A DNA stretch of 64,000 nt from Herbinix hemicellulosilytica. Lineage in GTDB: Bacteria > Bacillota > Clostridia > Lachnospirales > Lachnospiraceae. The notes beneath the pieces were generated by a model that saw nothing but the letters and a program-made list of their open reading frames with translations, did no database searches and was not told the origin of the DNA. A program made the position numbers and the translations under genes. Position 1 is the first letter of the stretch. Each line of letters begins with the position of its first letter. Positions 1 through 64,000 of the stretch are shown piece after piece. The DNA lies in contig NZ_CVTD020000010.1 in NCBI RefSeq assembly GCF_002904165.1, positions 186,001 through 250,000 of the forward strand, read 5' to 3'.

Positions 1-1
1 A

Positions 2-400
2 ATGGAGCAATATAAGGATGTAGCTTGTTATTTTCGAACACATAAAATAGTAACAATTAATGTTCTTATACTAACGATAATTCAGAGATTAATGATATTT
101 TATGTAACCTATCTTACATATAGGTCGTTCGGACTTAAAGGATCCGGTTTTATAACTATTGTACTTTTACAAGGAATGATTTCTGTTGCGGTTGATATGC
201 TTCCCCTTCCCGGAGGGATGGGAATTAGTGAAAAGATGTTTTTGTCGATTTTTGACTCTATTTTTGGAAGTATGACACTTCCGGCTATGGTAGTAAGCAG
301 GGGGCTTAGTTTTTACACAGAACTTATTCTAAGTGCCATATTTACGGTAGTAGCATTTTTTACCATCGGAAGAAAAAAAGAAAGGGAAATGCGGATATGA
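2..400 (+). CDS. C-terminal part of an LPG-synthase-like/flippase-like integral membrane protein (UPF0104/YbhN type)
   Basis: This is the last 132 residues of a membrane protein whose start lies before the window; the Met at base 2 is probably internal. The sequence shows several hydrophobic helices and the signature LPLPGGMGISE followed by a conserved SRGLSFYTELI segment, which is typical of the lysylphosphatidylglycerol synthase transmembrane region/UPF0104 family (usually about 300-340 residues). The family flips or modifies lipids in the cytoplasmic membrane, but the substrate cannot be told here. Its stop overlaps the start of the phosphatidylserine synthase gene, so it is probably the first known gene of a phospholipid operon. 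Confidence 0.75.
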   Translation: MEQYKDVACYFRTHKIVTINVLILTIIQRLMIFYVTYLTYRSFGLKGSGFITIVLLQGMISVAVDMLPLPGGMGISEKMFLSIFDSIFGSMTLPAMVVSRGLSFYTELILSAIFTVVAFFTIGRKKEREMRI

Positions 401-1077
401 TAGGGTTTTATGATTATACTGTAGTACTTACATATGTAAGTTTAATGTTTTCAGTTTTCGGAATCACTCAGGCAATAAACGGGAGATTTAGAGTAGCTAT
501 TGTTTGTTTGGCATTGTCGGGCCTTTGCGATATGTTGGACGGCAAAGTGGCCAGGACTAAGAAAAATAGGACCTTTGACCAGAAATTATTCGGTGTTCAG
601 ATAGATTCCTTATGTGATGTGGTTTGTTTTGGCCTTTTTCCGACGATACTTTGCTTTATCTTAGGTGTAAGAGGAATTCTTGGCGGTATTGTTATAGGAT
701 ATTATTGTGTGTGTTCAGTAATAAGGCTTGCATATTTTAATGTCCTTGAGACAAACAGGCAGATGAAGGAGGACGGTGCCAATAAATATTATCACGGACT
801 TCCCATAACTTCTATAACAATAATCCTGCCCATTATATTTCTTTTTAGTTTTATTATTTCTGAGAATGCATTCAGATGGGTTTTGCTTGCTATGCTTTTC
901 ATTGTAGCCACATTGTTTATAACCGATTTCAAATTAAAAAAACCGTCGAATAAACAGCTTATTGCCATGGTTATGATTGTGGCTGCAATAGTATCGGTTA
1001 TTCTTCTGTATTCAAATTATCGAATTAAACATAAGGTAGTTAAAGAAAAAGCTTTGATTGAAGAATTATTCGAATAG
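397..1077 (+). CDS. pssA: CDP-diacylglycerol-serine O-phosphatidyltransferase
   Basis: Membrane CDP-alcohol phosphatidyltransferase of 226 residues. The catalytic signature is seen from residue 45: DMLDGKVAR, then GVQIDSLCD, matching the D..DG..AR...G...D...D metal-binding motif, with a somewhat long central spacer. The rest is hydrophobic helices. The family condenses CDP-diacylglycerol with serine to give phosphatidylserine. The ATG overlaps the stop of the upstream gene and a phosphatidylserine decarboxylase follows directly, which selects serine over glycerol or inositol as the acceptor. The last about 25 residues are charged and cytoplasmic. Confidence 0.85.
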   Translation: MIGFYDYTVVLTYVSLMFSVFGITQAINGRFRVAIVCLALSGLCDMLDGKVARTKKNRTFDQKLFGVQIDSLCDVVCFGLFPTILCFILGVRGILGGIVIGYYCVCSVIRLAYFNVLETNRQMKEDGANKYYHGLPITSITIILPIIFLFSFIISENAFRWVLLAMLFIVATLFITDFKLKKPSNKQLIAMVMIVAAIVSVILLYSNYRIKHKVVKEKALIEELFE

Positions 1078-1090
1078 GAGGCACTCCCTG

Positions 1091-1966
1091 ATGGAATGCA
1101 TGGACCGAAAAGGAAATAAATATAGGCAGGATGATACACAAAGTGAAATATTAAGATTTTTATACAAAAATAAATTAGGAAGAATTATATTAAAACCGTT
1201 GATAAATCCTTGGGTTACAAATTTGTCGGAAGCCGTGATGAACAGCCGATTTTCAAGAATATTTATTCCTTTATTTATTAGAAAATATAAAATCGATATG
1301 AATGAATTTGAAAATCGTACATATTATTCTTACAATGATTTTTTTACAAGAAAAATTAAGAAAGGCAAAAGATTAATTGACGAAAATCCGAAACATCTGA
1401 TAGCCCCGTGTGACGGTAAATTAAGTGTGTATCCTATAAATAAGTCCTCTCAATTTACGGTTAAAAATACTACTTATAACCTAAGAAGTTTACTAAGAAG
1501 CAAAAAGCTTGCCGATTTTTATGAAAACGGGACACTTTTGATTTTTAGACTGACGGTTGATGATTACCACAGATATTGCTATATTGACAGCGGAAGAAAA
1601 TCGAAAAACTACAGAATAAATGGAGTTTTTCATACGGTTAATCCTGTAGCAAACGATGTAGTACCTGTTTATAAAGAAAACACAAGAGAATATTCTATTT
1701 TGTACAGCGAGAATTTTGGAAAAATTCTTATAATGGAGGTTGGAGCATTACTGGTAGGCAGGATTGTAAATTATCATGAAAAGGCTTACGTAAAAAGAGG
1801 CCAGGAAAAAGGCAGATTTGAATTTGGTGGATCTACAGTAATTGTGTGTTTGGAGAAAGACAGAGCGGTTATAGACATTGATATTATACAGAATTCCCTA
1901 AAAGGCATCGAAACCCTGGTAAGAATGGGTGAAAAGATAGGAATAGCTCAGGAAAAATATCAGTAA
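1091..1966 (+). CDS. psd: phosphatidylserine decarboxylase proenzyme
   Basis: Protein of 291 residues that converts phosphatidylserine to phosphatidylethanolamine at the membrane. The self-cleavage motif GGST is at residues 246-249; cleavage before Ser248 creates the pyruvoyl cofactor, and this Gly-Gly-Ser-Thr form replaces the enterobacterial LGST. A conserved TVDDYHRYCY segment around residue 155 carries the expected active-site Asp-His. I place the start at ATG 1091 because AGGAGG ends 9 bases before it; a TTG upstream would overlap pssA and lacks a ribosome site. It is followed by a clear terminator, so the lipid operon ends here. Confidence 0.9.
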   Translation: MECMDRKGNKYRQDDTQSEILRFLYKNKLGRIILKPLINPWVTNLSEAVMNSRFSRIFIPLFIRKYKIDMNEFENRTYYSYNDFFTRKIKKGKRLIDENPKHLIAPCDGKLSVYPINKSSQFTVKNTTYNLRSLLRSKKLADFYENGTLLIFRLTVDDYHRYCYIDSGRKSKNYRINGVFHTVNPVANDVVPVYKENTREYSILYSENFGKILIMEVGALLVGRIVNYHEKAYVKRGQEKGRFEFGGSTVIVCLEKDRAVIDIDIIQNSLKGIETLVRMGEKIGIAQEKYQ

Positions 1967-1974
1967 AATATATA

Positions 1975-2013
1975 GCCGTCATTAAGAATGGTTATTCTTG
2001 ATGCCGGTTTTTT
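1975..2013 (+). terminator. intrinsic terminator of the pssA-psd operon
   Basis: Stem of about 14 base pairs (GCCGTCATTAAGAAT against ATTCTTGATGCCGG, a few mismatches) with a GGTT loop, followed by TTTTTT. Confidence 0.85.
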
Positions 2014-2121
2014 AATTTAAATTTTAAGATAAAAAAGTTGATTTATAAATATTATACAAATGCCTATACGATAAGATAAAAGATTATTAAGCATACAATT
2101 TTACTAAGGAAGGGATATTTA

Positions 2122-2883
2122 TTGGATAACATACAAAATTTTTTTGAAAGGTTAGTAAGAGAAAATATTAAAATATTAAGCGATAATCTGGTCGGAATTT
2201 ACTTGCACGGTTCGGCAGCTATGGGATGTTTTAATCCACAAAAAAGCGATATAGATATTATAACAGTAGTAAAAGACGAGCTTACCGATGATGTAAAGAT
2301 AAATTTTATGGATATGGTTATTGATTTTAATAATGAAGCTCCGGCCAAGGGACTGGAAATCAGTATAGTAAAAGAAGCGGTATGTAATCCGTTTATATAT
2401 CCTACGCCATTTGAACTGCATTTTTCCAATATGCATTTGGATTGGTATATGAAAAATCCCACAGATTATGTAAAGAAAATGAAGGGCACAGATAAGGATT
2501 TGGCTGCGCATTTTAAAATTATTTATCATAGAGGAAGGACCCTCTATGGGAAGGAAATTAAGGACGTTTTTTGCGATATAAGCGAAGAATATTATAAAGA
2601 CAGCATTTTAAATGATATTATAAATGCAATAGAAGAGATATTGGACAATCCGGTGTATATTATTCTTAATCTTTGCAGGGTATTGGCATATGTGCAGGAA
2701 AAGTTTATCTTATCAAAGGAAGAAGGTGCTGAATGGGGCATTTTAAACCTTCCGGGAAAATATAGAAATCTGATTAGGGCAGCATTGGACGAATATAAGA
2801 ATAATATTAATATGCATGTAAATAAAGAACTGGCTTTAGAATATGCTAAGTATATGTTGTCTTGTATATATAAATGTTGCTGA
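2122..2883 (+). CDS. aminoglycoside-adenylyltransferase-type nucleotidyltransferase
   Basis: Protein of 253 residues with the nucleotidyltransferase signature: Gly30-Ser31 in LHGSAAMGCFNP followed by SDIDI with Asp43 and Asp45, the metal-binding pair of the Pol-beta fold. The C-terminal half resembles the DUF4111 helical domain of ANT(9)/AadA-type streptomycin-spectinomycin adenylyltransferases. Such enzymes transfer AMP to aminoglycosides, but many chromosomal homologues have no known substrate and resistance is not shown here. The start is TTG at 2122 with AAGGAAGGG 6-7 bases upstream. It stands alone, between the lipid operon terminator and the DUF1919 gene. Confidence 0.75.
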   Translation: MDNIQNFFERLVRENIKILSDNLVGIYLHGSAAMGCFNPQKSDIDIITVVKDELTDDVKINFMDMVIDFNNEAPAKGLEISIVKEAVCNPFIYPTPFELHFSNMHLDWYMKNPTDYVKKMKGTDKDLAAHFKIIYHRGRTLYGKEIKDVFCDISEEYYKDSILNDIINAIEEILDNPVYIILNLCRVLAYVQEKFILSKEEGAEWGILNLPGKYRNLIRAALDEYKNNINMHVNKELALEYAKYMLSCIYKCC

Positions 2884-2996
2884 TAAATGAATGGAATAAG
2901 ACATGTAATTTATTGCATAGTATAGGATAACATAAAAGATGATATTTAGGAAGTTTTCGTTTTGAAGCGGAATAAATTTTATAAGGGGTTGAAATT

Positions 2997-3629
2997 TTGT
3001 TTGACAGAAAATCAAAAATTTATAGGGCTACAGCCAGAGTGTTCAGAAATACTGTAATAAATCCTATAAACAGAAGAAGGCTAAAAAACCATGATTTTAC
3101 TATTCTGTCGAACAATTGCACCGGAGGGTTAATTACTCATGATTTAGGCAAGAGGTTTTTATCACCTACGGTTAATCTTTTTATTAAAACACCAGATTTC
3201 GTAAAATTCCTGAAAAATCTTGGTCATTACCTGCAGCAGGAAATAGTAGAGGTACATAAAGAAGGAATTAGATATCCTGTCGGTAAGCTGGATGATATTG
3301 AGATTTATTTTATGCATTATAAGGATATAAATGAGGCTAAGGAAAAATGGTATGAAAGAAGCAAAAGGATTAATTACGAAAATTTATATATTATTATGGT
3401 GGATGATAACAGGTGTACAAAAGAAACTATAAAAGAATTTGAGGAATTACCGTTTAAAAATAAAGTATTTCTTACAAACAAACGCTATAAAAACTGTAAA
3501 ACTGCTTATTACATAAAGGGATTTGAAGATAAGGAATATATTGAAGATATAACCATGTATAAAAATATCTTTGGACAAAAATATTATGATAATTTTGATT
3601 ATGTCGGCTGGCTCAACAAAGGCAAGTAA
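2997..3629 (+). CDS. DUF1919 family protein, probably surface-polysaccharide related
   Basis: Protein of 210 residues with the DUF1919 hallmarks: SNNCTGGLITHDLG near residue 38, then LSPTVNLFI and DFVKFLKNLGHYL, and further on VDDNRCT. The family is found in exopolysaccharide gene sets and is predicted to modify polysaccharides, but no reaction is established. The start is TTG 2997 with AAGGGG just upstream. No signal peptide or membrane helix is visible, so it is probably cytoplasmic. Confidence 0.75.
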   Translation: MFDRKSKIYRATARVFRNTVINPINRRRLKNHDFTILSNNCTGGLITHDLGKRFLSPTVNLFIKTPDFVKFLKNLGHYLQQEIVEVHKEGIRYPVGKLDDIEIYFMHYKDINEAKEKWYERSKRINYENLYIIMVDDNRCTKETIKEFEELPFKNKVFLTNKRYKNCKTAYYIKGFEDKEYIEDITMYKNIFGQKYYDNFDYVGWLNKGK

Positions 3630-3818
3630 TTTGCTTTGCTATTGCCAAGGGCATAAAGTTAAGAAATTGGAAAGATTAATATACAAATAGATGGTAACGT
3701 ATGGTATCATTATGATAAAATAAGTTAGAGTACGAATTATACTTTTTATGGGACAGGGGAATTCTGAAATGAGGAGAAGACAGTAAAATGACATACTGTA
3801 TCGGTTAAATTTAAACAA

Positions 3819-4463
3819 ATGAGGGATATTAAAAATATGTATAAAATAAAAGACAAAATTTATGGTTTAATTGCTGTTGCCTATTATCTTATTTTTATAT
3901 TAGGTTTATGGAGTATGGGATACTTATTTAAAATGAAGTTTAATTATTATTACATACCTTATATACTTTTATTTATTGTTGCAATAACTATAGTTTTGAA
4001 AAAAGATAAGAGTTTTGATAATCTTGGATTTTCCAAAGAAAAATTAAAGATAAATATGATTATATCTAGTGTTATGATTTTGGCTGTATTTGTATTCTCG
4101 GCAGTATTAAGCAGCCATCCGATACATAAACTCTTTAAAGCTGCTCTTTACTATTTATTTTATATAGCTTTGGTTGAAGAGATTTTGTTCAGGGGTTTTT
4201 TACAGAGCTATTTATTTGGATTTAAATTAAGAAAATCTGATTTGTTTTTGATAGGAGGCATATTTTTCTCCGTGTCACATTTGCCTTTTCAAATATTTGC
4301 CCACGATATTGAGCCCGTAGCATATATTTTAAATGCCTTTTCTCAGTTAGTATTTACATTCGTCTTTCATATGTTAATGTGCTTCATAACTTATAAGAGA
4401 AAAGACATTACAATACCGGTTGCAATACATTTTGTGATTGATTATCTGCAAAATGTATTATAA
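3819..4463 (+). CDS. CPBP-family intramembrane metalloprotease (CAAX-like)
   Basis: Protein of about 214 residues with six or more hydrophobic helices. The CPBP motif EEILFRG is at residues 120-126, a second motif FFSVSHLPF supplies a His near 156, and HFVIDYL near the end supplies another. In this family the Glu and His residues coordinate a catalytic metal and cleave substrates in the membrane; many act in bacteriocin immunity or maturation, but no such partner is nearby. The start is uncertain: ATG 3819 has no ribosome site, while ATG 3837 is preceded by GAGGGA at about 10 bases and may be the true one. Confidence 0.8.
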   Translation: MRDIKNMYKIKDKIYGLIAVAYYLIFILGLWSMGYLFKMKFNYYYIPYILLFIVAITIVLKKDKSFDNLGFSKEKLKINMIISSVMILAVFVFSAVLSSHPIHKLFKAALYYLFYIALVEEILFRGFLQSYLFGFKLRKSDLFLIGGIFFSVSHLPFQIFAHDIEPVAYILNAFSQLVFTFVFHMLMCFITYKRKDITIPVAIHFVIDYLQNVL

Positions 4464-4520
4464 AAAAGGGAATATATATTATTTAATTGATTATAGCCTT
4501 CAAATTTAAATTTATTATAA

Positions 4521-4573
4521 AAGCGGAAATCAAAAGGTTGCCGTTAACCTTTGGGTTTTCGCTTTTTTATTTT
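4521..4573 (+). terminator. strong intrinsic terminator after the CPBP protease gene
   Basis: Long stem: AAGCGGAAATCAAAAGGTT pairs with AACCTTTGGGTTTTCGCTT with few mismatches, then TTTTT. The remaining bases from 4574 to the next gene (about 200) are AT-rich with no feature I can support. Confidence 0.85.
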
Positions 4574-4780
4574 AAAGATATGGGATTGACGGAAATTGTA
4601 TATGCCTGCAGGTCCGATTTTGTATTTATGGAGAATAGAAAAGTAAATTCAAATATATAATACCGGATTTAATAAAGTTATAGCAAAAATAAGAACTGAT
4701 CTTTAACGTAAGCATATATTATAAAGAAGATATCTGCTATGATGTCTGGATGTTAATCACCCGGCATAATGAAGTTGGTG

Positions 4781-5830
4781 ATGGCTATATTTAAAGTAAG
4801 TGTTATCGTACCGGTATATAACTGCGAAAAGAATGTAGGAAGGTGCATAGAAAGTATTTTAAACCAAAAGCTTAAAGAACTGGAACTAATTCTTGTTAAT
4901 GACGGCTCAACAGACAGGAGTCTAGAAATAATAAAAAAATACGCAGCCAATAATGACAGGATAAAGATTATTGATAAACCTAACGGCGGTGTATCATCAG
5001 CCCGAAATGCCGGACTTGATGCGGCCACCGGGGAATATATAGGATTTGTTGATGCGGATGACTGGATACACCCGGAAATGTACAGCAGTATGTATGACAA
5101 AATAACAAAAACCCATAGTGATATTTGCATCTGCAATTACATAGTGGAATATCCGGATCAAAGAAAATACATGTCTTTAAATACAGGGAAAAATGTAGTT
5201 TCCGATGAATATGATAAAAAGAGGTTAATATTAAATATAATCGCGCCAAAGGATTTAAACATAAATTCATTTTCGGTCATGGGAAGTGCATGGCGTTTAC
5301 TTGTAAAAAAAGAACTTATAATGGAAAATAACATAAGATTCCCTTTAGGAATTCCTTTGATGGAAGATTTGGTATTTTGCCTTAATGCGTTTATAAAAAG
5401 CAGGCAAATCGTAATCGACAAGGGATTTCATTATCATTATTTTATAGACTCATTATCGTCATACAAAGAAGATATATATCTTATTCATAAAAAGGTGTTT
5501 ATAATTCTTGAAAATATTCTAAGGGAAAATAATCTTTATACATTTGCCCAGGAAAGGCTAAAGATCCGATATATAAATATGTGCCTTTCCACAATTTCTA
5601 ATGAAGCAAGCTTCAGTAACAGAAAAAAATTAACAGATAAATTGAAGCATATAAAAAGAATATGTAAGGATAAAAAATTAAAAGAAATGTTAAGAAGTTT
5701 ATCAACAAAAAATTTGAAAGTAAGAAGAAAGCTTCTTTTATTTGCTCTAAAGCATGAACTGGAAATTCTGCTTTATGCTTATTTTAAAATAGTAATTTTT
5801 AAATATAATTTTAAGTTTTTTAGTTATTAA
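4781..5830 (+). CDS. family 2 glycosyltransferase
   Basis: Cytoplasmic or membrane-associated GT-A glycosyltransferase of about 349 residues. It opens with VSVIVPVYNCE, then LILVNDGSTDRS for nucleotide binding, GVSSARNAGLD, and the DAD-type metal site FVDADDW. These are the standard GT2 motifs for adding one sugar to a lipid-linked oligosaccharide. The start is ambiguous between ATG 4769 and ATG 4781; neither has a strong ribosome site, and I prefer 4781, which leaves the usual few residues before the first strand. It leads a three-gene group with a pyruvyl transferase and a flippase. Confidence 0.85.
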   Translation: MAIFKVSVIVPVYNCEKNVGRCIESILNQKLKELELILVNDGSTDRSLEIIKKYAANNDRIKIIDKPNGGVSSARNAGLDAATGEYIGFVDADDWIHPEMYSSMYDKITKTHSDICICNYIVEYPDQRKYMSLNTGKNVVSDEYDKKRLILNIIAPKDLNINSFSVMGSAWRLLVKKELIMENNIRFPLGIPLMEDLVFCLNAFIKSRQIVIDKGFHYHYFIDSLSSYKEDIYLIHKKVFIILENILRENNLYTFAQERLKIRYINMCLSTISNEASFSNRKKLTDKLKHIKRICKDKKLKEMLRSLSTKNLKVRRKLLLFALKHELEILLYAYFKIVIFKYNFKFFSY

Positions 5831-5844
5831 AAAAAGGAGCAGGA

Positions 5845-6969
5845 ATGAAAAGAATTGCTGTAATAACATTAAACGGATATTTTAACTTTGGAAACCGGCT
5901 TCAAAACTATGCCTTACAGGAAATTTTGAAATCTTTAGGCTTTCATGTGGATACATTAATAATAAAATCAAAACCCAAAGAGATACCACCAATGAGCAAA
6001 AGAATAATTAATCTTATAACAAGTCCCCCTGACGAAATCATAAGACGGTTGGTGTACAGATTTTTAATTAAGAAAAGAGAAGATAAGATCGAAAATGTAA
6101 GAACACGTTTGTTTAGGAAGTTTACATATAAGTATATCCGTGAAGTCGATTATGGCATATACGATTATGATGAACCTCAAATTTTATCGGACAGGTATGA
6201 CTACTTTATAGCAGGAAGCGATCAAATTTGGAATCCGTCATATACAAAAGGCTCCTCCATATACTTTTTAGCCTTTGCCAAGCGGCATAAAAGAATAACA
6301 TATGCCCCCAGTTTCGGCGTGCCGCAAATACCTTCCGAGTACCAGGAATGTTATAAAAGAATGCTGTCGGATATACCTTATCTTTCCGTCAGGGAAGAGG
6401 CGGGTGCTGATATTATAAAAAATCTGACAGGAAGAACAGTTCCGGTACTGGTTGATCCTACATTACTACTCACCAAAGAGCAGTGGATGGCAATTGCAAA
6501 GAAGGCAAGATACAAGCCTGGTGGACAATATTTACTGACATATTTTCTTGGAGGTATACCTGACAATTACAAGAAGCGGATAAAAGCGATTGCAAAAAAA
6601 AGACATCTTGAAATCGTTAACCTGGGGGATATAAAAGAAAAATATTATTTGGCAGGACCCGATGAATTTATTGATTATATAAAAGACAGCACCGCAGTAC
6701 TTACCGATTCATATCACGGTACAATTTTTTCGATAATTTTTAACAAACCCTTTGTTGTTTTTGACAGAGTAAGCAAATTACAAATGTTTTCAAGAATTGA
6801 TACTCTTTTAAATACATTTAATTTACAGGCAAGAAAAATAGAAAATATGTCATTGGAAAGAGATTTATTTAGAATCGATTTTTCACATATTCCGCATATA
6901 TTAGAGAAGGAAAGAAGTAAATCCATGGCTTATCTAAAAAAATGTTTAAAAATTAAGGATGCTGATTGA
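5845..6969 (+). CDS. polysaccharide pyruvyl transferase family protein
   Basis: Protein of 374 residues with the N-terminal pattern NGYFNFGNRLQNYALQ, then FIAGSDQIWNP, APSFGV, VLVDPTLLL and SYHGTIFSIIF, all characteristic of the polysaccharide pyruvyl transferase family (PF04230, CsaB/WcaK type). These enzymes use phosphoenolpyruvate to add a ketal pyruvate to a glycan, giving it negative charge, although some members are glycosyltransferase-like. AAGGAG lies just upstream of the ATG. It sits 14 bases after a GT2 gene and runs into the flippase gene. Confidence 0.85.
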   Translation: MKRIAVITLNGYFNFGNRLQNYALQEILKSLGFHVDTLIIKSKPKEIPPMSKRIINLITSPPDEIIRRLVYRFLIKKREDKIENVRTRLFRKFTYKYIREVDYGIYDYDEPQILSDRYDYFIAGSDQIWNPSYTKGSSIYFLAFAKRHKRITYAPSFGVPQIPSEYQECYKRMLSDIPYLSVREEAGADIIKNLTGRTVPVLVDPTLLLTKEQWMAIAKKARYKPGGQYLLTYFLGGIPDNYKKRIKAIAKKRHLEIVNLGDIKEKYYLAGPDEFIDYIKDSTAVLTDSYHGTIFSIIFNKPFVVFDRVSKLQMFSRIDTLLNTFNLQARKIENMSLERDLFRIDFSHIPHILEKERSKSMAYLKKCLKIKDAD

Positions 6970-6971
6970 AT

Positions 6972-8495
6972 ATGAAAATTAACCAGCTTAAAGCGGGGGC
7001 TATATTATCATATTTATCGATGGGTTTAGCCTATTTGGTATCCATTATTTATACCCCCATTATGTTAAGGCTTCTTGGACAAAAAGATTACGGCCTTTAC
7101 AGTTTGGTTTCTTCGGTTATCTCATATCTTGGTATTTTAAATTTCGGATTCGGCAGTACTTATATACGGTACTATGCGAAAAATAAAGTAAAAGATGACA
7201 ATGAAAATATTGCAAAATTAAACGGTATGTTTTTAGCAATCTTTTCTGTCATAGGCCTTGTAGTAGTGACTGCAGGAATTATTTTGGGATTAAATGCAAA
7301 AATTGTTCTGGGCAAGGAACTTTCAGCCGATGAAGTATCTAAAGCAAAGATATTGATGATGATATTGGCATTGAATTTAGCCATATCTTTTTTTAATCTT
7401 GTATTTAATTCATATATTACGGCAAATGAAAAATTTGTGTTTCAAAAATTAGTACATATGATAAAAATAGTCGCTAATCCGGTTTTGACCCTGCCTATAT
7501 TGCTGTTGGGTTATGGCTCGATTGGTATGGCTATAATGGCTACTGTCATTAATATCATCATTGAAGGTATAAATATGTCATATTGCTTAAAAAAACTTGG
7601 AATGAATTTTAAATTCAGGGATTTTGATCTTAAACTTCTTAAAGAAATGATTGTTTTTTCAACATATATATTTATAAATATGATTGTAGATCAGATAAAC
7701 TGGAATGTCGACAAATACCTGCTTGGAAGGTTTCATGGAACTATTGCTGTTGCGGTTTACGGTTTGGCTGCCCAGATTAACACATACTATATAAGTATAA
7801 TGTCAACTGTTTCAAGTGTTTTTGTTCCCAGGGTTCACAGGCTTGTGGCCAACTCTGACAATAGTACCGAATTAACCGGGATATTTACCAGAATTGGACG
7901 GCTGCAATTTATGATCATGTCATTGGCTTTGACCGGAATAATATTTTTCGGCAGGCCTTTTATTAATTTGTGGGCAGGGAGCAATTATAACGGCTCATAT
8001 ATTATATTGGTGCTGCTTGCAAGTTCGGGAGTTATTTCAACAATACAAACCATAGGGATAGAAATTCAAAGGGCAAAGAATATGCATAAATTCAGGTCTA
8101 TACTATATGCGGTTATTGCAATAGGAAACCTTGGGCTTTCAATTCCTCTGGCAAAAATATATAAGGGGGCCGGAGCTGCCTTTGCAACAGCCTTGGCAAT
8201 TATAATTGGCAACGGCTTTATAATGAACTGGTACTATCATAATAGGGTAGGTATTAATATCAAATATTTTTGGAAGCAAATTTTTGGTTTTTTACCTGCA
8301 TTGATTTTACCTATAGCTGCAGGGATTTTCATAAATAATTGTATTAATTTGTATACACCGGTTAACTTTATATGCTTTGCAGGATTATACATTCTTGTGT
8401 TTATCGCATCCATGTGGTTTTTAGGGATGAACAAATATGAAAAAGACTTATTTAGGAAACCAGCAAGAAAAATTCTAAGCAAAGTAATAAAATGA
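6972..8495 (+). CDS. polysaccharide flippase (Wzx/RfbX-like, MOP superfamily)
   Basis: Membrane protein of about 507 residues with 12-14 hydrophobic helices. The N-terminal LLGQKDYGLYSLVSSVISYL followed by LNFGFGSTYIRYY is the usual signature of oligosaccharide flippases. It would move a lipid-linked repeat unit across the cytoplasmic membrane. ATG 6972 lies 2 bases after the upstream stop, with AAGGATG about 10 bases before it; TTG 6966 is an alternative. It is the only flippase in the window, so it may also serve the larger capsule cluster 33 kb downstream, which has none. Confidence 0.9.
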   Translation: MKINQLKAGAILSYLSMGLAYLVSIIYTPIMLRLLGQKDYGLYSLVSSVISYLGILNFGFGSTYIRYYAKNKVKDDNENIAKLNGMFLAIFSVIGLVVVTAGIILGLNAKIVLGKELSADEVSKAKILMMILALNLAISFFNLVFNSYITANEKFVFQKLVHMIKIVANPVLTLPILLLGYGSIGMAIMATVINIIIEGINMSYCLKKLGMNFKFRDFDLKLLKEMIVFSTYIFINMIVDQINWNVDKYLLGRFHGTIAVAVYGLAAQINTYYISIMSTVSSVFVPRVHRLVANSDNSTELTGIFTRIGRLQFMIMSLALTGIIFFGRPFINLWAGSNYNGSYIILVLLASSGVISTIQTIGIEIQRAKNMHKFRSILYAVIAIGNLGLSIPLAKIYKGAGAAFATALAIIIGNGFIMNWYYHNRVGINIKYFWKQIFGFLPALILPIAAGIFINNCINLYTPVNFICFAGLYILVFIASMWFLGMNKYEKDLFRKPARKILSKVIK

Positions 8496-8506
8496 TAATC
8501 ATATTT

Positions 8507-8556
8507 GCCTCCTGGGCAGACAAGTTAAAGCAAAAATGAGCCCGGGAGGTATTTTT
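8507..8556 (+). terminator. intrinsic terminator after the flippase gene
   Basis: GCCTCCTGGGC pairs with GCCCGGGAGGT across a loop of about 22 bases, followed by ATTTTTAT. Confidence 0.85.
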
Positions 8557-8787
8557 ATGTCTTTCATGAGAGATTAATATAATAAATATCTGTTTTTACA
8601 TTAATACTCTAGTATTTATACGGACAAAAATAGAAATACTTATTTTTACAGTTTTAAAAAAATAATATTTGAATATTACAAATGTCATATTAATTTAATT
8701 ACATATTACAGGTGTGGGATTAGGAGAAATTTTTTATTATTGTATTGTAATTAAACACTGATTATAAAAAAACTAGGAGGCAAGGAA
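8557..8787 (+). other. AT-rich leader of the sugar operon
   Basis: No gene. The stretch must contain the promoter of the long sugar operon, but no single -35/-10 pair stands out. A 7-base inverted repeat (AGTATTT...AAATACT) lies near 8610-8640. AGGAGG lies just before ATG 8788. Confidence 0.4.
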
Positions 8788-9822
8788 ATGAAAGTGAAAA
8801 AACTGTTAGCATTAGCATTGTGTTTTACCATGTGTCTGGGCTTGTTTGCAGCTTGCGGCAAGAACAATAATGACACAGCAAAAGATATTGCTAATACAGA
8901 AGATGCTATTAAAGATGCAGGCGAAAAAATTGTTGACAAAGCAGAAGATTTAGCTGGTGAAAAAGAACATTATACTTTTGGTTACACATGTATGGACGGA
9001 ACTAATCCCTTCTTCGTAACTCTTGAGAAGACTATCCGTGAGGAAGTTGAGAAGAGAGGGGACAAGCTGATCTCTACAGATCCCGCCAACGACGTAACTC
9101 TTCAGATTACACAGATCGAAGATATGATTACTCAAGGTATTGACGCTATTTTCCTTAACCCTGTAGAGGCAGAAGGTATTCTTCCTGCGCTTGATATGTT
9201 AAAGGAAGCCGGAATTCCTATCATTAACTTCGATACAGAAGTTGCAGATCTTTCTTATGTTGAAGCTTATGTAGGTTCCGATAACTACAATGCAGGTTTT
9301 GTATGCGGCCTTGACCTGGTAGCAAAAAGACCTGAAGGCGGCCCTATCATAGTTCTTGATTCACCTACTATGAACTCTATTACAGACCGTGTTAAAGGTT
9401 TCTTGGATGCTATCGAAGGTAAAGGATTTACTGTAGTTGCACAGCAGGATGCAAAAGGTAATCTGGAAGTAGCTATGGGTATTGCAGAAGACCTTCTTCA
9501 GGCTCACAGTGATGTAGTTGCAATCTTTGGCGGTAACGATCCTACAGCATTAGGAGCTTTGGCAGCAGCCAATGCGGCAGGCCTTACCGATTGCTTAATT
9601 TATGGTGTTGACGGTTCTCCCGATATCAAGGCTGAAATTGCTTCAGGAAACTCATTAATCGAAGGAACCGGTGCACAATCTCCTATAAACATTGCTAAAA
9701 TTTCCGTAGAAGTTATGTACAAGTATATGTCAGGAGAACAGGTTGAAGATCGTTATCCTGTTGAGACCTTCCTTATAACAGCAGATAATGTAAATGATTT
9801 TGGAACAACAGATTGGCAGTAA
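8788..9822 (+). CDS. ribose/galactose-type ABC transporter substrate-binding lipoprotein
   Basis: Extracytoplasmic sugar-binding protein of 344 residues (periplasmic-binding-protein fold, PF13407). The signal peptide ends in the lipobox LFAAC with Cys23 as the lipidation site, then a short charged linker leads to the binding domain. Motifs near the ligand pocket include TNPFF, NFDTEV, GGNDPTA and YGVDGSPD. Ribosome site and codon choice suggest strong expression. It starts the importer genes that follow, and a hairpin after its stop may let its mRNA outlast the rest. A clear paralogue lies at 12526-13500 beside a sensor kinase. The ligand is not certain; the downstream enzymes favour a pentose, hexose or related ketose. 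Confidence 0.9.
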   Translation: MKVKKLLALALCFTMCLGLFAACGKNNNDTAKDIANTEDAIKDAGEKIVDKAEDLAGEKEHYTFGYTCMDGTNPFFVTLEKTIREEVEKRGDKLISTDPANDVTLQITQIEDMITQGIDAIFLNPVEAEGILPALDMLKEAGIPIINFDTEVADLSYVEAYVGSDNYNAGFVCGLDLVAKRPEGGPIIVLDSPTMNSITDRVKGFLDAIEGKGFTVVAQQDAKGNLEVAMGIAEDLLQAHSDVVAIFGGNDPTALGALAAANAAGLTDCLIYGVDGSPDIKAEIASGNSLIEGTGAQSPINIAKISVEVMYKYMSGEQVEDRYPVETFLITADNVNDFGTTDWQ

Positions 9823-9856
9823 TTAAATATACAACTGATAATCGGATATAATTTAT

Positions 9857-9886
9857 AAAGGGGCTTATGAAATAATAAGCCCCTTT
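9857..9886 (+). terminator. intra-operon hairpin between binding-protein and ATPase genes
   Basis: A perfect 12-base-pair stem AAAGGGGCTTAT/ATAAGCCCCTTT with a 6-base loop, but only a weak T tract after it. In ABC operons such hairpins partly stop transcription and protect the 3' end of the binding-protein mRNA, which would raise the binding protein over the membrane parts. That role is inferred. Confidence 0.7.
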
Positions 9887-9939
9887 GAATTAAAAGGCGT
9901 AAATCATAAAGTTTAATTATTAGATAAGCAGGTGATGAT

Positions 9940-11424
9940 TTGGAACCGAAAGTGCTATTAAAAATGAAAAATATTCATAAATCATTTCCCGGAGTACATG
10001 CCTTAAAATCGGTCGATTTTGAACTCAGAGCAGGTGAAGTCCATGCGATACTGGGGGAAAACGGAGCGGGAAAATCGACATTGATCAAGGTTTTGGGCGG
10101 TATTTACACTCCGGATGAGGGTGAAATATATATAGAAGGAAAAAAAGTAGAGATAAAAGATGTTGTTACCGCACAAAAGTGTGGTATTGCCATTATACAC
10201 CAGGAACTGGTTTTGGTTCCTTATATGACCGTTGGTGAGAACATTTTCCTTGGTAGAGAACCTATGAAAGGAAAATTTGTAGACCGTAAAAAACTGCATG
10301 AAGAAGCTCAGAAACTTCTTGATGCTTACGGAATGGATATAGATGCAAGAACAATGGTCGGCAAGCTTACGATAGCAAAGCAGCAGATGGTAGAAATAAT
10401 CAAGGCTATTTCCTGTCAGTCCAAAATTCTTGTTATGGATGAACCTACATCTTCCATATCGGACAAAGAAGTAAGTTTCTTGTTCAATACTATGCGGACA
10501 TTAACTGCCAAAGGAGTAGGTATTATCTACATTTCCCATAAGATGAGCGAACTGGATGAGATATGTGACCGGGTTACGGTAATGAGAGACGGCTCTTATA
10601 TAGCTACCGAAGTTGTTAAGGAAACTACAAAAGACAGGCTGATATCCATGATGGTTGGCCGTGATTTAAAGAATTATTATACCAGGGATTACGCAAATCA
10701 GGGAGAAGTAATCCTAAAGTGTGAAAATATTTCCGATAACCATATGGTAAAAGGAGCAAGCTTTGAACTTCGAAAAGGAGAAATCCTCGGTTTTGCAGGC
10801 CTTGTTGGTGCAGGCCGAAGCGAACTGATGAAATGTATTTTCGGATTGACTAAAAATTATACCGGAGACATTTATCTTGACGGAAAGAAAGTAAATATTA
10901 AGTCTCCTACGGAAGCCATGCGCCATGGTATTGCCCTTGTTCCCGAAGACAGAAAACATGAAGGACTTTATCTTATACAGAGCGTAAAATTCAATACTAC
11001 CATAGAGGTTTTAAAGGAATTTATTAAATTTATTCATGTCAACAAAAATAAGGAAGAAGAGATTACCCAGCGTTATATTGATATGATGGCTACAAAGACT
11101 CCTTCGACTAAACAGCTCGTAGGAAAGCTTTCTGGCGGAAACCAGCAGAAAATTATGATTGGAAGATGGCTGGCTACGTCTCCCAAAATATTGATTTTGG
11201 ATGAACCCACAAGAGGTGTTGACGTAGGTGCAAAATCCGAAATCTATGCCATTATTAACAAATTGGCAAAAGAAGGTATGTCAATAATTCTGATTTCATC
11301 AGAACTGCCTGAGATTATAAACATGAGTGACCGGGTATATGTAATGCGCGACGGCAAAGTTATGGGTTGCCTTGGACATGAAGAGGTTACCCAGGAAAAA
11401 ATAATGAAGCTTGCTGCACGATAG
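9940..11424 (+). CDS. sugar ABC transporter ATPase (RbsA/MglA type, tandem domains)
   Basis: Cytoplasmic ATPase of 494 residues with two nucleotide-binding domains. The first has Walker A GENGAGKST and Walker B ILVMDEPTSS; the second has the shortened phosphate loop GLVGAGRSE, the signature LSGGNQQK and Walker B LILDEPTRGVD. This is the exact pattern of monosaccharide importers of the ribose/galactose/xylose class. The start is TTG 9940 with AGGTGATG upstream; no better ATG lies near. It powers the permease that follows 24 bases later. Confidence 0.93.
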   Translation: MEPKVLLKMKNIHKSFPGVHALKSVDFELRAGEVHAILGENGAGKSTLIKVLGGIYTPDEGEIYIEGKKVEIKDVVTAQKCGIAIIHQELVLVPYMTVGENIFLGREPMKGKFVDRKKLHEEAQKLLDAYGMDIDARTMVGKLTIAKQQMVEIIKAISCQSKILVMDEPTSSISDKEVSFLFNTMRTLTAKGVGIIYISHKMSELDEICDRVTVMRDGSYIATEVVKETTKDRLISMMVGRDLKNYYTRDYANQGEVILKCENISDNHMVKGASFELRKGEILGFAGLVGAGRSELMKCIFGLTKNYTGDIYLDGKKVNIKSPTEAMRHGIALVPEDRKHEGLYLIQSVKFNTTIEVLKEFIKFIHVNKNKEEEITQRYIDMMATKTPSTKQLVGKLSGGNQQKIMIGRWLATSPKILILDEPTRGVDVGAKSEIYAIINKLAKEGMSIILISSELPEIINMSDRVYVMRDGKVMGCLGHEEVTQEKIMKLAAR

Positions 11425-11448
11425 GTTATGAATTCAGGAGGAGATAAA

Positions 11449-12444
11449 ATGGATCAAGTAAGCAGGAAGAAAAAGAGTTTTATATCTAATTTAAAAGATA
11501 GTTTTATACAGTGGATAAAAGAAAATATAGGTATTATTATAGCTTTAATTATATTATGTCTGTTTTTATCATTAAATCCGGTTACAAAACATTCATTTTT
11601 AACACTAAAAAATGTTTTTAATGTACTAAGGCAGATATCATCAAACCTGTTTTTGGCATGCGGTATGACAATGGTTATTATTCTTGGCGGTATTGACTTG
11701 TCCGTAGGATCAGTCATAGCCCTGTCCGGCTGTATTGCTGCAGGTGCTGTATCAAGATACGGTTTGCCGCTTGGTGTAGCCATTATTTTAGGTCTTATTG
11801 TCGGCTTAGTAGTCGGAATGTTTAACGGTTTTGTTATTTCAAAGACTACAATACCGGCCTTTATCGTAACACTGGCAACCATGAATATAGCCAAAGGACT
11901 GGCTTATGTTTACACCGGTGGCTCTCCGGTAAGAGTTGTTACAAAAGAATGGCAGTTTTTAGGAGCAGGTTATATCGGTATAGTTCCCACACCGGTAGTT
12001 ATCCTGATTATTGTTTTGATTATCACATCCTTTATAATGAACCGTACAAAAACCGGCCGTTATATTTATGCGGTGGGAGGAAATGCCCAGGCTGCAAGAT
12101 TTTCAGGTATTAATGTGGCAAAGGTAAAATTCTTTGTCCATGCTTATTCAGGCCTTATGGCAGGACTTGCCGGAGTGGTTTTGGCATCCCGTATGTATTC
12201 CGGACAGCCGACAGCCGGTGAAGGAGCGGAAATGGATGCTATCGCAGCGGTTGTTGTTGGCGGAACCAGTATGTCAGGTGGTTTCGGTAAAATAGGAGGA
12301 ACAATTATCGGTGGTCTTATAATCGGTGTTTTGAACAACGGACTTAACCTCCTTAATGTTAACTCATTCTGGCAGTATGTTGTTAAAGGTGTGGTAATAT
12401 TACTGGCAGTATTTATAGATTATTTCAAAAACAGAAAGGCATAA
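11449..12444 (+). CDS. sugar ABC transporter permease (RbsC type)
   Basis: Membrane protein of 331 residues with about ten hydrophobic helices. GGIDLSVGSVIALSG and, later, GGTSMSGGFGKIGGT followed by GVLNNGLNLL are the conserved segments of ribose/xylose/galactose permeases. ATG 11449 is chosen because AGGAGGAG lies 6-7 bases before it. It completes the importer with the ATPase and the lipoprotein upstream. Confidence 0.93.
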   Translation: MDQVSRKKKSFISNLKDSFIQWIKENIGIIIALIILCLFLSLNPVTKHSFLTLKNVFNVLRQISSNLFLACGMTMVIILGGIDLSVGSVIALSGCIAAGAVSRYGLPLGVAIILGLIVGLVVGMFNGFVISKTTIPAFIVTLATMNIAKGLAYVYTGGSPVRVVTKEWQFLGAGYIGIVPTPVVILIIVLIITSFIMNRTKTGRYIYAVGGNAQAARFSGINVAKVKFFVHAYSGLMAGLAGVVLASRMYSGQPTAGEGAEMDAIAAVVVGGTSMSGGFGKIGGTIIGGLIIGVLNNGLNLLNVNSFWQYVVKGVVILLAVFIDYFKNRKA

Positions 12445-12525
12445 TAAAATATAATAATAGACTTTGGAATTATAATATGATATTATTCATATGTTATACT
12501 TTTTTATTTTTCATTGGGGGATATT

Positions 12526-13500
12526 ATGATTAAATTGAGCAAAAAGCGAATCAAGTTTTTAATTTTAACTAAGTTCATACTGGTGCTTGTTTTGCTTTTG
12601 GTTGGATGCTCAATTTTGAAAAATGTACTGAACTTTCCGGATAAAAAGCCCAGAAAGTTCGGTGCAACTTATATGACTATGAATAATCCCTATTTTGAAA
12701 TATTAAATGACGGCATTAAAGAAGTTATAGAGGCCAACGGGGATATTTTAATAACCAGAGATCCGGCCCAGGATCAGCAAAAACAGAATGAACAGATTTA
12801 TGAAATGATTGAAGAAGGGGTAGCGGCAATATTTTTAAATCCGGTAGACTGGATAGAAGTTGAACCGGCCCTTATTGCATGCAAAAAGGCAAATATACCC
12901 GTATTCAACGTTGATACAAACGTATATCATACGGAACATGTGGTATCCATAATTGCTTCCGACAATTATAATGCGGGTGTACAGTGCGCAAAGGATATGA
13001 TGAGTAAGCTCCCCAAAGCTGATATCGTAATACTGGATCAGCCAATTATAAATTCCATTAATTTGCGAATCCAGGGATTTATAGATACTATAAAAGGAAA
13101 CGATAATTACAGAGTGGTAATTCAAAGAGCCGCCGGCGGAGAGTTGGAGGTTGCAATGGATGTAATGAATGATATACTTGATGCCGGCATTGCTTTTGAC
13201 GTTGTCATGGGTGGTAACGATCCGACGGCAATCGGTGCAATAGCTGCTTTGGAATCCAGGCATATGAATAAAAAAGTTCTCATATACGGTGTTGACGGTT
13301 CTCCTGACGGAAAAATGATGATAAAAGAAGGATATCTGGAGGGAACCAGTGCCCAGCAACCGAGCGAGATAGGAAGAATATCGGCTCAGGTGGCCTATGA
13401 TTATCTTAGCGGCAAAGAAGTAGATAAAAATATTGTAGTACCGGTAACCTTAATTACGAGAGAAAATCTGGATGAATTTACTATTGACGGATGGCAGTAA
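12526..13500 (+). CDS. second ribose-type sugar-binding lipoprotein, probable sensor subunit
   Basis: Protein of 324 residues, a paralogue of the 8788 protein along its whole length: the pairs NPYF/NPFF, ASDNYNAG/GSDNYNAG, GGNDPTA and YGVDGSPD match, so the two should bind the same or closely related sugars. A signal segment ends in LLVGC (Cys28), consistent with a lipid anchor. ATG 12526 follows GGGGG at a good distance. It lies 12 bases before a histidine kinase gene, an arrangement known from XylFII-LytS-type sugar sensing in Clostridia, where the binding protein signals to the kinase. That job is inferred from context. Confidence 0.85.
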   Translation: MIKLSKKRIKFLILTKFILVLVLLLVGCSILKNVLNFPDKKPRKFGATYMTMNNPYFEILNDGIKEVIEANGDILITRDPAQDQQKQNEQIYEMIEEGVAAIFLNPVDWIEVEPALIACKKANIPVFNVDTNVYHTEHVVSIIASDNYNAGVQCAKDMMSKLPKADIVILDQPIINSINLRIQGFIDTIKGNDNYRVVIQRAAGGELEVAMDVMNDILDAGIAFDVVMGGNDPTAIGAIAALESRHMNKKVLIYGVDGSPDGKMMIKEGYLEGTSAQQPSEIGRISAQVAYDYLSGKEVDKNIVVPVTLITRENLDEFTIDGWQ

Positions 13501-13511
13501 GGATTTGAGAT

Positions 13512-14834
13512 ATGCAGAATAAGAAGTTTAGTTATTTAAAAATTTCAATGATATCAATAAATTTCTTGGCGGTTTCGTTTATTACATTGCTGATATATAT
13601 AACAACGAAGAATATTTGCGATCAATTTATAGCCAGGGAATATTTAAATTCTGTATCTGCAATTCCTTGGAGTCCGCTCAGGAATATCATCGTAACCTTA
13701 TTATTGTTATGTGTAATGACCCTTTCATACATTGTGAGAGAATTTATTTATCCGAATAATAATAAGGTTATGTATATTACCTTATTTATTGATTTGCTGA
13801 TAAGCTTTGTTATAATTTACTTTTTAAATTTTAATTATAACGGCATACTCTTTCTGGTTATAGCCAATGTAATAACCTATACCAAGGGTACCCGGGGAAG
13901 ATATTTTCTTATGCTTCTTTCCGTTGCAGCCATACTTATAGCAGATTATGAACTTATTTCAATAAATTTTAATATGTATTCCATAAATGACTACATCAGC
14001 TTTTATGATTCGGCAACACAACAGTCGCTGATGGCCGGCTATAATACGATTATATCGGTAAACATGATATTATTTATAATTTATTGCATAAGTGTTATTC
14101 AAAATCAAAGGGGCACAATAGATGAGGTTAATACCTTATATGAAAAACTTAGCAAAGCCAATGAGGATCTGCAGGCAGCCAATGAGCAGCTTAAGGAATA
14201 CTCAAAAATAACCGAAAAAATGGGTGAAACAAGAGAGCGTAACCGTTTAGCGAGAGAAATTCATGATACCTTGGGACATACCCTGACAGGTATCCTGGCC
14301 GGACTGGACGCCTGTCTTACAACTATAGACATAGCACCCCAGGAAACAAAAAAGCAGCTTGAAATGATAGCGGAGGTAACAAGACAGGGAATTAAAGATG
14401 TAAGAAGATCCGTCAATAAATTAAGGCCGGATGCGCTTGAAAGGCTTAATCTGGAATCTGCTATCCGTAAAATGATTTTAGATATTGAGTCCATGTCAAA
14501 TACTCATGTAACTTTTGAATCGAAAGTGGCAAATTTAAAATTTGACGCAGATGAAGAGGATACCATCTACAGAGTGATTCAGGAAAGCCTTACCAATGCC
14601 ATCAGACACGGAAAAGCAACCCGTATCTGGGTTTATATAGAAAGTGACAACGGGGAAATAGTTTTGACAATCAAGGACAACGGTGTCGGATGCAAGGATA
14701 TGAAAAAAGGCTTCGGAACGCGTCACATAGTGGAGCGTATCCAAATGCTTAAAGGTAGCGTTGAATTTGACGGAAGTGACGGATTTACCGTTATAGCCAG
14801 AATACCGATTCGATGGGGTGAAGAATATGATTAA
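13512..14834 (+). CDS. sensor histidine kinase, HisKA_3 (NarX/LiaS) type
   Basis: Membrane kinase of 440 residues. The first about 200 residues hold five to six hydrophobic helices with one extracytoplasmic stretch (residues 30-57) and no PAS or HAMP domain. A coiled coil (about 202-240) leads to the dimer/phosphotransfer helix RNRLAREIHDTLGHTLTG with His251, then the ATPase domain with ESLTNAIRHG, DNGVG and GFGTRHI. It lacks a large sensing domain, so the sugar-binding protein encoded just upstream is the likely signal receiver. Its stop overlaps the response regulator gene. Confidence 0.9.
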   Translation: MQNKKFSYLKISMISINFLAVSFITLLIYITTKNICDQFIAREYLNSVSAIPWSPLRNIIVTLLLLCVMTLSYIVREFIYPNNNKVMYITLFIDLLISFVIIYFLNFNYNGILFLVIANVITYTKGTRGRYFLMLLSVAAILIADYELISINFNMYSINDYISFYDSATQQSLMAGYNTIISVNMILFIIYCISVIQNQRGTIDEVNTLYEKLSKANEDLQAANEQLKEYSKITEKMGETRERNRLAREIHDTLGHTLTGILAGLDACLTTIDIAPQETKKQLEMIAEVTRQGIKDVRRSVNKLRPDALERLNLESAIRKMILDIESMSNTHVTFESKVANLKFDADEEDTIYRVIQESLTNAIRHGKATRIWVYIESDNGEIVLTIKDNGVGCKDMKKGFGTRHIVERIQMLKGSVEFDGSDGFTVIARIPIRWGEEYD

Positions 14835-15519
14835 AGTACTAATTGCCGATGATCAGGAACTTATTCGTCACAGTTTGCAGATAGTTCTTAGCAACAAACA
14901 GAACATTGAGGTAACGGATGCGGTAGCTGACGGACAGGAAGTTATAAGAAGTGTCCGTAAGAACAAGCCGGATGTTATCCTTATGGATATCCGTATGCCA
15001 AAAATGGATGGGGTTCAATGCACGAAAATCATAAAAGAAAATTATCCTGAGATTAAAATTATAATCCTTACCACATTTGATGACGACGAATATATTTATG
15101 ATGCTCTTAAATATGGCGCCAGCGGTTATCTTCTAAAAGGCGTTTCTATGGACGAATTGGTTAATGCCATCCAGACCGTATACAGCGGAAGGGCGATGAT
15201 TAATCCTGACATTGCGACCAAAGTCGTCCGTCTTTTTTCACAGATGGCGAAAGCGGATTTCTTTATTGATACGGGCCAAAAAGCAGAACAGGAACTTACA
15301 AAAACGGAATTAAAGATTATAGAACAAATCGAATATGGTTTATCCAATAAGGAAATTGCCGATGCCCTTAATCTGTCTGAGGGTACGGTGCGGAATTATA
15401 TAAGTACAATATTAAATAAGCTGAAGTTACGGGACCGTACTCAGCTTGCCATATGGGCAATACAGGCCAAAATAGGTAAAAAAGGTTTGAATATGGAGCG
15501 CCATAATGAAAATGAGTAA
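14827..15519 (+). CDS. NarL/LuxR-family response regulator
   Basis: DNA-binding regulator of 230 residues. The receiver domain has ADDQ, the phosphoacceptor Asp in VILMDIRMPKMDG and the Lys in YLLKGV; the C-terminal HTH has LTKTELKIIEQIEYGLSNKE and LSEGTVRNYIS. ATG 14827 follows GGGGTG and overlaps the kinase gene, showing translational coupling. It probably switches the importer and catabolic genes around it in response to the bound sugar; no binding site could be assigned. Confidence 0.92.
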   Translation: MIKVLIADDQELIRHSLQIVLSNKQNIEVTDAVADGQEVIRSVRKNKPDVILMDIRMPKMDGVQCTKIIKENYPEIKIIILTTFDDDEYIYDALKYGASGYLLKGVSMDELVNAIQTVYSGRAMINPDIATKVVRLFSQMAKADFFIDTGQKAEQELTKTELKIIEQIEYGLSNKEIADALNLSEGTVRNYISTILNKLKLRDRTQLAIWAIQAKIGKKGLNMERHNENE

Positions 15520-16825
15520 GAAAAAATACGGTATTATTTTGGGGTGTGCGGTCTTTATTATGTCATTATTTACCGCACTCCATTTTATAAGGAAAGAAAG
15601 GCAAATAACAATTGAATTAGGCATTTTTGCAGGCAGTAATTGGGATGTTGCCAATGCCAACAGTTATGTAATTATAGACAAAGCCATAGAACGTTTTGAA
15701 CGGGAGCATAAGAACGTTAAAATTCACTATTCAAGCGGTATTTTAAAACGGGATTATTCGGAATGGCTTTCGCAAAAATTACTGCTCGGAAAGATGCCTG
15801 ATGTATTTATGATTCTTTCCGATGATTTTAACCGTTTTGCTTCATTGGGAGTATTAAAAGATCTGGATAAACTTATAGAAAAGGATCCTTCCTTTGACCG
15901 TGAAAAATTTTTTACCACAACCTTACTTACCGGCCAGTATAACGGTACCCAGTTTGCTCTTCCTTATGAAACTGTCCCGACCCTGATGTTTGTAAATAAA
16001 ACCCTATTGCAAAAAGAAGGCATAGAAGTACCGGACAGTGACTGGACATGGGATGATTTTTTGGATATAAGCCAAAAGGTAACAAAAGATACCGATGGTG
16101 ACGGCCATTTGGATCAATTTGGCATGTATAACTATGATTGGCTTGATGCCGCTTATACAAACGGTGCTGTCTTATTTGAAAACGGAGATAACAAAATCAG
16201 CCTTGTCAATGAAAAAGTAACCCAGGCTGTAAAATTCGTAAAGCAGCTATATGATTTAAACCAGGGACGAAAAGTAACCCAAGAAGACTTTGACAGCGGA
16301 AAAGTAGCTTTCATGCCATTAACATTTGCCGATTACAGAACATATAAGACATATCCTTATAAAATAAAAAAATATTTAAATTTCCAGTGGGATTGTATAA
16401 CCCTGCCGGCAGGGCCAAACGGGGAAAATATCTCAGAAGTAAATACCCTGCTTATGGGAATAAACAGCAAAACCAAACATGAAAAATTAGCCTGGGAATT
16501 TTTGAAACTACTGACATATGATGAGGAAATTCAAATGGATATATTCCGATATTCCCAGGGAGCTTCGGTTTTAAAAAATGTAACCGGATCAAAGGAAGCG
16601 GAAGTGATTCTCCAGGAATATATGGAGGAAAGCGAAAGAGTAATTGATAATGAACTTTTAAGCAGAGTTATTGAACAAGGGATGGTGGCCCCTCAGTTTT
16701 TAAGATACAGAGAGGCGGTTTCCTTAGCAACAAGTGAAATTCAGGTCATAATAGAAAATGACAAAAACATCGACAGTTCCTTAAAAATTCTTCAAAACAA
16801 GATTAATGAGTACTTAAAGCAATAA
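15506..16825 (+). CDS. family 1 extracellular solute-binding protein without its own permease
   Basis: Protein of 439 residues like the MalE/UgpB class of sugar-binding proteins (SBP_bac_1), with LGIFAGSNWD near the mature start and LPYETVPTLMFVNKTLL, WDDFLDISQKV and YSQGA further on. The N-terminus is one hydrophobic helix; Cys14 in ILGC could be read as a lipobox but is followed by more hydrophobic residues, so a membrane anchor is as likely. ATG 15506 overlaps the regulator gene. No MalF/MalG-type permease lies nearby, so it may be a sensor accessory, or serve a distant transporter. Confidence 0.85.
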   Translation: MKMSKKKYGIILGCAVFIMSLFTALHFIRKERQITIELGIFAGSNWDVANANSYVIIDKAIERFEREHKNVKIHYSSGILKRDYSEWLSQKLLLGKMPDVFMILSDDFNRFASLGVLKDLDKLIEKDPSFDREKFFTTTLLTGQYNGTQFALPYETVPTLMFVNKTLLQKEGIEVPDSDWTWDDFLDISQKVTKDTDGDGHLDQFGMYNYDWLDAAYTNGAVLFENGDNKISLVNEKVTQAVKFVKQLYDLNQGRKVTQEDFDSGKVAFMPLTFADYRTYKTYPYKIKKYLNFQWDCITLPAGPNGENISEVNTLLMGINSKTKHEKLAWEFLKLLTYDEEIQMDIFRYSQGASVLKNVTGSKEAEVILQEYMEESERVIDNELLSRVIEQGMVAPQFLRYREAVSLATSEIQVIIENDKNIDSSLKILQNKINEYLKQ

Positions 16826-16871
16826 TCGGACAGAAATATAATCATGCTTGATAAAGAAAGGAAGTTTTGAT

Positions 16872-17549
16872 ATGAAACGTTCTGAGATAAATCAAATTAT
16901 ATTGGATGGAATCAAGTTTTTTGATGAAATGAAATTTAAGCTGCCTCCGTTTGCTTATTGGAGTCCTTCAGAATGGAAAGAAAAAAATCATGAATATGAC
17001 GAAATCCGTGAAAATAAATTAGGTTGGGATATCACCGATTTTGGAAGCGGCAATTTTTATAAAACAGGCTTATTTTTATTTACATTAAGAAACGGCGGTG
17101 CAGATCCGCAAAATCAGACCAAGTCGTATGCGGAAAAGATAATGATAGTCAGAGAAAATCAGGTTACCCCTTATCATTTTCATTGGAAGAAAACCGAAGA
17201 TATCATAAATCGCGGCGGCGGAAACTTAATGATAAAATTATATAACTCCACCAAAGACGGTGATTTCGGAAGCGATCCGGTTATGGTTCATATGGACGGA
17301 AGAAAGTTTGAAGTGCCCGCAGGAACCGTACTTTGCCTTAAGCCGGGAGAGAGCATAACTCTTATGCCAGGCCAATATCATTCCTTCTGGGGTGAGCCGG
17401 GATGCGGACAAGTCCTGGTAGGGGAGGTATCGGAGTGCAATGATGATGCTTCGGACAACCGCTTTTATGAGAAAATAGGCAGATTTCCCGATATAGAAGA
17501 AGACGAGCCTCCGGTTTATTACCTCTGCAATGAGTATCCGTTAGCTTAG
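16872..17549 (+). CDS. D-lyxose ketol-isomerase family protein (cupin)
   Basis: Cupin-fold enzyme of 225 residues. The metal site is seen in VTPYHFHWKKTEDIINRGGG (two His, one Glu) and in MPGQYHSFWGE (His), as in the D-lyxose/mannose isomerase family related to YdaE. It would convert an aldose such as D-lyxose or D-mannose to the 2-ketose. ATG 16872 is chosen because AAAGGAAG sits just upstream. It is followed 12 bases later by a PfkB kinase and then a class II aldolase, making an isomerase-kinase-aldolase route from an imported sugar to triose or glycolaldehyde level. Confidence 0.85.
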   Translation: MKRSEINQIILDGIKFFDEMKFKLPPFAYWSPSEWKEKNHEYDEIRENKLGWDITDFGSGNFYKTGLFLFTLRNGGADPQNQTKSYAEKIMIVRENQVTPYHFHWKKTEDIINRGGGNLMIKLYNSTKDGDFGSDPVMVHMDGRKFEVPAGTVLCLKPGESITLMPGQYHSFWGEPGCGQVLVGEVSECNDDASDNRFYEKIGRFPDIEEDEPPVYYLCNEYPLA

Positions 17550-17561
17550 GAGGGTCAATTT

Positions 17562-18566
17562 ATGGAGAAGGGAATTGCAATTGCAGGCACTATAGCTGTC
17601 GATTATATTAAAACAATAGACCAATATCCCGAAAAAGGAATGTTAGGAAATATTTTATCATCATCCAGAGGGGTAGGAGGATGTGTGACTAATACGCTTT
17701 GTGATTTGGCAAAAATGGATCCGACAATACCCCTTTATGCTTACGGCGGGATCGGAGATGATGAAAACGGAGATTTTGTTGTAAGAGTTCTTAAGGAGCA
17801 TGATATAAATACCGACGGTATTGTCCGGTTTCCTGGAGAGATGACAGCATTTACGGATGTTATGACTCTAGTAGCTACCGGAGAGAGGACTTTTTTTAAT
17901 GCCAAAGGGGCAAATAAAATATATTCCTACAGTGATTTGGATTTTGATTCCCTAGAGGTTGATTTGTTTCATATAGGCTACGCATTTTTGATGGATCCTT
18001 TTGACCGGGAAGATGAAGAATACGGAACCGTTATGGCAAGAGCCCTGGCTAGGGTTCAAAGTATGGGAATTCGTACTTCCATGGATTTGGTCAGCGTGGA
18101 GAATGAGAGATATTCCGAAATAGTTAAACCAAGCCTTAGATATTGCAACTATTTTATAGTAAATGAAATAGAGGCAGGAAAAACTGTTAATTTATCTCCT
18201 TATGGCCCCGACGGAAGCATAGACGAAGTAAGAATCAGAAAAATATGCGAGTTAATACTTGAGGCCGGTGTTAAAGATATGGTGGTCATCCATGCTCCTT
18301 TGGGAGGCTGGGCTATGACAAATACTGGTGAATTTTATTTTGCTCCTTCACTAAAACTTCCGCAAAATTATATAAAAGGTACCGTGGGAGCGGGAGATGC
18401 ATTCTGCGCAGGTATGCTGTACGGAATTTATAAGGAAATGCCTGTAAAAGAAGCTTTGGAAATTGCCTGTATGACTGCTGCATGTTCACTTTCCGAGTAT
18501 GATTCCATATCGGGAATGAAAACTATAGATGAAATTAAAAGCATATACGGCAAATTCCGTGTTTAA
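17562..18566 (+). CDS. PfkB-family carbohydrate kinase
   Basis: Cytoplasmic sugar kinase of 334 residues. It opens with a ribokinase-type GTIAVDYIKTIDQYP, carries SRGVGGCVTNT in the substrate region, and has the C-terminal anion-hole/catalytic motif GTVGAGDAFCAGMLYG with the catalytic Asp. The family phosphorylates sugars or sugar phosphates with ATP. With the ketose made by the upstream isomerase, the likely product is a ketose 1-phosphate, the usual substrate class for a following ketose-phosphate aldolase; the exact sugar is inferred only. AGGAGGG precedes the ATG. Confidence 0.9.
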   Translation: MEKGIAIAGTIAVDYIKTIDQYPEKGMLGNILSSSRGVGGCVTNTLCDLAKMDPTIPLYAYGGIGDDENGDFVVRVLKEHDINTDGIVRFPGEMTAFTDVMTLVATGERTFFNAKGANKIYSYSDLDFDSLEVDLFHIGYAFLMDPFDREDEEYGTVMARALARVQSMGIRTSMDLVSVENERYSEIVKPSLRYCNYFIVNEIEAGKTVNLSPYGPDGSIDEVRIRKICELILEAGVKDMVVIHAPLGGWAMTNTGEFYFAPSLKLPQNYIKGTVGAGDAFCAGMLYGIYKEMPVKEALEIACMTAACSLSEYDSISGMKTIDEIKSIYGKFRV

Positions 18567-18643
18567 TATAAGAATCAAATTTTGCATATAGAAGAATTTA
18601 CTTTTAGTTACTTGTATTTGACTCAATTTAAGGAGATGTGTTT

Positions 18644-19501
18644 ATGATAGTTAACTTACAGGAAGTTCTGGCCTATGCCGAACAAAAACAATGTGCTATC
18701 GGAGCGTTCAATACCCCAAATTTTGAATGCATTATGGCGGTAATTCATAATGCCGAGAAATTTCAAATTCCGGTTATTATAGAACATGCCCAGGTTCATG
18801 AAAGCGTTATGCCTTTAGAGATTATTGGGCCTGCCATGGTAGAATTTGCAAAAAAAGCCAAGGTTCCCGTATGTGTTCATCTGGATCACGGTGAAAGCCT
18901 TGAATATATTGAGAAGGCTTTGGAACTTGGCTTTTCATCAGCCATGTATGACGGTTCCAAATTGTCATTTGAAGAAAATGTAGAAAACACCCGTAAGGCT
19001 GTAGCTATGGTACGCAAATACAATGCAGGTATTGAAGCGGAAATCGGTGTTATGCAGGGCGGGGAAGCCGGCGGAAATGCACAAGAAGGAAGCAGTATGA
19101 ATGATGAAGATCTTTATACCGATCCCCAGCTTGCATATGAATTTGTAAAAGCAACGGGTATTGATGCCCTGGCTGCTTCGTTCGGTACCGTTCACGGTTT
19201 TTATAAAGCGAAGCCTAAACTGGATTTTGAAAGAATTGAAAATATAAAAAAATTGACCGGTATTCCGGTGGTTATGCACGGCGGTTCGGGATTAAGTGAG
19301 CAAGACTACAAAGAAGCCATACGCAGAGGGGTAAGAAAGATAAATTATTACTCATATATGTCCCAGGCAGCCCTTCATGAAATAAAAAACCGGATTAATG
19401 ATCCTGCCGTTCAGTATTTTCATGATATTGCCGGTATAGCGGTAAAAGCCATGCAGGATAACAGCGAACAGGCCATGAGAATATTTTACGGGCTTGAGTA
19501 A
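18644..19501 (+). CDS. class II ketose-phosphate aldolase with altered substrate loop
   Basis: Zn-dependent aldolase of 285 residues in the fructose-bisphosphate/tagatose-bisphosphate family. Seen: VCVHLDHGESLE (metal His and catalytic Asp), MYDGSKLSFEEN, EAEIGVMQGGE, ASFGTVHGFYKAKPKLDF and VMHGGSGLSE. The last substrate motif differs: where fructose-bisphosphate aldolases read INIDT and tagatose enzymes read NVAT, this one has INYYSYM. That loop touches the substrate phosphate or hydroxyls, so another ketose phosphate is likely. ATG 18644 follows AAGGAG. It ends the sugar operon and is followed by a terminator after about 160 bases. Confidence 0.88.
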   Translation: MIVNLQEVLAYAEQKQCAIGAFNTPNFECIMAVIHNAEKFQIPVIIEHAQVHESVMPLEIIGPAMVEFAKKAKVPVCVHLDHGESLEYIEKALELGFSSAMYDGSKLSFEENVENTRKAVAMVRKYNAGIEAEIGVMQGGEAGGNAQEGSSMNDEDLYTDPQLAYEFVKATGIDALAASFGTVHGFYKAKPKLDFERIENIKKLTGIPVVMHGGSGLSEQDYKEAIRRGVRKINYYSYMSQAALHEIKNRINDPAVQYFHDIAGIAVKAMQDNSEQAMRIFYGLE

Positions 19502-19664
19502 TTGTTAATTGCATAATTTGCTATAAGAAAGTATAAATATTAGCTGACAATTGAAAGATTTACTTATCGATAACGGATTTAAACTGTTTTCAGTTAAGAG
19601 GCATTTACTGATCTTGGTCGGCTAAAGTAAAAATTTGATCTGCCAAAGATAAAAAGATTATAAC

Positions 19665-19703
19665 ACACCGCTTTAGAGTTTAAATTCTAAGGCGGTGTTT
19701 TTG
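19665..19703 (+). terminator. intrinsic terminator of the sugar operon
   Basis: ACACCGCTTTAGA pairs with TCTAAGGCGGTGT, one mismatch, followed by TTTTTG. The rest of the gap from 19502 to 19930 is AT-rich with no gene that I can support. Confidence 0.88.
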
Positions 19704-19930
19704 TATGTGACATATTATGTCTTATGGGAATTTTATATAGCCTGATTTTATATTAGGATTTGTAAAGTATGGGATTTGAGCCAAAATTAATTTGTCTTAC
19801 ATTGCCGGATATTTTTTATAGTATATTTTGATATAACTTGGCATTCTTATGAATATTAGTATCGATAGACATTTAATTTTTCTTTTAAAAATTACATTAG
19901 TAGGATATAATGGAAAAGGAGGTAAGATAT

Positions 19931-20425
19931 ATGATTATAGTATATGAATCAAAAACAGGTTTTACTAAGAAATATGCACAGATGCTTGCAGACAGGACAA
20001 AATTCAGATGTTTAAATGTGAAAGAAATCTTAAAATCCAATTCGGATGAAGATGTTATTTTCCTGGGATGGCTGAAAGCAGGAGAAATACAGGGACTAAG
20101 TAAGCTTCGCAAACGTAATATAAGGATAAAAGCAGTTTGTGTAACCGGTCTTGCCCGTATTGCCGAGCCCAGTCCCGAAGCTGTAATTGAAAGAAACAAC
20201 ATCAAAAACATACCTTTTTTCTATCTGCGCGGCGGCTGCCTGCCGGTAAACGAGTTAAAAGGTATTGATAAAATAATGATGAAGATGTTTGTAAAGATGT
20301 TAAAAAGCCGTAAAAATAAAGACGAAGAATTAATTGAATCGATAAATCATATAGAAAACGGTTATGACGGTGTAGAAGAAAAAAATCTTGAACCGGTTTT
20401 AAAATGGCTTGAGGATAAGGCATGA
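19931..20425 (+). CDS. flavodoxin-like domain protein
   Basis: Protein of 164 residues. It begins MIIVYESKTGFTKKYAQMLAD, the FMN-phosphate loop pattern of flavodoxin-fold proteins of the type that includes protoporphyrinogen oxidase HemG and menaquinone-dependent oxidases. FLGWLKAGEIQGL and CVTGLA fit further FMN contacts. It probably transfers electrons through FMN, partner unknown. ATG 19931 is set by AGGAGG; an ATG 21 bases upstream is part of the ribosome site region. A GNAT gene follows after 47 bases. Confidence 0.75.
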   Translation: MIIVYESKTGFTKKYAQMLADRTKFRCLNVKEILKSNSDEDVIFLGWLKAGEIQGLSKLRKRNIRIKAVCVTGLARIAEPSPEAVIERNNIKNIPFFYLRGGCLPVNELKGIDKIMMKMFVKMLKSRKNKDEELIESINHIENGYDGVEEKNLEPVLKWLEDKA

Positions 20426-20472
20426 GATTGTAGAAGAATAACTAAAAATTTTATATAAATAGAGGTGCTTTA

Positions 20473-20745
20473 ATGGAAATAAAGAAAGGTAACAGATGTT
20501 TTTATATTGGTGAATCGGAGAAAAAACCCTTAGCTATAATAACATATGTACCGACAGGTGAAAATCTGATAACGGTCGACCACACATATGTGTCTGACCA
20601 ATTGGCCGGACAGGGGGTGGGAAAACGCCTGTTACATGAGCTGACTGAATGGGCAAGAAAGGAAAATTTAAAAATTATCCCCCAATGCTCATTTGTAAAG
20701 GCACAAATGGAAAAAAATAAAGAATATCATGATTTACTTGGATAG
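20473..20745 (+). CDS. small GNAT-like N-acetyltransferase (YjdJ/CG type)
   Basis: Protein of 90 residues. TVDHTYVSDQLAGQGVGKRLL is the acetyl-CoA-binding loop and helix of the short single-domain GNAT family (PF14542), and IIPQCSFVKAQMEKNKEY is its usual C-terminal segment. The length is normal for that family. Substrates are unknown. The ATG has AGAGGTG upstream. Confidence 0.85.
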   Translation: MEIKKGNRCFYIGESEKKPLAIITYVPTGENLITVDHTYVSDQLAGQGVGKRLLHELTEWARKENLKIIPQCSFVKAQMEKNKEYHDLLG

Positions 20746-20848
20746 TAAGTTAAAACATTCATTTTTATAATTCTAAAGTAATATATTTTTTTATCTTCTT
20801 GCTGTATTAGACAAAAGTAAGTAAAGACAGTTGGGTTTTTAGTTTTAG

Positions 20849-21541
20849 TTATAAAGTTAACCCTGAAATATTTTCGGTGGTAAAATCATTCCATGTGGGA
20901 TGGGTTTTGTCGTTTTGCTCTGCAATAGCAGAAAGGAATTCCTCTTCGGTGGCCTTTTTATGATTTACAAAATATGAAATATCCAAATTATTGTCGGAAT
21001 TATATGTTGCTTCACAGTAAGTAATTTTATCAATTGTATAGCCTTTATCAGTAAATGTTATACTGCCAAAACCGTAATCAGACGCACCACCGGAAAATGA
21101 AAAGGTCCCGTCCTCTTTTAAATCCATAAATGTCCTGTACCATAAGGTATAACCATAAACAACCCCGTCTTTATAACTTAAAACTTCAAAACCGAAATAT
21201 TCGTTTTCATTTACAGTTAATTGAAGAATTACTTCTGGTATGTTATCGTTTTCTAAATCAACAACTGTAAATTTTGATACTTTTGCCTGGACAGAGCTGT
21301 CACTGCTGACAGCTTCATTTATTTGAGAAATATATAAATCTTTGCCGGAATCCACACAGAAGAATGGGCTTTCGTCCTGCAGTACTGATTTATAGGCACT
21401 CAAAGGTGTTATTTTAGAAGGGGCTGGAGTTACAGACACTTTGGAAACGGTTTGTGACGTCTGTTCTTTATGGCTGCATCCTGTTAACCCAGACAAAACA
21501 GTCAAAATAGTTATAAGAATTACGTAGTATCTGTTTTTCAT
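20849..21541 (-). CDS. lipoprotein of unknown function
   Basis: Protein of 230 residues encoded on the minus strand. The signal peptide ends in the lipobox LTGC (Cys22). A Ser/Thr/Pro-rich linker follows (residues 24-48), then a globular domain with VDLENDNIPEVILQL, a calcium-binding-like or FG-GAP-like Asp-Asn-Asp pattern that also occurs in many clostridial surface lipoproteins. I do not recognise a named family. It converges with the GNAT gene and diverges from the epimerase gene. Confidence 0.6.
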   Translation of the reverse strand: MKNRYYVILITILTVLSGLTGCSHKEQTSQTVSKVSVTPAPSKITPLSAYKSVLQDESPFFCVDSGKDLYISQINEAVSSDSSVQAKVSKFTVVDLENDNIPEVILQLTVNENEYFGFEVLSYKDGVVYGYTLWYRTFMDLKEDGTFSFSGGASDYGFGSITFTDKGYTIDKITYCEATYNSDNNLDISYFVNHKKATEEEFLSAIAEQNDKTHPTWNDFTTENISGLTL

Positions 21542-21899
21542 TTCTATTCACCTTTTTTATAATATTGTTATTTATCTGAAATTTTTATAGGATAAACAAT
21601 TCTTTTTCATCAATAACCGGTGATATTTCGATATGGTACCCACTATATAAACTTTATATTTTTAACTTTTAACTTTTAATACGTTTGCAAACTGATAGTA
21701 TATCGATTGTCATATAATTGTCAATCCCCAATAAACATTTTAATTCAGATAAAATTCATAAAACAGTCAATAAAGTTTTTCGTTTTTCAGTATTGACTAC
21801 AGGTTAAAAAGCCTATATTTACTACCTACAGTTTTCTCACAGCTATTTTTAGAGTGCATATAATATATGGAAGATTTTATGATGTGGTAAGGATATATT
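21542..21899. other. divergent intergenic region
   Basis: A 358-base AT-rich gap between the minus-strand lipoprotein and the plus-strand epimerase genes; promoters for both must lie here. TATAAT occurs at 21713-21718 and again near 21855, but neither has a convincing -35 partner. No gene or RNA is apparent. Confidence 0.35.
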
Positions 21900-22961
21900 A
21901 TGAGAATTTTGCTGATAGGCGGAACCGGTGCTATAGGAACTCATCTTGCTAATGTTCTGGCAGAAATGGGCCATACGGTTGTCGTTACATCCAGAAAACC
22001 TCATGAATCAAAAGGATTGATTGAATATAGACAGGGAAATGCAAAGAATACTGATTTTTTAATATCCGTTTTGAGAGAAAACTGGGATACAATCGTAGAT
22101 TTTATGAATTATACCACCAATGAATTTTCACAGCGGGTAGGTTTACTTTTAAATTTCACTTCCCAATATATATTCTTAAGTTCGGCAAGAGTTTATGAAA
22201 AGAATAAAGAGGCAATAACCGAAGAGTCATTAAGGCTTTTGGACAGTTCTACAGATGAAGTTTATTTATCAACCGATGAATATGCCCTGTCAAAAGCCCG
22301 TGAGGAAAATATGTTAAGATCAGCCCACAAGAGAAACTGGGTTATTATACGGCCTTATATTACATACAGTGAAAGCAGGCTCCAATTGGGAAACTTTGAA
22401 AAAGAACACTGGCTTTATCGGGCATTAAAAGGAAGAACAATCGTATTTTCAAAGGATATTAATAATAGACTTACTACTTTGACCTATGGTTTGGATGTGG
22501 CCAAAGGGATTGCATCATTAGTAGGAAATACGGATACTTTAGGAGAGATTTATAATATAACATGCGATTATACCGTTAAATGGAGTGAGATACTTGATAT
22601 TTATCTTGATACGCTTGAAGAAAAGCTGGGATACAGGCCAAAAGTTATTTATCAGGATCTGGAAACATTTCTAAAATGGAATGAGGGAAAATATCAAATT
22701 ATTTATGACCGGCTTTTTGACAGAAAGTTTAATTGCAGCAAAATAAACAAGTATATCAATACAAAAGATTTTATTCATGTTCGGGAAGGCTTAAGAAAAT
22801 GCTTAAATGAATTTTTATCTGAGCCAAGGTTTGGAAAAATTAATTGGAAACTTGAAGCTATAAAGGACCGCTATACAGGAGAAAGAACTCCATTAAGTGA
22901 AATAAACGGATATAAGCAAAAGTTAAAATATTTATTGTACAGGTATCTGAAAGTAATATGA
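21900..22961 (+). CDS. NAD-dependent epimerase/dehydratase (extended SDR)
   Basis: Protein of 353 residues with the Rossmann start MRILLIGGTGAIGTHLANVL (Gly-x-x-Gly-x-x-Gly). LSSARVYEKN and STDEYALSKAREE fit the extended-SDR catalytic Ser and Tyr-x-x-x-Lys (YALSK). The family acts on nucleotide sugars. A TPP-dependent enzyme gene follows 72 bases later, so the two probably make or modify one unusual sugar or small molecule. The ATG has AAGGATA upstream. Confidence 0.82.
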   Translation: MRILLIGGTGAIGTHLANVLAEMGHTVVVTSRKPHESKGLIEYRQGNAKNTDFLISVLRENWDTIVDFMNYTTNEFSQRVGLLLNFTSQYIFLSSARVYEKNKEAITEESLRLLDSSTDEVYLSTDEYALSKAREENMLRSAHKRNWVIIRPYITYSESRLQLGNFEKEHWLYRALKGRTIVFSKDINNRLTTLTYGLDVAKGIASLVGNTDTLGEIYNITCDYTVKWSEILDIYLDTLEEKLGYRPKVIYQDLETFLKWNEGKYQIIYDRLFDRKFNCSKINKYINTKDFIHVREGLRKCLNEFLSEPRFGKINWKLEAIKDRYTGERTPLSEINGYKQKLKYLLYRYLKVI

Positions 22962-23033
22962 AATTTATATTAATTAAATATTTGGTTTTAAACATCAATA
23001 GGATAATTTATTTAAAATCGGGCGGGTGATATT

Positions 23034-24773
23034 TTGACTGCACATTATACGGACGAAAAAAATGTGCTGATACTGATTGCTTTGCTAAAAGGCCACGGTA
23101 TAAGAAAAGTAATTGCATCGCCGGGCACAACTAATATTACTTTTGTTAAAAGCCTGCAAAATGATCCTTTTTTTGAAATATATTCATCTATAGATGAACG
23201 TTCTGCAGCTTATATGGCCTGCGGACTTGCGTCAGAAACAGGAGAACCGGTAGTCTTAAGCTGTACTGGGGCTACCGCGTCTAGAAATTACATGTCAGGT
23301 CTTACGGAAGCATATTATCGTAAACTTCCTATACTTGCAGTTACGTCTACTCAGGTTGCCTCAAAAGTAGGACATAATATTCCACAGATTATAGACCGAA
23401 GCGGCAGACCTAAAGACATAGTAAGATATAGTGTTCATTTACCCCTGGTTAAAGACGACAATGATTGGTGGAACTGTGAGATAAAAGCCAACAATGCAAT
23501 TTTGGAACTTAGCAGGCATGGCGGAGGGCCGGTTCATATAAATTTGGAAACCGGCTACAGCCGTTCGTACAATATAAGAGAATTGCCTAAAGTCAGGGTT
23601 ATACGAAGAATTACAGACTTAAAGTATTCTCCTCCTATACCTGCGGGCAAAGTAGCTGTGTTTGTAGGCTCCCATGCCAAAATGACTCAGAATGAAATAA
23701 AGGCTCTTGAAGATTTTTGTGAATCTAACAATGCTGTTGTTTTCTGCGACCATACCAGCGGATACAAAGGAAGGTTTAGTATTGTTCATTCCCTTAGCTC
23801 ATCCCAAAGATTTATATCTTATAATGAGTTAAGGCCTGATTTGCTCATACATATTGGTGAAATTTCCGGAGATTATTCAGCAAACAGAATTGTCGGAAAA
23901 CAAGTATGGAGAGTAAGCAGGGACGGGGAACTTAGGGATACATTCGGTAAGTTAAAATATGTTTTTGAAATGCCTGAAGAAGAATTCTTTAAACATTATA
24001 CAAAGAAGAACAAAGTAAATACACAATATTTAATAAAGTGGAAAAATCACCTTAATCAATTATATAAAAAGATACCATCTTTACCGTTTTCTAATCTGTG
24101 GATTGCAAAAAAGCTTCATGATAAACTGCCCCAAAATTCCGTTATTCATTTTGGAATACTAAACAGCTTAAGGTCATGGAACTTTTTCCCGCTGCATGAA
24201 ACTATAGATTCATATGCCAATGTCGGAGGATTTGGCATAGACGGATGTGTTTCATCATTAATCGGAGCTTCTTTGGCCGACAAAAACAGATTGTATTTCG
24301 GTATAGTAGGGGATTTGGCCTTTTTTTACGATATGAATTCTTTAGGAAATAAACATGTAGGAAAAAACATAAGAATACTTTTAGTTAATAACGGTATTGG
24401 AACTGAATTTAAGAATTTTAATCATCCGGCAGCAGCATTCGGAATAGAAGCAAATGAATATATTGCAGGGGCAGGCCATTTCGGTAATAAGTCAAAAACA
24501 TTGGTTAAGAATTACTGTGAAAGCCTTGGTTTTGAATATCTTGCGGCATCAAACAAGAAAGAATTTATTCAGGTTTACAAGCGGTTTATAACCGAAGAAA
24601 TGCTTGATAAGCCAATTGTTTTTGAGGTATTTACAAATTACGAATATGAGAGCAAGGCCTTGGAGATTATAACATCTCTTGATTCTGATGCCAAATCGGA
24701 TATTAAAAAAACCGTAAAAAATATACTTGGGGAGGAAAATATAAAAAAGATAAAAAGATATTTATCATTTTAA
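23034..24773 (+). CDS. MenD-like thiamine-diphosphate-dependent enzyme
   Basis: Protein of 579 residues with three domains of the TPP-dependent decarboxylase/synthase fold. The N-terminal PYR domain has ASPGTTNITFVKSLQ and the activating Glu in SIDERSAAYMACGLA, closest in style to MenD; the C-terminal PP domain has GIVGDLAFFYDMNSL and LLVNNGIG for TPP and Mg binding. No menaquinone genes lie nearby, so true MenD function is doubtful. With its partner epimerase it may decarboxylate a keto acid and add a carbon unit to a sugar. The start is TTG 23034 with GGGCGGGTGA upstream. Confidence 0.8.
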   Translation: MTAHYTDEKNVLILIALLKGHGIRKVIASPGTTNITFVKSLQNDPFFEIYSSIDERSAAYMACGLASETGEPVVLSCTGATASRNYMSGLTEAYYRKLPILAVTSTQVASKVGHNIPQIIDRSGRPKDIVRYSVHLPLVKDDNDWWNCEIKANNAILELSRHGGGPVHINLETGYSRSYNIRELPKVRVIRRITDLKYSPPIPAGKVAVFVGSHAKMTQNEIKALEDFCESNNAVVFCDHTSGYKGRFSIVHSLSSSQRFISYNELRPDLLIHIGEISGDYSANRIVGKQVWRVSRDGELRDTFGKLKYVFEMPEEEFFKHYTKKNKVNTQYLIKWKNHLNQLYKKIPSLPFSNLWIAKKLHDKLPQNSVIHFGILNSLRSWNFFPLHETIDSYANVGGFGIDGCVSSLIGASLADKNRLYFGIVGDLAFFYDMNSLGNKHVGKNIRILLVNNGIGTEFKNFNHPAAAFGIEANEYIAGAGHFGNKSKTLVKNYCESLGFEYLAASNKKEFIQVYKRFITEEMLDKPIVFEVFTNYEYESKALEIITSLDSDAKSDIKKTVKNILGEENIKKIKRYLSF

Positions 24774-24836
24774 TACGTGATGAACATGGCCCGGTTTGGC
24801 ATGTTTTCAGATGCAGTTTTACTGGGCGTACCGATT

Positions 24837-24878
24837 AGGCTTTCTGACTTTTAAAATAGACAGAAAGCCTCTTTTTTT
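24837..24878 (+). terminator. intrinsic terminator after the TPP-enzyme gene
   Basis: AGGCTTTCTG pairs perfectly with CAGAAAGCCT across a 14-base loop, followed by CTTTTTTT. Confidence 0.9.
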
Positions 24879-25013
24879 GCCATAGTTTATATTTGTATGT
24901 AAAAGCAAGTATCTATGTGTTGCTTGTATATAAATAAAATGATGTCCTCAAGGATATGAAAATTAGATTGAGTTGTTTTATTTAGGAGATGCAGTTACAT
25001 TTATTAGAACCTT

Positions 25014-26318
25014 TTATTGCTTAAATAAATTCATTATATTTGATTTGTTTTGTATAATATAAACAAACATTTGACGGTTTATTTTAGCCAGTTCCTTTAA
25101 GTTTTCAATGCTTTCAAAATATGCAATGCATATCATTTGGATGGAGCAGATTACATAGAATACAGCCTGTTTTTCCTCTTTAGTCATTTTGGCTTCAAGG
25201 TCATAACCGCGAAGGATTCCGCCAAGTATATCAAGCCACTTTTCGTATGCTTCGTCTGTACCTTCGGATAAAATTCCTGTAGCACAATAGCATACATCCC
25301 ACAGGCGGATATTTATTTCGCTTAAGTCAAAATCAATAAAACCGCTTACTTCATCGCCGTCAAACAAAATATTGCTGGGATTTGGATCTCTGTGTATAAG
25401 TTGTTTTGGAAGTTTCTCGTATAGCTTTCCGAAAGTTTCGATAAAATCGTCAAAAAAGCTTTCATCTATACCCATAGTCCATTGAATATTTTGCCGTCTG
25501 ATACTGGGTAAGGCCCATTCGGTTATATTTTTGAAGAGATTTACCTCATCCGGAGATATATCTTTTTGTATGGCTTTTAAGGCCTGGTGCAGCCGTGCTA
25601 TGCTTATTCCGTACTTTTCGCCGAATCTGATTCGGTCATCACCGAATTTTTTAGCTCTGGGTAAGGGGTTCCCCTTTATACCGCGGGTAAGAATAAAAAT
25701 TTCCTTACCGTCCGGATATTCTTTTCCATCTTTAGTCAATATTGGCAGGGAGGATGAATAGCCTTGTTTATTCAATTCTTTTGATATCTTAATGTTTTTT
25801 AATATATGTTCCCGGTTTTCGGTTTTAAGAAAATAATCGTCGCCAACAGCCCATATCTTTCCCGAAATTTTAGCCCCATCCGAAATATAGACATCTTTAA
25901 TGGGAAGATTTTTTTCGATATCCCAGTTATCTAACACTAAACGTAGTTCTTTTTCTGTATACATTCTGTTCACCTCCGGTTTTTTAGGCGTATGTTTTTG
26001 ATATATGCTTAAATATTTTTTCGGAGAGCAACCATACATTTTTACAAATGCTTTATAAAAACCTGCATAAGTATCAAAACCGTATTCAAGCACAACGTCT
26101 ATTGCCTTGCGGCCGCCGGCTATTTCTGCAAGGGCATGATCCAGGCGCCGTTTTAAAATGTAATCGGCAATCGAAGAACCCATTACAGAAGAAAATAATC
26201 TGTAATAATGGTACGTCGAATAATTGGCCATCTTTGCCAGTTCTTCAGCTGTTATTTCTGTCTTAAGATTTTCTTCTATATATTTCAGCGCTGTTTTAAT
26301 TATTTCCGGGTAATGCAT
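25014..26318 (-). CDS. AraC-family HTH fused to an aminoglycoside-phosphotransferase-type kinase domain
   Basis: Protein of 434 residues on the minus strand. Residues about 5-105 are two AraC-type helix-turn-helix motifs (ITAEELAKMANYSTYHYYRLF, then AIDVVLEYGFDTYAGFYKAF and GCSPKKY). Residues about 150-400 are an APH/choline-kinase-like fold with the catalytic loop LIHRDPNPSNILFDG and the metal Asp in SGFIDFDLSE. AraC proteins more often carry GyrI-type or cupin domains, so this pairing is uncommon. The start is moved to the ATG at 26318 because AAGGAGG lies 6 bases upstream. The protein could sense its small-molecule ligand with the kinase domain or phosphorylate it. Confidence 0.85.
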   Translation of the reverse strand: MHYPEIIKTALKYIEENLKTEITAEELAKMANYSTYHYYRLFSSVMGSSIADYILKRRLDHALAEIAGGRKAIDVVLEYGFDTYAGFYKAFVKMYGCSPKKYLSIYQKHTPKKPEVNRMYTEKELRLVLDNWDIEKNLPIKDVYISDGAKISGKIWAVGDDYFLKTENREHILKNIKISKELNKQGYSSSLPILTKDGKEYPDGKEIFILTRGIKGNPLPRAKKFGDDRIRFGEKYGISIARLHQALKAIQKDISPDEVNLFKNITEWALPSIRRQNIQWTMGIDESFFDDFIETFGKLYEKLPKQLIHRDPNPSNILFDGDEVSGFIDFDLSEINIRLWDVCYCATGILSEGTDEAYEKWLDILGGILRGYDLEAKMTKEEKQAVFYVICSIQMICIAYFESIENLKELAKINRQMFVYIIQNKSNIMNLFKQ

Positions 26319-26621
26319 GGTATGCCTCCTTCCGTACGGTGATTTCAGTATACAATATAACTTATATAAAAACATTTCCTGCATTGCGATTATGTAAAGG
26401 TAAAGCGAAACACTGGGTTATTGTAATATATATCTGATTATTGCCTTCTACTGAAATTATGCAAATATTTTAACATAACAAATTACAGGGTAAAATAAGC
26501 AAATAATTTAAGAGTGAAATGCAATTAAGTCTGGAAATTAGTGCATCAATATGTTTATAATTAAATAAAGCAACATAAAATTCTCTGGCACAATATGGTC
26601 TTACGTATTGGAGGAGATATT
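26319..26621. other. divergent intergenic region with CCGTACGG palindrome
   Basis: About 300 bases between the minus-strand AraC fusion and the plus-strand gene at 26622. The 8-base palindrome CCGTACGG at 26332-26339 lies just upstream of the AraC ribosome site and could be an operator. Otherwise AT-rich with no gene seen. Confidence 0.35.
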
Positions 26622-27233
26622 ATGGTTGGTATATTAAGTATTGATTTTGATTACTTTTTGGATGTCTGTATAAAAGAAAGAGATATTTACTTCCCTGACG
26701 GAAGTGACGAAATTCCAAAAGATAAACTTGCACTAATGTGGGAAGAAAGATATAAAAAATATCCAAAACTGAAAGAAATAGGAGTAATAAAAGAATTTTA
26801 TCTTTTAAAAAGCTTTCTGCAGAATCTAAAGATATCTAAAGACAATATACATAAGTCTGATACCCATAAAGATATTAAGAAATTAATAAATAGGATACCG
26901 ATAAATAAACAATTATATATTGTCAACATAGATTTTCATCATGATTACTACCATTATTACAGGGGAGAAGACATATACAACTGCGGTAATTGGTTAAGAA
27001 GAGTTATAGAAGACAGGCCTGATACTAAAATAAAATGGATCAGAAGGGAAGATTCTCAGCTTTACAGCCTTGAAGGCATATTTCCTTTTGAACATACAAC
27101 AGATATTAAATCTATATTTAATGATAAATTTGAGTATATATTTATATGCAAGAGTCCTGAATGGAGTCCGCCCCATTTAATTGATAAGTACGAAGAACTT
27201 GCTCATATACTGGTAAATAAAAAAATAGCATAA
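26622..27233 (+). CDS. uncharacterised protein with arginase-like (UPF0489-like) motifs
   Basis: Protein of 203 residues. It has Asp/His-rich blocks: LSIDFDYFLDVC at the start, VNIDFHHDYYHYY about residue 106, then NCGNWLRR and a late PEWSPPHLI. This spacing of Asp-His metal blocks resembles UPF0489, a family considered related to arginase, members of which include peptide arginases. The match is by eye and the function is open. GGAGGAG before ATG 26622 decides the start. It stands alone between the AraC fusion and the exporter operon. Confidence 0.55.
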   Translation: MVGILSIDFDYFLDVCIKERDIYFPDGSDEIPKDKLALMWEERYKKYPKLKEIGVIKEFYLLKSFLQNLKISKDNIHKSDTHKDIKKLINRIPINKQLYIVNIDFHHDYYHYYRGEDIYNCGNWLRRVIEDRPDTKIKWIRREDSQLYSLEGIFPFEHTTDIKSIFNDKFEYIFICKSPEWSPPHLIDKYEELAHILVNKKIA

Positions 27234-27242
27234 TATTACAGT

Positions 27243-27271
27243 TTGACAAGAAGAATCTGTTTTGGTATTAT
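27243..27271 (+). promoter_or_regulatory. sigma-A promoter of the ABC exporter operon
   Basis: TTGACA (27243-27248), 17-base spacer, TATTAT (27266-27271). The leader that follows can fold: AGCTACTGCC/GGTGGTAGCT around 27294-27321, then GATACTTTTGC/GCAAAAAAAGCATC near 27340-27376. Confidence 0.7.
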
Positions 27272-27437
27272 ATATTAATATCTTAAGCCCGGACAGCTAC
27301 TGCCATTATTTAGGTGGTAGCTTCATATTATTATATTTGATACTTTTGCTAACGGATTTGCAAAAAAAGCATCAAAAGTGGAGTTTGTCGCATCACCGGA
27401 TGGGCAATACTCTTTTTTTTACGAAAGGACGGATTAT

Positions 27438-29171
27438 ATGATTAAAATCTTGGCTAAAAGTGTTGGCGAGTACAAAAAACATTCAATTATAACTCCGATA
27501 CTTATTATATTTGAGGTTATTATTGAATGTATAATCCCTTTTTTAACAGCTACTTTAGTTAATGAAATCAAAAGCGGAAGTGATTTGAGAACAATTACTA
27601 AATACGGGATTTTACTGATAATTCTGGCATTTATGTCTTTACTGTGCGGGGCAATCGCAGGTAACACCAGTGCAACTGCAGCCTGTGGATTTGCGAAGAA
27701 TTTAAGAAAGGAAATGTTCTATAGTATTCAAAATTATTCTTTTGAGAATATAGATAAGTTTCAGACCTCATCTCTTATTACACGCATGACAACCGATGTT
27801 ATGAATGTGCAGAATGCATTTCTGATGATAATAAGGACTGCTATCAGAGCCCCGTTGATGCTGATTTTTGCTTTTGTAATGGCTTTTGTGATGGGCGGAA
27901 GGATGGCATGGATATTTCTTGTTGTCGTACCGATTCTTGCAACCGGCCTGGGAATAGTTATTTCCAAAACAGTTCCCTTGTTTAGAAAAGTATTTAAAAA
28001 ATACGATGCCCTTAATAAATCAATCCAAGAAAATATAAAAGGAATGAGAGTCGTAAAGTCCTTTGTCCGGGAGGAATATGAGCAAAAGAAGTTTGAAGCG
28101 GCAGCGGAAGATGTCTGTGCGGACTTTACAAGGGCTGAACGTATTTTAGCGCTTAACGGGCCTCTTATGCAGTTTTGTATATACACCGTAATGATTTTTG
28201 TACTTTCTTTCGGTTCATATACCATCATAACCAGCCTGGGCCTGGACTTTAATATAGGTCAGTTTTCCGCAATACTTACCTACAGTTTTATGATACTAAG
28301 CAGCCTTATGATGGTTTCCATGATTTTTGTCATGATTACTATGGCAGGCGAATCGGCAAAACGTATCGTTGAGGTAATCAGTGAAAAAAGTACCTTAACC
28401 AATCCCGAAAACCCTGTTTATACGGTAAAAGACGGTTCCATAACCTTTGAAAATGTCAGTTTTAAATATTCCGAAAAAGCGGAAAGAATGGCTTTGGAAA
28501 ATATTAACCTAAATATTAAATCAGGAGAAACAATAGGAATTATAGGCGGTACAGGTTCTTCTAAATCTACCCTTGTTCAGTTGATACCCCGCCTGTATGA
28601 TGCAACCGTCGGCGTTGTTAAGGTTGGTGGCATAGATGTTAAAAATTATGATTTAGATTCTCTACGCAATCAGGTTGCAGTTGTTTTGCAGAAGAACACG
28701 TTATTTTCAGGAACTATTAAAGAAAATTTACGCTGGGGTAATAAAGAAGCTACAGATGAAGAACTGATTGAGGCATGTAAACTGGCCTGTGCCGATGAAT
28801 TTATAAGTCGATTCCCGGACGGATATGACACCTACGTTGAACAGGGGGGAGCAAATCTTTCCGGCGGTCAGAAACAGCGTCTTTGCATAGCAAGGGCATT
28901 GCTTAAAAAGCCTAAGATACTGATTTTGGATGATTCGACCAGTGCTGTGGATACCAGAACGGATGCAAAAATTCGAAAAGCACTGCGGGAATATATGCCT
29001 GAGACAACAAAGATTATAATTGCCCAGAGAATTGCTTCCGTTCAGGATGCTGATAGAATAATAGTAATGGATGGGGGAACAATTAACGGAATCGGTACCC
29101 ACAAGCAGCTTATGGCGGAAAATGATATTTACCGGGAAGTATATTATTCCCAGAACAAGGCAGGTGAATAA
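27438..29171 (+). CDS. heterodimeric ABC exporter, subunit with degenerate ATP site
   Basis: Half-transporter of 577 residues: six transmembrane helices (about 1-310) and an ATPase domain (about 330-577). Walker A reads GGTGSSKST, the signature LSGGQKQR is intact, but Walker B ends LILDDSTSA with Asp in place of the catalytic Glu, and the switch His is Gln in IIAQRI. This is the non-canonical half of exporters such as BmrCD or TM287/288. ATG 27438 follows AAAGGACGG. The partner gene begins 1 base after its stop. Such pumps export drugs, lipids or peptides; no substrate is shown. Confidence 0.92.
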   Translation: MIKILAKSVGEYKKHSIITPILIIFEVIIECIIPFLTATLVNEIKSGSDLRTITKYGILLIILAFMSLLCGAIAGNTSATAACGFAKNLRKEMFYSIQNYSFENIDKFQTSSLITRMTTDVMNVQNAFLMIIRTAIRAPLMLIFAFVMAFVMGGRMAWIFLVVVPILATGLGIVISKTVPLFRKVFKKYDALNKSIQENIKGMRVVKSFVREEYEQKKFEAAAEDVCADFTRAERILALNGPLMQFCIYTVMIFVLSFGSYTIITSLGLDFNIGQFSAILTYSFMILSSLMMVSMIFVMITMAGESAKRIVEVISEKSTLTNPENPVYTVKDGSITFENVSFKYSEKAERMALENINLNIKSGETIGIIGGTGSSKSTLVQLIPRLYDATVGVVKVGGIDVKNYDLDSLRNQVAVVLQKNTLFSGTIKENLRWGNKEATDEELIEACKLACADEFISRFPDGYDTYVEQGGANLSGGQKQRLCIARALLKKPKILILDDSTSAVDTRTDAKIRKALREYMPETTKIIIAQRIASVQDADRIIVMDGGTINGIGTHKQLMAENDIYREVYYSQNKAGE

Positions 29172-29172
29172 A

Positions 29173-31074
29173 ATGAAGACGAAAACGAACATTATCGGGA
29201 ATAAAAAATCAATTGTCATACGCTTGTTAAAAGACATATATAAATTTCATCCGGTTAAGTTTCCGCTTGCCGTTATATGCATTATATTTAATGCTACAAT
29301 CAGTTCGATACCGGCTGTTTTTATGCAAAATATAATAGCTATTGTAGAGCAGAATTGGCAGACCGGTGTATGGAATGCCGTTAAAGGAAGAATTTTATAT
29401 TTTGTTGCTATACTGGCTGTGTTTTATGTACTATCTATTCTCAGCAATATATTATATAACCAGTTGATGGCTATTATAAATCAGGGCACGCTAAAGAAAT
29501 TTCGTATAAAAATGTTTAATAAAATGCAGACTTTGCCAATAAAGTATGTAGATACCAATAACCACGGAGATATCATGAGCTATTATACCAACGATATAGA
29601 TACATTACGGCAGCTTATTTCTCAAAGTATTCCACAGCTTTTGATATCCGGCGTGACGGTTTTAACAGTATTTAGCATTATGCTATATTATTGCTTTTGG
29701 CTAACTTTGGTTGTCGTTACCGGAGTAATCGTAATGCTTTTTATTACAAGAAAAGTCGGAGGTGGCTCTGCAAAATATTTTATAAAGCAGCAAAAAGCCC
29801 TGGGACGGCTGGAAGGCTTTGCGGAAGAAATGATGAACGGACAGAAAGTAATCAAGGTTTTCTGTCATGAGAATGAAAGCAAAGCTGATTTTGATAAGAT
29901 AAATGAAGCTTTATTTAACGACGCAAGGGCAGCCAACAGATATGCCAATATTTTAGGACCGATTCTAAATAACGTAGGAAATGTATTATATGTTATAGTT
30001 GCAATAACCGGTGGTATTTTGTTGACATTGGGGGTTCCAAATTTAAGCATATCCGGCAAGGCATTACAAATTAGTATAGTTGTACCTTTCCTAAATATGA
30101 CGAAGCAGTTTGCAGGAAATATAAATCAGGTATCCCACCAGACCAATGCCATAGTTATGGGACTTGCCGGTGCCAAAAGAATCTATGACTTGATTGATGA
30201 AGAGCCCGAACAGGATAACGGCTATGTATCTTTGGTAAATGTTAGGGAAGAAAACGGTCAGTTAGTAGAATCCAAGGAAAGGACCGGCCTTTGGGCCTGG
30301 AAGCATCCTCATGGTGACGGTACCGTAACATATACCAAATTGGCCGGGGATGTAAGAATGTATAACGTTGACTTTGAATACGAACCGGGAAAACCTGTCT
30401 TAAATGATGTTAGCCTTTATGCAAAACCCGGTCAAAAGGTGGCATTTGTCGGTGCGACAGGTGCCGGAAAAACCACAATTACTAACCTGCTTAACCGTTT
30501 TTATGATATAGCGGACGGGAAAATCCGTTACGACGGTATAAATATTAACAAAATAAAAAAACCGGATCTTCGCAGGGCAATAGGTATGGTTCTTCAGGAT
30601 ACCAACCTCTTTACCGGTACGGTAATGGATAATATCCGTTACGGAAGGCTGGATGCAACCGATGAAGAATGTATTGCGGCAGCAAAACTTGCCGGTGCGG
30701 ACGATTTCATCCGCCGCCTGCCTGACGGGTACAATACAATGCTAACGGAAAATGGGGCTAATCTGTCCCAAGGCCAGCGTCAGTTAATTTCCATAGCAAG
30801 AGCCGCAGTAGCCGATCCACCGGTTATGATTCTTGACGAAGCCACTTCATCAATTGATACCAGAACCGAGGCTATTGTACAGCGGGGTATGGATGCCTTG
30901 ATGGAAGGAAGAACGGTATTCGTAATTGCCCATAGGTTGTCTACGGTCAAAAACTCCGATGTTATCATTGTTCTTGACCATGGCCGCATCATAGAAAAGG
31001 GCAGCCATGAAGAACTGATACAAAAGAAAGGCCAGTATTATCAGCTGTATACAGGGGCTTTTGAGTTGGAGTAA
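29173..31074 (+). CDS. heterodimeric ABC exporter, subunit with canonical ATP site
   Basis: Half-transporter of 633 residues with six membrane helices and an ATPase domain. Walker A GATGAGKTT, signature LSQGQRQL, Walker B MILDEATSSID with catalytic Glu and the switch His in VIAHRLS are all intact. An insert of about 45 residues just before the ATPase domain (EENGQLVESKERTGLW region) is typical of this subunit. ATG 29173 is one base after the upstream stop, showing coupled translation. A terminator follows after about 75 bases. Confidence 0.92.
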   Translation: MKTKTNIIGNKKSIVIRLLKDIYKFHPVKFPLAVICIIFNATISSIPAVFMQNIIAIVEQNWQTGVWNAVKGRILYFVAILAVFYVLSILSNILYNQLMAIINQGTLKKFRIKMFNKMQTLPIKYVDTNNHGDIMSYYTNDIDTLRQLISQSIPQLLISGVTVLTVFSIMLYYCFWLTLVVVTGVIVMLFITRKVGGGSAKYFIKQQKALGRLEGFAEEMMNGQKVIKVFCHENESKADFDKINEALFNDARAANRYANILGPILNNVGNVLYVIVAITGGILLTLGVPNLSISGKALQISIVVPFLNMTKQFAGNINQVSHQTNAIVMGLAGAKRIYDLIDEEPEQDNGYVSLVNVREENGQLVESKERTGLWAWKHPHGDGTVTYTKLAGDVRMYNVDFEYEPGKPVLNDVSLYAKPGQKVAFVGATGAGKTTITNLLNRFYDIADGKIRYDGININKIKKPDLRRAIGMVLQDTNLFTGTVMDNIRYGRLDATDEECIAAAKLAGADDFIRRLPDGYNTMLTENGANLSQGQRQLISIARAAVADPPVMILDEATSSIDTRTEAIVQRGMDALMEGRTVFVIAHRLSTVKNSDVIIVLDHGRIIEKGSHEELIQKKGQYYQLYTGAFELE

Positions 31075-31151
31075 GAACGACCGGAAGAAGTAAAGAAGAA
31101 AAAGCAATAATATACCATGTTAAAATGCAAAAATAAATATAATTTTATCAA

Positions 31152-31180
31152 AAGCAGCCGTAAGGCTGCTTATTTTTTTT
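31152..31180 (+). terminator. intrinsic terminator of the ABC exporter operon
   Basis: AGCAGCC/GGCTGCT perfect stem with a 4-base loop, followed by TATTTTTTTT. Confidence 0.9.
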
Positions 31181-31240
31181 AGAAACAGTAACTTTTATCG
31201 TTATATAAATTTTATATCTGAGGATTTTTTGATTTATTTC

Positions 31241-31293
31241 AAAAAGTTTAAATCCCGTGACAATATTTTCAATAGCCGTTACAAAGTTTGGAA
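31241..31293 (+). promoter_or_regulatory. putative activator site upstream of the importer promoter
   Basis: The 15-mer TTACAAAGTTTGGAA (31279-31293) occurs again at 36170-36184, in both cases exactly 15 bases before an identical TTGACT. Related boxes lie upstream: ACAATATTT at 31260, exactly 21 bases before ACAAAGTTT at 31281, and AAAAAGTTT at 31241. Direct repeats at two helical turns next to -35 are the layout used by AraC-type activators, and an AraC-type regulator is encoded between the two promoters. Confidence 0.7.
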
Positions 31294-31308
31294 AGTAAGG
31301 CCGTTTTG

Positions 31309-31339
31309 TTGACTTAACGGATTTAAGTTTATATATAAT
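31309..31339 (+). promoter_or_regulatory. promoter of the sulfonate-type importer operon
   Basis: TTGACT (31309-31314) followed by TATATA at a 17-base spacing, or TATAAT (31334-31339) at 19. The transcript would start about 60 bases before the Cys-rich leader reading frame. Confidence 0.7.
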
Positions 31340-31404
31340 AACATAAATTTACAGAATCATATCAGGAAACTTTTAGGATATCAAGAAGAAAGGAAGTGTA
31401 AGTC

Positions 31405-31467
31405 ATGAGAAAAAGCCTGATGTGTTGCTGTATAGGCCTTTGTAAATCACTTATGGAATCAGATTAA
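31405..31467 (+). CDS. Cys-rich leader peptide, 20 codons
   Basis: A short reading frame, ATG to TAA, with a good ribosome site (GAAAGGAAGTG, 5-6 bases before ATG). It encodes 20 residues with four Cys, three of them in a row: positions 7-9 and 13 in CCCIGLC. It lies between the promoter and the first importer gene. A run of Cys codons is what a ribosome-stalling attenuator sensitive to Cys-tRNA would need. The CCTATA complementarity described in the next entry supports this. It could instead be a chance ORF or a Cys-rich product, but the position ahead of sulfur-uptake genes argues for a sensor role. Confidence 0.7.
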   Translation: MRKSLMCCCIGLCKSLMESD

Positions 31468-31498
31468 TTAAAAATCAGATAAAAGGAGATGGCCTATA
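31431..31498 (+). promoter_or_regulatory. putative translational attenuator pairing leader codons with the importer initiation region
   Basis: TATAGGCC (31431-31438, directly after the three Cys codons) is perfectly complementary to GGCCTATA (31491-31498), which fills the space between the GGAG (31485-31488) and the ATG at 31501. An alternative pairing is CCTTT (31437-31441) with AAAGG (31482-31486) inside the ribosome site. Either would block initiation. A ribosome stalled on the Cys codons would cover the 5' arm and free the start site, giving expression when cysteine is short. The pairing is seen; the mechanism is inferred. Confidence 0.6.
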
Positions 31499-31500
31499 GA

Positions 31501-32532
31501 ATGGAAATAAATAAGGCAGCATCAAAAACGAGAGATTTTAAACTAAAAGGATTAAATATTTTATCTGCTTTAAAAGGCAAGCTTGCATTTGATTTTAGAA
31601 CAGTTCTTCCGGTAACCTCGGTATTAATAGCCATTATTACAGATGTCTTTATTCCAAACCATAAAAATCTGAAACATCCTGAACTAATGCATTATCGATA
31701 TTTTCTGTATATCTCTCTTTTTGCAGCGGTACTCTTTACCGTACTGTCGTTATTCATTAAAAAAATTAGGGACAGATACGGATACAGAGGATATTTTCTT
31801 ACCGGAGTGTACATTTTTTTGACTTTCTTAAATATAATTACCGCCAAACTGTTACTCCTTCCTCAGATATATTTTCCCAGCATAGCTAGAATTTTTGAAG
31901 TGTTTTTTGATGATACAAAACTTTTGCTTACCTGTATAGGAAGTTCCTTTATGTTATTGGTAAAAGGGATCTTTATAGGTTTTTGCCTTGGAATGATATG
32001 TGGTATAGCCATCGGCTGGAGTAAAAGGTGTAATTACTGGATTTTTCCTATTATAAGGATCTTAGGGCCTATACCGTCATCAACCTGGACTCCTTTGGCC
32101 CTGGTAATTTTTCCGAATGCAAAATCGGCAGCAGTCTTTTTAATAGCATTTGGCGTGTGGTTTCAGATAACGGTTTTAACCTGTTCTGGCATAAAATCGG
32201 TAAACAAGGCTTACTTTGAAGTGGCTTCAACTCTGGGAGCTAGAGACAGGCACAATCTGTTTAAAATAGCGCTTCCTGCCGCCGCACCTACCATTTTTAT
32301 GGGCTTTTTCAATGCCACCTGTTCTTCCTTTGTTGCCCTGATGGCAGCAGAGATGATCGGATGCAAGTCTGGCCTTGGTTGGTATGTCAACTGGCAGAAA
32401 CAGATGCTTGCTTACGCCAATGTGTATGCGGGACTGATTATCATTGCAGTATTCTGCTACGTGTTGGTTACATTACAGTTTAGAATCAGGGACAAATTAT
32501 TATCATGGCAGGAGGGCATAGTAAAATGGTAG
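31501..32532 (+). CDS. NitT/TauT/SsuC-type ABC transporter permease
   Basis: Membrane protein of 343 residues. The first about 120 residues hold extra hydrophobic helices, longer than the usual 250-270-residue SsuC/TauC. The conserved coupling segment is present in EVASTLGARDRHNLFKIALPAAAP, together with PIPSSTWTPLALVIFP. The family imports sulfonates, taurine, nitrate or thiamine precursors. I choose ATG 31501; ATG 31489 abuts the GGAG and is too close. It is the first gene after the Cys leader and overlaps the ATPase gene, so its own translation rate would set that of the partner. Confidence 0.88.
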   Translation: MEINKAASKTRDFKLKGLNILSALKGKLAFDFRTVLPVTSVLIAIITDVFIPNHKNLKHPELMHYRYFLYISLFAAVLFTVLSLFIKKIRDRYGYRGYFLTGVYIFLTFLNIITAKLLLLPQIYFPSIARIFEVFFDDTKLLLTCIGSSFMLLVKGIFIGFCLGMICGIAIGWSKRCNYWIFPIIRILGPIPSSTWTPLALVIFPNAKSAAVFLIAFGVWFQITVLTCSGIKSVNKAYFEVASTLGARDRHNLFKIALPAAAPTIFMGFFNATCSSFVALMAAEMIGCKSGLGWYVNWQKQMLAYANVYAGLIIIAVFCYVLVTLQFRIRDKLLSWQEGIVKW

Positions 32533-33338
32533 AAGCTGCTTATAAATCAACGGGAGCTATATCTGTAAGAAATGTCAGAAAAGAATTTACGGATACAAAA
32601 GGAGAAAGGGTTGTTGCCCTTGACAATGTAAATGTGGATATATATCCGGGGGAATTTATCTGCCTGATAGGGCCTTCAGGCTGCGGTAAATCTACATTTT
32701 TAAGGTTAATTGCAGGTTTGATAACACCCACCGAAGGAGAAATTTTTCTGGACGGAGAAAAAATAACTAAACCTGGCCATGAAAGAGGCCTGGTTTTTCA
32801 GGACCCGACCCTTTTTCCCTGGCTGAATATATACGATAACATCGCCTTCGGACTTAAAGTCAGGCATATTTATAAGGAAAGGAAGAAAGAAGTAAGGGAA
32901 TTTATCCGCCTGGTTAAGCTGGAAGGCTTTGAAAAAGCCTTACCACACCAGTTATCGGGAGGAATGCAGCAACGGGTAGGCTTAGCCAGGGCTTTGGTGA
33001 ACAATCCTAAAGTCCTGCTTCTTGATGAGCCCTTTGGCGCCCTTGATGCCTTTACCAGAATGAATATGCAGGACGAACTTCTTAGAATCTGGAAAGAACG
33101 GGGCACCACAATGATTATGGTGACCCATGATGTGGATGAGGCTGTATACTTAAGCGACCGGATTTTTGTCATGACACCAAGGCCGGCAAAAATAGAAACT
33201 ATTATACCGGTGGATATAGGCAGGAATAAAAAATACGGAAGAAAAAGGGACAGTGCGGATTTTCTCAATCTGCGATCGAAGATACTAAGAGTACTTAATT
33301 TTACAGGGAAAGAAATTCAGCCTGAGTATAATATATAA
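32526..33338 (+). CDS. NitT/TauT/SsuB-type ABC transporter ATPase
   Basis: Cytoplasmic ATPase of 270 residues: Walker A GPSGCGKST, Q-loop VFQDPTLFPW, signature LSGGMQQR, Walker B VLLLDEPFGALD and switch His in VTHDVDEAV. The FQDPTLFPW and EPFGALDAFTR forms are typical of the nitrate/sulfonate/taurine group. ATG 32526 follows GGAGGG and overlaps the last 7 bases of the permease gene. Confidence 0.92.
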   Translation: MVEAAYKSTGAISVRNVRKEFTDTKGERVVALDNVNVDIYPGEFICLIGPSGCGKSTFLRLIAGLITPTEGEIFLDGEKITKPGHERGLVFQDPTLFPWLNIYDNIAFGLKVRHIYKERKKEVREFIRLVKLEGFEKALPHQLSGGMQQRVGLARALVNNPKVLLLDEPFGALDAFTRMNMQDELLRIWKERGTTMIMVTHDVDEAVYLSDRIFVMTPRPAKIETIIPVDIGRNKKYGRKRDSADFLNLRSKILRVLNFTGKEIQPEYNI

Positions 33339-33429
33339 AGCTTAATAGAGCATGAACTTAAAAATAATTAAAGAAAAGAGATAAATACTAAAGTATCCGT
33401 GCTTAGAAAGTTACTACTTTATACCTTCA

Positions 33430-33462
33430 TAGCCCGACCAGAGATATGTGCTGGTTAAGCTA
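33430..33462 (+). promoter_or_regulatory. hairpin between ATPase and binding-protein genes
   Basis: TAGC/GCTA and GACCAG/CTGGTT form a stem with a small internal loop and a 9-base terminal loop, followed by AAATTTT. It may be a partial terminator or RNA-processing site that sets binding-protein level separately. Confidence 0.5.
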
Positions 33463-33511
33463 AATTTTCCATATTAGATTTAGGCAAATGCATAGAAAGG
33501 GGAAAGTATAA

Positions 33512-34663
33512 ATGAAAATAAAACTTACGCCTATTTTTGTAGCTATTATCTTGGTGGCTGTGATTTTATCCGGCTGCAATGGGACAAAAGAATCCTCCAA
33601 TAAAACAAGTGACAGCAATAACGCTAAGGTGAAAAAGATAGATACACAAGTAAATGAGCTTTCTGTTGATGAAGAAAAAAAGGCTGCAAAAAAGAAGGAC
33701 CCAATACGTATTGTTAATACTTTTGAAGGGACCTGCATGGTTCAGACACAGCTTGCTTATTTATTGGGCTTTTATGAAGCCGAAGGCCTGGTTGAAGGGG
33801 AAGATTATGTATTTGTCGACAGCGGCAGTGAAACAGGAGCTGTACTTATTTCAACAGATAAGGCTGACCTGGTTACGGGGCTGATTGCGGGTATGCTTCA
33901 ACCTCTTGATAATGGGCTGGAAGCCAAGGCAGTATTGGGGCTTCATACCGGCTGTATAACTCTTGTAACTTTAGGTGACAGTGACATTAAATCAATAGCC
34001 GATTTAAAGGGAAAGACTATCGGTGTAAACCAGCTTTCTTCATCCAATCATATAGCGGCTCTTAGGGCCTTGCATTTTGAGGGGATGACTGCCGATGATG
34101 TGGAGTTTGTGGTGTATGACTCCGATTCGATACAGCAGGCATTGCTTAACAGAGCTGTAGACGTTATAGCTTTAGGTGATTATAAAGCAAAGATTATGGA
34201 GAGAGAAGAAGGAGTAAGAATTATTTTTGATACATCCACAGACGTAAGGGTAAAAGATGAGAATTGCTGTGTACTCTTTGCCAGAACAAAAATAATAGAA
34301 GAAGATTCTGAAAGATTGGCAAAAATACTTACGGCTATCCAGAAAGCATCCATATGGATCTCGGAAAATACCGATTTGGCGGCTGAGATTCAGATAGCTC
34401 AGGGTTATGCTCTGGGAGAACTGGAAGTAAATAAAAAACTGCTTCGTACCTATCAATTTCCGACATCTTTAACCAGTTTAAGAGAAGCTATATACAGAAA
34501 TTTTAAGGATGCAAAAGTTTTGGGCCTTTTAAAAGAGGATACGGACGAAACGCAACTTGCCGAAAATAGCTATGTTTTTGTGGAAGGAGTTGCGGACGGA
34601 CTTGATATAACCAATATCCAGGCACCGAAAGACCCTTATCAATTTATAAAGAAGGATAATTAG
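33512..34663 (+). CDS. NitT/TauT-family substrate-binding lipoprotein
   Basis: Extracytoplasmic binding protein of 383 residues with lipobox ILSGC (Cys22), a Ser/Asn/Lys-rich linker (about 23-65) and an SsuA/TauA/NMT1-like domain. Seen: GTCMVQTQLAYLLGFYEAEGL, LHTGCITLVT, IADLKGKTIGVNQLSSSNHIAAL and DSDSIQQALLNRAVDVIALGDYKAK. This ordering is that of sulfonate and nitrate binding proteins. The ligand pocket cannot be read from sequence alone; the regulon context favours an organosulfur compound. AAGGGGAAAG precedes the ATG. Confidence 0.88.
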   Translation: MKIKLTPIFVAIILVAVILSGCNGTKESSNKTSDSNNAKVKKIDTQVNELSVDEEKKAAKKKDPIRIVNTFEGTCMVQTQLAYLLGFYEAEGLVEGEDYVFVDSGSETGAVLISTDKADLVTGLIAGMLQPLDNGLEAKAVLGLHTGCITLVTLGDSDIKSIADLKGKTIGVNQLSSSNHIAALRALHFEGMTADDVEFVVYDSDSIQQALLNRAVDVIALGDYKAKIMEREEGVRIIFDTSTDVRVKDENCCVLFARTKIIEEDSERLAKILTAIQKASIWISENTDLAAEIQIAQGYALGELEVNKKLLRTYQFPTSLTSLREAIYRNFKDAKVLGLLKEDTDETQLAENSYVFVEGVADGLDITNIQAPKDPYQFIKKDN

Positions 34664-34748
34664 CAGAATAAAAGTCCGCATTAATATAAAGAATTGATAT
34701 TGGAATAATAAATTTGCCGTTTCCTGTTCTCTATATATGTTCAGAAAA

Positions 34749-34776
34749 ACAGATACCATGATTTCATGGTATCTGT
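34749..34776. terminator. perfect 13-base-pair palindrome between convergent genes
   Basis: ACAGATACCATGA/TCATGGTATCTGT with a 2-base spacer, in the gap between the + strand binding-protein gene and the - strand regulator gene. There is no long T tract on either side, so it may be a weak two-way terminator or a protein site. Confidence 0.45.
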
Positions 34777-34884
34777 ACTGAACTTTCATTTAAAAATGAT
34801 TTAGATTTTTAGCAAAAAGATTTTGCTTCATATATTAAAACAAATCAATTTGGGTTTATCGGTTTTAATAACTTAATAATTGAT

Positions 34885-35985
34885 TCAGATGATGTAATCA
34901 TAGAAGCTGTTTTCTTCCCTGTCATAATCGGAAGGTGATTTTCCTATCACTTTTTTAAAAATCTGATTAAAGTAATTTACGTCTTTATAGCCAAGCTTAT
35001 AGGCTATGTCTATTATGGGAAGGTCGGTATAAGTAAGCAAATATTCCGCCCTTTTTAATTTAACCAAAGTAATAAGTTTAGAATACCTGATGCTTGATTT
35101 TTTGCTAAACAGATTGCTTAGGTACGAATGGTTAATATAAAACTTTTTAGCTATGGAAGTCAGCTTTAGATCTTCTTCAGGGTGCTGCAATATGTACAAA
35201 TGGATCTTTTTTAAGGTTTCATCCTTAAAATCCGGGTTGAGCTGGCAATACAGCTGAAACAAGCCGGTAAACTTTCTCTGATAATAATCAACATAATTAT
35301 TGGTATCATGCAAAACCAAATAGTCTAGCCTTTTATGAAAATTCTGAGAAATATACAAAGACAACCATTCGTGTTTTGAAAATATAGCTTCAACAATAAC
35401 AGCAAAAAGCCGGCTTAACAGGATGTCATGGGATTGAGCCAAAACTGATGATTTACATAAAGAAATCATAACTTTTCGAAACATTTCAAGGACAGTTTCG
35501 TCTTTGCGGGAAAATTTGCTTAACAGTTTTGCAATCTGTCCCTTAGTCAATAAAGAATTAAACTCCGTGCTAAGTGTAGAAGCAGAAGCCTGTAATCTTT
35601 TTTGTCTTTTTAATCTCTCGGCCGCCCGTTCAAATAATGCCTGCATATTTTCCTTGCTTACAGGCTTGGGCAGATAATCAAAGGCTCCATATATAAAACT
35701 TTCTCTTGCATAAGAGAAAGATACGATGTCACTGACAAACACAAAAAGAGGTTCTTCATTTTCCCTGTGAATTAGCTTCAGCAATTGTAATCCGTCATAA
35801 ATAGAAAGATTTATTTCTGTCAGAACAAGGTCATACTTTTTAGTTTTTAAGAGGGTGAGCGCTTCTTCGCCGTTGGTTGCCGTATCCGTACAGACAAACC
35901 CGTCCGGCCCCTTTCCCCAGACAGGAAGGTTTAGCAAGGCTTTTAAGGCAAATTCCTGCGGCTCGACAATCAAGACCTTGTACAT
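34885..35985 (-). CDS. AraC-type (YesN-like) response regulator with degenerate receiver
   Basis: Regulator of 366 residues on the minus strand. The receiver domain (1-120) has the final Lys in YLPKPV, but the acidic pocket reads VEPQE instead of VDDE, and the phosphoacceptor Asp is Glu57 (VLTEINLSIYDG). The C-terminal about 100 residues hold the two AraC HTH motifs (LTSIAKKFYINHSYLSNLF, IIDIAYKLGYKDVNYFNQIFKK). No kinase gene lies near. Loss of the Asp suggests it acts without phosphorylation, or as if phosphorylated. It lies between the two promoters sharing the TTACAAAGTTTGGAA element. Start at ATG 35985, set by AGGGGTGG. Confidence 0.88.
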   Translation of the reverse strand: MYKVLIVEPQEFALKALLNLPVWGKGPDGFVCTDTATNGEEALTLLKTKKYDLVLTEINLSIYDGLQLLKLIHRENEEPLFVFVSDIVSFSYARESFIYGAFDYLPKPVSKENMQALFERAAERLKRQKRLQASASTLSTEFNSLLTKGQIAKLLSKFSRKDETVLEMFRKVMISLCKSSVLAQSHDILLSRLFAVIVEAIFSKHEWLSLYISQNFHKRLDYLVLHDTNNYVDYYQRKFTGLFQLYCQLNPDFKDETLKKIHLYILQHPEEDLKLTSIAKKFYINHSYLSNLFSKKSSIRYSKLITLVKLKRAEYLLTYTDLPIIDIAYKLGYKDVNYFNQIFKKVIGKSPSDYDREENSFYDYII

Positions 35986-36150
35986 CAAGCATCCACCCCT
36001 CGTTATTTTATGATGATATTTTAACATATAGAATTGGAAATCATATATATAGATTTCTATTTTATAACAAGCTAAGCATAAATCAATGGATTTTTCTTAG
36101 AAGAAATAAGAAAATATTTGGCTTTTAACCAAATTTATTAATTACTCTAA

Positions 36151-36184
36151 AAAAAGTTTGTTAACTAACTTACAAAGTTTGGAA
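36151..36184 (+). promoter_or_regulatory. putative activator site upstream of the nitrogenase-like operon
   Basis: TTACAAAGTTTGGAA at 36170-36184, identical to 31279-31293 and again 15 bases before TTGACT. A partial repeat AAAAAGTTTG begins at 36151, 21 bases before ACAAAGTTTG at 36172, giving a two-turn direct repeat. Confidence 0.7.
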
Positions 36185-36199
36185 TTATGACCGAAGCAA

Positions 36200-36227
36200 T
36201 TGACTGATACAGTATGAAGCGTAAATA
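36200..36227 (+). promoter_or_regulatory. promoter of the nitrogenase-like operon
   Basis: TTGACT (36200-36205), 16-base spacer, TAAATA (36222-36227). The -10 is weak, as expected for an activator-dependent promoter. The leader to the PPOX-like fragment is short. Confidence 0.6.
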
Positions 36228-36264
36228 TAAATATAATTTAAAATTTTAAGAAAAGAGGTTGAAA

Positions 36265-36452
36265 ATGGCATTAACAAGGAAACAAATAGAAGACTACATA
36301 AAAAGCACAAAGAAATCCTTCTTGCAACAGTTACCTGTGATAACACACCGGAAATCCGTATCCTGGGAGCGATTGCCACTGAAGGATTAATACTATATTT
36401 TTCTACGTTGGAAAATACGAAAAAAGTAGAGCAAATAACCAATAATCTATAA
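36265..36452 (+). pseudogene. frameshifted N-terminal fragment of a PPOX-like flavin-binding protein
   Basis: ATG 36265, preceded by AGAGG, opens MALTRKQIEDYIK; reading then leaves frame at the AAAAA run (36300-36304). In the shifted frame it continues HKEILLATVTCDNTPEIR, GAIATEGLILYFST and NTKKVEQI to a stop at 36450. These are the first strands of the pyridoxamine-5'-phosphate-oxidase-like fold. One added A would restore a 62-residue frame, still under half the usual 130 or more residues, so the C-terminal half is missing too. It lies between the promoter and the nitrogenase-like genes. Either a decayed first gene of the operon, or a frameshift error on top of a real truncation. Confidence 0.65.
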
Positions 36453-36477
36453 TTAAAAATAAAAGGAGGAAAAGGAT

Positions 36478-37812
36478 TTGAGTGATTTTATAGAACGTTC
36501 AAAATTTTCATGTGCCTTGGGCGGTGCTATTACCACAATAACTGCCATACCAAAGGCAATACCTATTGTTCATGCTTCAGGCGGCTGTGCGGCAGCACTT
36601 TCCAACACATATAATCTGTCTTCAGGCTACAGGGGAACAGGATATTGCGGCGGAAATATGATTCCTACTTCAAATATTACCCAAAGCCATATTGTATTTG
36701 GCGGAGAGGAAAAACTTGCGGGACAGATAGAATCTACAATCAGATATATAAAAGGCGATTTATATATCGTAGTAACAGGATGTCAGACGGAACTGATAGG
36801 CGATGATGCGGTAGGTGTAGCTTTAAAATACAGGGAAAATAATGTTATAGGAGTAAGCACTCCGGGCTTTAAGGGCAATACCTTGCGGGGATATGACGAA
36901 GTATTATGTACCTTAATAAAAGAGGTAGTTGAAAAAACGGATGAGAAAGAAGAAAAAACAATAAATCTTATTGGAATAGTACCTGGACATGACGTATTTT
37001 TTAAAGGTAACATTGAACATTTGACAGATCTATTAAAAAGAATTGGTATCAGGGCAAATACCTTTTTCGGTGACGGAGAAAGTATTGAAAAGATAAAAAC
37101 CTACGGCAGAGCCAAACTTACGGTAGTCCTGTCAGAAACCGCAGGACAGCTTGCGGCAAAGGCTTTTGAGAATGTACATAAGATACCTTACATTACTACG
37201 GACCTGCCTATCGGCCCAAAAGCAACGGAAAAATTCTTAAAACTTATCGGAGAAGCTTTGGGAATTGAAAAAGAGATTATAGACCGGGTGGTGAAAGATG
37301 AAAAAAAGTATTTTTATTCTTATCTTGAAAGAATAGTGGATGCCGCATCCGATCTTGATTTCCAAAGGTATGCAGTCATAGTTGCAGACAGTTATTATGC
37401 ATATCCTTTAACAGAGTTTGTGTCGGAAGAATTGGGATGGATACCTTATTTTGTGGCTGTTAATGATATTGAAGATGATAAGCTGCAGGAAGAATATAAA
37501 AATAAGTTTGACAGACTTACTTCTTATACAAAACCGGAAATTTTATTTGAAAGTAAATCAGGATTAATTGAAAAGAAGCTCGATTTAATTTTTAAAGAGC
37601 AGACGGACTCAAAATACCATGATCGGCCGGAACCGATGTTTATTATAGGAAGTGTTGTGGAAAGGGGCCTGGCAAAGAAATACGGGACAGGGTTTTTGTC
37701 AGTAGCTTTTCCAGTAAGTAACAGGGTTGTACTTAATAAAGGATATGCAGGCTTTAGAGGAGCTTTGACATTGACAGAGGATTTATTATCCGAACTTGTA
37801 AGTGCCAGGTAG
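36478..37812 (+). CDS. nitrogenase component 1-like protein, NifK-type (beta) subunit
   Basis: Protein of 444 residues in the nitrogenase component 1/oxidoreductase family (PF00148). Three Cys at the P-cluster positions of NifK are visible: Cys12 (KFSCALGGA), Cys37 (ASGGCAAAL) and Cys102 (VTGCQTELIGDD), and the segment STPGFKGNTLRGYDEVL matches NifK HTPSFVGS.. . It is shorter than NifK (about 520) and lacks its N-terminal extension. It should pair with the NifD-like protein encoded 20 bases downstream. Start TTG 36478, with GGAGG 8 bases upstream. No NifH, NifB, NifE or NifN gene is in the window, so this is not a nitrogen-fixation operon as it stands. Confidence 0.85.
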   Translation: MSDFIERSKFSCALGGAITTITAIPKAIPIVHASGGCAAALSNTYNLSSGYRGTGYCGGNMIPTSNITQSHIVFGGEEKLAGQIESTIRYIKGDLYIVVTGCQTELIGDDAVGVALKYRENNVIGVSTPGFKGNTLRGYDEVLCTLIKEVVEKTDEKEEKTINLIGIVPGHDVFFKGNIEHLTDLLKRIGIRANTFFGDGESIEKIKTYGRAKLTVVLSETAGQLAAKAFENVHKIPYITTDLPIGPKATEKFLKLIGEALGIEKEIIDRVVKDEKKYFYSYLERIVDAASDLDFQRYAVIVADSYYAYPLTEFVSEELGWIPYFVAVNDIEDDKLQEEYKNKFDRLTSYTKPEILFESKSGLIEKKLDLIFKEQTDSKYHDRPEPMFIIGSVVERGLAKKYGTGFLSVAFPVSNRVVLNKGYAGFRGALTLTEDLLSELVSAR

Positions 37813-37832
37813 ATTAGAAAGGGTGGTTAAGT

Positions 37833-39362
37833 ATGGCAAATTTATTGACAGGGGATTTAAAATATGATTACTTGTCTGTAGACGAACCTCCTGTAAGGGA
37901 TGAGAGAATAGGCGGTTGTACCGCATATTTCGGTTGCTGCTCAGGACTAAAGGAGGATTTCAGAAAGGGATGTGCCCAGGCTTTAAACAGAAAGTTTTCG
38001 CAAAGCGGCGGATGTCAACTAATGCTTGCTATGGGTATAATTAATACCATTTCAAATATTGTTACTATCATTCATTCGCCTTTGGGCTGCTGCTCAAACC
38101 TTGCGGGTATGGCAGGAGTAAGAAATATAAGCCGTGCTTCAAGAGGACTTAAGACGGAAAACCAGACTTTTATTCATACCAATCTGGATGAACTTGATGT
38201 TGTTAACGGAGGTATAGAAAAGTTAAGACGGGCAATCCTTTATGCAGATAAAGAGTATCAGCCGGAAGTAATAGCAATAATGAACGGCTGTGTTCCCGGG
38301 GTTATAGGCGATGATGTCGACGGCCTTGTAAGGGAATTGCAACCTAAAGTATCTGCAAGACTTGTACCGGTTCATTGTGAGGGCTTTAAAAGCCGTTTTG
38401 TTTCCTCAGGATATGATGCGGCCAATCACGGCATCTTAAAATACCTTATCCGTGAACCGAAAGATACTGATGAATCTGGTACAGAAACCGAATATGAAAG
38501 CAAGGAACGTATCAGTAAGACCGTAAATATTTTTAACGTAGGTTCAAACAGCCATAAAGATGAACTGGAATTATCAAGACTGATTAAAAAGTTGGGCCTG
38601 ATTCCAAGAATTGTCCCGCTTCATGCTTCAGTTTATGATCTGGACCGTCTGGGAGAGGCTGCGCTTAATGTAAGCATATGCGCAACTCATGATGATTACA
38701 TGCTTGGGCATTTAAAGGAAAGATACGGAACGGAGTATGTTCTGGATGTGCTGCCTATAGGAATAAATTGTACCAACAGGTGGCTACGTAAGATTGCCGG
38801 ACATTTTCATTTGGAAAAAGAAGTAGAAGAATTAATAGAAGAGGAAACCAGGGAGTTAATTAAAGCCATAGAACCGTTTGTTAAAGTATTAAAAGGCAAG
38901 AGAGCTTTTGTAGGCGGCGGTGAAACCAGAATACTTACGACGGCAGATTTTTACCGCAGCATCGGCATGGAGATTGTGGGAATAAAATCCCACAATTTAG
39001 ACAGATTTGTCCAGTATCTGCTTGATGAAATTGATAACCCGCATCTTCCGGTTGAAGTTGCCGCAGGCCAACCGGCAGAGGAACTTAATTTGCTAAAGCG
39101 CCTGAAACCTGATATTTATATCGGCCATATCGGCGCCAACGGATGGGTAACCAAGCTTGGTATACCAAACATTCCGTTGTTTGGAACCACCATTAACTAT
39201 ATGGGTTATTCAGGAGCTTATGAACTGGCAAGAAGGGCAGCAAGGGCCCTGAAAAATACCATTTTTTCAAAAAATATAAGTCAAAATACCGAACTTCCTT
39301 TGTCGGATGAATGGATGCAAACATACCCTAAAAAGAATATAGTAAGAGGAGCATTGTTCTGA
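37833..39362 (+). CDS. nitrogenase component 1-like protein, NifD-type (alpha) subunit
   Basis: Protein of 509 residues, PF00148 family. P-cluster-type Cys: Cys61 (SGGCQL), Cys86 (HSPLGCC) and Cys153 (NGCVPGVIGDD); PVHCEGF (179-185) equals NifD PVRCEGF. Cys283 in NVSICATHDDYMLGHLKERYG lines up with the NifD cofactor ligand Cys275. Where NifD has the cofactor His442 in HSWDYSG, this protein reads NYMGYSG (Asn455). An N-terminal Cys-rich stretch (Cys29, 35, 36, 47) is extra. This points to a two-cluster enzyme with a complex metal centre rather than a chlorophyllide- or F430-type reductase, which lack the cofactor Cys. ATG 37833 follows AGAAAGGGTGG. Alignment is by eye. Confidence 0.85.
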   Translation: MANLLTGDLKYDYLSVDEPPVRDERIGGCTAYFGCCSGLKEDFRKGCAQALNRKFSQSGGCQLMLAMGIINTISNIVTIIHSPLGCCSNLAGMAGVRNISRASRGLKTENQTFIHTNLDELDVVNGGIEKLRRAILYADKEYQPEVIAIMNGCVPGVIGDDVDGLVRELQPKVSARLVPVHCEGFKSRFVSSGYDAANHGILKYLIREPKDTDESGTETEYESKERISKTVNIFNVGSNSHKDELELSRLIKKLGLIPRIVPLHASVYDLDRLGEAALNVSICATHDDYMLGHLKERYGTEYVLDVLPIGINCTNRWLRKIAGHFHLEKEVEELIEEETRELIKAIEPFVKVLKGKRAFVGGGETRILTTADFYRSIGMEIVGIKSHNLDRFVQYLLDEIDNPHLPVEVAAGQPAEELNLLKRLKPDIYIGHIGANGWVTKLGIPNIPLFGTTINYMGYSGAYELARRAARALKNTIFSKNISQNTELPLSDEWMQTYPKKNIVRGALF

Positions 39363-39414
39363 TTTATGTTTTAATTTTAATAAAAATTTTCCGCTATCAT
39401 GCAAATATATTCTA

Positions 39415-39443
39415 TTGACCGAAAAATATTTATTTTGTATAGT
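39415..39443 (+). promoter_or_regulatory. sigma-A promoter of the cysteine synthase gene
   Basis: TTGACC (39415-39420), 17-base spacer, TATAGT (39438-39443), 60 bases before the ATG. The TTACAAAGTTTGGAA element is not present here, so cysK may be transcribed independently of the regulon or by read-through. Confidence 0.7.
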
Positions 39444-39503
39444 TCAAGAAAAGTTTAGTTTTAAACTTATAGATGGATTTAATTAATCTTTCGGAGGAAA
39501 GCT

Positions 39504-40436
39504 ATGGCAAATGTAAAAACAAGTATTCTGCAATTAATTGGAAAAACCCCGCTATTGGAAGTTGTAAACTATGAAAAATTTTATAATTTGAAAGCCAAAA
39601 TTATTGTAAAACTGGAATATTTTAATCCGGCGGGAAGCGTTAAAGACAGAATTGCATTTGCCATGGTAGAGGATGCTGAAAAAAGAGGAATTCTAAAGCC
39701 GGGAGCCACCCTGATTGAACCGACAAGCGGAAATACAGGCATAGGTATTGCAGCAGTAGCAGCCGCCAGGCAATATCGGGCTATACTGGTAATGCCTGAA
39801 ACTATGAGTATTGAAAGAAGAAAAATCCTTCGGGCTTATGGGGCGGAGCTTGTTCTAACAGACGGTAAAAAAGGCATGAAAGGGGCCATAGAAAAAGCTT
39901 ATGAGCTTAACAGGGAAATTGAGGGTTCGTATATTTTAAGCCAGTTTACCAATCCTGCCAATCCGGATATCCACAGGAGAACAACAGGAGTGGAGATATG
40001 GGAAGATACGGACGGGAAAGTTGATATTTTTGTCGCGGGTGTGGGGACCGGAGGAACTATAACAGGCGCAGGTGAATACTTAAAATCAAAAAATCCTGAT
40101 ATAAAAGTGGTGGCGGTAGAGCCTGCTTCTTCACCGGTTTTGTCAAAAGGATATGCGGGTAGCCATAAAATACAGGGTATAGGTGCGGGATTCATTCCGG
40201 AAATTCTAAATACAAGTATTTACGATGAAATTATTACGGTAAACGATGAAGAAGCATATAAAGCAAGCCGTGTAATCGCCGTAACAGAAGGAATACTTGT
40301 CGGTATATCATCCGGTGCAGCCCTTCATGCCGCAACAAAGCTGGCAAATAAAGAAGAAAACGAAGGAAAAACTATAGTAGCCATTCTTCCCGATAAAGGT
40401 GAGAGGTATTTGACTACGGAATTATTTTGGGGATAA
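39504..40436 (+). CDS. cysK: cysteine synthase (O-acetylserine sulfhydrylase)
   Basis: PLP enzyme of 310 residues that makes cysteine from O-acetylserine and sulfide. The PLP Lys is in NPAGSVKDRIAF, the substrate loop is TSGNTGIG, the glycine-rich phosphate site is VGTGGTITGAGEYLK, and the C-terminal SSGAALHAA is conserved. Length is normal. TCGGAGGAAAG precedes the ATG. Placed just after the nitrogenase-like genes, it suggests that the reductase delivers sulfide, in contrast to the methanethiol released by methylthio-alkane reductase. It could also be a general housekeeping copy. Confidence 0.93.
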   Translation: MANVKTSILQLIGKTPLLEVVNYEKFYNLKAKIIVKLEYFNPAGSVKDRIAFAMVEDAEKRGILKPGATLIEPTSGNTGIGIAAVAAARQYRAILVMPETMSIERRKILRAYGAELVLTDGKKGMKGAIEKAYELNREIEGSYILSQFTNPANPDIHRRTTGVEIWEDTDGKVDIFVAGVGTGGTITGAGEYLKSKNPDIKVVAVEPASSPVLSKGYAGSHKIQGIGAGFIPEILNTSIYDEIITVNDEEAYKASRVIAVTEGILVGISSGAALHAATKLANKEENEGKTIVAILPDKGERYLTTELFWG

Positions 40437-40491
40437 TGAATGTAGGGAAATATAGACCATAACCAAATGACAATTTGGTTTTTACATTGGC

Positions 40492-40579
40492 AAAAGAACA
40501 TCTGGTTAATGTTTATGCGTTATTATAGGTTGCAAGAATTAGCCTATGACGCACATAACACTCCAGATGTTCTTTTTTT
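40492..40579 (+). terminator. long structured terminator after cysK
   Basis: The ends AAAAGAACATCTGG and CCAGATGTTCTTTT pair perfectly over 14 bases and are followed by TTT; inside, TTATGCGT pairs with ACGCACATAA and ATAGG with CCTAT, giving a nearly 90-base rod. A smaller hairpin CCAAATGACAATTTGG precedes it (40463-40478). The rest of the 40437-40772 gap has no gene that I can see. Confidence 0.75.
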
Positions 40580-40772
40580 ATGATGGTGTAAATTAAATTT
40601 TTATAAATCCCTTCTAACTTAAACTGGATGAAAGCTCAATTGCTATGAATTGATTATGGTTTATGTTATATAATAGCTTTTGCTTACCGTATATTAAGAT
40701 TGTATAATGGCACAAATTTATAAGTAAATCATATATAAAAAATACAATAAATGATTTATGGAGCTGTGACTA

Positions 40773-41222
40773 TTGAACAGTTTTAATCAAAGCAATCTTT
40801 TAGTTGAATACAGGGACAGCGTAACCCAATATGAACCTTTATATAACAGAAAATATACCCTGACCCATTCCGATCAGACCGGGGAATTATTTCTTACTAT
40901 AGGCAGGGAGTATGCTTATGATAAAGTTGGCTATATGAGGGATGAGGTATTGGCGGAATGGAAAGGGCATGAAGGGTACCCCTATCTATATGTCTATGTA
41001 TATATAAACGGGCAAACAGACCAATCGATATCTGCTAAGCGTAATGAAATTTTTCGGCGTGAGTTGCCTTTGGCACTTAAGGCAATTTACTATGGAGATA
41101 AAAACTTTTTTGATAATTATTTATATTTAAAGAAAGCTCCAATCTGGATCTATTTTGATTCTCAAAATCCACAGTACCTTAGTTTTGAATACTGGGGAAG
41201 TTTCGAACAACTTGGGCTATAA
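40773..41222 (+). CDS. staygreen (SGR) family protein
   Basis: Protein of 149 residues that matches the staygreen family (PF12638) along its length: LVEYRDSVTQYEPLYNRKYTLTHSD, then TGELFLTIGREYAYDK, MRDEVLAEW and APIWIYFDS. Plant staygreen removes Mg from chlorophyll a; bacterial homologues occur in anaerobes without chlorophyll, where the function is unknown. The start is TTG 40773 with GGAGCTG upstream. It is flanked by terminators on both sides, so it is a single-gene unit next to, but not in, the nitrogenase-like regulon. Confidence 0.88.
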   Translation: MNSFNQSNLLVEYRDSVTQYEPLYNRKYTLTHSDQTGELFLTIGREYAYDKVGYMRDEVLAEWKGHEGYPYLYVYVYINGQTDQSISAKRNEIFRRELPLALKAIYYGDKNFFDNYLYLKKAPIWIYFDSQNPQYLSFEYWGSFEQLGL

Positions 41223-41237
41223 ACAGCAGAACTTAGT

Positions 41238-41284
41238 AAGCTGTCGTATTTGTAAAATAAGAAATTGCAAATCGGCAGCTTTTT
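41238..41284 (+). terminator. intrinsic terminator after the staygreen gene
   Basis: AAGCTGTCGTATTTG pairs with CAAATCGGCAGCTT (two mismatches), followed by TTTT. Confidence 0.82.
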
Positions 41285-41436
41285 ATATTTAATCATATGT
41301 TTTTATTTGATATTTTATTGTGATATTCTTCTAAAGCCCTTACTTTCACAATTTATCAATAGGCAACATATCATATCATGATGATATTTTTTGACAGTCT
41401 GTTTTACTGATTGTCATACAGGGGGAATTGCCTTAC

Positions 41437-42852
41437 ATGGAGTTAAGCATAAAAGATGTTCTTGGGATTATATATAAAAGATTAATTTTTATCATAGCAT
41501 GTACCTTTTTTTGTGCCATAATGTCTTATGTCTATAATAAGTTTATTAAGGACCCGGTTTATACTGCTTCAGTTCAATTTTGTGTAAATACCAATGATAA
41601 TTCCTCCGGAAATATTAACGAACTAAATTATGCCCAGAAAGTGGTTTCAACATATGTTAATTTACTTCGGACAAATACATTTTACAGACAGGTTTTGGAG
41701 GCTACAGGCCTAAATTATTCAGTGCAGCAGTTAAAAGCCATGACGCAGATAAGTTCGGTTAACGATACGGAAATTTTTCAAATTACGTTAAGTTCCAATA
41801 GTGCAGATGATGCCTATACTCTTGTTGAAGCTATGCAGAAAATAGCCCCGCAGCTTATCGCAAATATTAAAGAAAATTCAAAAATAAGCGTTGTAGATCC
41901 TGTAGTATACCCTGCAGGGCCGTCGGGACCCAATATATATTTAAATACAATACTGGGGGCAGTGGCAGGTTTAGTTCTTGCCATAGCTATATCGTTCTTT
42001 TGGGAACTGATAGACGTGAAAATTAAAAGCAAGGAAGACCTGACCAAAAGATATCAAATACCAATTCTGGGCGTTATACCTGATTTTGGTGTCAAAATGC
42101 CAAAGAGGTATCTTTTAATGCAAAAACTTCCCTTTAAAAATAGGCTGAATGAAATAATAAAAGATAAAGTTGAATTTAATCAGGTAAAAAATCAAGAAGC
42201 AAATTTCCTTGTTAATGAAGCTTATAAGGCTTTAAGGACCAATTTACTTTATACAATAAGAAAAAACGGTTGTAAAAAAATATTGGTTAACAGCCCGAAT
42301 CCAAGAGACGGAAAGAGTACTACATGTACAAATATTGCCATAGCTCTTGCCAAAACCGGGGCCAGAGTTTTATTGATAGACTGTGATTTAAGAAAAGGAA
42401 GACTTCATGTACCGTTCAACCTAAACAGCACTCCCGGTGTTACTAATCTGCTGTCAGGTATGAATACTGAAAAAGAGACAATACAATACACATCATATAA
42501 TAATCTGCAGATTATCCCATGCGGTTCAATTGCACCAAATCCCACAGAGTTATTATCCAGTATACAGATGGAAGAACTTATTAAGAAGTTGGAACAGAAT
42601 TATGACTATATAATCATTGATACGGCTCCTGTTAATTTGGTTGCCGATGCATTAAGCCTGGCAAAGATGGTGGATGGGGTATTAATGGTAGTCAGGGAAA
42701 AAAGCACTACTTATCCTCATGTCGAAACGGCACTCAACAAGTACGAATTGATTGGCGGCAATATACTCGGCTTTGTATTGAACGGATCTGCGCTAACACA
42801 GGAAAATAAGTCAAAATCAAGCTACTATTATTATCAAAGAAACAATGATTGA
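41437..42852 (+). CDS. chain-length regulator fused to BY-type tyrosine kinase (Wzc-like)
   Basis: Membrane protein of 471 residues. Residues 1-190 are a Wzz domain with two transmembrane helices (about 13-35 and 165-185). A cytoplasmic BY-kinase follows with Walker A SPNPRDGKSTT, Walker A' VLLIDCDLRKG and Walker B YIIIDTAPV. The C-terminus is a Tyr cluster, SSYYYYQRNND (four Tyr at about 463-466), the autophosphorylation tail that controls polymer length. In many Firmicutes these are two proteins (CapA/CapB); here they are one, as in Wzc. ATG 41437 follows GGGGGAA. It opens the capsule cluster and overlaps the phosphatase gene. Confidence 0.9.
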   Translation: MELSIKDVLGIIYKRLIFIIACTFFCAIMSYVYNKFIKDPVYTASVQFCVNTNDNSSGNINELNYAQKVVSTYVNLLRTNTFYRQVLEATGLNYSVQQLKAMTQISSVNDTEIFQITLSSNSADDAYTLVEAMQKIAPQLIANIKENSKISVVDPVVYPAGPSGPNIYLNTILGAVAGLVLAIAISFFWELIDVKIKSKEDLTKRYQIPILGVIPDFGVKMPKRYLLMQKLPFKNRLNEIIKDKVEFNQVKNQEANFLVNEAYKALRTNLLYTIRKNGCKKILVNSPNPRDGKSTTCTNIAIALAKTGARVLLIDCDLRKGRLHVPFNLNSTPGVTNLLSGMNTEKETIQYTSYNNLQIIPCGSIAPNPTELLSSIQMEELIKKLEQNYDYIIIDTAPVNLVADALSLAKMVDGVLMVVREKSTTYPHVETALNKYELIGGNILGFVLNGSALTQENKSKSSYYYYQRNND

Positions 42853-43537
42853 TATTCATACTCATATACTGCCGGGTATTGACGACGGGGCCAAGAACAT
42901 TGATGAAAGCTTAAAACTTACAGAGCTTCTTCATGAGCAGGGGGTAGCCGGTGCCGTATGTACTCCCCATTATTACCCCTATCTTATGGATATAAATGAG
43001 TTTGTAAACAGAAGGAAAGAAGCATTAAACCTTATATTCGAATCAAAAATTCAACTGTATAGCGCCAGCGAAACATATCTGCATGAATATTTGTTTCATA
43101 ACAGCAATTTGGATTTTTTAACCGTGGAAAATACCGATTATCTGCTTTTAGAGCTGCCATATATAAAGAAATGGGATAAAAATATTTTTGAAACCATAGA
43201 AAGACTGACGATTCATTTCTGCATTATACCAATTATAGCTCACATCGAAAGATATCCGGCAGCAGGAAAGAGAGACATAAAAAGATTAAAGGAAATTGGC
43301 TGCATAATGCAGCTTAATGTATCGTCCTTACTTGACAAAAGAATTAAAAGGCGGGCACTAAGCCTTATCCGTACAGGACTTATAGATGTTCTGGGAAGTG
43401 ACTGCCATGACATAAAAACCAGACCTCCTAGAATAAAAACGGCCCTGGATGTTATTGGCAGCAAAATAGGTAATCAATACTGTGACAGGTTGATAAGGAA
43501 TTCTTCCATGATCGTAAAAGGTATCGATATCAGATGA
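42845..43537 (+). CDS. PHP-family protein-tyrosine phosphatase (CpsB/CapC type)
   Basis: Protein of 230 residues with PHP metal motifs: IDIHTHILPGIDDGAKN, CTPHYYPY, IIAHIERYP and LGSDCHDIKTRPP. It removes phosphate from the Tyr tail of the kinase encoded directly upstream, allowing the cycling that controls chain length. The ATG overlaps the last bases of the kinase gene, so both are made together. Confidence 0.92.
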   Translation: MIDIHTHILPGIDDGAKNIDESLKLTELLHEQGVAGAVCTPHYYPYLMDINEFVNRRKEALNLIFESKIQLYSASETYLHEYLFHNSNLDFLTVENTDYLLLELPYIKKWDKNIFETIERLTIHFCIIPIIAHIERYPAAGKRDIKRLKEIGCIMQLNVSSLLDKRIKRRALSLIRTGLIDVLGSDCHDIKTRPPRIKTALDVIGSKIGNQYCDRLIRNSSMIVKGIDIR

Positions 43538-43733
43538 ACCGTTATAGGTGGATCGGAATATAATAAAGTGTATTTTGAAAATCGGTTTTATTTGTATTTG
43601 ATATAAAAAATATGAACTTTAACAGAAATACCGGCTTTGTAATCAAAATAATAACCTATAATTCCTGATCCAAATTTTAAGTCCCTGGGTGTGATAATAC
43701 AGGATGCTATGAAAACTAGCTAAAGCCGGGATA
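43538..43733 (+). other. intergenic region within the capsule cluster
   Basis: About 200 bases, AT-rich. A hairpin CCTGGGTGTGATAATACAGG lies near 43686, followed by CTAAAGCCGGG just before the next ATG. I could not match it to a known riboswitch. Confidence 0.3.
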
Positions 43734-44387
43734 ATGAAAAATCAATTATTTAAAAGAAAGGAACATCTGATATTGAGATATATAGATATAAAATATAAAA
43801 TCGATAAAATTATTGCTTTATTGGGTCTAATTGTGCTTTCACCATTAATGATAATAATAGGAATTGCAATAAAGCTTGATTCACCGGGACCGATTATATA
43901 CAGGCAAAAACGTCTCGGGCAAAACGGAAAAATATTTTATATGTATAAATTCAGGTCCATGTATGAAGGGGCAGAAAAAAATGGAGTGTACGACCGAAAA
44001 AAGGATCCCAGGGTTACGTCTGTGGGAAAAGTTATCCGAAGAACCAGCCTGGATGAATTGCCACAGTTAATAAATGTTTTAAAAGGGGACATGTCCTTAA
44101 TAGGACCAAGGCCCCCATTGGTTTATCATCCCTGGCCTTATGAGAAGTACACCGATGAGCAAAAAAAGATGTTTCTGATTAAACCGGGAATTACAGGATG
44201 GGCTCAGGTAAACGGTAGAAAAAATCTGGAATGGGACAAAAGAATAAAGATGAATATTGAGTATATTGAAAAGATGTCTTTATTGCTTGATTTGAAAATT
44301 TTATTACTGACAGTTATAAAAGTGATTAAGATGGAGGAAAACGTAAACAGAAAAAAAACAGTGAATATAAATAAGCAAATTAAATAA
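43734..44387 (+). CDS. initiating sugar transferase (WcaJ/ExoY-like, polyprenyl-phosphate)
   Basis: Membrane-bound transferase of 217 residues. One hydrophobic helix (about 25-48) is followed by the catalytic domain with KLDSPGPIIYRQKRLGQNG, MYKFRSM, RRTSLDELPQL, MSLIGPRPPL and PGITGWAQVNGRK, the standard motifs. It moves a sugar phosphate from a UDP-sugar to undecaprenyl phosphate, starting the repeat unit. The ATG has only a weak upstream site. It is followed directly by an HpcH/HpaI aldolase gene. Confidence 0.92.
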   Translation: MKNQLFKRKEHLILRYIDIKYKIDKIIALLGLIVLSPLMIIIGIAIKLDSPGPIIYRQKRLGQNGKIFYMYKFRSMYEGAEKNGVYDRKKDPRVTSVGKVIRRTSLDELPQLINVLKGDMSLIGPRPPLVYHPWPYEKYTDEQKKMFLIKPGITGWAQVNGRKNLEWDKRIKMNIEYIEKMSLLLDLKILLLTVIKVIKMEENVNRKKTVNINKQIK

Positions 44388-44399
44388 AGGGGATAGTCC

Positions 44400-45218
44400 A
44401 TGCCGTTAAAGCTAATGTTTATTACCAATGATAAACATGTAGCAAAGATAGCGGAAAGAAACGGTGTAGATTGGATCTTTGTGGATCTTGAAATAAACGG
44501 TAAGGAAAAACGCCAGGGACACCTCGATACGGTGATATCCGGTCATGATATTGAAGATGTAAGAGCAATAAAATCGGTTTTAAGCACATCAAAACTTTTG
44601 GTAAGAGCAAATCCCATTTATGAAGGATCAAAAGATGAAATAGATAAGATCATACAATACGGAAGCGATATTATAATGCTTCCGTATTTTAAGTATAAAG
44701 AAGAAGTGGAGACTTTTATTGATTATGTTGCCGGCCGGGCCAAAGTATGCTTACTTTTGGAAACTCCGCAGGCAGTTGAAAAAATTGACTCTATTTTAAG
44801 AATACCGGGAATCGATTATGTCCATATAGGACTTAACGACTTGCACCTGGGATACGGGATGAAATTTTTGTTTGAGCTTTTAGCAGACGGAACCGTAGAA
44901 AGAATATGCAATAAAATTAGGGAGTATAACCTTCCATACGGATTTGGCGGAATTGCCAGGTTAGGCAAAGGAGCTTTGGAAGCGGAATATATTTTGGGAG
45001 AACATTACAGGCTAGGTTCATCTATGGTCATTCTTTCCAGAAGTTTCTTAAATACAAGCTTAATTACCGATTTGGCTGATATTGAAAAAGAATTTACCCA
45101 AGGGGTCCGCCAAATACGGGAATATGAGGCTTTTTTGAAAGGTCAAGATCAGGAATTTTTTGCATACAATAAAAAAATAGTAAGCGAAAAAGTAGATAAG
45201 ATAATTAAGGGGCTATAA
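44400..45218 (+). CDS. HpcH/HpaI-type aldolase
   Basis: Protein of 272 residues with the TIM-barrel aldolase motifs: DWIFVDLEINGKEKRQGH, VRANPI, LLLETPQAVEKID (metal Glu) and YVHIGLNDLHLGYG (metal Asp). Members cleave or form C-C bonds with pyruvate-type donors. Within a capsule cluster it may build a sugar side group or a non-sugar acid; that role is inferred. AAAGGGGAT precedes the ATG, 12 bases after the initiating transferase, so they are in the same transcript. Confidence 0.82.
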   Translation: MPLKLMFITNDKHVAKIAERNGVDWIFVDLEINGKEKRQGHLDTVISGHDIEDVRAIKSVLSTSKLLVRANPIYEGSKDEIDKIIQYGSDIIMLPYFKYKEEVETFIDYVAGRAKVCLLLETPQAVEKIDSILRIPGIDYVHIGLNDLHLGYGMKFLFELLADGTVERICNKIREYNLPYGFGGIARLGKGALEAEYILGEHYRLGSSMVILSRSFLNTSLITDLADIEKEFTQGVRQIREYEAFLKGQDQEFFAYNKKIVSEKVDKIIKGL

Positions 45219-45229
45219 AGGGGGAAGAC

Positions 45230-47284
45230 ATGAAAGATATAGTTTTGATTACAAATTACTGGCATTTTGAAGAAGAAAGAGAAAGCAGCAGATATTTTAC
45301 ATTGGCCCGAATGATAACACAAGCGGGAATGAAGCTTGAAGTTGTCACTTCATCTTTTTATCATGCCACTAAGAGTAAAAGAAAATTATCAAAGGATTAT
45401 TTAAATTCCTTTCCGTATAAAATAACCCTGATAGACGAACCGGGCTATACAAAGAATATTTCCTTAAAAAGGCTTTTAAGTCAGTGGATTTTCGGACGGA
45501 ACGTTATAAAATACCTAAAATCTAGAACAAAACCGGATCTAATTTATTGTGTAGTTCCTTCTTTGGAAGCTGCAGATTTAATAACAAAATATGCCAATAA
45601 ACATAATATAAAAATAGTAATTGATATTCAGGACTTATGGCCGGAAGCGTTCAGAATGAAATTTTCCATACCCTTTGTTAGCGACCTTTTAATTTATCCT
45701 TTTAAACTTAAGGCCGACAAAATTTATTCCCGTGCGGATGAAATTGTGGCTGTGTCACAAACATATATTAACCGGGCTATTCGGTATAACCAAAGGTGTA
45801 AGAGGGGACACTGTGTTTATTTGGGCCTGGAACTTGAAAAGTTTGACGGCTATGCATATGGGGCAAAGGAAATTATTAAGCCGGAAAATGAACTTTGGAT
45901 TGCATATGTCGGTAGTTTAGGATACAGCTATGACCTTACCGGAGTGATGGATGCCATATCCTTGATTCAAAATAAAAACCTTTGCCCCCAAAATAAAAAA
46001 ATAGTATTTCAGGTTATGGGAGACGGGCCCAGGCGTAAGGAATTTGAGGAATATGCAAAAATAAAAGGAGTTAACGCCGTCTTTACGGGCAAATTAGATT
46101 ATCCCGATATGGTAAAAAGGCTTTGCAGATCTGATATAGCTGTCAATCCAATAGTCAAAAATTCTGCAGCCAGTATCATTAACAAACATGCGGATTATGC
46201 GGCAGCAGGGCTTGTGGTTGTAAATACGCAAAAGTCAAAGGAATACAGATATTTACTGGAAAAATACCGTGCCGGCCTAAACTGTAAAACCGGTGACGCC
46301 AAAGATTTGGCAAAGAAATTGCTTTACCTTATAAATAATCCGGATATCAGGCGGCAAATGGGCCAAAATCACAGAAAGTTAGCCATTGAGAGATTTGATC
46401 GAAATAAAACATATTTAAAAATTATTAAATTACTGGAGGATGAAATAAAAGAAAATTCTAGCGAAAAAAATATGGAAAATAAAGATAAATTTACTTTTCA
46501 GATATTGCTGTCAACCATGAATCAAAAAGACCATAGTCTGCTTGATCAAATGAATATCCAGTCTGATGCAATTGTAATTAATCAGTGCGACCGCAATCAG
46601 TGGGAAGAGTTTGAATATAAAGGTAAACATATTAAGTGGATTTCAGCCAATGAAAGGGGAGTAGGTTTAAGCAGGAATACCGCTTTGATGAGAGCAACTG
46701 CAGATATATGCTTATTTGCAGATGATGATATACGCTACATAGATGGATATGAGAAAAAGATACTGAATGCTTTCAAAGAGTTACCTGATGCGGATGTAAT
46801 TATTTTTGATACGGAAATTATAAACAAAACAAAAGAAATTTTAAATCCAAGAAAAATAAAGAAAACACAAAGACTTCATGTTTTTAATTCCATGCGTTAC
46901 GGAACATACAGGATAGCAATAAAACGGGAAAAAATTTTGCAAAAAAATATTTATTTTTCCCTGCTTTTTGGCGGAGGAGCACAATACAGTGCCGGTGAAG
47001 ACTCTTTATTTATACGGGAATGCCTTAAAAATAAACTGAAATTGTATGCTTATCCTCTTGTTATAGGGTGTGTTGACGATAGCAAATCAAGCTGGTATCA
47101 GGGAATTACAGATAAGTATCTTATTGACAAGGGAGCCTTCCTTTCGGCCGCTTTCCCGATACTTTACCCCGTTTTATTCGTTTATTACGCTTTAAGATTA
47201 AGGGGAAAAGGCCATAAAAAATTCAAATTTTTTGAAATTATAATTAAATTTATCTATGGCAGAAAGGTTTTTTTGATAAAATAA
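45230..47284 (+). CDS. GT4-GT2 fusion glycosyltransferase
   Basis: Protein of 684 residues with two glycosyltransferase units. Residues 1-405 are GT-B (GT4): IDIQDLWPEAF, then WIAYVGSLGYSYDLTGVMDA and VMGDGPRRKEFEEYA. After a charged linker (405-425), residues 430-684 are GT-A (GT2): FQILLSTMNQKD, NERGVGLSRNTALMRAT and the metal site FADDDIRYIDG. Two transferases in one chain suggest consecutive sugar additions. AAGGGGGAAG precedes the ATG. Confidence 0.88.
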   Translation: MKDIVLITNYWHFEEERESSRYFTLARMITQAGMKLEVVTSSFYHATKSKRKLSKDYLNSFPYKITLIDEPGYTKNISLKRLLSQWIFGRNVIKYLKSRTKPDLIYCVVPSLEAADLITKYANKHNIKIVIDIQDLWPEAFRMKFSIPFVSDLLIYPFKLKADKIYSRADEIVAVSQTYINRAIRYNQRCKRGHCVYLGLELEKFDGYAYGAKEIIKPENELWIAYVGSLGYSYDLTGVMDAISLIQNKNLCPQNKKIVFQVMGDGPRRKEFEEYAKIKGVNAVFTGKLDYPDMVKRLCRSDIAVNPIVKNSAASIINKHADYAAAGLVVVNTQKSKEYRYLLEKYRAGLNCKTGDAKDLAKKLLYLINNPDIRRQMGQNHRKLAIERFDRNKTYLKIIKLLEDEIKENSSEKNMENKDKFTFQILLSTMNQKDHSLLDQMNIQSDAIVINQCDRNQWEEFEYKGKHIKWISANERGVGLSRNTALMRATADICLFADDDIRYIDGYEKKILNAFKELPDADVIIFDTEIINKTKEILNPRKIKKTQRLHVFNSMRYGTYRIAIKREKILQKNIYFSLLFGGGAQYSAGEDSLFIRECLKNKLKLYAYPLVIGCVDDSKSSWYQGITDKYLIDKGAFLSAAFPILYPVLFVYYALRLRGKGHKKFKFFEIIIKFIYGRKVFLIK

Positions 47285-47444
47285 GCAAATTTTAAATTAA
47301 ATTTATTAAGAGCTTTTATATGGTTTAACTTCTAGGTTATGAAAATGTAATAGGATTTCTTTAAATTAAGGAAATCAGAATATTCATTAAATCCATAACA
47401 GAAAAACATATGATGGTTTAAATAATTATGACAGAGGAATTACT

Positions 47445-48446
47445 ATGGATGGTATCAAGGTTTCGTTTATCATACCTGCTTATAATGTTGCACCATATAT
47501 CGGTAACTGCATAGAAAGTGTCCTGACACAGAGTATAGAAAAAGAAATTATCATCATCAATGACGGCTCTACAGACAGAACCGCTGATGAAGCTCAAAAG
47601 TATGCCGATAAATACAGTTTCATCAAAATAATTAATAAGAGCAATCAGGGATTATCAAGTGCCCGCAATGACGGGGTGTCCATAGCACGGGGGGAATATG
47701 TGTGTTTTATTGATGCAGACGATTATTTCCTGGAAGATTTTGCGGGCGATTTTTATAAATTATGTAAATTGCACCGGCTGGATATCATACGGGGATTTTA
47801 TGCAAGAGCATATCCGGACGGCAGGATAAAAAAGGTAATTCATCCGGTCTCATTTTTAAATTGCCCTCTAAATTCCTATGATTACCTGGCCAAGTCCGTA
47901 TATGAAAAAGCCATGGAAGTCGTTGCGGTGGCCGGATTTATCCGCAGGGATTTTTTAATAAATCATAAGTTAAAATTTGAAGAAGGCCTTTGTTATGAAG
48001 ACCGGTTGTTTTATCTGAAGTTACTTTTAAGTTCAAAAAATTGTACTGTCATGCAAACAGATCGGTGTATATACGGTTACAGGATGAGAGAAGGAAGCAT
48101 AACAAAGACAACGGACAAAAAGAAGCTTATTGATTTGATAAAGATTATGAGAAAGCAGATATTTTTTATCGATAATCTCGAATTAAATAAATATTATATT
48201 ACGGCAGCAAACAAAGTTGCTTCCGCTTCTTTGAGTCATTTAACCTCTTTATACCTCAGATTATCATCAAACGAACGTAGGGAAATAATAGGGAAAATAC
48301 CGGGCAGGCTTAAATTAAGAGCCCTCAGATATTCATACAGTTTCAGAGACTTTATAAAATTGTCAGGGTTTATATTTTTTCCACGGCTGTTTGTTTTGAT
48401 ATTTAATTTAAAATGTTTTTTGAAAAAGTACCGGGATTTTATTTAG
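47445..48446 (+). CDS. family 2 glycosyltransferase
   Basis: Protein of 333 residues. VSFIIPAYNVAPYIGNCIESV, IIINDGSTDRT, GLSSARNDGVS and FIDADDYFLED are the GT2 nucleotide and metal motifs; the C-terminal part is a basic amphipathic region near the membrane. It adds one sugar of the capsule repeat. The upstream 160-base gap holds no gene that I can support. AGAGGAA precedes the ATG. Confidence 0.9.
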   Translation: MDGIKVSFIIPAYNVAPYIGNCIESVLTQSIEKEIIIINDGSTDRTADEAQKYADKYSFIKIINKSNQGLSSARNDGVSIARGEYVCFIDADDYFLEDFAGDFYKLCKLHRLDIIRGFYARAYPDGRIKKVIHPVSFLNCPLNSYDYLAKSVYEKAMEVVAVAGFIRRDFLINHKLKFEEGLCYEDRLFYLKLLLSSKNCTVMQTDRCIYGYRMREGSITKTTDKKKLIDLIKIMRKQIFFIDNLELNKYYITAANKVASASLSHLTSLYLRLSSNERREIIGKIPGRLKLRALRYSYSFRDFIKLSGFIFFPRLFVLIFNLKCFLKKYRDFI

Positions 48447-48516
48447 AAAGTTTATTAGTCTACATGAATTTCCTTATGTTAATAAATTAAAACATATGAT
48501 TTTGGGGTGAATTTAA

Positions 48517-49527
48517 TTGATAAAATTAAGCGTTATAATACCGGTCTATAATGTTGAAGCCTATCTGACCAAGTGTATAGATAGTGTCTTAAATCAAATA
48601 TATGGCGGACTGGAAATTATACTGGTAGATGACGGAAGTACGGATAATAGTCCGTATATCTGTGACTGCTATGCGGCCAAGGACCGGCGGATAAAGGTAA
48701 TACATAAGATAAACGAAGGGACTTCCGTTGCAAGAAATGCCGGTATAGATGCCGCAACCGGTGATTATATAGTTTTTTTGGACGCCGATGATTTTTGGTT
48801 AGAAACATCAATTCATGATTTAATGAAAATTGCCGATGAAACCCGGGCGGATGTTATTATAGGAAATGCCATTAAATATTATGATGCCGACGACAAATAC
48901 GGGCCTTATCCGAATAATCTGAAATATAACCCGGATCATAAAACTACCCGGGATAAACTTTTATATATACTTAATCCGAATAACAGGTTCCAATGGCATA
49001 TATGGAAATGTATTTTCAGAGCCGATCTAATTAAAAATAACCGGATATATTTTAAAGAAGGTTTATTATTTCAGGATGTGGAATGGCTGCCGAGAGTTTT
49101 AAGCAAGGCTAAAAAAATTGAGATAGTAGACAGATTTTTTGTCTGTTATAGGGTTAGACCCAATTCCAATATGACTGACGCTTACAAAACCATAAAAAGG
49201 CACAAGGATCTTTTGAAAGTAATTTATCATTTGTCTGATTATTTTAGCAAAATTGATATGGATAAGAAACTGAAACACAGTTTTTATACAAACTTTGCCG
49301 AATTATATATGTATGTATTTCTTAGGCAGGCTTTGTTACAGGATAAGGATTCGAAAAGCCTACTTAAAAGATTCTCGTATTATATCTATTTTTATCAGGG
49401 CAAATATTCAAAGCAGATAAAGTTTTTATATAAGCTATTGGGTTATGGGGTTTTATGTAAAATTATAAATGTTGCAGATAAGACAGCTTTGTTTATAAGA
49501 AGAATAAGGGGATGGAAATATGCCTGA
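48517..49527 (+). CDS. family 2 glycosyltransferase
   Basis: Protein of 336 residues similar in plan to its upstream neighbour: LSVIIPVYNVEAYLTKCIDSV, ILVDDGSTDNS, GTSVARNAGID and FLDADDFWLET. The start is TTG 48517 with GGGGTG upstream. Its 3' end overlaps the next glycosyltransferase gene by 8 bases. Confidence 0.9.
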   Translation: MIKLSVIIPVYNVEAYLTKCIDSVLNQIYGGLEIILVDDGSTDNSPYICDCYAAKDRRIKVIHKINEGTSVARNAGIDAATGDYIVFLDADDFWLETSIHDLMKIADETRADVIIGNAIKYYDADDKYGPYPNNLKYNPDHKTTRDKLLYILNPNNRFQWHIWKCIFRADLIKNNRIYFKEGLLFQDVEWLPRVLSKAKKIEIVDRFFVCYRVRPNSNMTDAYKTIKRHKDLLKVIYHLSDYFSKIDMDKKLKHSFYTNFAELYMYVFLRQALLQDKDSKSLLKRFSYYIYFYQGKYSKQIKFLYKLLGYGVLCKIINVADKTALFIRRIRGWKYA

Positions 49528-50854
49528 TCAAATATCTGAAAATAAGTCTTTGATAAAGAGATATCCCAAAGTATTGGTTGTAAGTTATAATTGCTTTTCA
49601 TTAGGAGGGGCTACAGGAAGGACCCTGGCTAATTTGTTCTGGGGCTGGGATAAAAAATCAATTGCTCAACTTTATATGAGCAACGAAATTCCCGATAATG
49701 ATGTTTGTTATAACTACTTTCGGGTTACCGATATTGATGTAATCAATGCCTTTCGAGGGAAAAAAACTGCCGGGCTTGTATATCTTAAGAAATATGACCA
49801 CAAGAATAAAAAATATGATGAAAAAGAAAATTCCCTCTATGACAAGCTAAAAGAAATGAAAGACAAAAGGAAAATAAAAATGAAGTTCTTCAGGACAATC
49901 ATCTGGAATCTGGGATTATGGAAATCAAAAGAGTACTACAGATGGTTGGACGAATTTCACCCGGATATTGTATTTGTAATGGCAGGAGAAAATTGCTTTG
50001 TAGATAAAATTGGACTTCAAATATCCAAACGGTATCGGATACCGATTGTTGTATATAACTGTGAGGATTATCAGTTTAAGGACTATAGCATACACGGAAT
50101 TTACGGGATTTTGTTTCAGATTATGCTAAGGCGTTCGTTTTCCAAACTTATGGCAAAAACCAACCATGTTATATTCAATAACCCGCCTTTGATGAAACTG
50201 TTCCAAAAAAGGTATCGGATAAATGCAAGTGTAATCTATATTTCTTCTGTTCTAAAAGAATGCTATATTGAATCCCCGAAAGAAAAGTTAAAGATATCTT
50301 ATTTAGGCAATATAAACAACCGATATGTATCTTTACTGGAAATAGCAAGGACAATCAAAAAGATTGACGAAAATCTCGTCCTTGATGTTTACGGCAGAAT
50401 ACTAAATCCAAACGCAAAATATGAGCTTGAAAATAACAGGGACTTAAGATACCACGGTGTAGTAAGTTATGATGAAGTTATAAATATCTTATCCCACAGT
50501 GATATTCTTGTACATTGTGAAAGTTTTGAACCGGATGCAATTATTGATAAAAGACACGGCTTTTCAACTAAGATCGGAGATGCTTTGGCAGGAGGATGTT
50601 GCCTCTTTGTATATGGGCCAAAGACCAATGCGGCGGTAAAATATCTTATAAAATATAAGGCTGCTTGTGTGGTAACCGAAAAAGAGCAGTTGGAAAATGA
50701 ATTAAGAAATTTAATACAAAACGAAAAATTAAGAGCTTATTACAGAAAAAATGCCCTTAAAGCAGCAGAAAAGAACCATGACATCCAAAAAAGTGCCGAC
50801 AGAGTATATAGGATAATTCAAAATGCAATCAAAGAGGGATATAAAAATGATTAA
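49520..50854 (+). CDS. family 4-like glycosyltransferase
   Basis: Protein of 444 residues with a GT-B fold. KVLVVSYNCFSLGGATGRTLANLF is the acceptor-side glycine-rich loop; KISYLGNINNRYVSLLEIART and YHGVVSYDEVINILSHSDILVHCESF are the donor-side motifs; GFSTKIGDALAGGCCLFVYG fits the nucleotide-binding region. ATG 49520 follows AAGGGGATGG and overlaps the upstream gene; the 3' end overlaps the polymerase gene. Confidence 0.85.
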   Translation: MPDQISENKSLIKRYPKVLVVSYNCFSLGGATGRTLANLFWGWDKKSIAQLYMSNEIPDNDVCYNYFRVTDIDVINAFRGKKTAGLVYLKKYDHKNKKYDEKENSLYDKLKEMKDKRKIKMKFFRTIIWNLGLWKSKEYYRWLDEFHPDIVFVMAGENCFVDKIGLQISKRYRIPIVVYNCEDYQFKDYSIHGIYGILFQIMLRRSFSKLMAKTNHVIFNNPPLMKLFQKRYRINASVIYISSVLKECYIESPKEKLKISYLGNINNRYVSLLEIARTIKKIDENLVLDVYGRILNPNAKYELENNRDLRYHGVVSYDEVINILSHSDILVHCESFEPDAIIDKRHGFSTKIGDALAGGCCLFVYGPKTNAAVKYLIKYKAACVVTEKEQLENELRNLIQNEKLRAYYRKNALKAAEKNHDIQKSADRVYRIIQNAIKEGYKND

Positions 50855-52160
50855 AACTAATAAAAAGTTCATGCATTATATTTTCCCTGTTTACTGGGTA
50901 CTTTTGCTGCTATGGCAAACTTTCCGTCCGGTTGAAAACCGCAGCATGGCTGATATAGGAGTAAAAGCCTTACTTCTTGGCAGCCTGCTTACCTTTGTCA
51001 TTTTAAAGTCATATTATAAAAAATTAAATCTTGCCGGACTCCTTTTATTGGTTTTATATGTCTTGTTTCAGTTTTTAAGCCATTGGAATAATTACGATAT
51101 ATTTAAATTATCTTACCTTATCGATATTGTTTTTTCATTCTCCATAATTTTTACTTTTATGATTTTAAATAACGATTATGTAATAACTAAAGATGAGATG
51201 ATTCTTTTTTCAAAAATTATAGTAGGTATAGTTTTTGCCTTATGTATTTATGCTGATGTATTTCGGTTTGAAGGAATAATTGCCGCTTTGAAAACGTCAA
51301 GCGGATATTTAAATGCAGTAAAATCAATACTTGCAAGCAATCATGAGTTTGGGCTTTATTTATCTTTCGGAATAGTATCCTGTGTATTTCTGATTTTTAA
51401 TTCGCATAATTCCCTAAAGAATTATTTATTGTATGGCTTTTTAATAATTTTGTTTACTTTTAATCTGATACTTACGTTTTCAAGAACATCTTTAGCTTCT
51501 TTGGTTATCGCAGCATTAATAGCCATTCATACAATGAAAAAACACCGGTTTGCCTTCTTATGTATGGCGCTTTTATTACTTGCAGTTATTCTTTTAAATA
51601 ATGATTTAAGAGAATATTTCCTAAAAATTGTACTTAGGGTGCAGCATGACGGGAACAGATTTAATTTGATTAAAGGTGGACTTAAGTATTATGCCCAGGG
51701 CAGTATAAAAGATATATTAATCGGGGTTGGCCCCACCGGAAGTCAATTGTATGTCCGGGAAATTTCAGGCGGCAGAAATTTTCATAACGGATACATTACA
51801 GTGTTAGTAACAGGCGGTTTGGCTATGATGACTTTTTTTATTTACATTGCTGTTTGCAATATTAATAACGGGATAAAAACCCTAAGATATGACAGATGTT
51901 CAGGAGCATACATGCTTGCTTCCAATGCCATTATGCTTTTATATATGTGGGGACAGACACCGATTATATTTTCACCGGATTTGGTTTCTTCAATGCTTAC
52001 TTTTTACTGTATTATAGTACCCAGGTATTTTTACAATTTCTACAGAAATCAAATAACGGAAGAAAAGAGGTTGAAAACTGCAGGAACTAGAGTATCAAAG
52101 ATAAAATCAAATTTATTGTGGAACAAAAATCAATATTTAATAAAGGATAATTTCAGGTAA
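50847..52160 (+). CDS. O-antigen/capsule polymerase-like membrane protein (Wzy)
   Basis: Protein of 437 residues with about ten to twelve hydrophobic helices and one larger extracytoplasmic loop. FSRTSLASLVIAALI and GVGPTGSQLYV followed by HNGYITVLVTGGLAMM are the Wzy/ligase motifs (Arg in the first, His in the second). It would join repeat units outside the membrane. ATG 50847 is chosen because AGAGGGAT precedes it. It overlaps the upstream gene by 8 bases. Confidence 0.85.
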   Translation: MIKTNKKFMHYIFPVYWVLLLLWQTFRPVENRSMADIGVKALLLGSLLTFVILKSYYKKLNLAGLLLLVLYVLFQFLSHWNNYDIFKLSYLIDIVFSFSIIFTFMILNNDYVITKDEMILFSKIIVGIVFALCIYADVFRFEGIIAALKTSSGYLNAVKSILASNHEFGLYLSFGIVSCVFLIFNSHNSLKNYLLYGFLIILFTFNLILTFSRTSLASLVIAALIAIHTMKKHRFAFLCMALLLLAVILLNNDLREYFLKIVLRVQHDGNRFNLIKGGLKYYAQGSIKDILIGVGPTGSQLYVREISGGRNFHNGYITVLVTGGLAMMTFFIYIAVCNINNGIKTLRYDRCSGAYMLASNAIMLLYMWGQTPIIFSPDLVSSMLTFYCIIVPRYFYNFYRNQITEEKRLKTAGTRVSKIKSNLLWNKNQYLIKDNFR

Positions 52161-52235
52161 TCCCTGATTATGGGTTACCAAATTGTATTATTTGTATATT
52201 TATATTTAAGAAGATAATTTTTGGGAGAGAAAACA

Positions 52236-53261
52236 GTGAAGGATTTTGACAATAAGGTCTTGCTGATTACCGGAGGGACCGGCTCTTTCGGTCATGCGGT
52301 AATGGAAAGATTTTTAAATACAAATATAGCTGAAATAAGAATCTTTTCCAGAGATGAGAAAAAGCAGTACAAAATGAGACGAACCTATGACGATGACAGG
52401 CTTAAGTTTTATATCGGGGATGTCAGGGATTTAGACAGTGTTAAGAACGCAATGCATAATGTAGATTATATATTTCATGCGGCTGCTTTAAAGCAGGTCC
52501 CTTCCTGCGAGTTTTTCCCTTTGGAAGCCGTAAAAACCAACATTTTCGGCACTGAAAATGTCCTTACTGCTGCAATTGAGGCGGGAGTAAAAAAAGTAAT
52601 ATGTCTTTCGACTGATAAAGCGGCTTATCCGATTAACGCTATGGGCATTTCCAAAGCAATGATGGAGAAAGTTTTTATAGCAAAATCAAAAACTGTAGAT
52701 CCTGAGAAAACTAAGATATGCGGAACCCGATATGGAAATGTTATGGCTTCCCGCGGCTCTGTCATACCCTTATTTGTTGAGCAGATAAAAGCGGGTAAGC
52801 CTCTTACTGTTACCGATCCAAATATGACCAGGTTTCTTATGAATCTGGATGAAGCGGTGGATTTGGTTGTATTTGCTTTTGAACATGCAGAATCTGGAGA
52901 CATTATGGTACAAAAATCCCCAGCCTGTACTATAGGGGATCTTGCCATAGCCATTAAGGAAATATTCCAAGCGGACAATGAAATAAAAATTATCGGCACC
53001 CGTCATGGGGAAAAGTTGTACGAAACCTTACTTACGAAAGAAGAGATGGCCGTAGCAATTGATATGGGGAATTTTTATAGGATACCTGCAGATAAAAGAG
53101 AGTTTAACTATGACAAGTATTTTACCACCGGTGATATTAGGCTTTCTACTATAGACGAATATAACTCCCATAATACCGAGCGGTTAACCGTTGAGCAGAT
53201 AAAGGAAAAACTCCTGAAGCTTGATTATATACAAAAAGAATTGCAAAAAAGAAACTTCTAG
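52236..53261 (+). CDS. UDP-N-acetylglucosamine 4,6-dehydratase/5-epimerase (CapE/FnlA/WbjB type)
   Basis: SDR enzyme of 341 residues: NAD site LLITGGTGSFGHAVMERFL, FHAAALKQVPSCEFFP, and GISKAMMEK. The CapD/CapE family normally reads Tyr-x-x-x-Lys; here the Met-Gly-Ile-Ser-Lys form of the 5-inverting group is seen. It converts UDP-GlcNAc to a 4-keto-6-deoxy-L-sugar. GTG 52236 is preferred because GGGAGAG precedes it; a TTG 15 bases earlier is part of that site. The next two genes complete a UDP-L-amino-sugar pathway. Confidence 0.87.
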   Translation: MKDFDNKVLLITGGTGSFGHAVMERFLNTNIAEIRIFSRDEKKQYKMRRTYDDDRLKFYIGDVRDLDSVKNAMHNVDYIFHAAALKQVPSCEFFPLEAVKTNIFGTENVLTAAIEAGVKKVICLSTDKAAYPINAMGISKAMMEKVFIAKSKTVDPEKTKICGTRYGNVMASRGSVIPLFVEQIKAGKPLTVTDPNMTRFLMNLDEAVDLVVFAFEHAESGDIMVQKSPACTIGDLAIAIKEIFQADNEIKIIGTRHGEKLYETLLTKEEMAVAIDMGNFYRIPADKREFNYDKYFTTGDIRLSTIDEYNSHNTERLTVEQIKEKLLKLDYIQKELQKRNF

Positions 53262-53351
53262 ATAAGTATTTAATTTTATTGATAAAATTTGCAGAAAAAT
53301 GAATTTTTTAGTTTGATCGTATTTAATGAGACCTGGTAATGGGAGGAATTC

Positions 53352-54209
53352 ATGAAAATATTGATCATAGGGGCCACAGGTATGGCAGGCCATATGATTT
53401 CAATGTATTTTATAAAAACCGGGCATGAAGTTACCGCTTTATCCCGTAAGAAATTCTCATACTGTAAAAATATTATTGCTGACATTACTGATTTTTCAAT
53501 CCTTAGAGGAATAATCGAAGCAGGAGATTATGACGCGGTTATAAACGCAGTAGGTATTTTAAATCAGGAAGCCGAAAAAAATAAGCCTTTGGCAGTTCTT
53601 TTAAACAGTTATCTGCCCCACTTTTTAAGCGATATTACCGAAAATATAAAAACGAAGGTAATTCATTTAAGTACAGATTGCGTTTTTTCCGGGAAAACCG
53701 GAGGATATAATGAAAACTCGTTACCTGACGGTACGGATTTTTATTCCGAATCAAAAGCCCTTGGAGAACTTAACGATGAGAAAAACTTAACATTTCGAAC
53801 GTCTATTATAGGGCCTGATCCGGATGAAAACGGGATAGGTTTATTTAATTGGTTTATGAAACAGGAAGGCACTGTTAAGGGTTATACAAAAGTGATATGG
53901 ACCGGTGTAACGACCCTTACTATGGCAAAGGCAGCGGAAAGAGCATTAATCGAAAACATAACCGGCTTATATCACCTGGTAAATAATTGCCCGATAAGCA
54001 AATACAATTTGCTGAAAATGTTTAACAAACATGTAAGAAACGGCCAGTTGGATATAATACCGTTCGATACGGAAAATGTTAATAAATCCTTGGTAAATAC
54101 CCGGACTGATTTTTCATTTAAAGTTCCCGATTATGAAACCATGATTATAGAAATGAAAGAATGGATTTTAAATCATAAGGAGCTTTATCCCCACTATCAA
54201 ATTATATAA
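53352..54209 (+). CDS. RmlD-like 4-keto sugar nucleotide reductase
   Basis: SDR enzyme of 285 residues: MKILIIGATGMAGHMISMYF (NADPH site), INAVGILNQEAEKN, STDCVFSGKTGGYNE, YSESKALGE with catalytic Tyr-x-x-x-Lys, all as in dTDP-4-dehydrorhamnose reductase. It has no C-terminal cupin domain, unlike CapF of the L-FucNAc pathway. It reduces the 4-keto group made by the upstream enzyme. GGGAGG precedes the ATG. Confidence 0.85.
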   Translation: MKILIIGATGMAGHMISMYFIKTGHEVTALSRKKFSYCKNIIADITDFSILRGIIEAGDYDAVINAVGILNQEAEKNKPLAVLLNSYLPHFLSDITENIKTKVIHLSTDCVFSGKTGGYNENSLPDGTDFYSESKALGELNDEKNLTFRTSIIGPDPDENGIGLFNWFMKQEGTVKGYTKVIWTGVTTLTMAKAAERALIENITGLYHLVNNCPISKYNLLKMFNKHVRNGQLDIIPFDTENVNKSLVNTRTDFSFKVPDYETMIIEMKEWILNHKELYPHYQII

Positions 54210-54233
54210 TGCCGCATAAGGGGGAGTAAAATA

Positions 54234-55361
54234 TTGAGCAGATTAAAACTAATGACTATTGTAGGAACAAGACCGGAGATAATTAAATTATCGGAGATTA
54301 TTAAAAAATGTGATAAATATTTTAATCATATTTTGGTCCATACAGGCCAGAATTACGACAGTATGTTAAAAGACGTATTTTTTCAAGATCTGGATTTAAG
54401 GAGTCCGGATTTCTGCCTTGATGTTGCAGGTGAAAACTTAGGCGCAACCATTGGAAATATTATCTCTAAATCATATGATATTATGGTCCGCATAAAGCCG
54501 GATGCCCTTCTGGTCCTTGGGGATACAAATTCGACACTAAGTGTCATATCTGCAAAAAGATTGAAAATTCCGATATTTCATCTTGAAGCCGGTAACCGTT
54601 GCTTTGACGAAAACCTTCCCGAAGAGGTAAACAGAAAAATAGTGGACCATGTAAGCGACGTAAATCTTTGTTATACTGAACATGCAAGAAGATATTTAAA
54701 TTTTGAAGGAATCCCGAAAGAAAGGACCTTTGTTGTGGGGTCTCCTATGGCGGAAGTATTGGATAAATACCGGGACAAAATAGAAAAAAGCCGGATACTT
54801 GAGGAATTAGGCCTTATCAAAAGAAAATATATCCTTCTTTCTGCTCACAGGGAAGAAAATATAGATCTTGAAAACAACTTTATTGAGCTGATGAATGCGG
54901 TAAATTCCATTGCCGAAACTTATGATATGCCCGTAATATACAGTACCCATCCGAGAAGCAAAAAGTTTATAGAAAAGAGAAACTTTACCTTTCATCCGGG
55001 GGTAAGAAGCCTTAGACCGTTCGGTTTTATAGATTATAATTGCCTGCAGAAAAATGCATATTGTGTGGTTTCAGACAGTGGAACCCTTGCGGAGGAAGCT
55101 TCTTATTTTAAATTTCCTGCCGTATCAATAAGAACCAGTACGGAAAGGCCGGAGGCACTGGATAAAGGAAATATGGTGATAGGGGGTATTACAAAAGATC
55201 AGGTGCTTTCCGGTATAGAATTGGCCGTAAAAATGCATTTAAACGGTGATATAGGCTCTGATGTACCCGATTATATCGATATAAATGTAAGTACCAAGGT
55301 GGTAAAACTTATTCAGAGTTATACGGGGATAGTTAATAAGATGGTATGGAGAAAAAATTGA
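54234..55361 (+). CDS. UDP-N-acetylglucosamine 2-epimerase family (WecB/FnlC/CapG type)
   Basis: Protein of 375 residues: TIVGTRPEIIKLSEII, LVHTGQNYDSML, VLGDTNSTLS, HLEAGNRCFDENLPEEVNRKI, LLSAHREEN and SDSGTLAEEA. The GNRCFDENLPEE form is that of the group acting on 6-deoxy-L-sugars rather than on UDP-GlcNAc. The start is TTG 54234 with GGGGGAG upstream. It completes the UDP-L-amino-sugar set and is the last + strand gene of the capsule cluster. Confidence 0.88.
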   Translation: MSRLKLMTIVGTRPEIIKLSEIIKKCDKYFNHILVHTGQNYDSMLKDVFFQDLDLRSPDFCLDVAGENLGATIGNIISKSYDIMVRIKPDALLVLGDTNSTLSVISAKRLKIPIFHLEAGNRCFDENLPEEVNRKIVDHVSDVNLCYTEHARRYLNFEGIPKERTFVVGSPMAEVLDKYRDKIEKSRILEELGLIKRKYILLSAHREENIDLENNFIELMNAVNSIAETYDMPVIYSTHPRSKKFIEKRNFTFHPGVRSLRPFGFIDYNCLQKNAYCVVSDSGTLAEEASYFKFPAVSIRTSTERPEALDKGNMVIGGITKDQVLSGIELAVKMHLNGDIGSDVPDYIDINVSTKVVKLIQSYTGIVNKMVWRKN

Positions 55362-55420
55362 TAAAGCATAGTAGAATTATGTGAAATAATTATATAAAAT
55401 TAAAGGATTTTAAATAATAT

Positions 55421-55503
55421 AAAGAGAGGTACTTATATTTCCAACTTATACACTACGAGTATGTGAACTCGTAGTGTAATTTTGGAAAATTAAGTACCTC
55501 TTT
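55421..55503. terminator. 83-base imperfect hairpin between convergent genes
   Basis: Arms 55421-55460 and 55467-55503 pair almost end to end; the top is perfect (TACACTACGAGT with ACTCGTAGTGTA, 6-base loop ATGTGA) and the base pairs AGAGGTACTT with AAGTACCTCT. A-rich and T-rich flanks would allow termination on either strand. The length is more than a terminator needs, so a small mobile hairpin or RNA is possible. Confidence 0.7.
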
Positions 55504-55526
55504 GATTTTACACAGTTTTTAAATTA

Positions 55527-55868
55527 TTACAGATTTGAGAAGAATGGCCTTCTTCTGATCCAGAAGAATATCCTCCGTATAATACCGGAAATGATACCGT
55601 AGAATATGTTGATTGCCGTACTTAAAAGGATATATTTTCTTGTGAAACTTAAGCATGTGAATTCGTGGAGTAAATCATCAATTGTTAAAACATCTTTCAG
55701 ATAATACAAACCGGTTATCATTGTCGTAAAGGTAAAAAGGTCAAGGATAAGAGCAACCCGCCAGTCTATTTCCGTAGTTAGCCGAGCAAATATACTAAAG
55801 AATAATGCACCGAGCAGACCCGGAACTATAAGAGCCAGGAAAAATTGAAAAAGTTGTAAAGCTATCAT
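55527..55868 (-). CDS. small membrane protein of unknown function
   Basis: Protein of 113 residues on the minus strand with three hydrophobic helices (about 3-28, 38-57, 75-96) and a basic C-terminus (RRIFFWIRRRPFFSNL). I do not recognise the family. ATG 55868 is chosen because GGGAGGTG precedes it. It lies between the capsule cluster and an ABC transporter. Confidence 0.55.
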   Translation of the reverse strand: MIALQLFQFFLALIVPGLLGALFFSIFARLTTEIDWRVALILDLFTFTTMITGLYYLKDVLTIDDLLHEFTCLSFTRKYILLSTAINIFYGIISGIIRRIFFWIRRRPFFSNL

Positions 55869-56148
55869 TGCGCACCTCCCCATATTTTATTTACCATATA
55901 TTAAAATATGCCGGGTACAAGATTAATGTTACATAATAACCGATATAGGCAAAATTTGTTGAAATATATTAAAATGTGTTATTCTTAATAACTTAAAAGT
56001 TTACGGTAAAATCCTGGGGAATTATAAAAGATGTGAAAAAATTTTATTGAAATTTTAGGAATTTATATAAGATCTTAATATTATAATTAATTTACATGTG
56101 ATAAACTTAAAAACAGCTAAAGATCCTTATTATATGGAGGTAGACAGC

Positions 56149-56853
56149 GTGAGTTCTTATGTAAAATTTGAAAATGTAAGTAAGGTATATCAATCGGGAT
56201 ATGTGAAACTGAATGCACTGCATGATGTATCTTTTGAGATAGAAGAAGGAGAAATATGTGTCATAGTCGGACAATCCGGTGCCGGAAAAACAACTCTTCT
56301 TAATATTCTCGGAGGGATGGATACCTTAACATCCGGTAAAGTCTTACTGGGTGATAAGGAAGTATCATCTTTAAGTAAGCACGAACTGACAAGATACCGT
56401 CGGGAAGATATCGGTTTTGTATTTCAGTTTTATAACCTAATACCAAATCTTACAGCCCTTGAAAATATTGAAATTGTAACTCAGATGATTAAAAATCCCC
56501 TGCCCGCCGAGCAGGTTTTAGAAAGTGTAGGATTAAAAGAGAGAATGCACCATTTTCCGGCTCAGCTTTCTGGAGGAGAACAGCAGCGGGTAGCAATTGC
56601 CAGAGCTTTGGCAAAAAGACCGAAACTTTTGCTTTGCGATGAACCTACAGGGGCATTGGATTATCAGACCGGAAGGCAAATACTCAAGCTTTTGCAGGAT
56701 CAAAGCAGGCAGAACAATATACCGGTTGTTATAGTTACCCACAATACGGCCCTTACGGCTATGGCAGACAGAGTAATACATTTAAAAAGCGGTACGGTGA
56801 TCTCCGTTCAGAAAAACGAAAATGCATTGCCGATAGAGGAGATTGAATGGTAA
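56149..56853 (+). CDS. MacB/LolD-type ABC transporter ATPase
   Basis: Cytoplasmic ATPase of 234 residues: Walker [11 protein letters not shown]-loop [19 protein letters not shown], signature LSGGEQQR, Walker [13 protein letters not shown] and His in VTHNT. The FYNLIP and EPTGALD forms are those of the MacB/LolD family of mechanotransmission and lipoprotein-type transporters. GTG 56149 is the likely start, with GGAGG 8 bases upstream; a GTG at 56098 lacks a site. It overlaps the permease gene by 7 bases. Confidence 0.92.
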
Positions 56854-59800
56854 TGAGACGAATAAAAGCATGGCATAAAAATAATTTCAGGGAAATAAAG
56901 CATACATTAGAACGTTACTTGGCTATTATGGCAATTATTGCCCTTGGTGTAGGTTTCTTTTCAGGCCTTAAAATTACCAAAAGGGCTATGGTAAAGACTC
57001 TCGATATTTATGCTGCCAATTATAAAATGTATGATTTTAAGCTGCTATCAACTTTGGGCTTTACAAAAGATGATGAAGAGTACTTTGCGAAAATGGAAGG
57101 GCTAAAGGCAGAAGGAGCCGTATCGTTAGATTTTATAGCGGAAACGGATATAGGCAAGGAAGTCGTACTAAAAGCCCATTCTATAACCGAGGATATTAAC
57201 CTATTAAATCTTAAAGCAGGAAGAATGCCGCAATTTGCCGATGAATGTATACTGGACGGCAGATATTTTTCGGAAGATGTTATAGGGACAAAAATTCGTG
57301 TGTCTATGGCAAATGATACTGATATTGTTGAATCTTTTGCAAATAAAGAATACACGGTTGTAGGGCTTGCCGACTCCGTAAATTACCTTAACTATGACCG
57401 GGGTATTACCGATTTGGCAGGAGGAACGGTTTACGGATTTGTATATATGCCAAAGGATAGTTTTGCAACCGATTACTTTACGGAGATCATGGTCCGTTAT
57501 AATGTATCCCATGAAGTATACAGCAAGGAATATGAGGAGTTTATTTCCGAAAAAGAAGAGCATCTAAAAGATGCCTTGGAAATCAGAGGTCAGCTTCGTC
57601 ATGATGATATAGTGGCAGAGGCAAAGAAAGAAGTAATGGAAGCCGAAAAAGAATATAAGGACGCTTATGATGAATATCTTGCTAAAAAATCCGAAGCAGA
57701 GGATGAACTTGACAAGGCATTAAAAAAGCTTCTGGAAGTTGAAAAGGAATTAAAAAATCAGGAAGAAAAATTAACCGATGCGGAAAAAGAGTTAAAAGAG
57801 GGAGAAAAAGAGTATGAAAAATCCCTGATGGATTATAAGAAAGCCCGGGAAAAATATGAAAGCGAAAAGAAAGAAACATTATCTAAATTAAATTCAGCTC
57901 TGGAAGAACTGGATAAGAACAGGGCTGACGTTGTTTCGGCAATAAGGCAGATAGAAGAAAGCGGAATAATAGATCAGTATAATCAGCTAAAAGAGAATGA
58001 AGCGTTTCTGGAAGCTGCCCTGTTACAGCTTCCTAGTCAGGACAGCGAGGAATTTGCTAGTCTGGAGACTCAGTTATATCAGGTAAAGAAAGCTTTGGCC
58101 GGAATCGAAGCATCCGGAGTCATTGCGCAATATAAGGAGCTTAAAGCCAATCTTTTAAAGATTGAAGATGGGCAAAAAGAACTTGACAAGGCAATAGAAG
58201 AAGCTGACCGCAAGTTAAAAGCAGCCGAATTACAGCTTAATGAGGCAAAAGTAACCCTGGATGAAGCCAAAGAGCAGATAGATAAAAATAAAGCCGATAT
58301 AGAAAAAGGATGGGAAGCTCTTAAAGAAGGTAAAACCGAATACGAAAAAGGTTATAATGAATACATTAAAAATAAAGAAGAAGCGGATAAGTCCTTAAAT
58401 GAAGCAAAAGAAGAACTGGATAAGGCAAGAAAGGAAATAGACGATGCCTGGAAAGAGATAGAAGATATCCCGAGAGCCAAGGTATACGTACTAAACCGAA
58501 ATCAAAACATGGGATATTCCAGTTTTGAAAACGATTCTTCCATAGTTGAGGGTATTGCAAAGGTACTGCCTGTTTTCTTCTTTTTGGTGGCAGCACTGGT
58601 ATGTACAAGTACCATGACAAGAATGGTTGACGAACAGAGAACTCAAATTGGAACCTTAAAAGCTTTGGGTTATAGTGACGGTTCGATAGCAGGAAAATAT
58701 ATCTCTTATTCGGGAAGTGCTGCGGTAATAGGATGTATTATAGGATATTATCTTGGATCTAAGTATTTTCCTATGGCAATATGGGAAGCTTACGGTATTT
58801 TATACGGTTTTGCTGATATAGAATATGTATTTGACTTGAAACTGGCTCTTATATCACTTCTTGTCTCTTTGCTTTGCTCGGTAGGTGTTACCTATACTTC
58901 CTGCAAGGCGGAGTTACTGCAGATGCCCGCACAGTTAATAAGGCCAAAAGCCCCCAAAGCAGGAAAACGGGTAATCCTTGAACATATCCCGTTTATATGG
59001 AAGAAGATCGGTTTTCTTCACAAGGTATCAATCAGAAACATACTTCGCTATAAGCGACGGTTCTTTATGACCGTTTTAGGTATTGCCGGATGTACCTCAC
59101 TGGTTGTTGCGGCAATGGGAATAAGTGATTCCATAAAAAATATTGTCAATGACCAGTTTGATTATATCATGACTTATGATTACAGCATTTCCTTTTCAAA
59201 AAGCTTAAGCAAAGAAGAACAGGAAGCTTTTAAGTCGGAATATGAAGATTTATTGTCCGTATGCATTTTCGTTTCCTCAGAAGAACTGGAAGCGGCAGAT
59301 GAAAGTAAAACCAAAAGAGTAACAGTGGTTGCTACCGATGATCCGGATATCACAAAAGTGGTAGGCTTACAGTATAAGGGTGAAGTAAAATCATATCCGG
59401 CTTTCGGTAAAGCTGCCGTAAACGATAAACTGGCAAAAGAATTGGGCTTAAAGCCCGGAAATAAAATCAGGGTTAAAGTAAAGGAAACCGAATATGTAGA
59501 TGTAGAAATAGAATTTATATTTGAGAATTACCTGTATAATTATCTGTTTATGACAGAGGAAACATACGAAGCTTTGTTTAATAAGGAAGCGGTTTATGAT
59601 ACCGTTTATGCGGTTACGGATAAAGAGGATATATATTCGGTATCGGCATCTTTATCTAAAGCCGAGAATGTCATAAACGTATCGGTACTTAATGATATGA
59701 GAACTATGGTAAACAACATGATGAAAAGCATGGACTATATCATTTGGCTTGTTATAATTTGTGCCTGTGCCCTGGGATTTGTAGTTATCTATAACCTGAA

Positions 59801-60131
59801 TAATATTAATATTACCGAGAGAAACAGGGAGATAGCAACTATAAAGGTTTTGGGTTTTTACTCCAGGGAAACAAAAGCCTATGTTTACAGGGAAACAATT
59901 ATACTTACCTTTATAGGAACAATGCTGGGGTTAGGGCTTGGCAAGCTTCTTCACGGATTTATTATGCAGCAGATAAAGGTGGAAGCCGTATCTTTTAAAG
60001 TGCAGATCTTTGCATCCAGTTACCTTATTTCGGTCCTGGTAACATTTATGATTACACTGCTGGTAAATTTGATACTGATGAAAAAAATCGAAAGAATTAA
60101 TATGGCTGAATCACTTAAATCTGTAGAATAA
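56847..60131 (+). CDS. FtsX-like ABC permease with long extracytoplasmic coiled coil
   Basis: Protein of 1094 residues. One helix (about 24-45) precedes an extracytoplasmic part; residues about 250-545 are a long Glu/Lys/Ala-rich heptad coiled coil broken by a short Gln/Gly-rich piece near 375-420. Two FtsX domains follow: helices near 570-700, then after a linker (725-1000) helices near 970-1090. The family couples ATP use to movement in the envelope rather than transport through a pore. The coiled coil could span the cell wall to an outer partner. ATG 56847 overlaps the ATPase stop. Confidence 0.88.
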   Translation: MVMRRIKAWHKNNFREIKHTLERYLAIMAIIALGVGFFSGLKITKRAMVKTLDIYAANYKMYDFKLLSTLGFTKDDEEYFAKMEGLKAEGAVSLDFIAETDIGKEVVLKAHSITEDINLLNLKAGRMPQFADECILDGRYFSEDVIGTKIRVSMANDTDIVESFANKEYTVVGLADSVNYLNYDRGITDLAGGTVYGFVYMPKDSFATDYFTEIMVRYNVSHEVYSKEYEEFISEKEEHLKDALEIRGQLRHDDIVAEAKKEVMEAEKEYKDAYDEYLAKKSEAEDELDKALKKLLEVEKELKNQEEKLTDAEKELKEGEKEYEKSLMDYKKAREKYESEKKETLSKLNSALEELDKNRADVVSAIRQIEESGIIDQYNQLKENEAFLEAALLQLPSQDSEEFASLETQLYQVKKALAGIEASGVIAQYKELKANLLKIEDGQKELDKAIEEADRKLKAAELQLNEAKVTLDEAKEQIDKNKADIEKGWEALKEGKTEYEKGYNEYIKNKEEADKSLNEAKEELDKARKEIDDAWKEIEDIPRAKVYVLNRNQNMGYSSFENDSSIVEGIAKVLPVFFFLVAALVCTSTMTRMVDEQRTQIGTLKALGYSDGSIAGKYISYSGSAAVIGCIIGYYLGSKYFPMAIWEAYGILYGFADIEYVFDLKLALISLLVSLLCSVGVTYTSCKAELLQMPAQLIRPKAPKAGKRVILEHIPFIWKKIGFLHKVSIRNILRYKRRFFMTVLGIAGCTSLVVAAMGISDSIKNIVNDQFDYIMTYDYSISFSKSLSKEEQEAFKSEYEDLLSVCIFVSSEELEAADESKTKRVTVVATDDPDITKVVGLQYKGEVKSYPAFGKAAVNDKLAKELGLKPGNKIRVKVKETEYVDVEIEFIFENYLYNYLFMTEETYEALFNKEAVYDTVYAVTDKEDIYSVSASLSKAENVINVSVLNDMRTMVNNMMKSMDYIIWLVIICACALGFVVIYNLNNINITERNREIATIKVLGFYSRETKAYVYRETIILTFIGTMLGLGLGKLLHGFIMQQIKVEAVSFKVQIFASSYLISVLVTFMITLLVNLILMKKIERINMAESLKSVE

Positions 60132-60415
60132 CTTTTTTAAAAACCTTAAGAAGCCGGTTTTACCGACCTCCAAAAGTCCAAGCAAAAGTCCTACAATTAG
60201 AAATCGGCTGCAAGGATAATTTAAGTCATCAAACTTTACATTTTATTCTTATTGGTTTTAGAATAAAATTAAGAAAAGAATTTGGATAAACAAGAAAAAT
60301 TTTTGATATGATTTACGTTATATAGACTAATAGTGGAAATATATCTATAATTATTAATACGTAAAACTGATATAAAATGGATGATTTTAACAAACTATTT
60401 AACAGAGGGATGTAT

Positions 60416-61600
60416 ATGGGTGCAGATTTTGACTTTGATAAAATAATAAACAGAAGAAATACAAACAGCATCAAATGGGATTATGTAGGTGCCAAGTATA
60501 AAAGGGACGATCTTATTCATCTCGGTGTGGCCGATATGGATTTTAGGTCTCCAGAACCTGTGATAGAAGCCATGCAGAAGATATTGGACTATGGGATATT
60601 TGGATATACAGGTATAAATGAAAGCTTTTTTACAAGCATTCAGCGCTGGATAAAGAAAAAAACCGGGATAAGTGTTCCAAAAGAATGGATTGTCTTTTGC
60701 CCTAAGGTTAATATGGCATCCAGTATCTGTGTAGACATATTAACAAAACCGGATGCAAAAGTTATAATAAACAGTCCGATATATAATCCTTTAAGAGAGG
60801 CGGTAACTAAAAACAACAGGAGATTGGTTGAAAGTCCGTTAGTTATTAACAACGGAAAATTCACTATGGATTTTGATTATATAGAATCAGTAACAGACAG
60901 TGAAACTGAAATGTTTATTTTAAGCAATCCCGATAATCCCAGCACCAGAGTATGGTCAAAGGAAGAACTGGATAGACTGGCTGATATTTGTATAAAAAAC
61001 AATTTGATATTATTCTCAGATGAAATTCATTCCGATATTTTGGCGGATAGGGTGCAATTTTACAGTTCATTGAATTTGAAGCAGGATATCTATGACAGAC
61101 TGATTTATGCTAGTTCTTTAACAAAAACTTTTAATATACCCGGAATAATTATTTCATATATGATTATTCCCAATATACAACTTCGCAATAAAGTTAAAAA
61201 AGAGTTAGACAGGCTGTCCCAAAACAGCCCTAATATCTTTTCCTTAGCAGCTATAGAAGCAGCGTACAATAATTGTGACGAATGGGTGAAAGAAGTTAAT
61301 GCCTATATAAATGAAAATGATAAGTTTTTTAGAACTTTTATAAAGGAACATATGGAAGAGTTAAAGGTAATGCCAAGAGAAGGAACATATTTGCTGTGGG
61401 TAGATTATTCAGCACTTAATATAAGTGAAGATAAAATGTGTGAATGGTTTATCAATGATGCGAAAGTGGAAGTCCAAATGGGATCTAACTTTGGCAAGGA
61501 AGGCAGAGGATATTTTCGTGTTAATATTGCAGCATCAAGAAAATTGCTTTTGCAGGCTTTGAATAATATGAAGGATGCTTATCACAAGTTAAAGCAATGA
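60416..61600 (+). CDS. PatB/MalY-type cystathionine beta-lyase
   Basis: PLP aminotransferase-fold enzyme of 394 residues: FDFDKIINRRNTNSIKWD, HLGVADMDFRSPEPV, ILSNPDNPS and the PLP Lys in YASSLTKTFNIPG. The family splits cystathionine or cysteine conjugates to ammonia, pyruvate and thiol. ATG 60416 is chosen because GAGGGA precedes it and it gives the normal N-terminus; ATG 60377 adds 13 atypical residues. The upstream 284 bases are AT-rich, with TTGGAT (60282) and TATGAT (60307) as a possible wide-spaced promoter. Confidence 0.88.
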   Translation: MGADFDFDKIINRRNTNSIKWDYVGAKYKRDDLIHLGVADMDFRSPEPVIEAMQKILDYGIFGYTGINESFFTSIQRWIKKKTGISVPKEWIVFCPKVNMASSICVDILTKPDAKVIINSPIYNPLREAVTKNNRRLVESPLVINNGKFTMDFDYIESVTDSETEMFILSNPDNPSTRVWSKEELDRLADICIKNNLILFSDEIHSDILADRVQFYSSLNLKQDIYDRLIYASSLTKTFNIPGIIISYMIIPNIQLRNKVKKELDRLSQNSPNIFSLAAIEAAYNNCDEWVKEVNAYINENDKFFRTFIKEHMEELKVMPREGTYLLWVDYSALNISEDKMCEWFINDAKVEVQMGSNFGKEGRGYFRVNIAASRKLLLQALNNMKDAYHKLKQ

Positions 61601-61958
61601 AATTGAAACAATGGATATAAACAGAGTATTAAAATAATGTACTTAATACTATAGGCTTTTTGCTCATATGCAGTGAACTAATTATGCTTCTTTCAGGCAT
61701 ACAAGCAAAATATGCTTGTAGCTTGGAAAGGAGCTTTTATATTTAAAAAAATTACCAGAAAGTATAATGGGCTTATAGTTTTTTACAGCTATATAAGTAA
61801 AAAATTAATTATATAAAAAAATAATAAAAAAATATTTTCAAAAGCCCAGTAATATTGTAATTTATTATTATAAAAGATATTTTATGATGTGTTTTGCAAT
61901 ACCCTGATGCATCGTTTGGCAGCTATAATGCCTTATATTTAACGTCCGGGAGGAATAA
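61601..61958. other. intergenic region with a small palindrome
   Basis: A 358-base AT-rich gap. TACAAGCA/TGCTTGTA (61700-61720, 5-base loop) forms a perfect 8-base stem, followed by AGCTTGGAAAGGAGCTT; weakly terminator-like. No gene seen. Confidence 0.4.
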
Positions 61959-62830
61959 ATGAAAGAACATAAAATATACGGGTTAATTGAGAATTCACCT
62001 TTATTACCAAAACTTCCTGATAATATCAGCCAGATTTTATTTTACTCAAAAATCCAATGGAAACAGATATTGACTTGCTTATTGAAAAAGTATCGCAATT
62101 AAATGATCTAAATAATTTAATGCTAAAAAATATTAATTCAGGGTATTTTCGCTTAAGCAGGGAAATAAAATCTATAAAAGAAGCAGTTGTTTACCTTGGT
62201 ATGAAAACCGTTCAGAATCTATTAATTATTCATATAATACAACAGCTTTTTTCCGGCGGAGAAGAAAAAAGGAACAGAATGTTTGACATGAAAATGTACT
62301 GGAAGCATGTATTGGGAACGGCTGTAGCAAGCTGTTTGGTATCTGAAAAATTAAAAAAAGGAGACAAGTATAAACTTTTTTCATATGGCCTACTTCATGA
62401 TATAGGGATAACAATTTTAGATATTTGTCTTCCGGATTATATGGACAAAGTAATTGAGAAAATATTTAAAGGACTTCATCAGGTAGCAGCAGAACGGATA
62501 GTTTTGGGCGGAATAACCCATGCCGATGTAGGGGCTTGGATTTGCAGAAAGTGGAATATACGGGAAGACATAATAAATATTATAGAATTTCATCATACTC
62601 CTCTATATGCTCAAAGCGATAATGAGTACATAAAAATGTTATATGTAGGAGATGTGATAAGTAATAATTACTATCAAAGACTTTTAGGGCTTAACCCTAA
62701 TTATGAAATGGATAAGCAAATAGCAATATCTTTAGGACTGACTGATGAAGATATCCGTGAAATGGTGGAAGAATTTCCGGCTGCACTGGAGCAGGCATGG
62801 ATTATAATTGGATATTGTAATAAACTTTAG
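61959..62830 (+). pseudogene. HDOD-domain signalling protein, frameshifted near its start
   Basis: ATG 61959 with GGGAGG reads MKEHKIYGLIENSP, LLPKLPDNISQIL, then leaves frame at TTTTATTTTACTC (62035-62047) and stops at 62100. In another frame KNPMETDIDLLIEKVSQL continues the expected HDOD sequence, with LGMKTVQNLLI, YGLLHDIGI (HD site), GITHADVGAW and EFHHTP, to 62830. A single missing base explains the break. HDOD proteins act in bacterial signalling and stress. The part from ATG 62057 could still be made without its first 33 residues. Confidence 0.75.
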
Positions 62831-62862
62831 TGATAAGAATAACATATGATAATTGTCTTAAA

Positions 62863-62895
62863 TTTAACCTTGTCCTGAGTTGGGATAAGGTTAAA
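62863..62895 (+). terminator. hairpin after the HDOD gene
   Basis: TTTAACCTTGTCC pairs with GGGATAAGGTTAAA (a few mismatches). The T tract after it is weak, so termination is uncertain. Confidence 0.5.
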
Positions 62896-63086
62896 CTTAT
62901 GTTAGAATATTTTAACTATGATTAAATAGGGTAATTTAAATATTGATACCGGATTATTTAAATTCTTATAATTTAAGATTTACAATTCGGTATTTAAGCA
63001 TATAATGCTTTAGAAAATGAAAATTATTATCAAAAAATCGGTTGATTTTATTGACAAACTTTAAACAATGTGCTACCACTATATAT

Positions 63087-63110
63087 GGATGTTAGGGGTG
63101 TCTAACATCC
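63087..63110 (+). promoter_or_regulatory. putative operator/hairpin upstream of feoAB
   Basis: GGATGTTAG and CTAACATCC form a perfect 9-base inverted repeat around GGGTGT, about 90 bases before feoA. TTAGN6CTAA resembles DtxR/IdeR-type metalloregulator sites. TTGACA lies at 63051. A second inverted repeat GATATATAA...TTTATATATC follows near 63123-63150. Assignment to an iron regulator is inferred. Confidence 0.5.
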
Positions 63111-63197
63111 TAATTGGTTTCAGATATATAAGCGATCATCTTTATATATCAAATCGGCGTAAATATATAATGCATAGTATTATTCAGGGAGAGAGTT

Positions 63198-63437
63198 ATG
63201 AAAATGAAAAATCCTGTTCAAGGCGTTAAGAGTTTGTATTATGCCAAGGACAATCAGAAATATATAATCGCAGATACGCCTGACATAGGCGTATTAAAGA
63301 GCTTAGGCATAGTTAAGAATGCAATCGTGTTTAAAAAAATGACCCATAAATTAGGTGGGCCTGTACTCCTTATGGTTGAATCCAGTCAAATAGCTATAGG
63401 TAAAGACATAGCCGAAAAGATACTGGTAAGGGGGTAA
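63198..63437 (+). CDS. feoA: ferrous iron transport protein A
   Basis: Protein of 79 residues with the FeoA SH3-like pattern: LKSLGIVKNAIVFKKMTHKLGGPVLLMV, then SSQIAIGKDIAEKILV. FeoA helps the FeoB channel take up ferrous iron under anaerobic conditions. GGGAGAGAG precedes the ATG. feoB starts 4 bases after its stop. Confidence 0.88.
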   Translation: MKMKNPVQGVKSLYYAKDNQKYIIADTPDIGVLKSLGIVKNAIVFKKMTHKLGGPVLLMVESSQIAIGKDIAEKILVRG

Positions 63438-63441
63438 GGGT

Positions 63442-64000
63442 ATGGCTGCATGTCATGAGATAAACGAGGATCCTAAATTATATCAAAAATCGAATAAAAT
63501 TTTACTGATGGGTAATCCGAATGTCGGAAAAAGCGTATTCTTTTCCAATTTGACCGGTATCCGTGTGGTAAGTTCCAATTATGCCGGAACTACAGTAAGT
63601 TATACGGAAGGAACTATGAAATTAGGCAATGAAACTTATACTTTAATAGATGTACCCGGTACATATTCACTTGAAGCGACTTCAAAAGCAGAAGAGGTTG
63701 CTGTACGTTTTATAAACAGTAATCCTGCTGCTATTATATGCGTTCTTGATGCCACAAATCTGGAAAGAAACATAAAGCTCGGGCTGGACATTCAAAGGTA
63801 CAACATACCTGTTGTATATGCACTTAATATGGTAGATGTGGCAAAAAGACGCGGTTATGATATAAATTTACGTTTACTGGCAAGAGAACTTGGGGCACCG
63901 GTAATACCTACGATAGCCGTTAAAAACGAAGGAATAGATAAACTGACTGAAGAACTTCAAAAAATTTTAAACAGTTCTAAGACAACTTGCGGTAATTGTG
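63442..64000 (+). CDS. feoB: ferrous iron transport protein B, N-terminal GTPase domain (cut by window end)
   Basis: The first 186 codons of FeoB are seen: G1 GNPNVGKS (residues 24-31), VSSNYAGTTVSYTEG (G2), IDVPGTYSLE (G3) and LNMVDVAKRRG (G4), followed by the helical part of the GDI-like region. The membrane channel lies beyond the window. The ATG follows AAGGGGGTAAGGG, and the gene is translated together with feoA. Confidence 0.92.
   Translation, partial: MAACHEINEDPKLYQKSNKILLMGNPNVGKSVFFSNLTGIRVVSSNYAGTTVSYTEGTMKLGNETYTLIDVPGTYSLEATSKAEEVAVRFINSNPAAIICVLDATNLERNIKLGLDIQRYNIPVVYALNMVDVAKRRGYDINLRLLARELGAPVIPTIAVKNEGIDKLTEELQKILNSSKTTCGNC

Follow-up and report, generated by a model that had tools for sequence, protein, structure and literature searches.

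This locus raises the question of whether a short open reading frame (ORF) with a run of cysteine codons could control the importer operon that follows it. The ORF lies in a 64-kb window (the whole stretch of DNA analyzed) from a gut-type Lachnospiraceae bacterium; in Bacillota, the control of sulfur genes is commonly attributed to T-boxes, S-boxes, and CymR-type repressors. The leader ORF, MRKSLMCCCIGLCKSLMESD, occupies positions 31405-31467 (window coordinates refer to the + strand unless marked otherwise) and comprises 20 codons from the ATG at 31405 to the TAA stop codon at 31465-31467. It is preceded by the Shine-Dalgarno (SD) sequence AAAGGAAG (31389-31396), 8 nt upstream of its ATG. Codons 7-9 are TGT TGC TGT (31423-31431), the presumed stall site, and codon 13 (31441-31443) also encodes Cys, so that the 20-codon frame, the good ribosome site, the triple Cys, and the fourth Cys described in a sequence-only reading were all found where they had been reported. 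The two strands of the window contain 97 SD-preceded ORFs of 10-40 codons with an ATG start; none but this one has four or more Cys codons or a CCC run, and the Cys run is clearly unusual.

The genes downstream of the leader encode a TauC/SsuC-like ABC permease (31501-32532; PF00528, E = 2.5e-22, the closest NCBIfam models scoring below their cut-offs), a TauB/NrtD-like ABC ATPase (32526-33338; PF00005, E = 4.7e-38; start inferred, the longest ORF beginning at 32505), and an NMT1/SsuA-like substrate-binding lipoprotein (33512-34663; PF09084, E = 3.5e-22). An AraC-type response regulator gene on the opposite strand (34885-36027, -) also adjoins the same operon in the related genome G006. Two nitrogenase component 1-like subunits are encoded at 36478-37812 (nearest 9fmg/9d9u, E = 4.3e-64; next 1.6e-19) and 37833-39362 (nearest 9fmg/9d9u chain A, E = 1.3e-53; next 1.8e-36), followed by the cysteine synthase CysK (39504-40436; TIGR01139, 457 bits against a cut-off of 351). 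Both subunits are far closer to the 9fmg/9d9u chains than to any nitrogenase, and 9FMG is the structure of the methylthio-alkane reductase MarDK2H2 (PMC12552129). The presence of the importer, the MarDK-like subunits, and CysK indicates that the region serves sulfur salvage, and the MarDK-like enzyme may use the substrate of methylthio-alkane reductase. The leader thus has the arrangement of a Cys-codon attenuator, a short tandem-Cys ORF that looks translated and lies in the 5' leader of an operon with sulfur/cysteine genes. Separately, 36265-36452 was seen to hold what is left of a small gene, frame-shifted and shortened; in G006 its counterpart, upstream of the nitrogenase-like gene, is an intact 150-codon ORF (L212:16738-17190).

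The upstream ABC exporter operon is closed by an intrinsic terminator (31152-31171; an 8-bp stem with five GC pairs and a T run), so that an independent transcription unit begins after it. An element made up of the box TTACAAAGTTTGGAA, 15 nt, and a -35-like TTGACT lies upstream of the leader (31279-31314), and a second copy of the box and -35 lies upstream of the nitrogenase-like operon (36170-36205). The box and its spacing are identical at the two sites (two matches against none expected in 100 shuffles), and the box is probably the site of a shared transcription factor; its presence with TTGACT before both operons suggests that transcriptional control probably exists beside any leader control. 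A weak -10 candidate, TATATAAT (31332-31339), offers TATATA at 17-nt or TATAAT at 19-nt spacing. A strict promoter scan made no call there; judged from the sequence, transcription would start at about 31345. The leader ATG is therefore not at the 5' end of the transcript but carries an SD sequence and a 5' leader of about 60 nt after the inferred promoter. A partial TTACAAAGTTTGGAA box also precedes the leader at L039, another importer locus.

Among RNA controls of sulfur genes, T-box and S-box-type elements are the ones usually met in Bacillota, and one of these or another known riboswitch might overlap the small ORF by coincidence. Rfam, however, gave no match in the window at the gathering score, for T-box or other riboswitch covariance models alike, and still none when the E threshold was relaxed to 1 for 31180-31600, which makes such an overlap highly improbable. 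The loci L007, L039, L050, L052, and L055 were likewise without a match, save for a distant 5S rRNA. No intrinsic terminator was found in the leader after 31405, the best candidate reaching only -0.3 kcal/mol; the window thus has no trp/his-type terminator between the leader ORF and the first gene.

A different output was suggested by the start region of the permease. The 5' arm of a predicted anti-initiator hairpin, TATAGGCC (31431-31438), overlaps the third Cys codon of the leader by one base, its first T, and the 3' arm, GGCCTATA (31491-31498), lies between the permease SD sequence AAAAGGAG (31481-31488, 12 nt upstream of the ATG) and the ATG at 31501. The two arms are perfectly complementary over 8 nt, confirming what had been claimed for a pair lying directly 3' of the triple Cys and between the SD sequence and the ATG of the importer gene. 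The ATG at 31501 is most likely the permease start, as judged by N-terminal alignment with the 77%-identical permease of G006; the in-frame ATG at 31489 is disfavored because it lacks SD spacing. The distance from the leader stop codon to the permease ATG is 33 nt. An 8-nt complement between the leader and the start region occurred in 0.9% of dinucleotide shuffles (0.2% when restricted to the 30 nt from Met6 onward), and 8-nt complements at equal spacing were found at 2.8% of random window positions; taken alone, the arms are only moderately unusual (p about 0.01-0.03).

RNAs beginning at the inferred transcript start or at the leader SD sequence were folded, and a stalled ribosome was modeled as a 30-nt footprint on the leader codons. 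The TATAGGCC/GGCCTATA hairpin was predicted with a probability of 0.78-0.97 in unoccupied RNA or with the 5' part masked; it was lost (P = 0) with a ribosome at Cys7, 8, 9, or 13 and retained with a ribosome at the leader stop codon (P 0.57-0.96). Upon stalling at Cys9, the cost of opening 31483-31506 fell from 8.1 to 2.4 kcal/mol in RNA ending at 31506, which was matched by 0.5% of shuffles, and from 10.2 to 7.0 kcal/mol in RNA extending to 31540, which was matched by 5%. When the RNA contained the entire 5' leader and ran to 31540, stalling gave no net fall (6.7 to 7.4-7.7 kcal/mol), as an alternative pairing forms and cancels it. Adding the whole 5' leader and 40 coding bases thus weakens the structural change predicted upon occupancy of the Cys codons. 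The earlier proposal that a stalled ribosome would free the start was accordingly upheld by folding as to the hairpin and its loss, but the fall in opening cost was absent from the longest RNA.

On this basis, we consider it somewhat probable that the leader ORF acts as a ribosome-read sensor of Cys-tRNA charging and controls the sulfur-salvage importer at its translation start through the TATAGGCC/GGCCTATA hairpin. When cysteine is plentiful, ribosomes would reach the leader stop codon, and the hairpin would form and hinder 30S loading on the permease. Under cysteine shortage, a ribosome stalled at Cys7-9 or Cys13 would mask the 5' arm, the permease start region would open, and importer expression would rise. 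The scheme supposes transcription from a promoter near 31309 and translation of the leader ORF; the sign of the cysteine response and the spread of the effect to the remainder of the operon are likewise suppositions. In translation attenuation of cat-86 and ermC, ribosome stalling on a leader ORF melts a hairpin that otherwise covers the start region of the following gene. Folding predicts the same layout here, the 5' arm lying next to the codons of the stall, but the signal would be Cys-tRNA rather than an antibiotic, and the predicted hairpin occupies the SD-AUG spacer and leaves the permease SD sequence itself outside the paired element. Taken by parts, Cys sensing by the leader as a whole is likely, and the chance that its output is a translational anti-initiator formed by this hairpin is about even.

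A scan of genome contigs gave 80 importer loci, of which G006 and L036-L040 were nearest to the window (permeases about 69-78% identical). Only G006 and L039 have a leader, each with two Cys codons; L036, L037, L038, and L040, four of the seven nearest importer loci, have none. The G006 leader peptide (MKKCYKRYVGWAKAIC...) ends 22 nt and the L039 leader peptide (MKRRIQRIGCSKSICNRK) 36 nt before the permease ATG. These two peptides are significantly alike (p = 0.013), and the window peptide showed no significant likeness to other leader peptides (p 0.39-0.74). Neither locus keeps the window arms TATAGGCC/GGCCTATA; a comparison of relatives thus recovered a Cys-coding leader in some of them but never the arm sequence. 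In G006, the permease AUG is predicted to pair with a segment next to Cys16 (P 0.27-0.78, depending on RNA length), and a stall at Cys16 would free the AUG (unpaired probability rising from 0.12-0.35 to 0.34-0.82). This pairing (p about 0.06-0.09 against shuffles) may be a weaker analogue, having the layout of the window with different letters. Folding gave no analogous pairing for L039, whose start region is predicted to be open. Profile and peptide searches of 397 family and 34 genus genomes yielded only chance frames beyond the known leaders of the window, G006, and L039 type.

The differing arms, together with the distances of 22, 33, and 36 nt to the permease ATG, would suit a Cys-sensing leader that acts not through the TATAGGCC/GGCCTATA hairpin but by way of Rho-dependent termination, an effect on mRNA stability, or translational coupling or re-initiation. 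Conserved terminators are likewise missing from mycobacterial Cys leaders (PMC1262725), whose output has been described as translation attenuation (PMC13236596). However, the window hairpin is strongly predicted by folding, and the 33-nt gap exceeds the leader-to-gene peak of 15-16 bp reported for Firmicutes (PMC4833913). With re-initiation, moreover, a finished leader would help the permease, giving a response of the opposite sign, and expression in cysteine-replete cells makes little physiological sense for sulfur scavenging. We regard such other outputs as rather unlikely.

The same comparison bears on whether the leader is a chance frame, with an accidental SD sequence and Cys run and no regulatory role. 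The leaderless majority of the nearest loci, the poor alignment of the leader peptides, and the origin of the arms in a single species, which gives no covariation signal to draw on, are all consistent with chance; the Cys content, matched by none of the other 96 small ORFs of the window, argues against it. So does a second Cys-rich leader in the same genome, MNKDFILFSNNNSFDMDMRMMCMQGMCMLCCALKEYPDIG (L250:2597-2719; containing MMCMQGMCMLCC), here called the C28 leader, in a region (L250:2597-2780) that corresponds to about 57.6 kb on G000:C28. The C28 leader stands behind an 11/12 promoter; after it comes a strong intrinsic terminator, whose stem-loop has -24.7 kcal/mol and is trailed by a T run. 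Downstream of it are genes for a PepT-like peptidase, a cystathionine lyase/synthase homologue, two nitrogenase-like proteins, and NifB, and the functionally related cluster also holds OAH sulfhydrylase, importer, and NifH genes.

Cys leaders also recur before homologous operons in other genomes. In G353:C4, a CCCSC leader, MKIKGEINQINELRISDRLDLCCCSCRETATISYA (L286:11279-11386, -), is followed by a terminator and by nitrogenase-like and importer genes. In metagenome-assembled genomes of Oscillospiraceae/Clostridia, Cys-leader transcription attenuators precede the homologous importer at L050:1851-2045, L052:3736-3872, and L055:3768-3958, three mutually related loci (permeases 84-98% identical). 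At each of these, an arm that lies among the Cys codons or after them pairs with the 5' arm of the terminator as a competing antiterminator, a textbook-like layout that resembles classical attenuators. An intrinsic terminator after the Cys leader was thus present in C28, G353, L050, L052, and L055. A LysR-type regulator gene lies upstream of the G353:C4 leader, and a Rrf2/CymR-like regulator gene lies near the L050, L052, and L055 attenuators.

SD-preceded ORFs with at least four Cys codons were found in 3/25 cases within 400 nt upstream of an importer and in 0/103 cases elsewhere (p = 0.0067), a placement that also speaks against chance; a looser Cys cut gave no significance (p 0.09-0.2). Further leaders were rare: the MCM...CC pattern returned the C28 leader as the only real case in the genus, the G353 leader peptide found no further leader in 397 genomes, a search upstream of NifD-like homologues gave nothing in the nearest operons and only the G353 leader elsewhere, and none of the six additional importers from a family search around the Oscillospiraceae loci had one. 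Apparent Cys ORFs in L044, L064, L096, L148, and L284 were rejected as repeats, alternative frames, or frames without a downstream sulfur gene. Two other features were noted during these scans. A recurrent leader element, CTGACTGGAAAACCAGAGG...CTCTGGTTTTTT, lies 5' of the importer in L064, L073, L106, L148, and L150, with an apparent terminator and a competing small hairpin and no Rfam match at the scanned loci. In L044:2290-2600 (Anaerocolumna), a unit of about 135 nt, repeated three times between a nitrogenase-like gene and cysK, can form long hairpins.

The Cys-leader peptides are unrelated in sequence and therefore look like repeated inventions or fast-evolving leaders. These independent pairs of Cys leader and terminator, in the same genome and in others, are the strongest support for Cys sensing, and we consider a chance origin of the window leader improbable. 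Of the cysteine attenuator originally proposed for the window, then, the sulfur context, the C28 leader, and the pairs in other genomes speak for Cys sensing, and the absence of the window arms from the two nearest leaders speaks against the particular hairpin.

The principle of a Cys-codon leader is itself already known. According to Canestrari et al. 2020 (PMID 32181921), as cited in PMC9094748 and PMC13236596, mycobacterial polycysteine leaderless small ORFs are cysteine-responsive attenuators. Like them, the window leader is a short Cys-rich ORF before sulfur/cysteine genes with no intrinsic terminator, and its predicted output is at the level of translation, as PMC13236596 describes theirs. 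Unlike these leaderless ORFs of Actinobacteria, it bears an SD sequence, has a defined (predicted) hairpin at the start region, and stands in a Lachnospiraceae genome ahead of a TauABC-like importer that has MarDK-like genes beside it. Candidate Cys leaders without terminators were reported in 2005 for the cys operons of Mycobacterium and Propionibacterium and for cbs of Bifidobacterium (PMC1262725); these share the Cys-codon runs and the lack of an obvious terminator with the window leader but differ in phylum, in genes, and in having their Cys codons near the stop codon. The earlier statement that Cys-rich leaders are known in mycobacteria is borne out by PMC9094748 and PMC13236596. In Rhodobacterales, uORFC-8-2 before cysS (PMC8632094) is, like the window leader, an upstream ORF with tandem Cys codons inside a switching RNA; unlike it, uORFC-8-2 has an intrinsic terminator as output and a conserved covariance model, and the C28, G353, and Oscillospiraceae leaders are closer to uORFC-8-2 than the window leader is. 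The earlier reading had known of no clostridial precedent, and we found none for Lachnospiraceae or other Clostridia in the literature searched, which left out most subscription papers.

The window leader is thus a credible, putative cysteine sensor. The more interesting claim is that Cys leaders with two outputs stand before nitrogenase-like sulfur operons. There is a little less than an even chance that, in anaerobic Bacillota, Cys-codon leader switches have repeatedly been placed before nitrogenase-like organosulfur-salvage operons and evolved several times, with start-codon occlusion and intrinsic termination as outputs and sometimes both in one genome. If true, this would be a clade-wide layer of Cys-tRNA control so far undescribed in anaerobic Bacillota. 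One sensor, the Cys codons, would then have two outputs that could be compared side by side in one genome, and Cys-tRNA charging would be linked directly to import and to MarDK-like enzymes that cleave C-S bonds in anaerobic gut and rumen bacteria.
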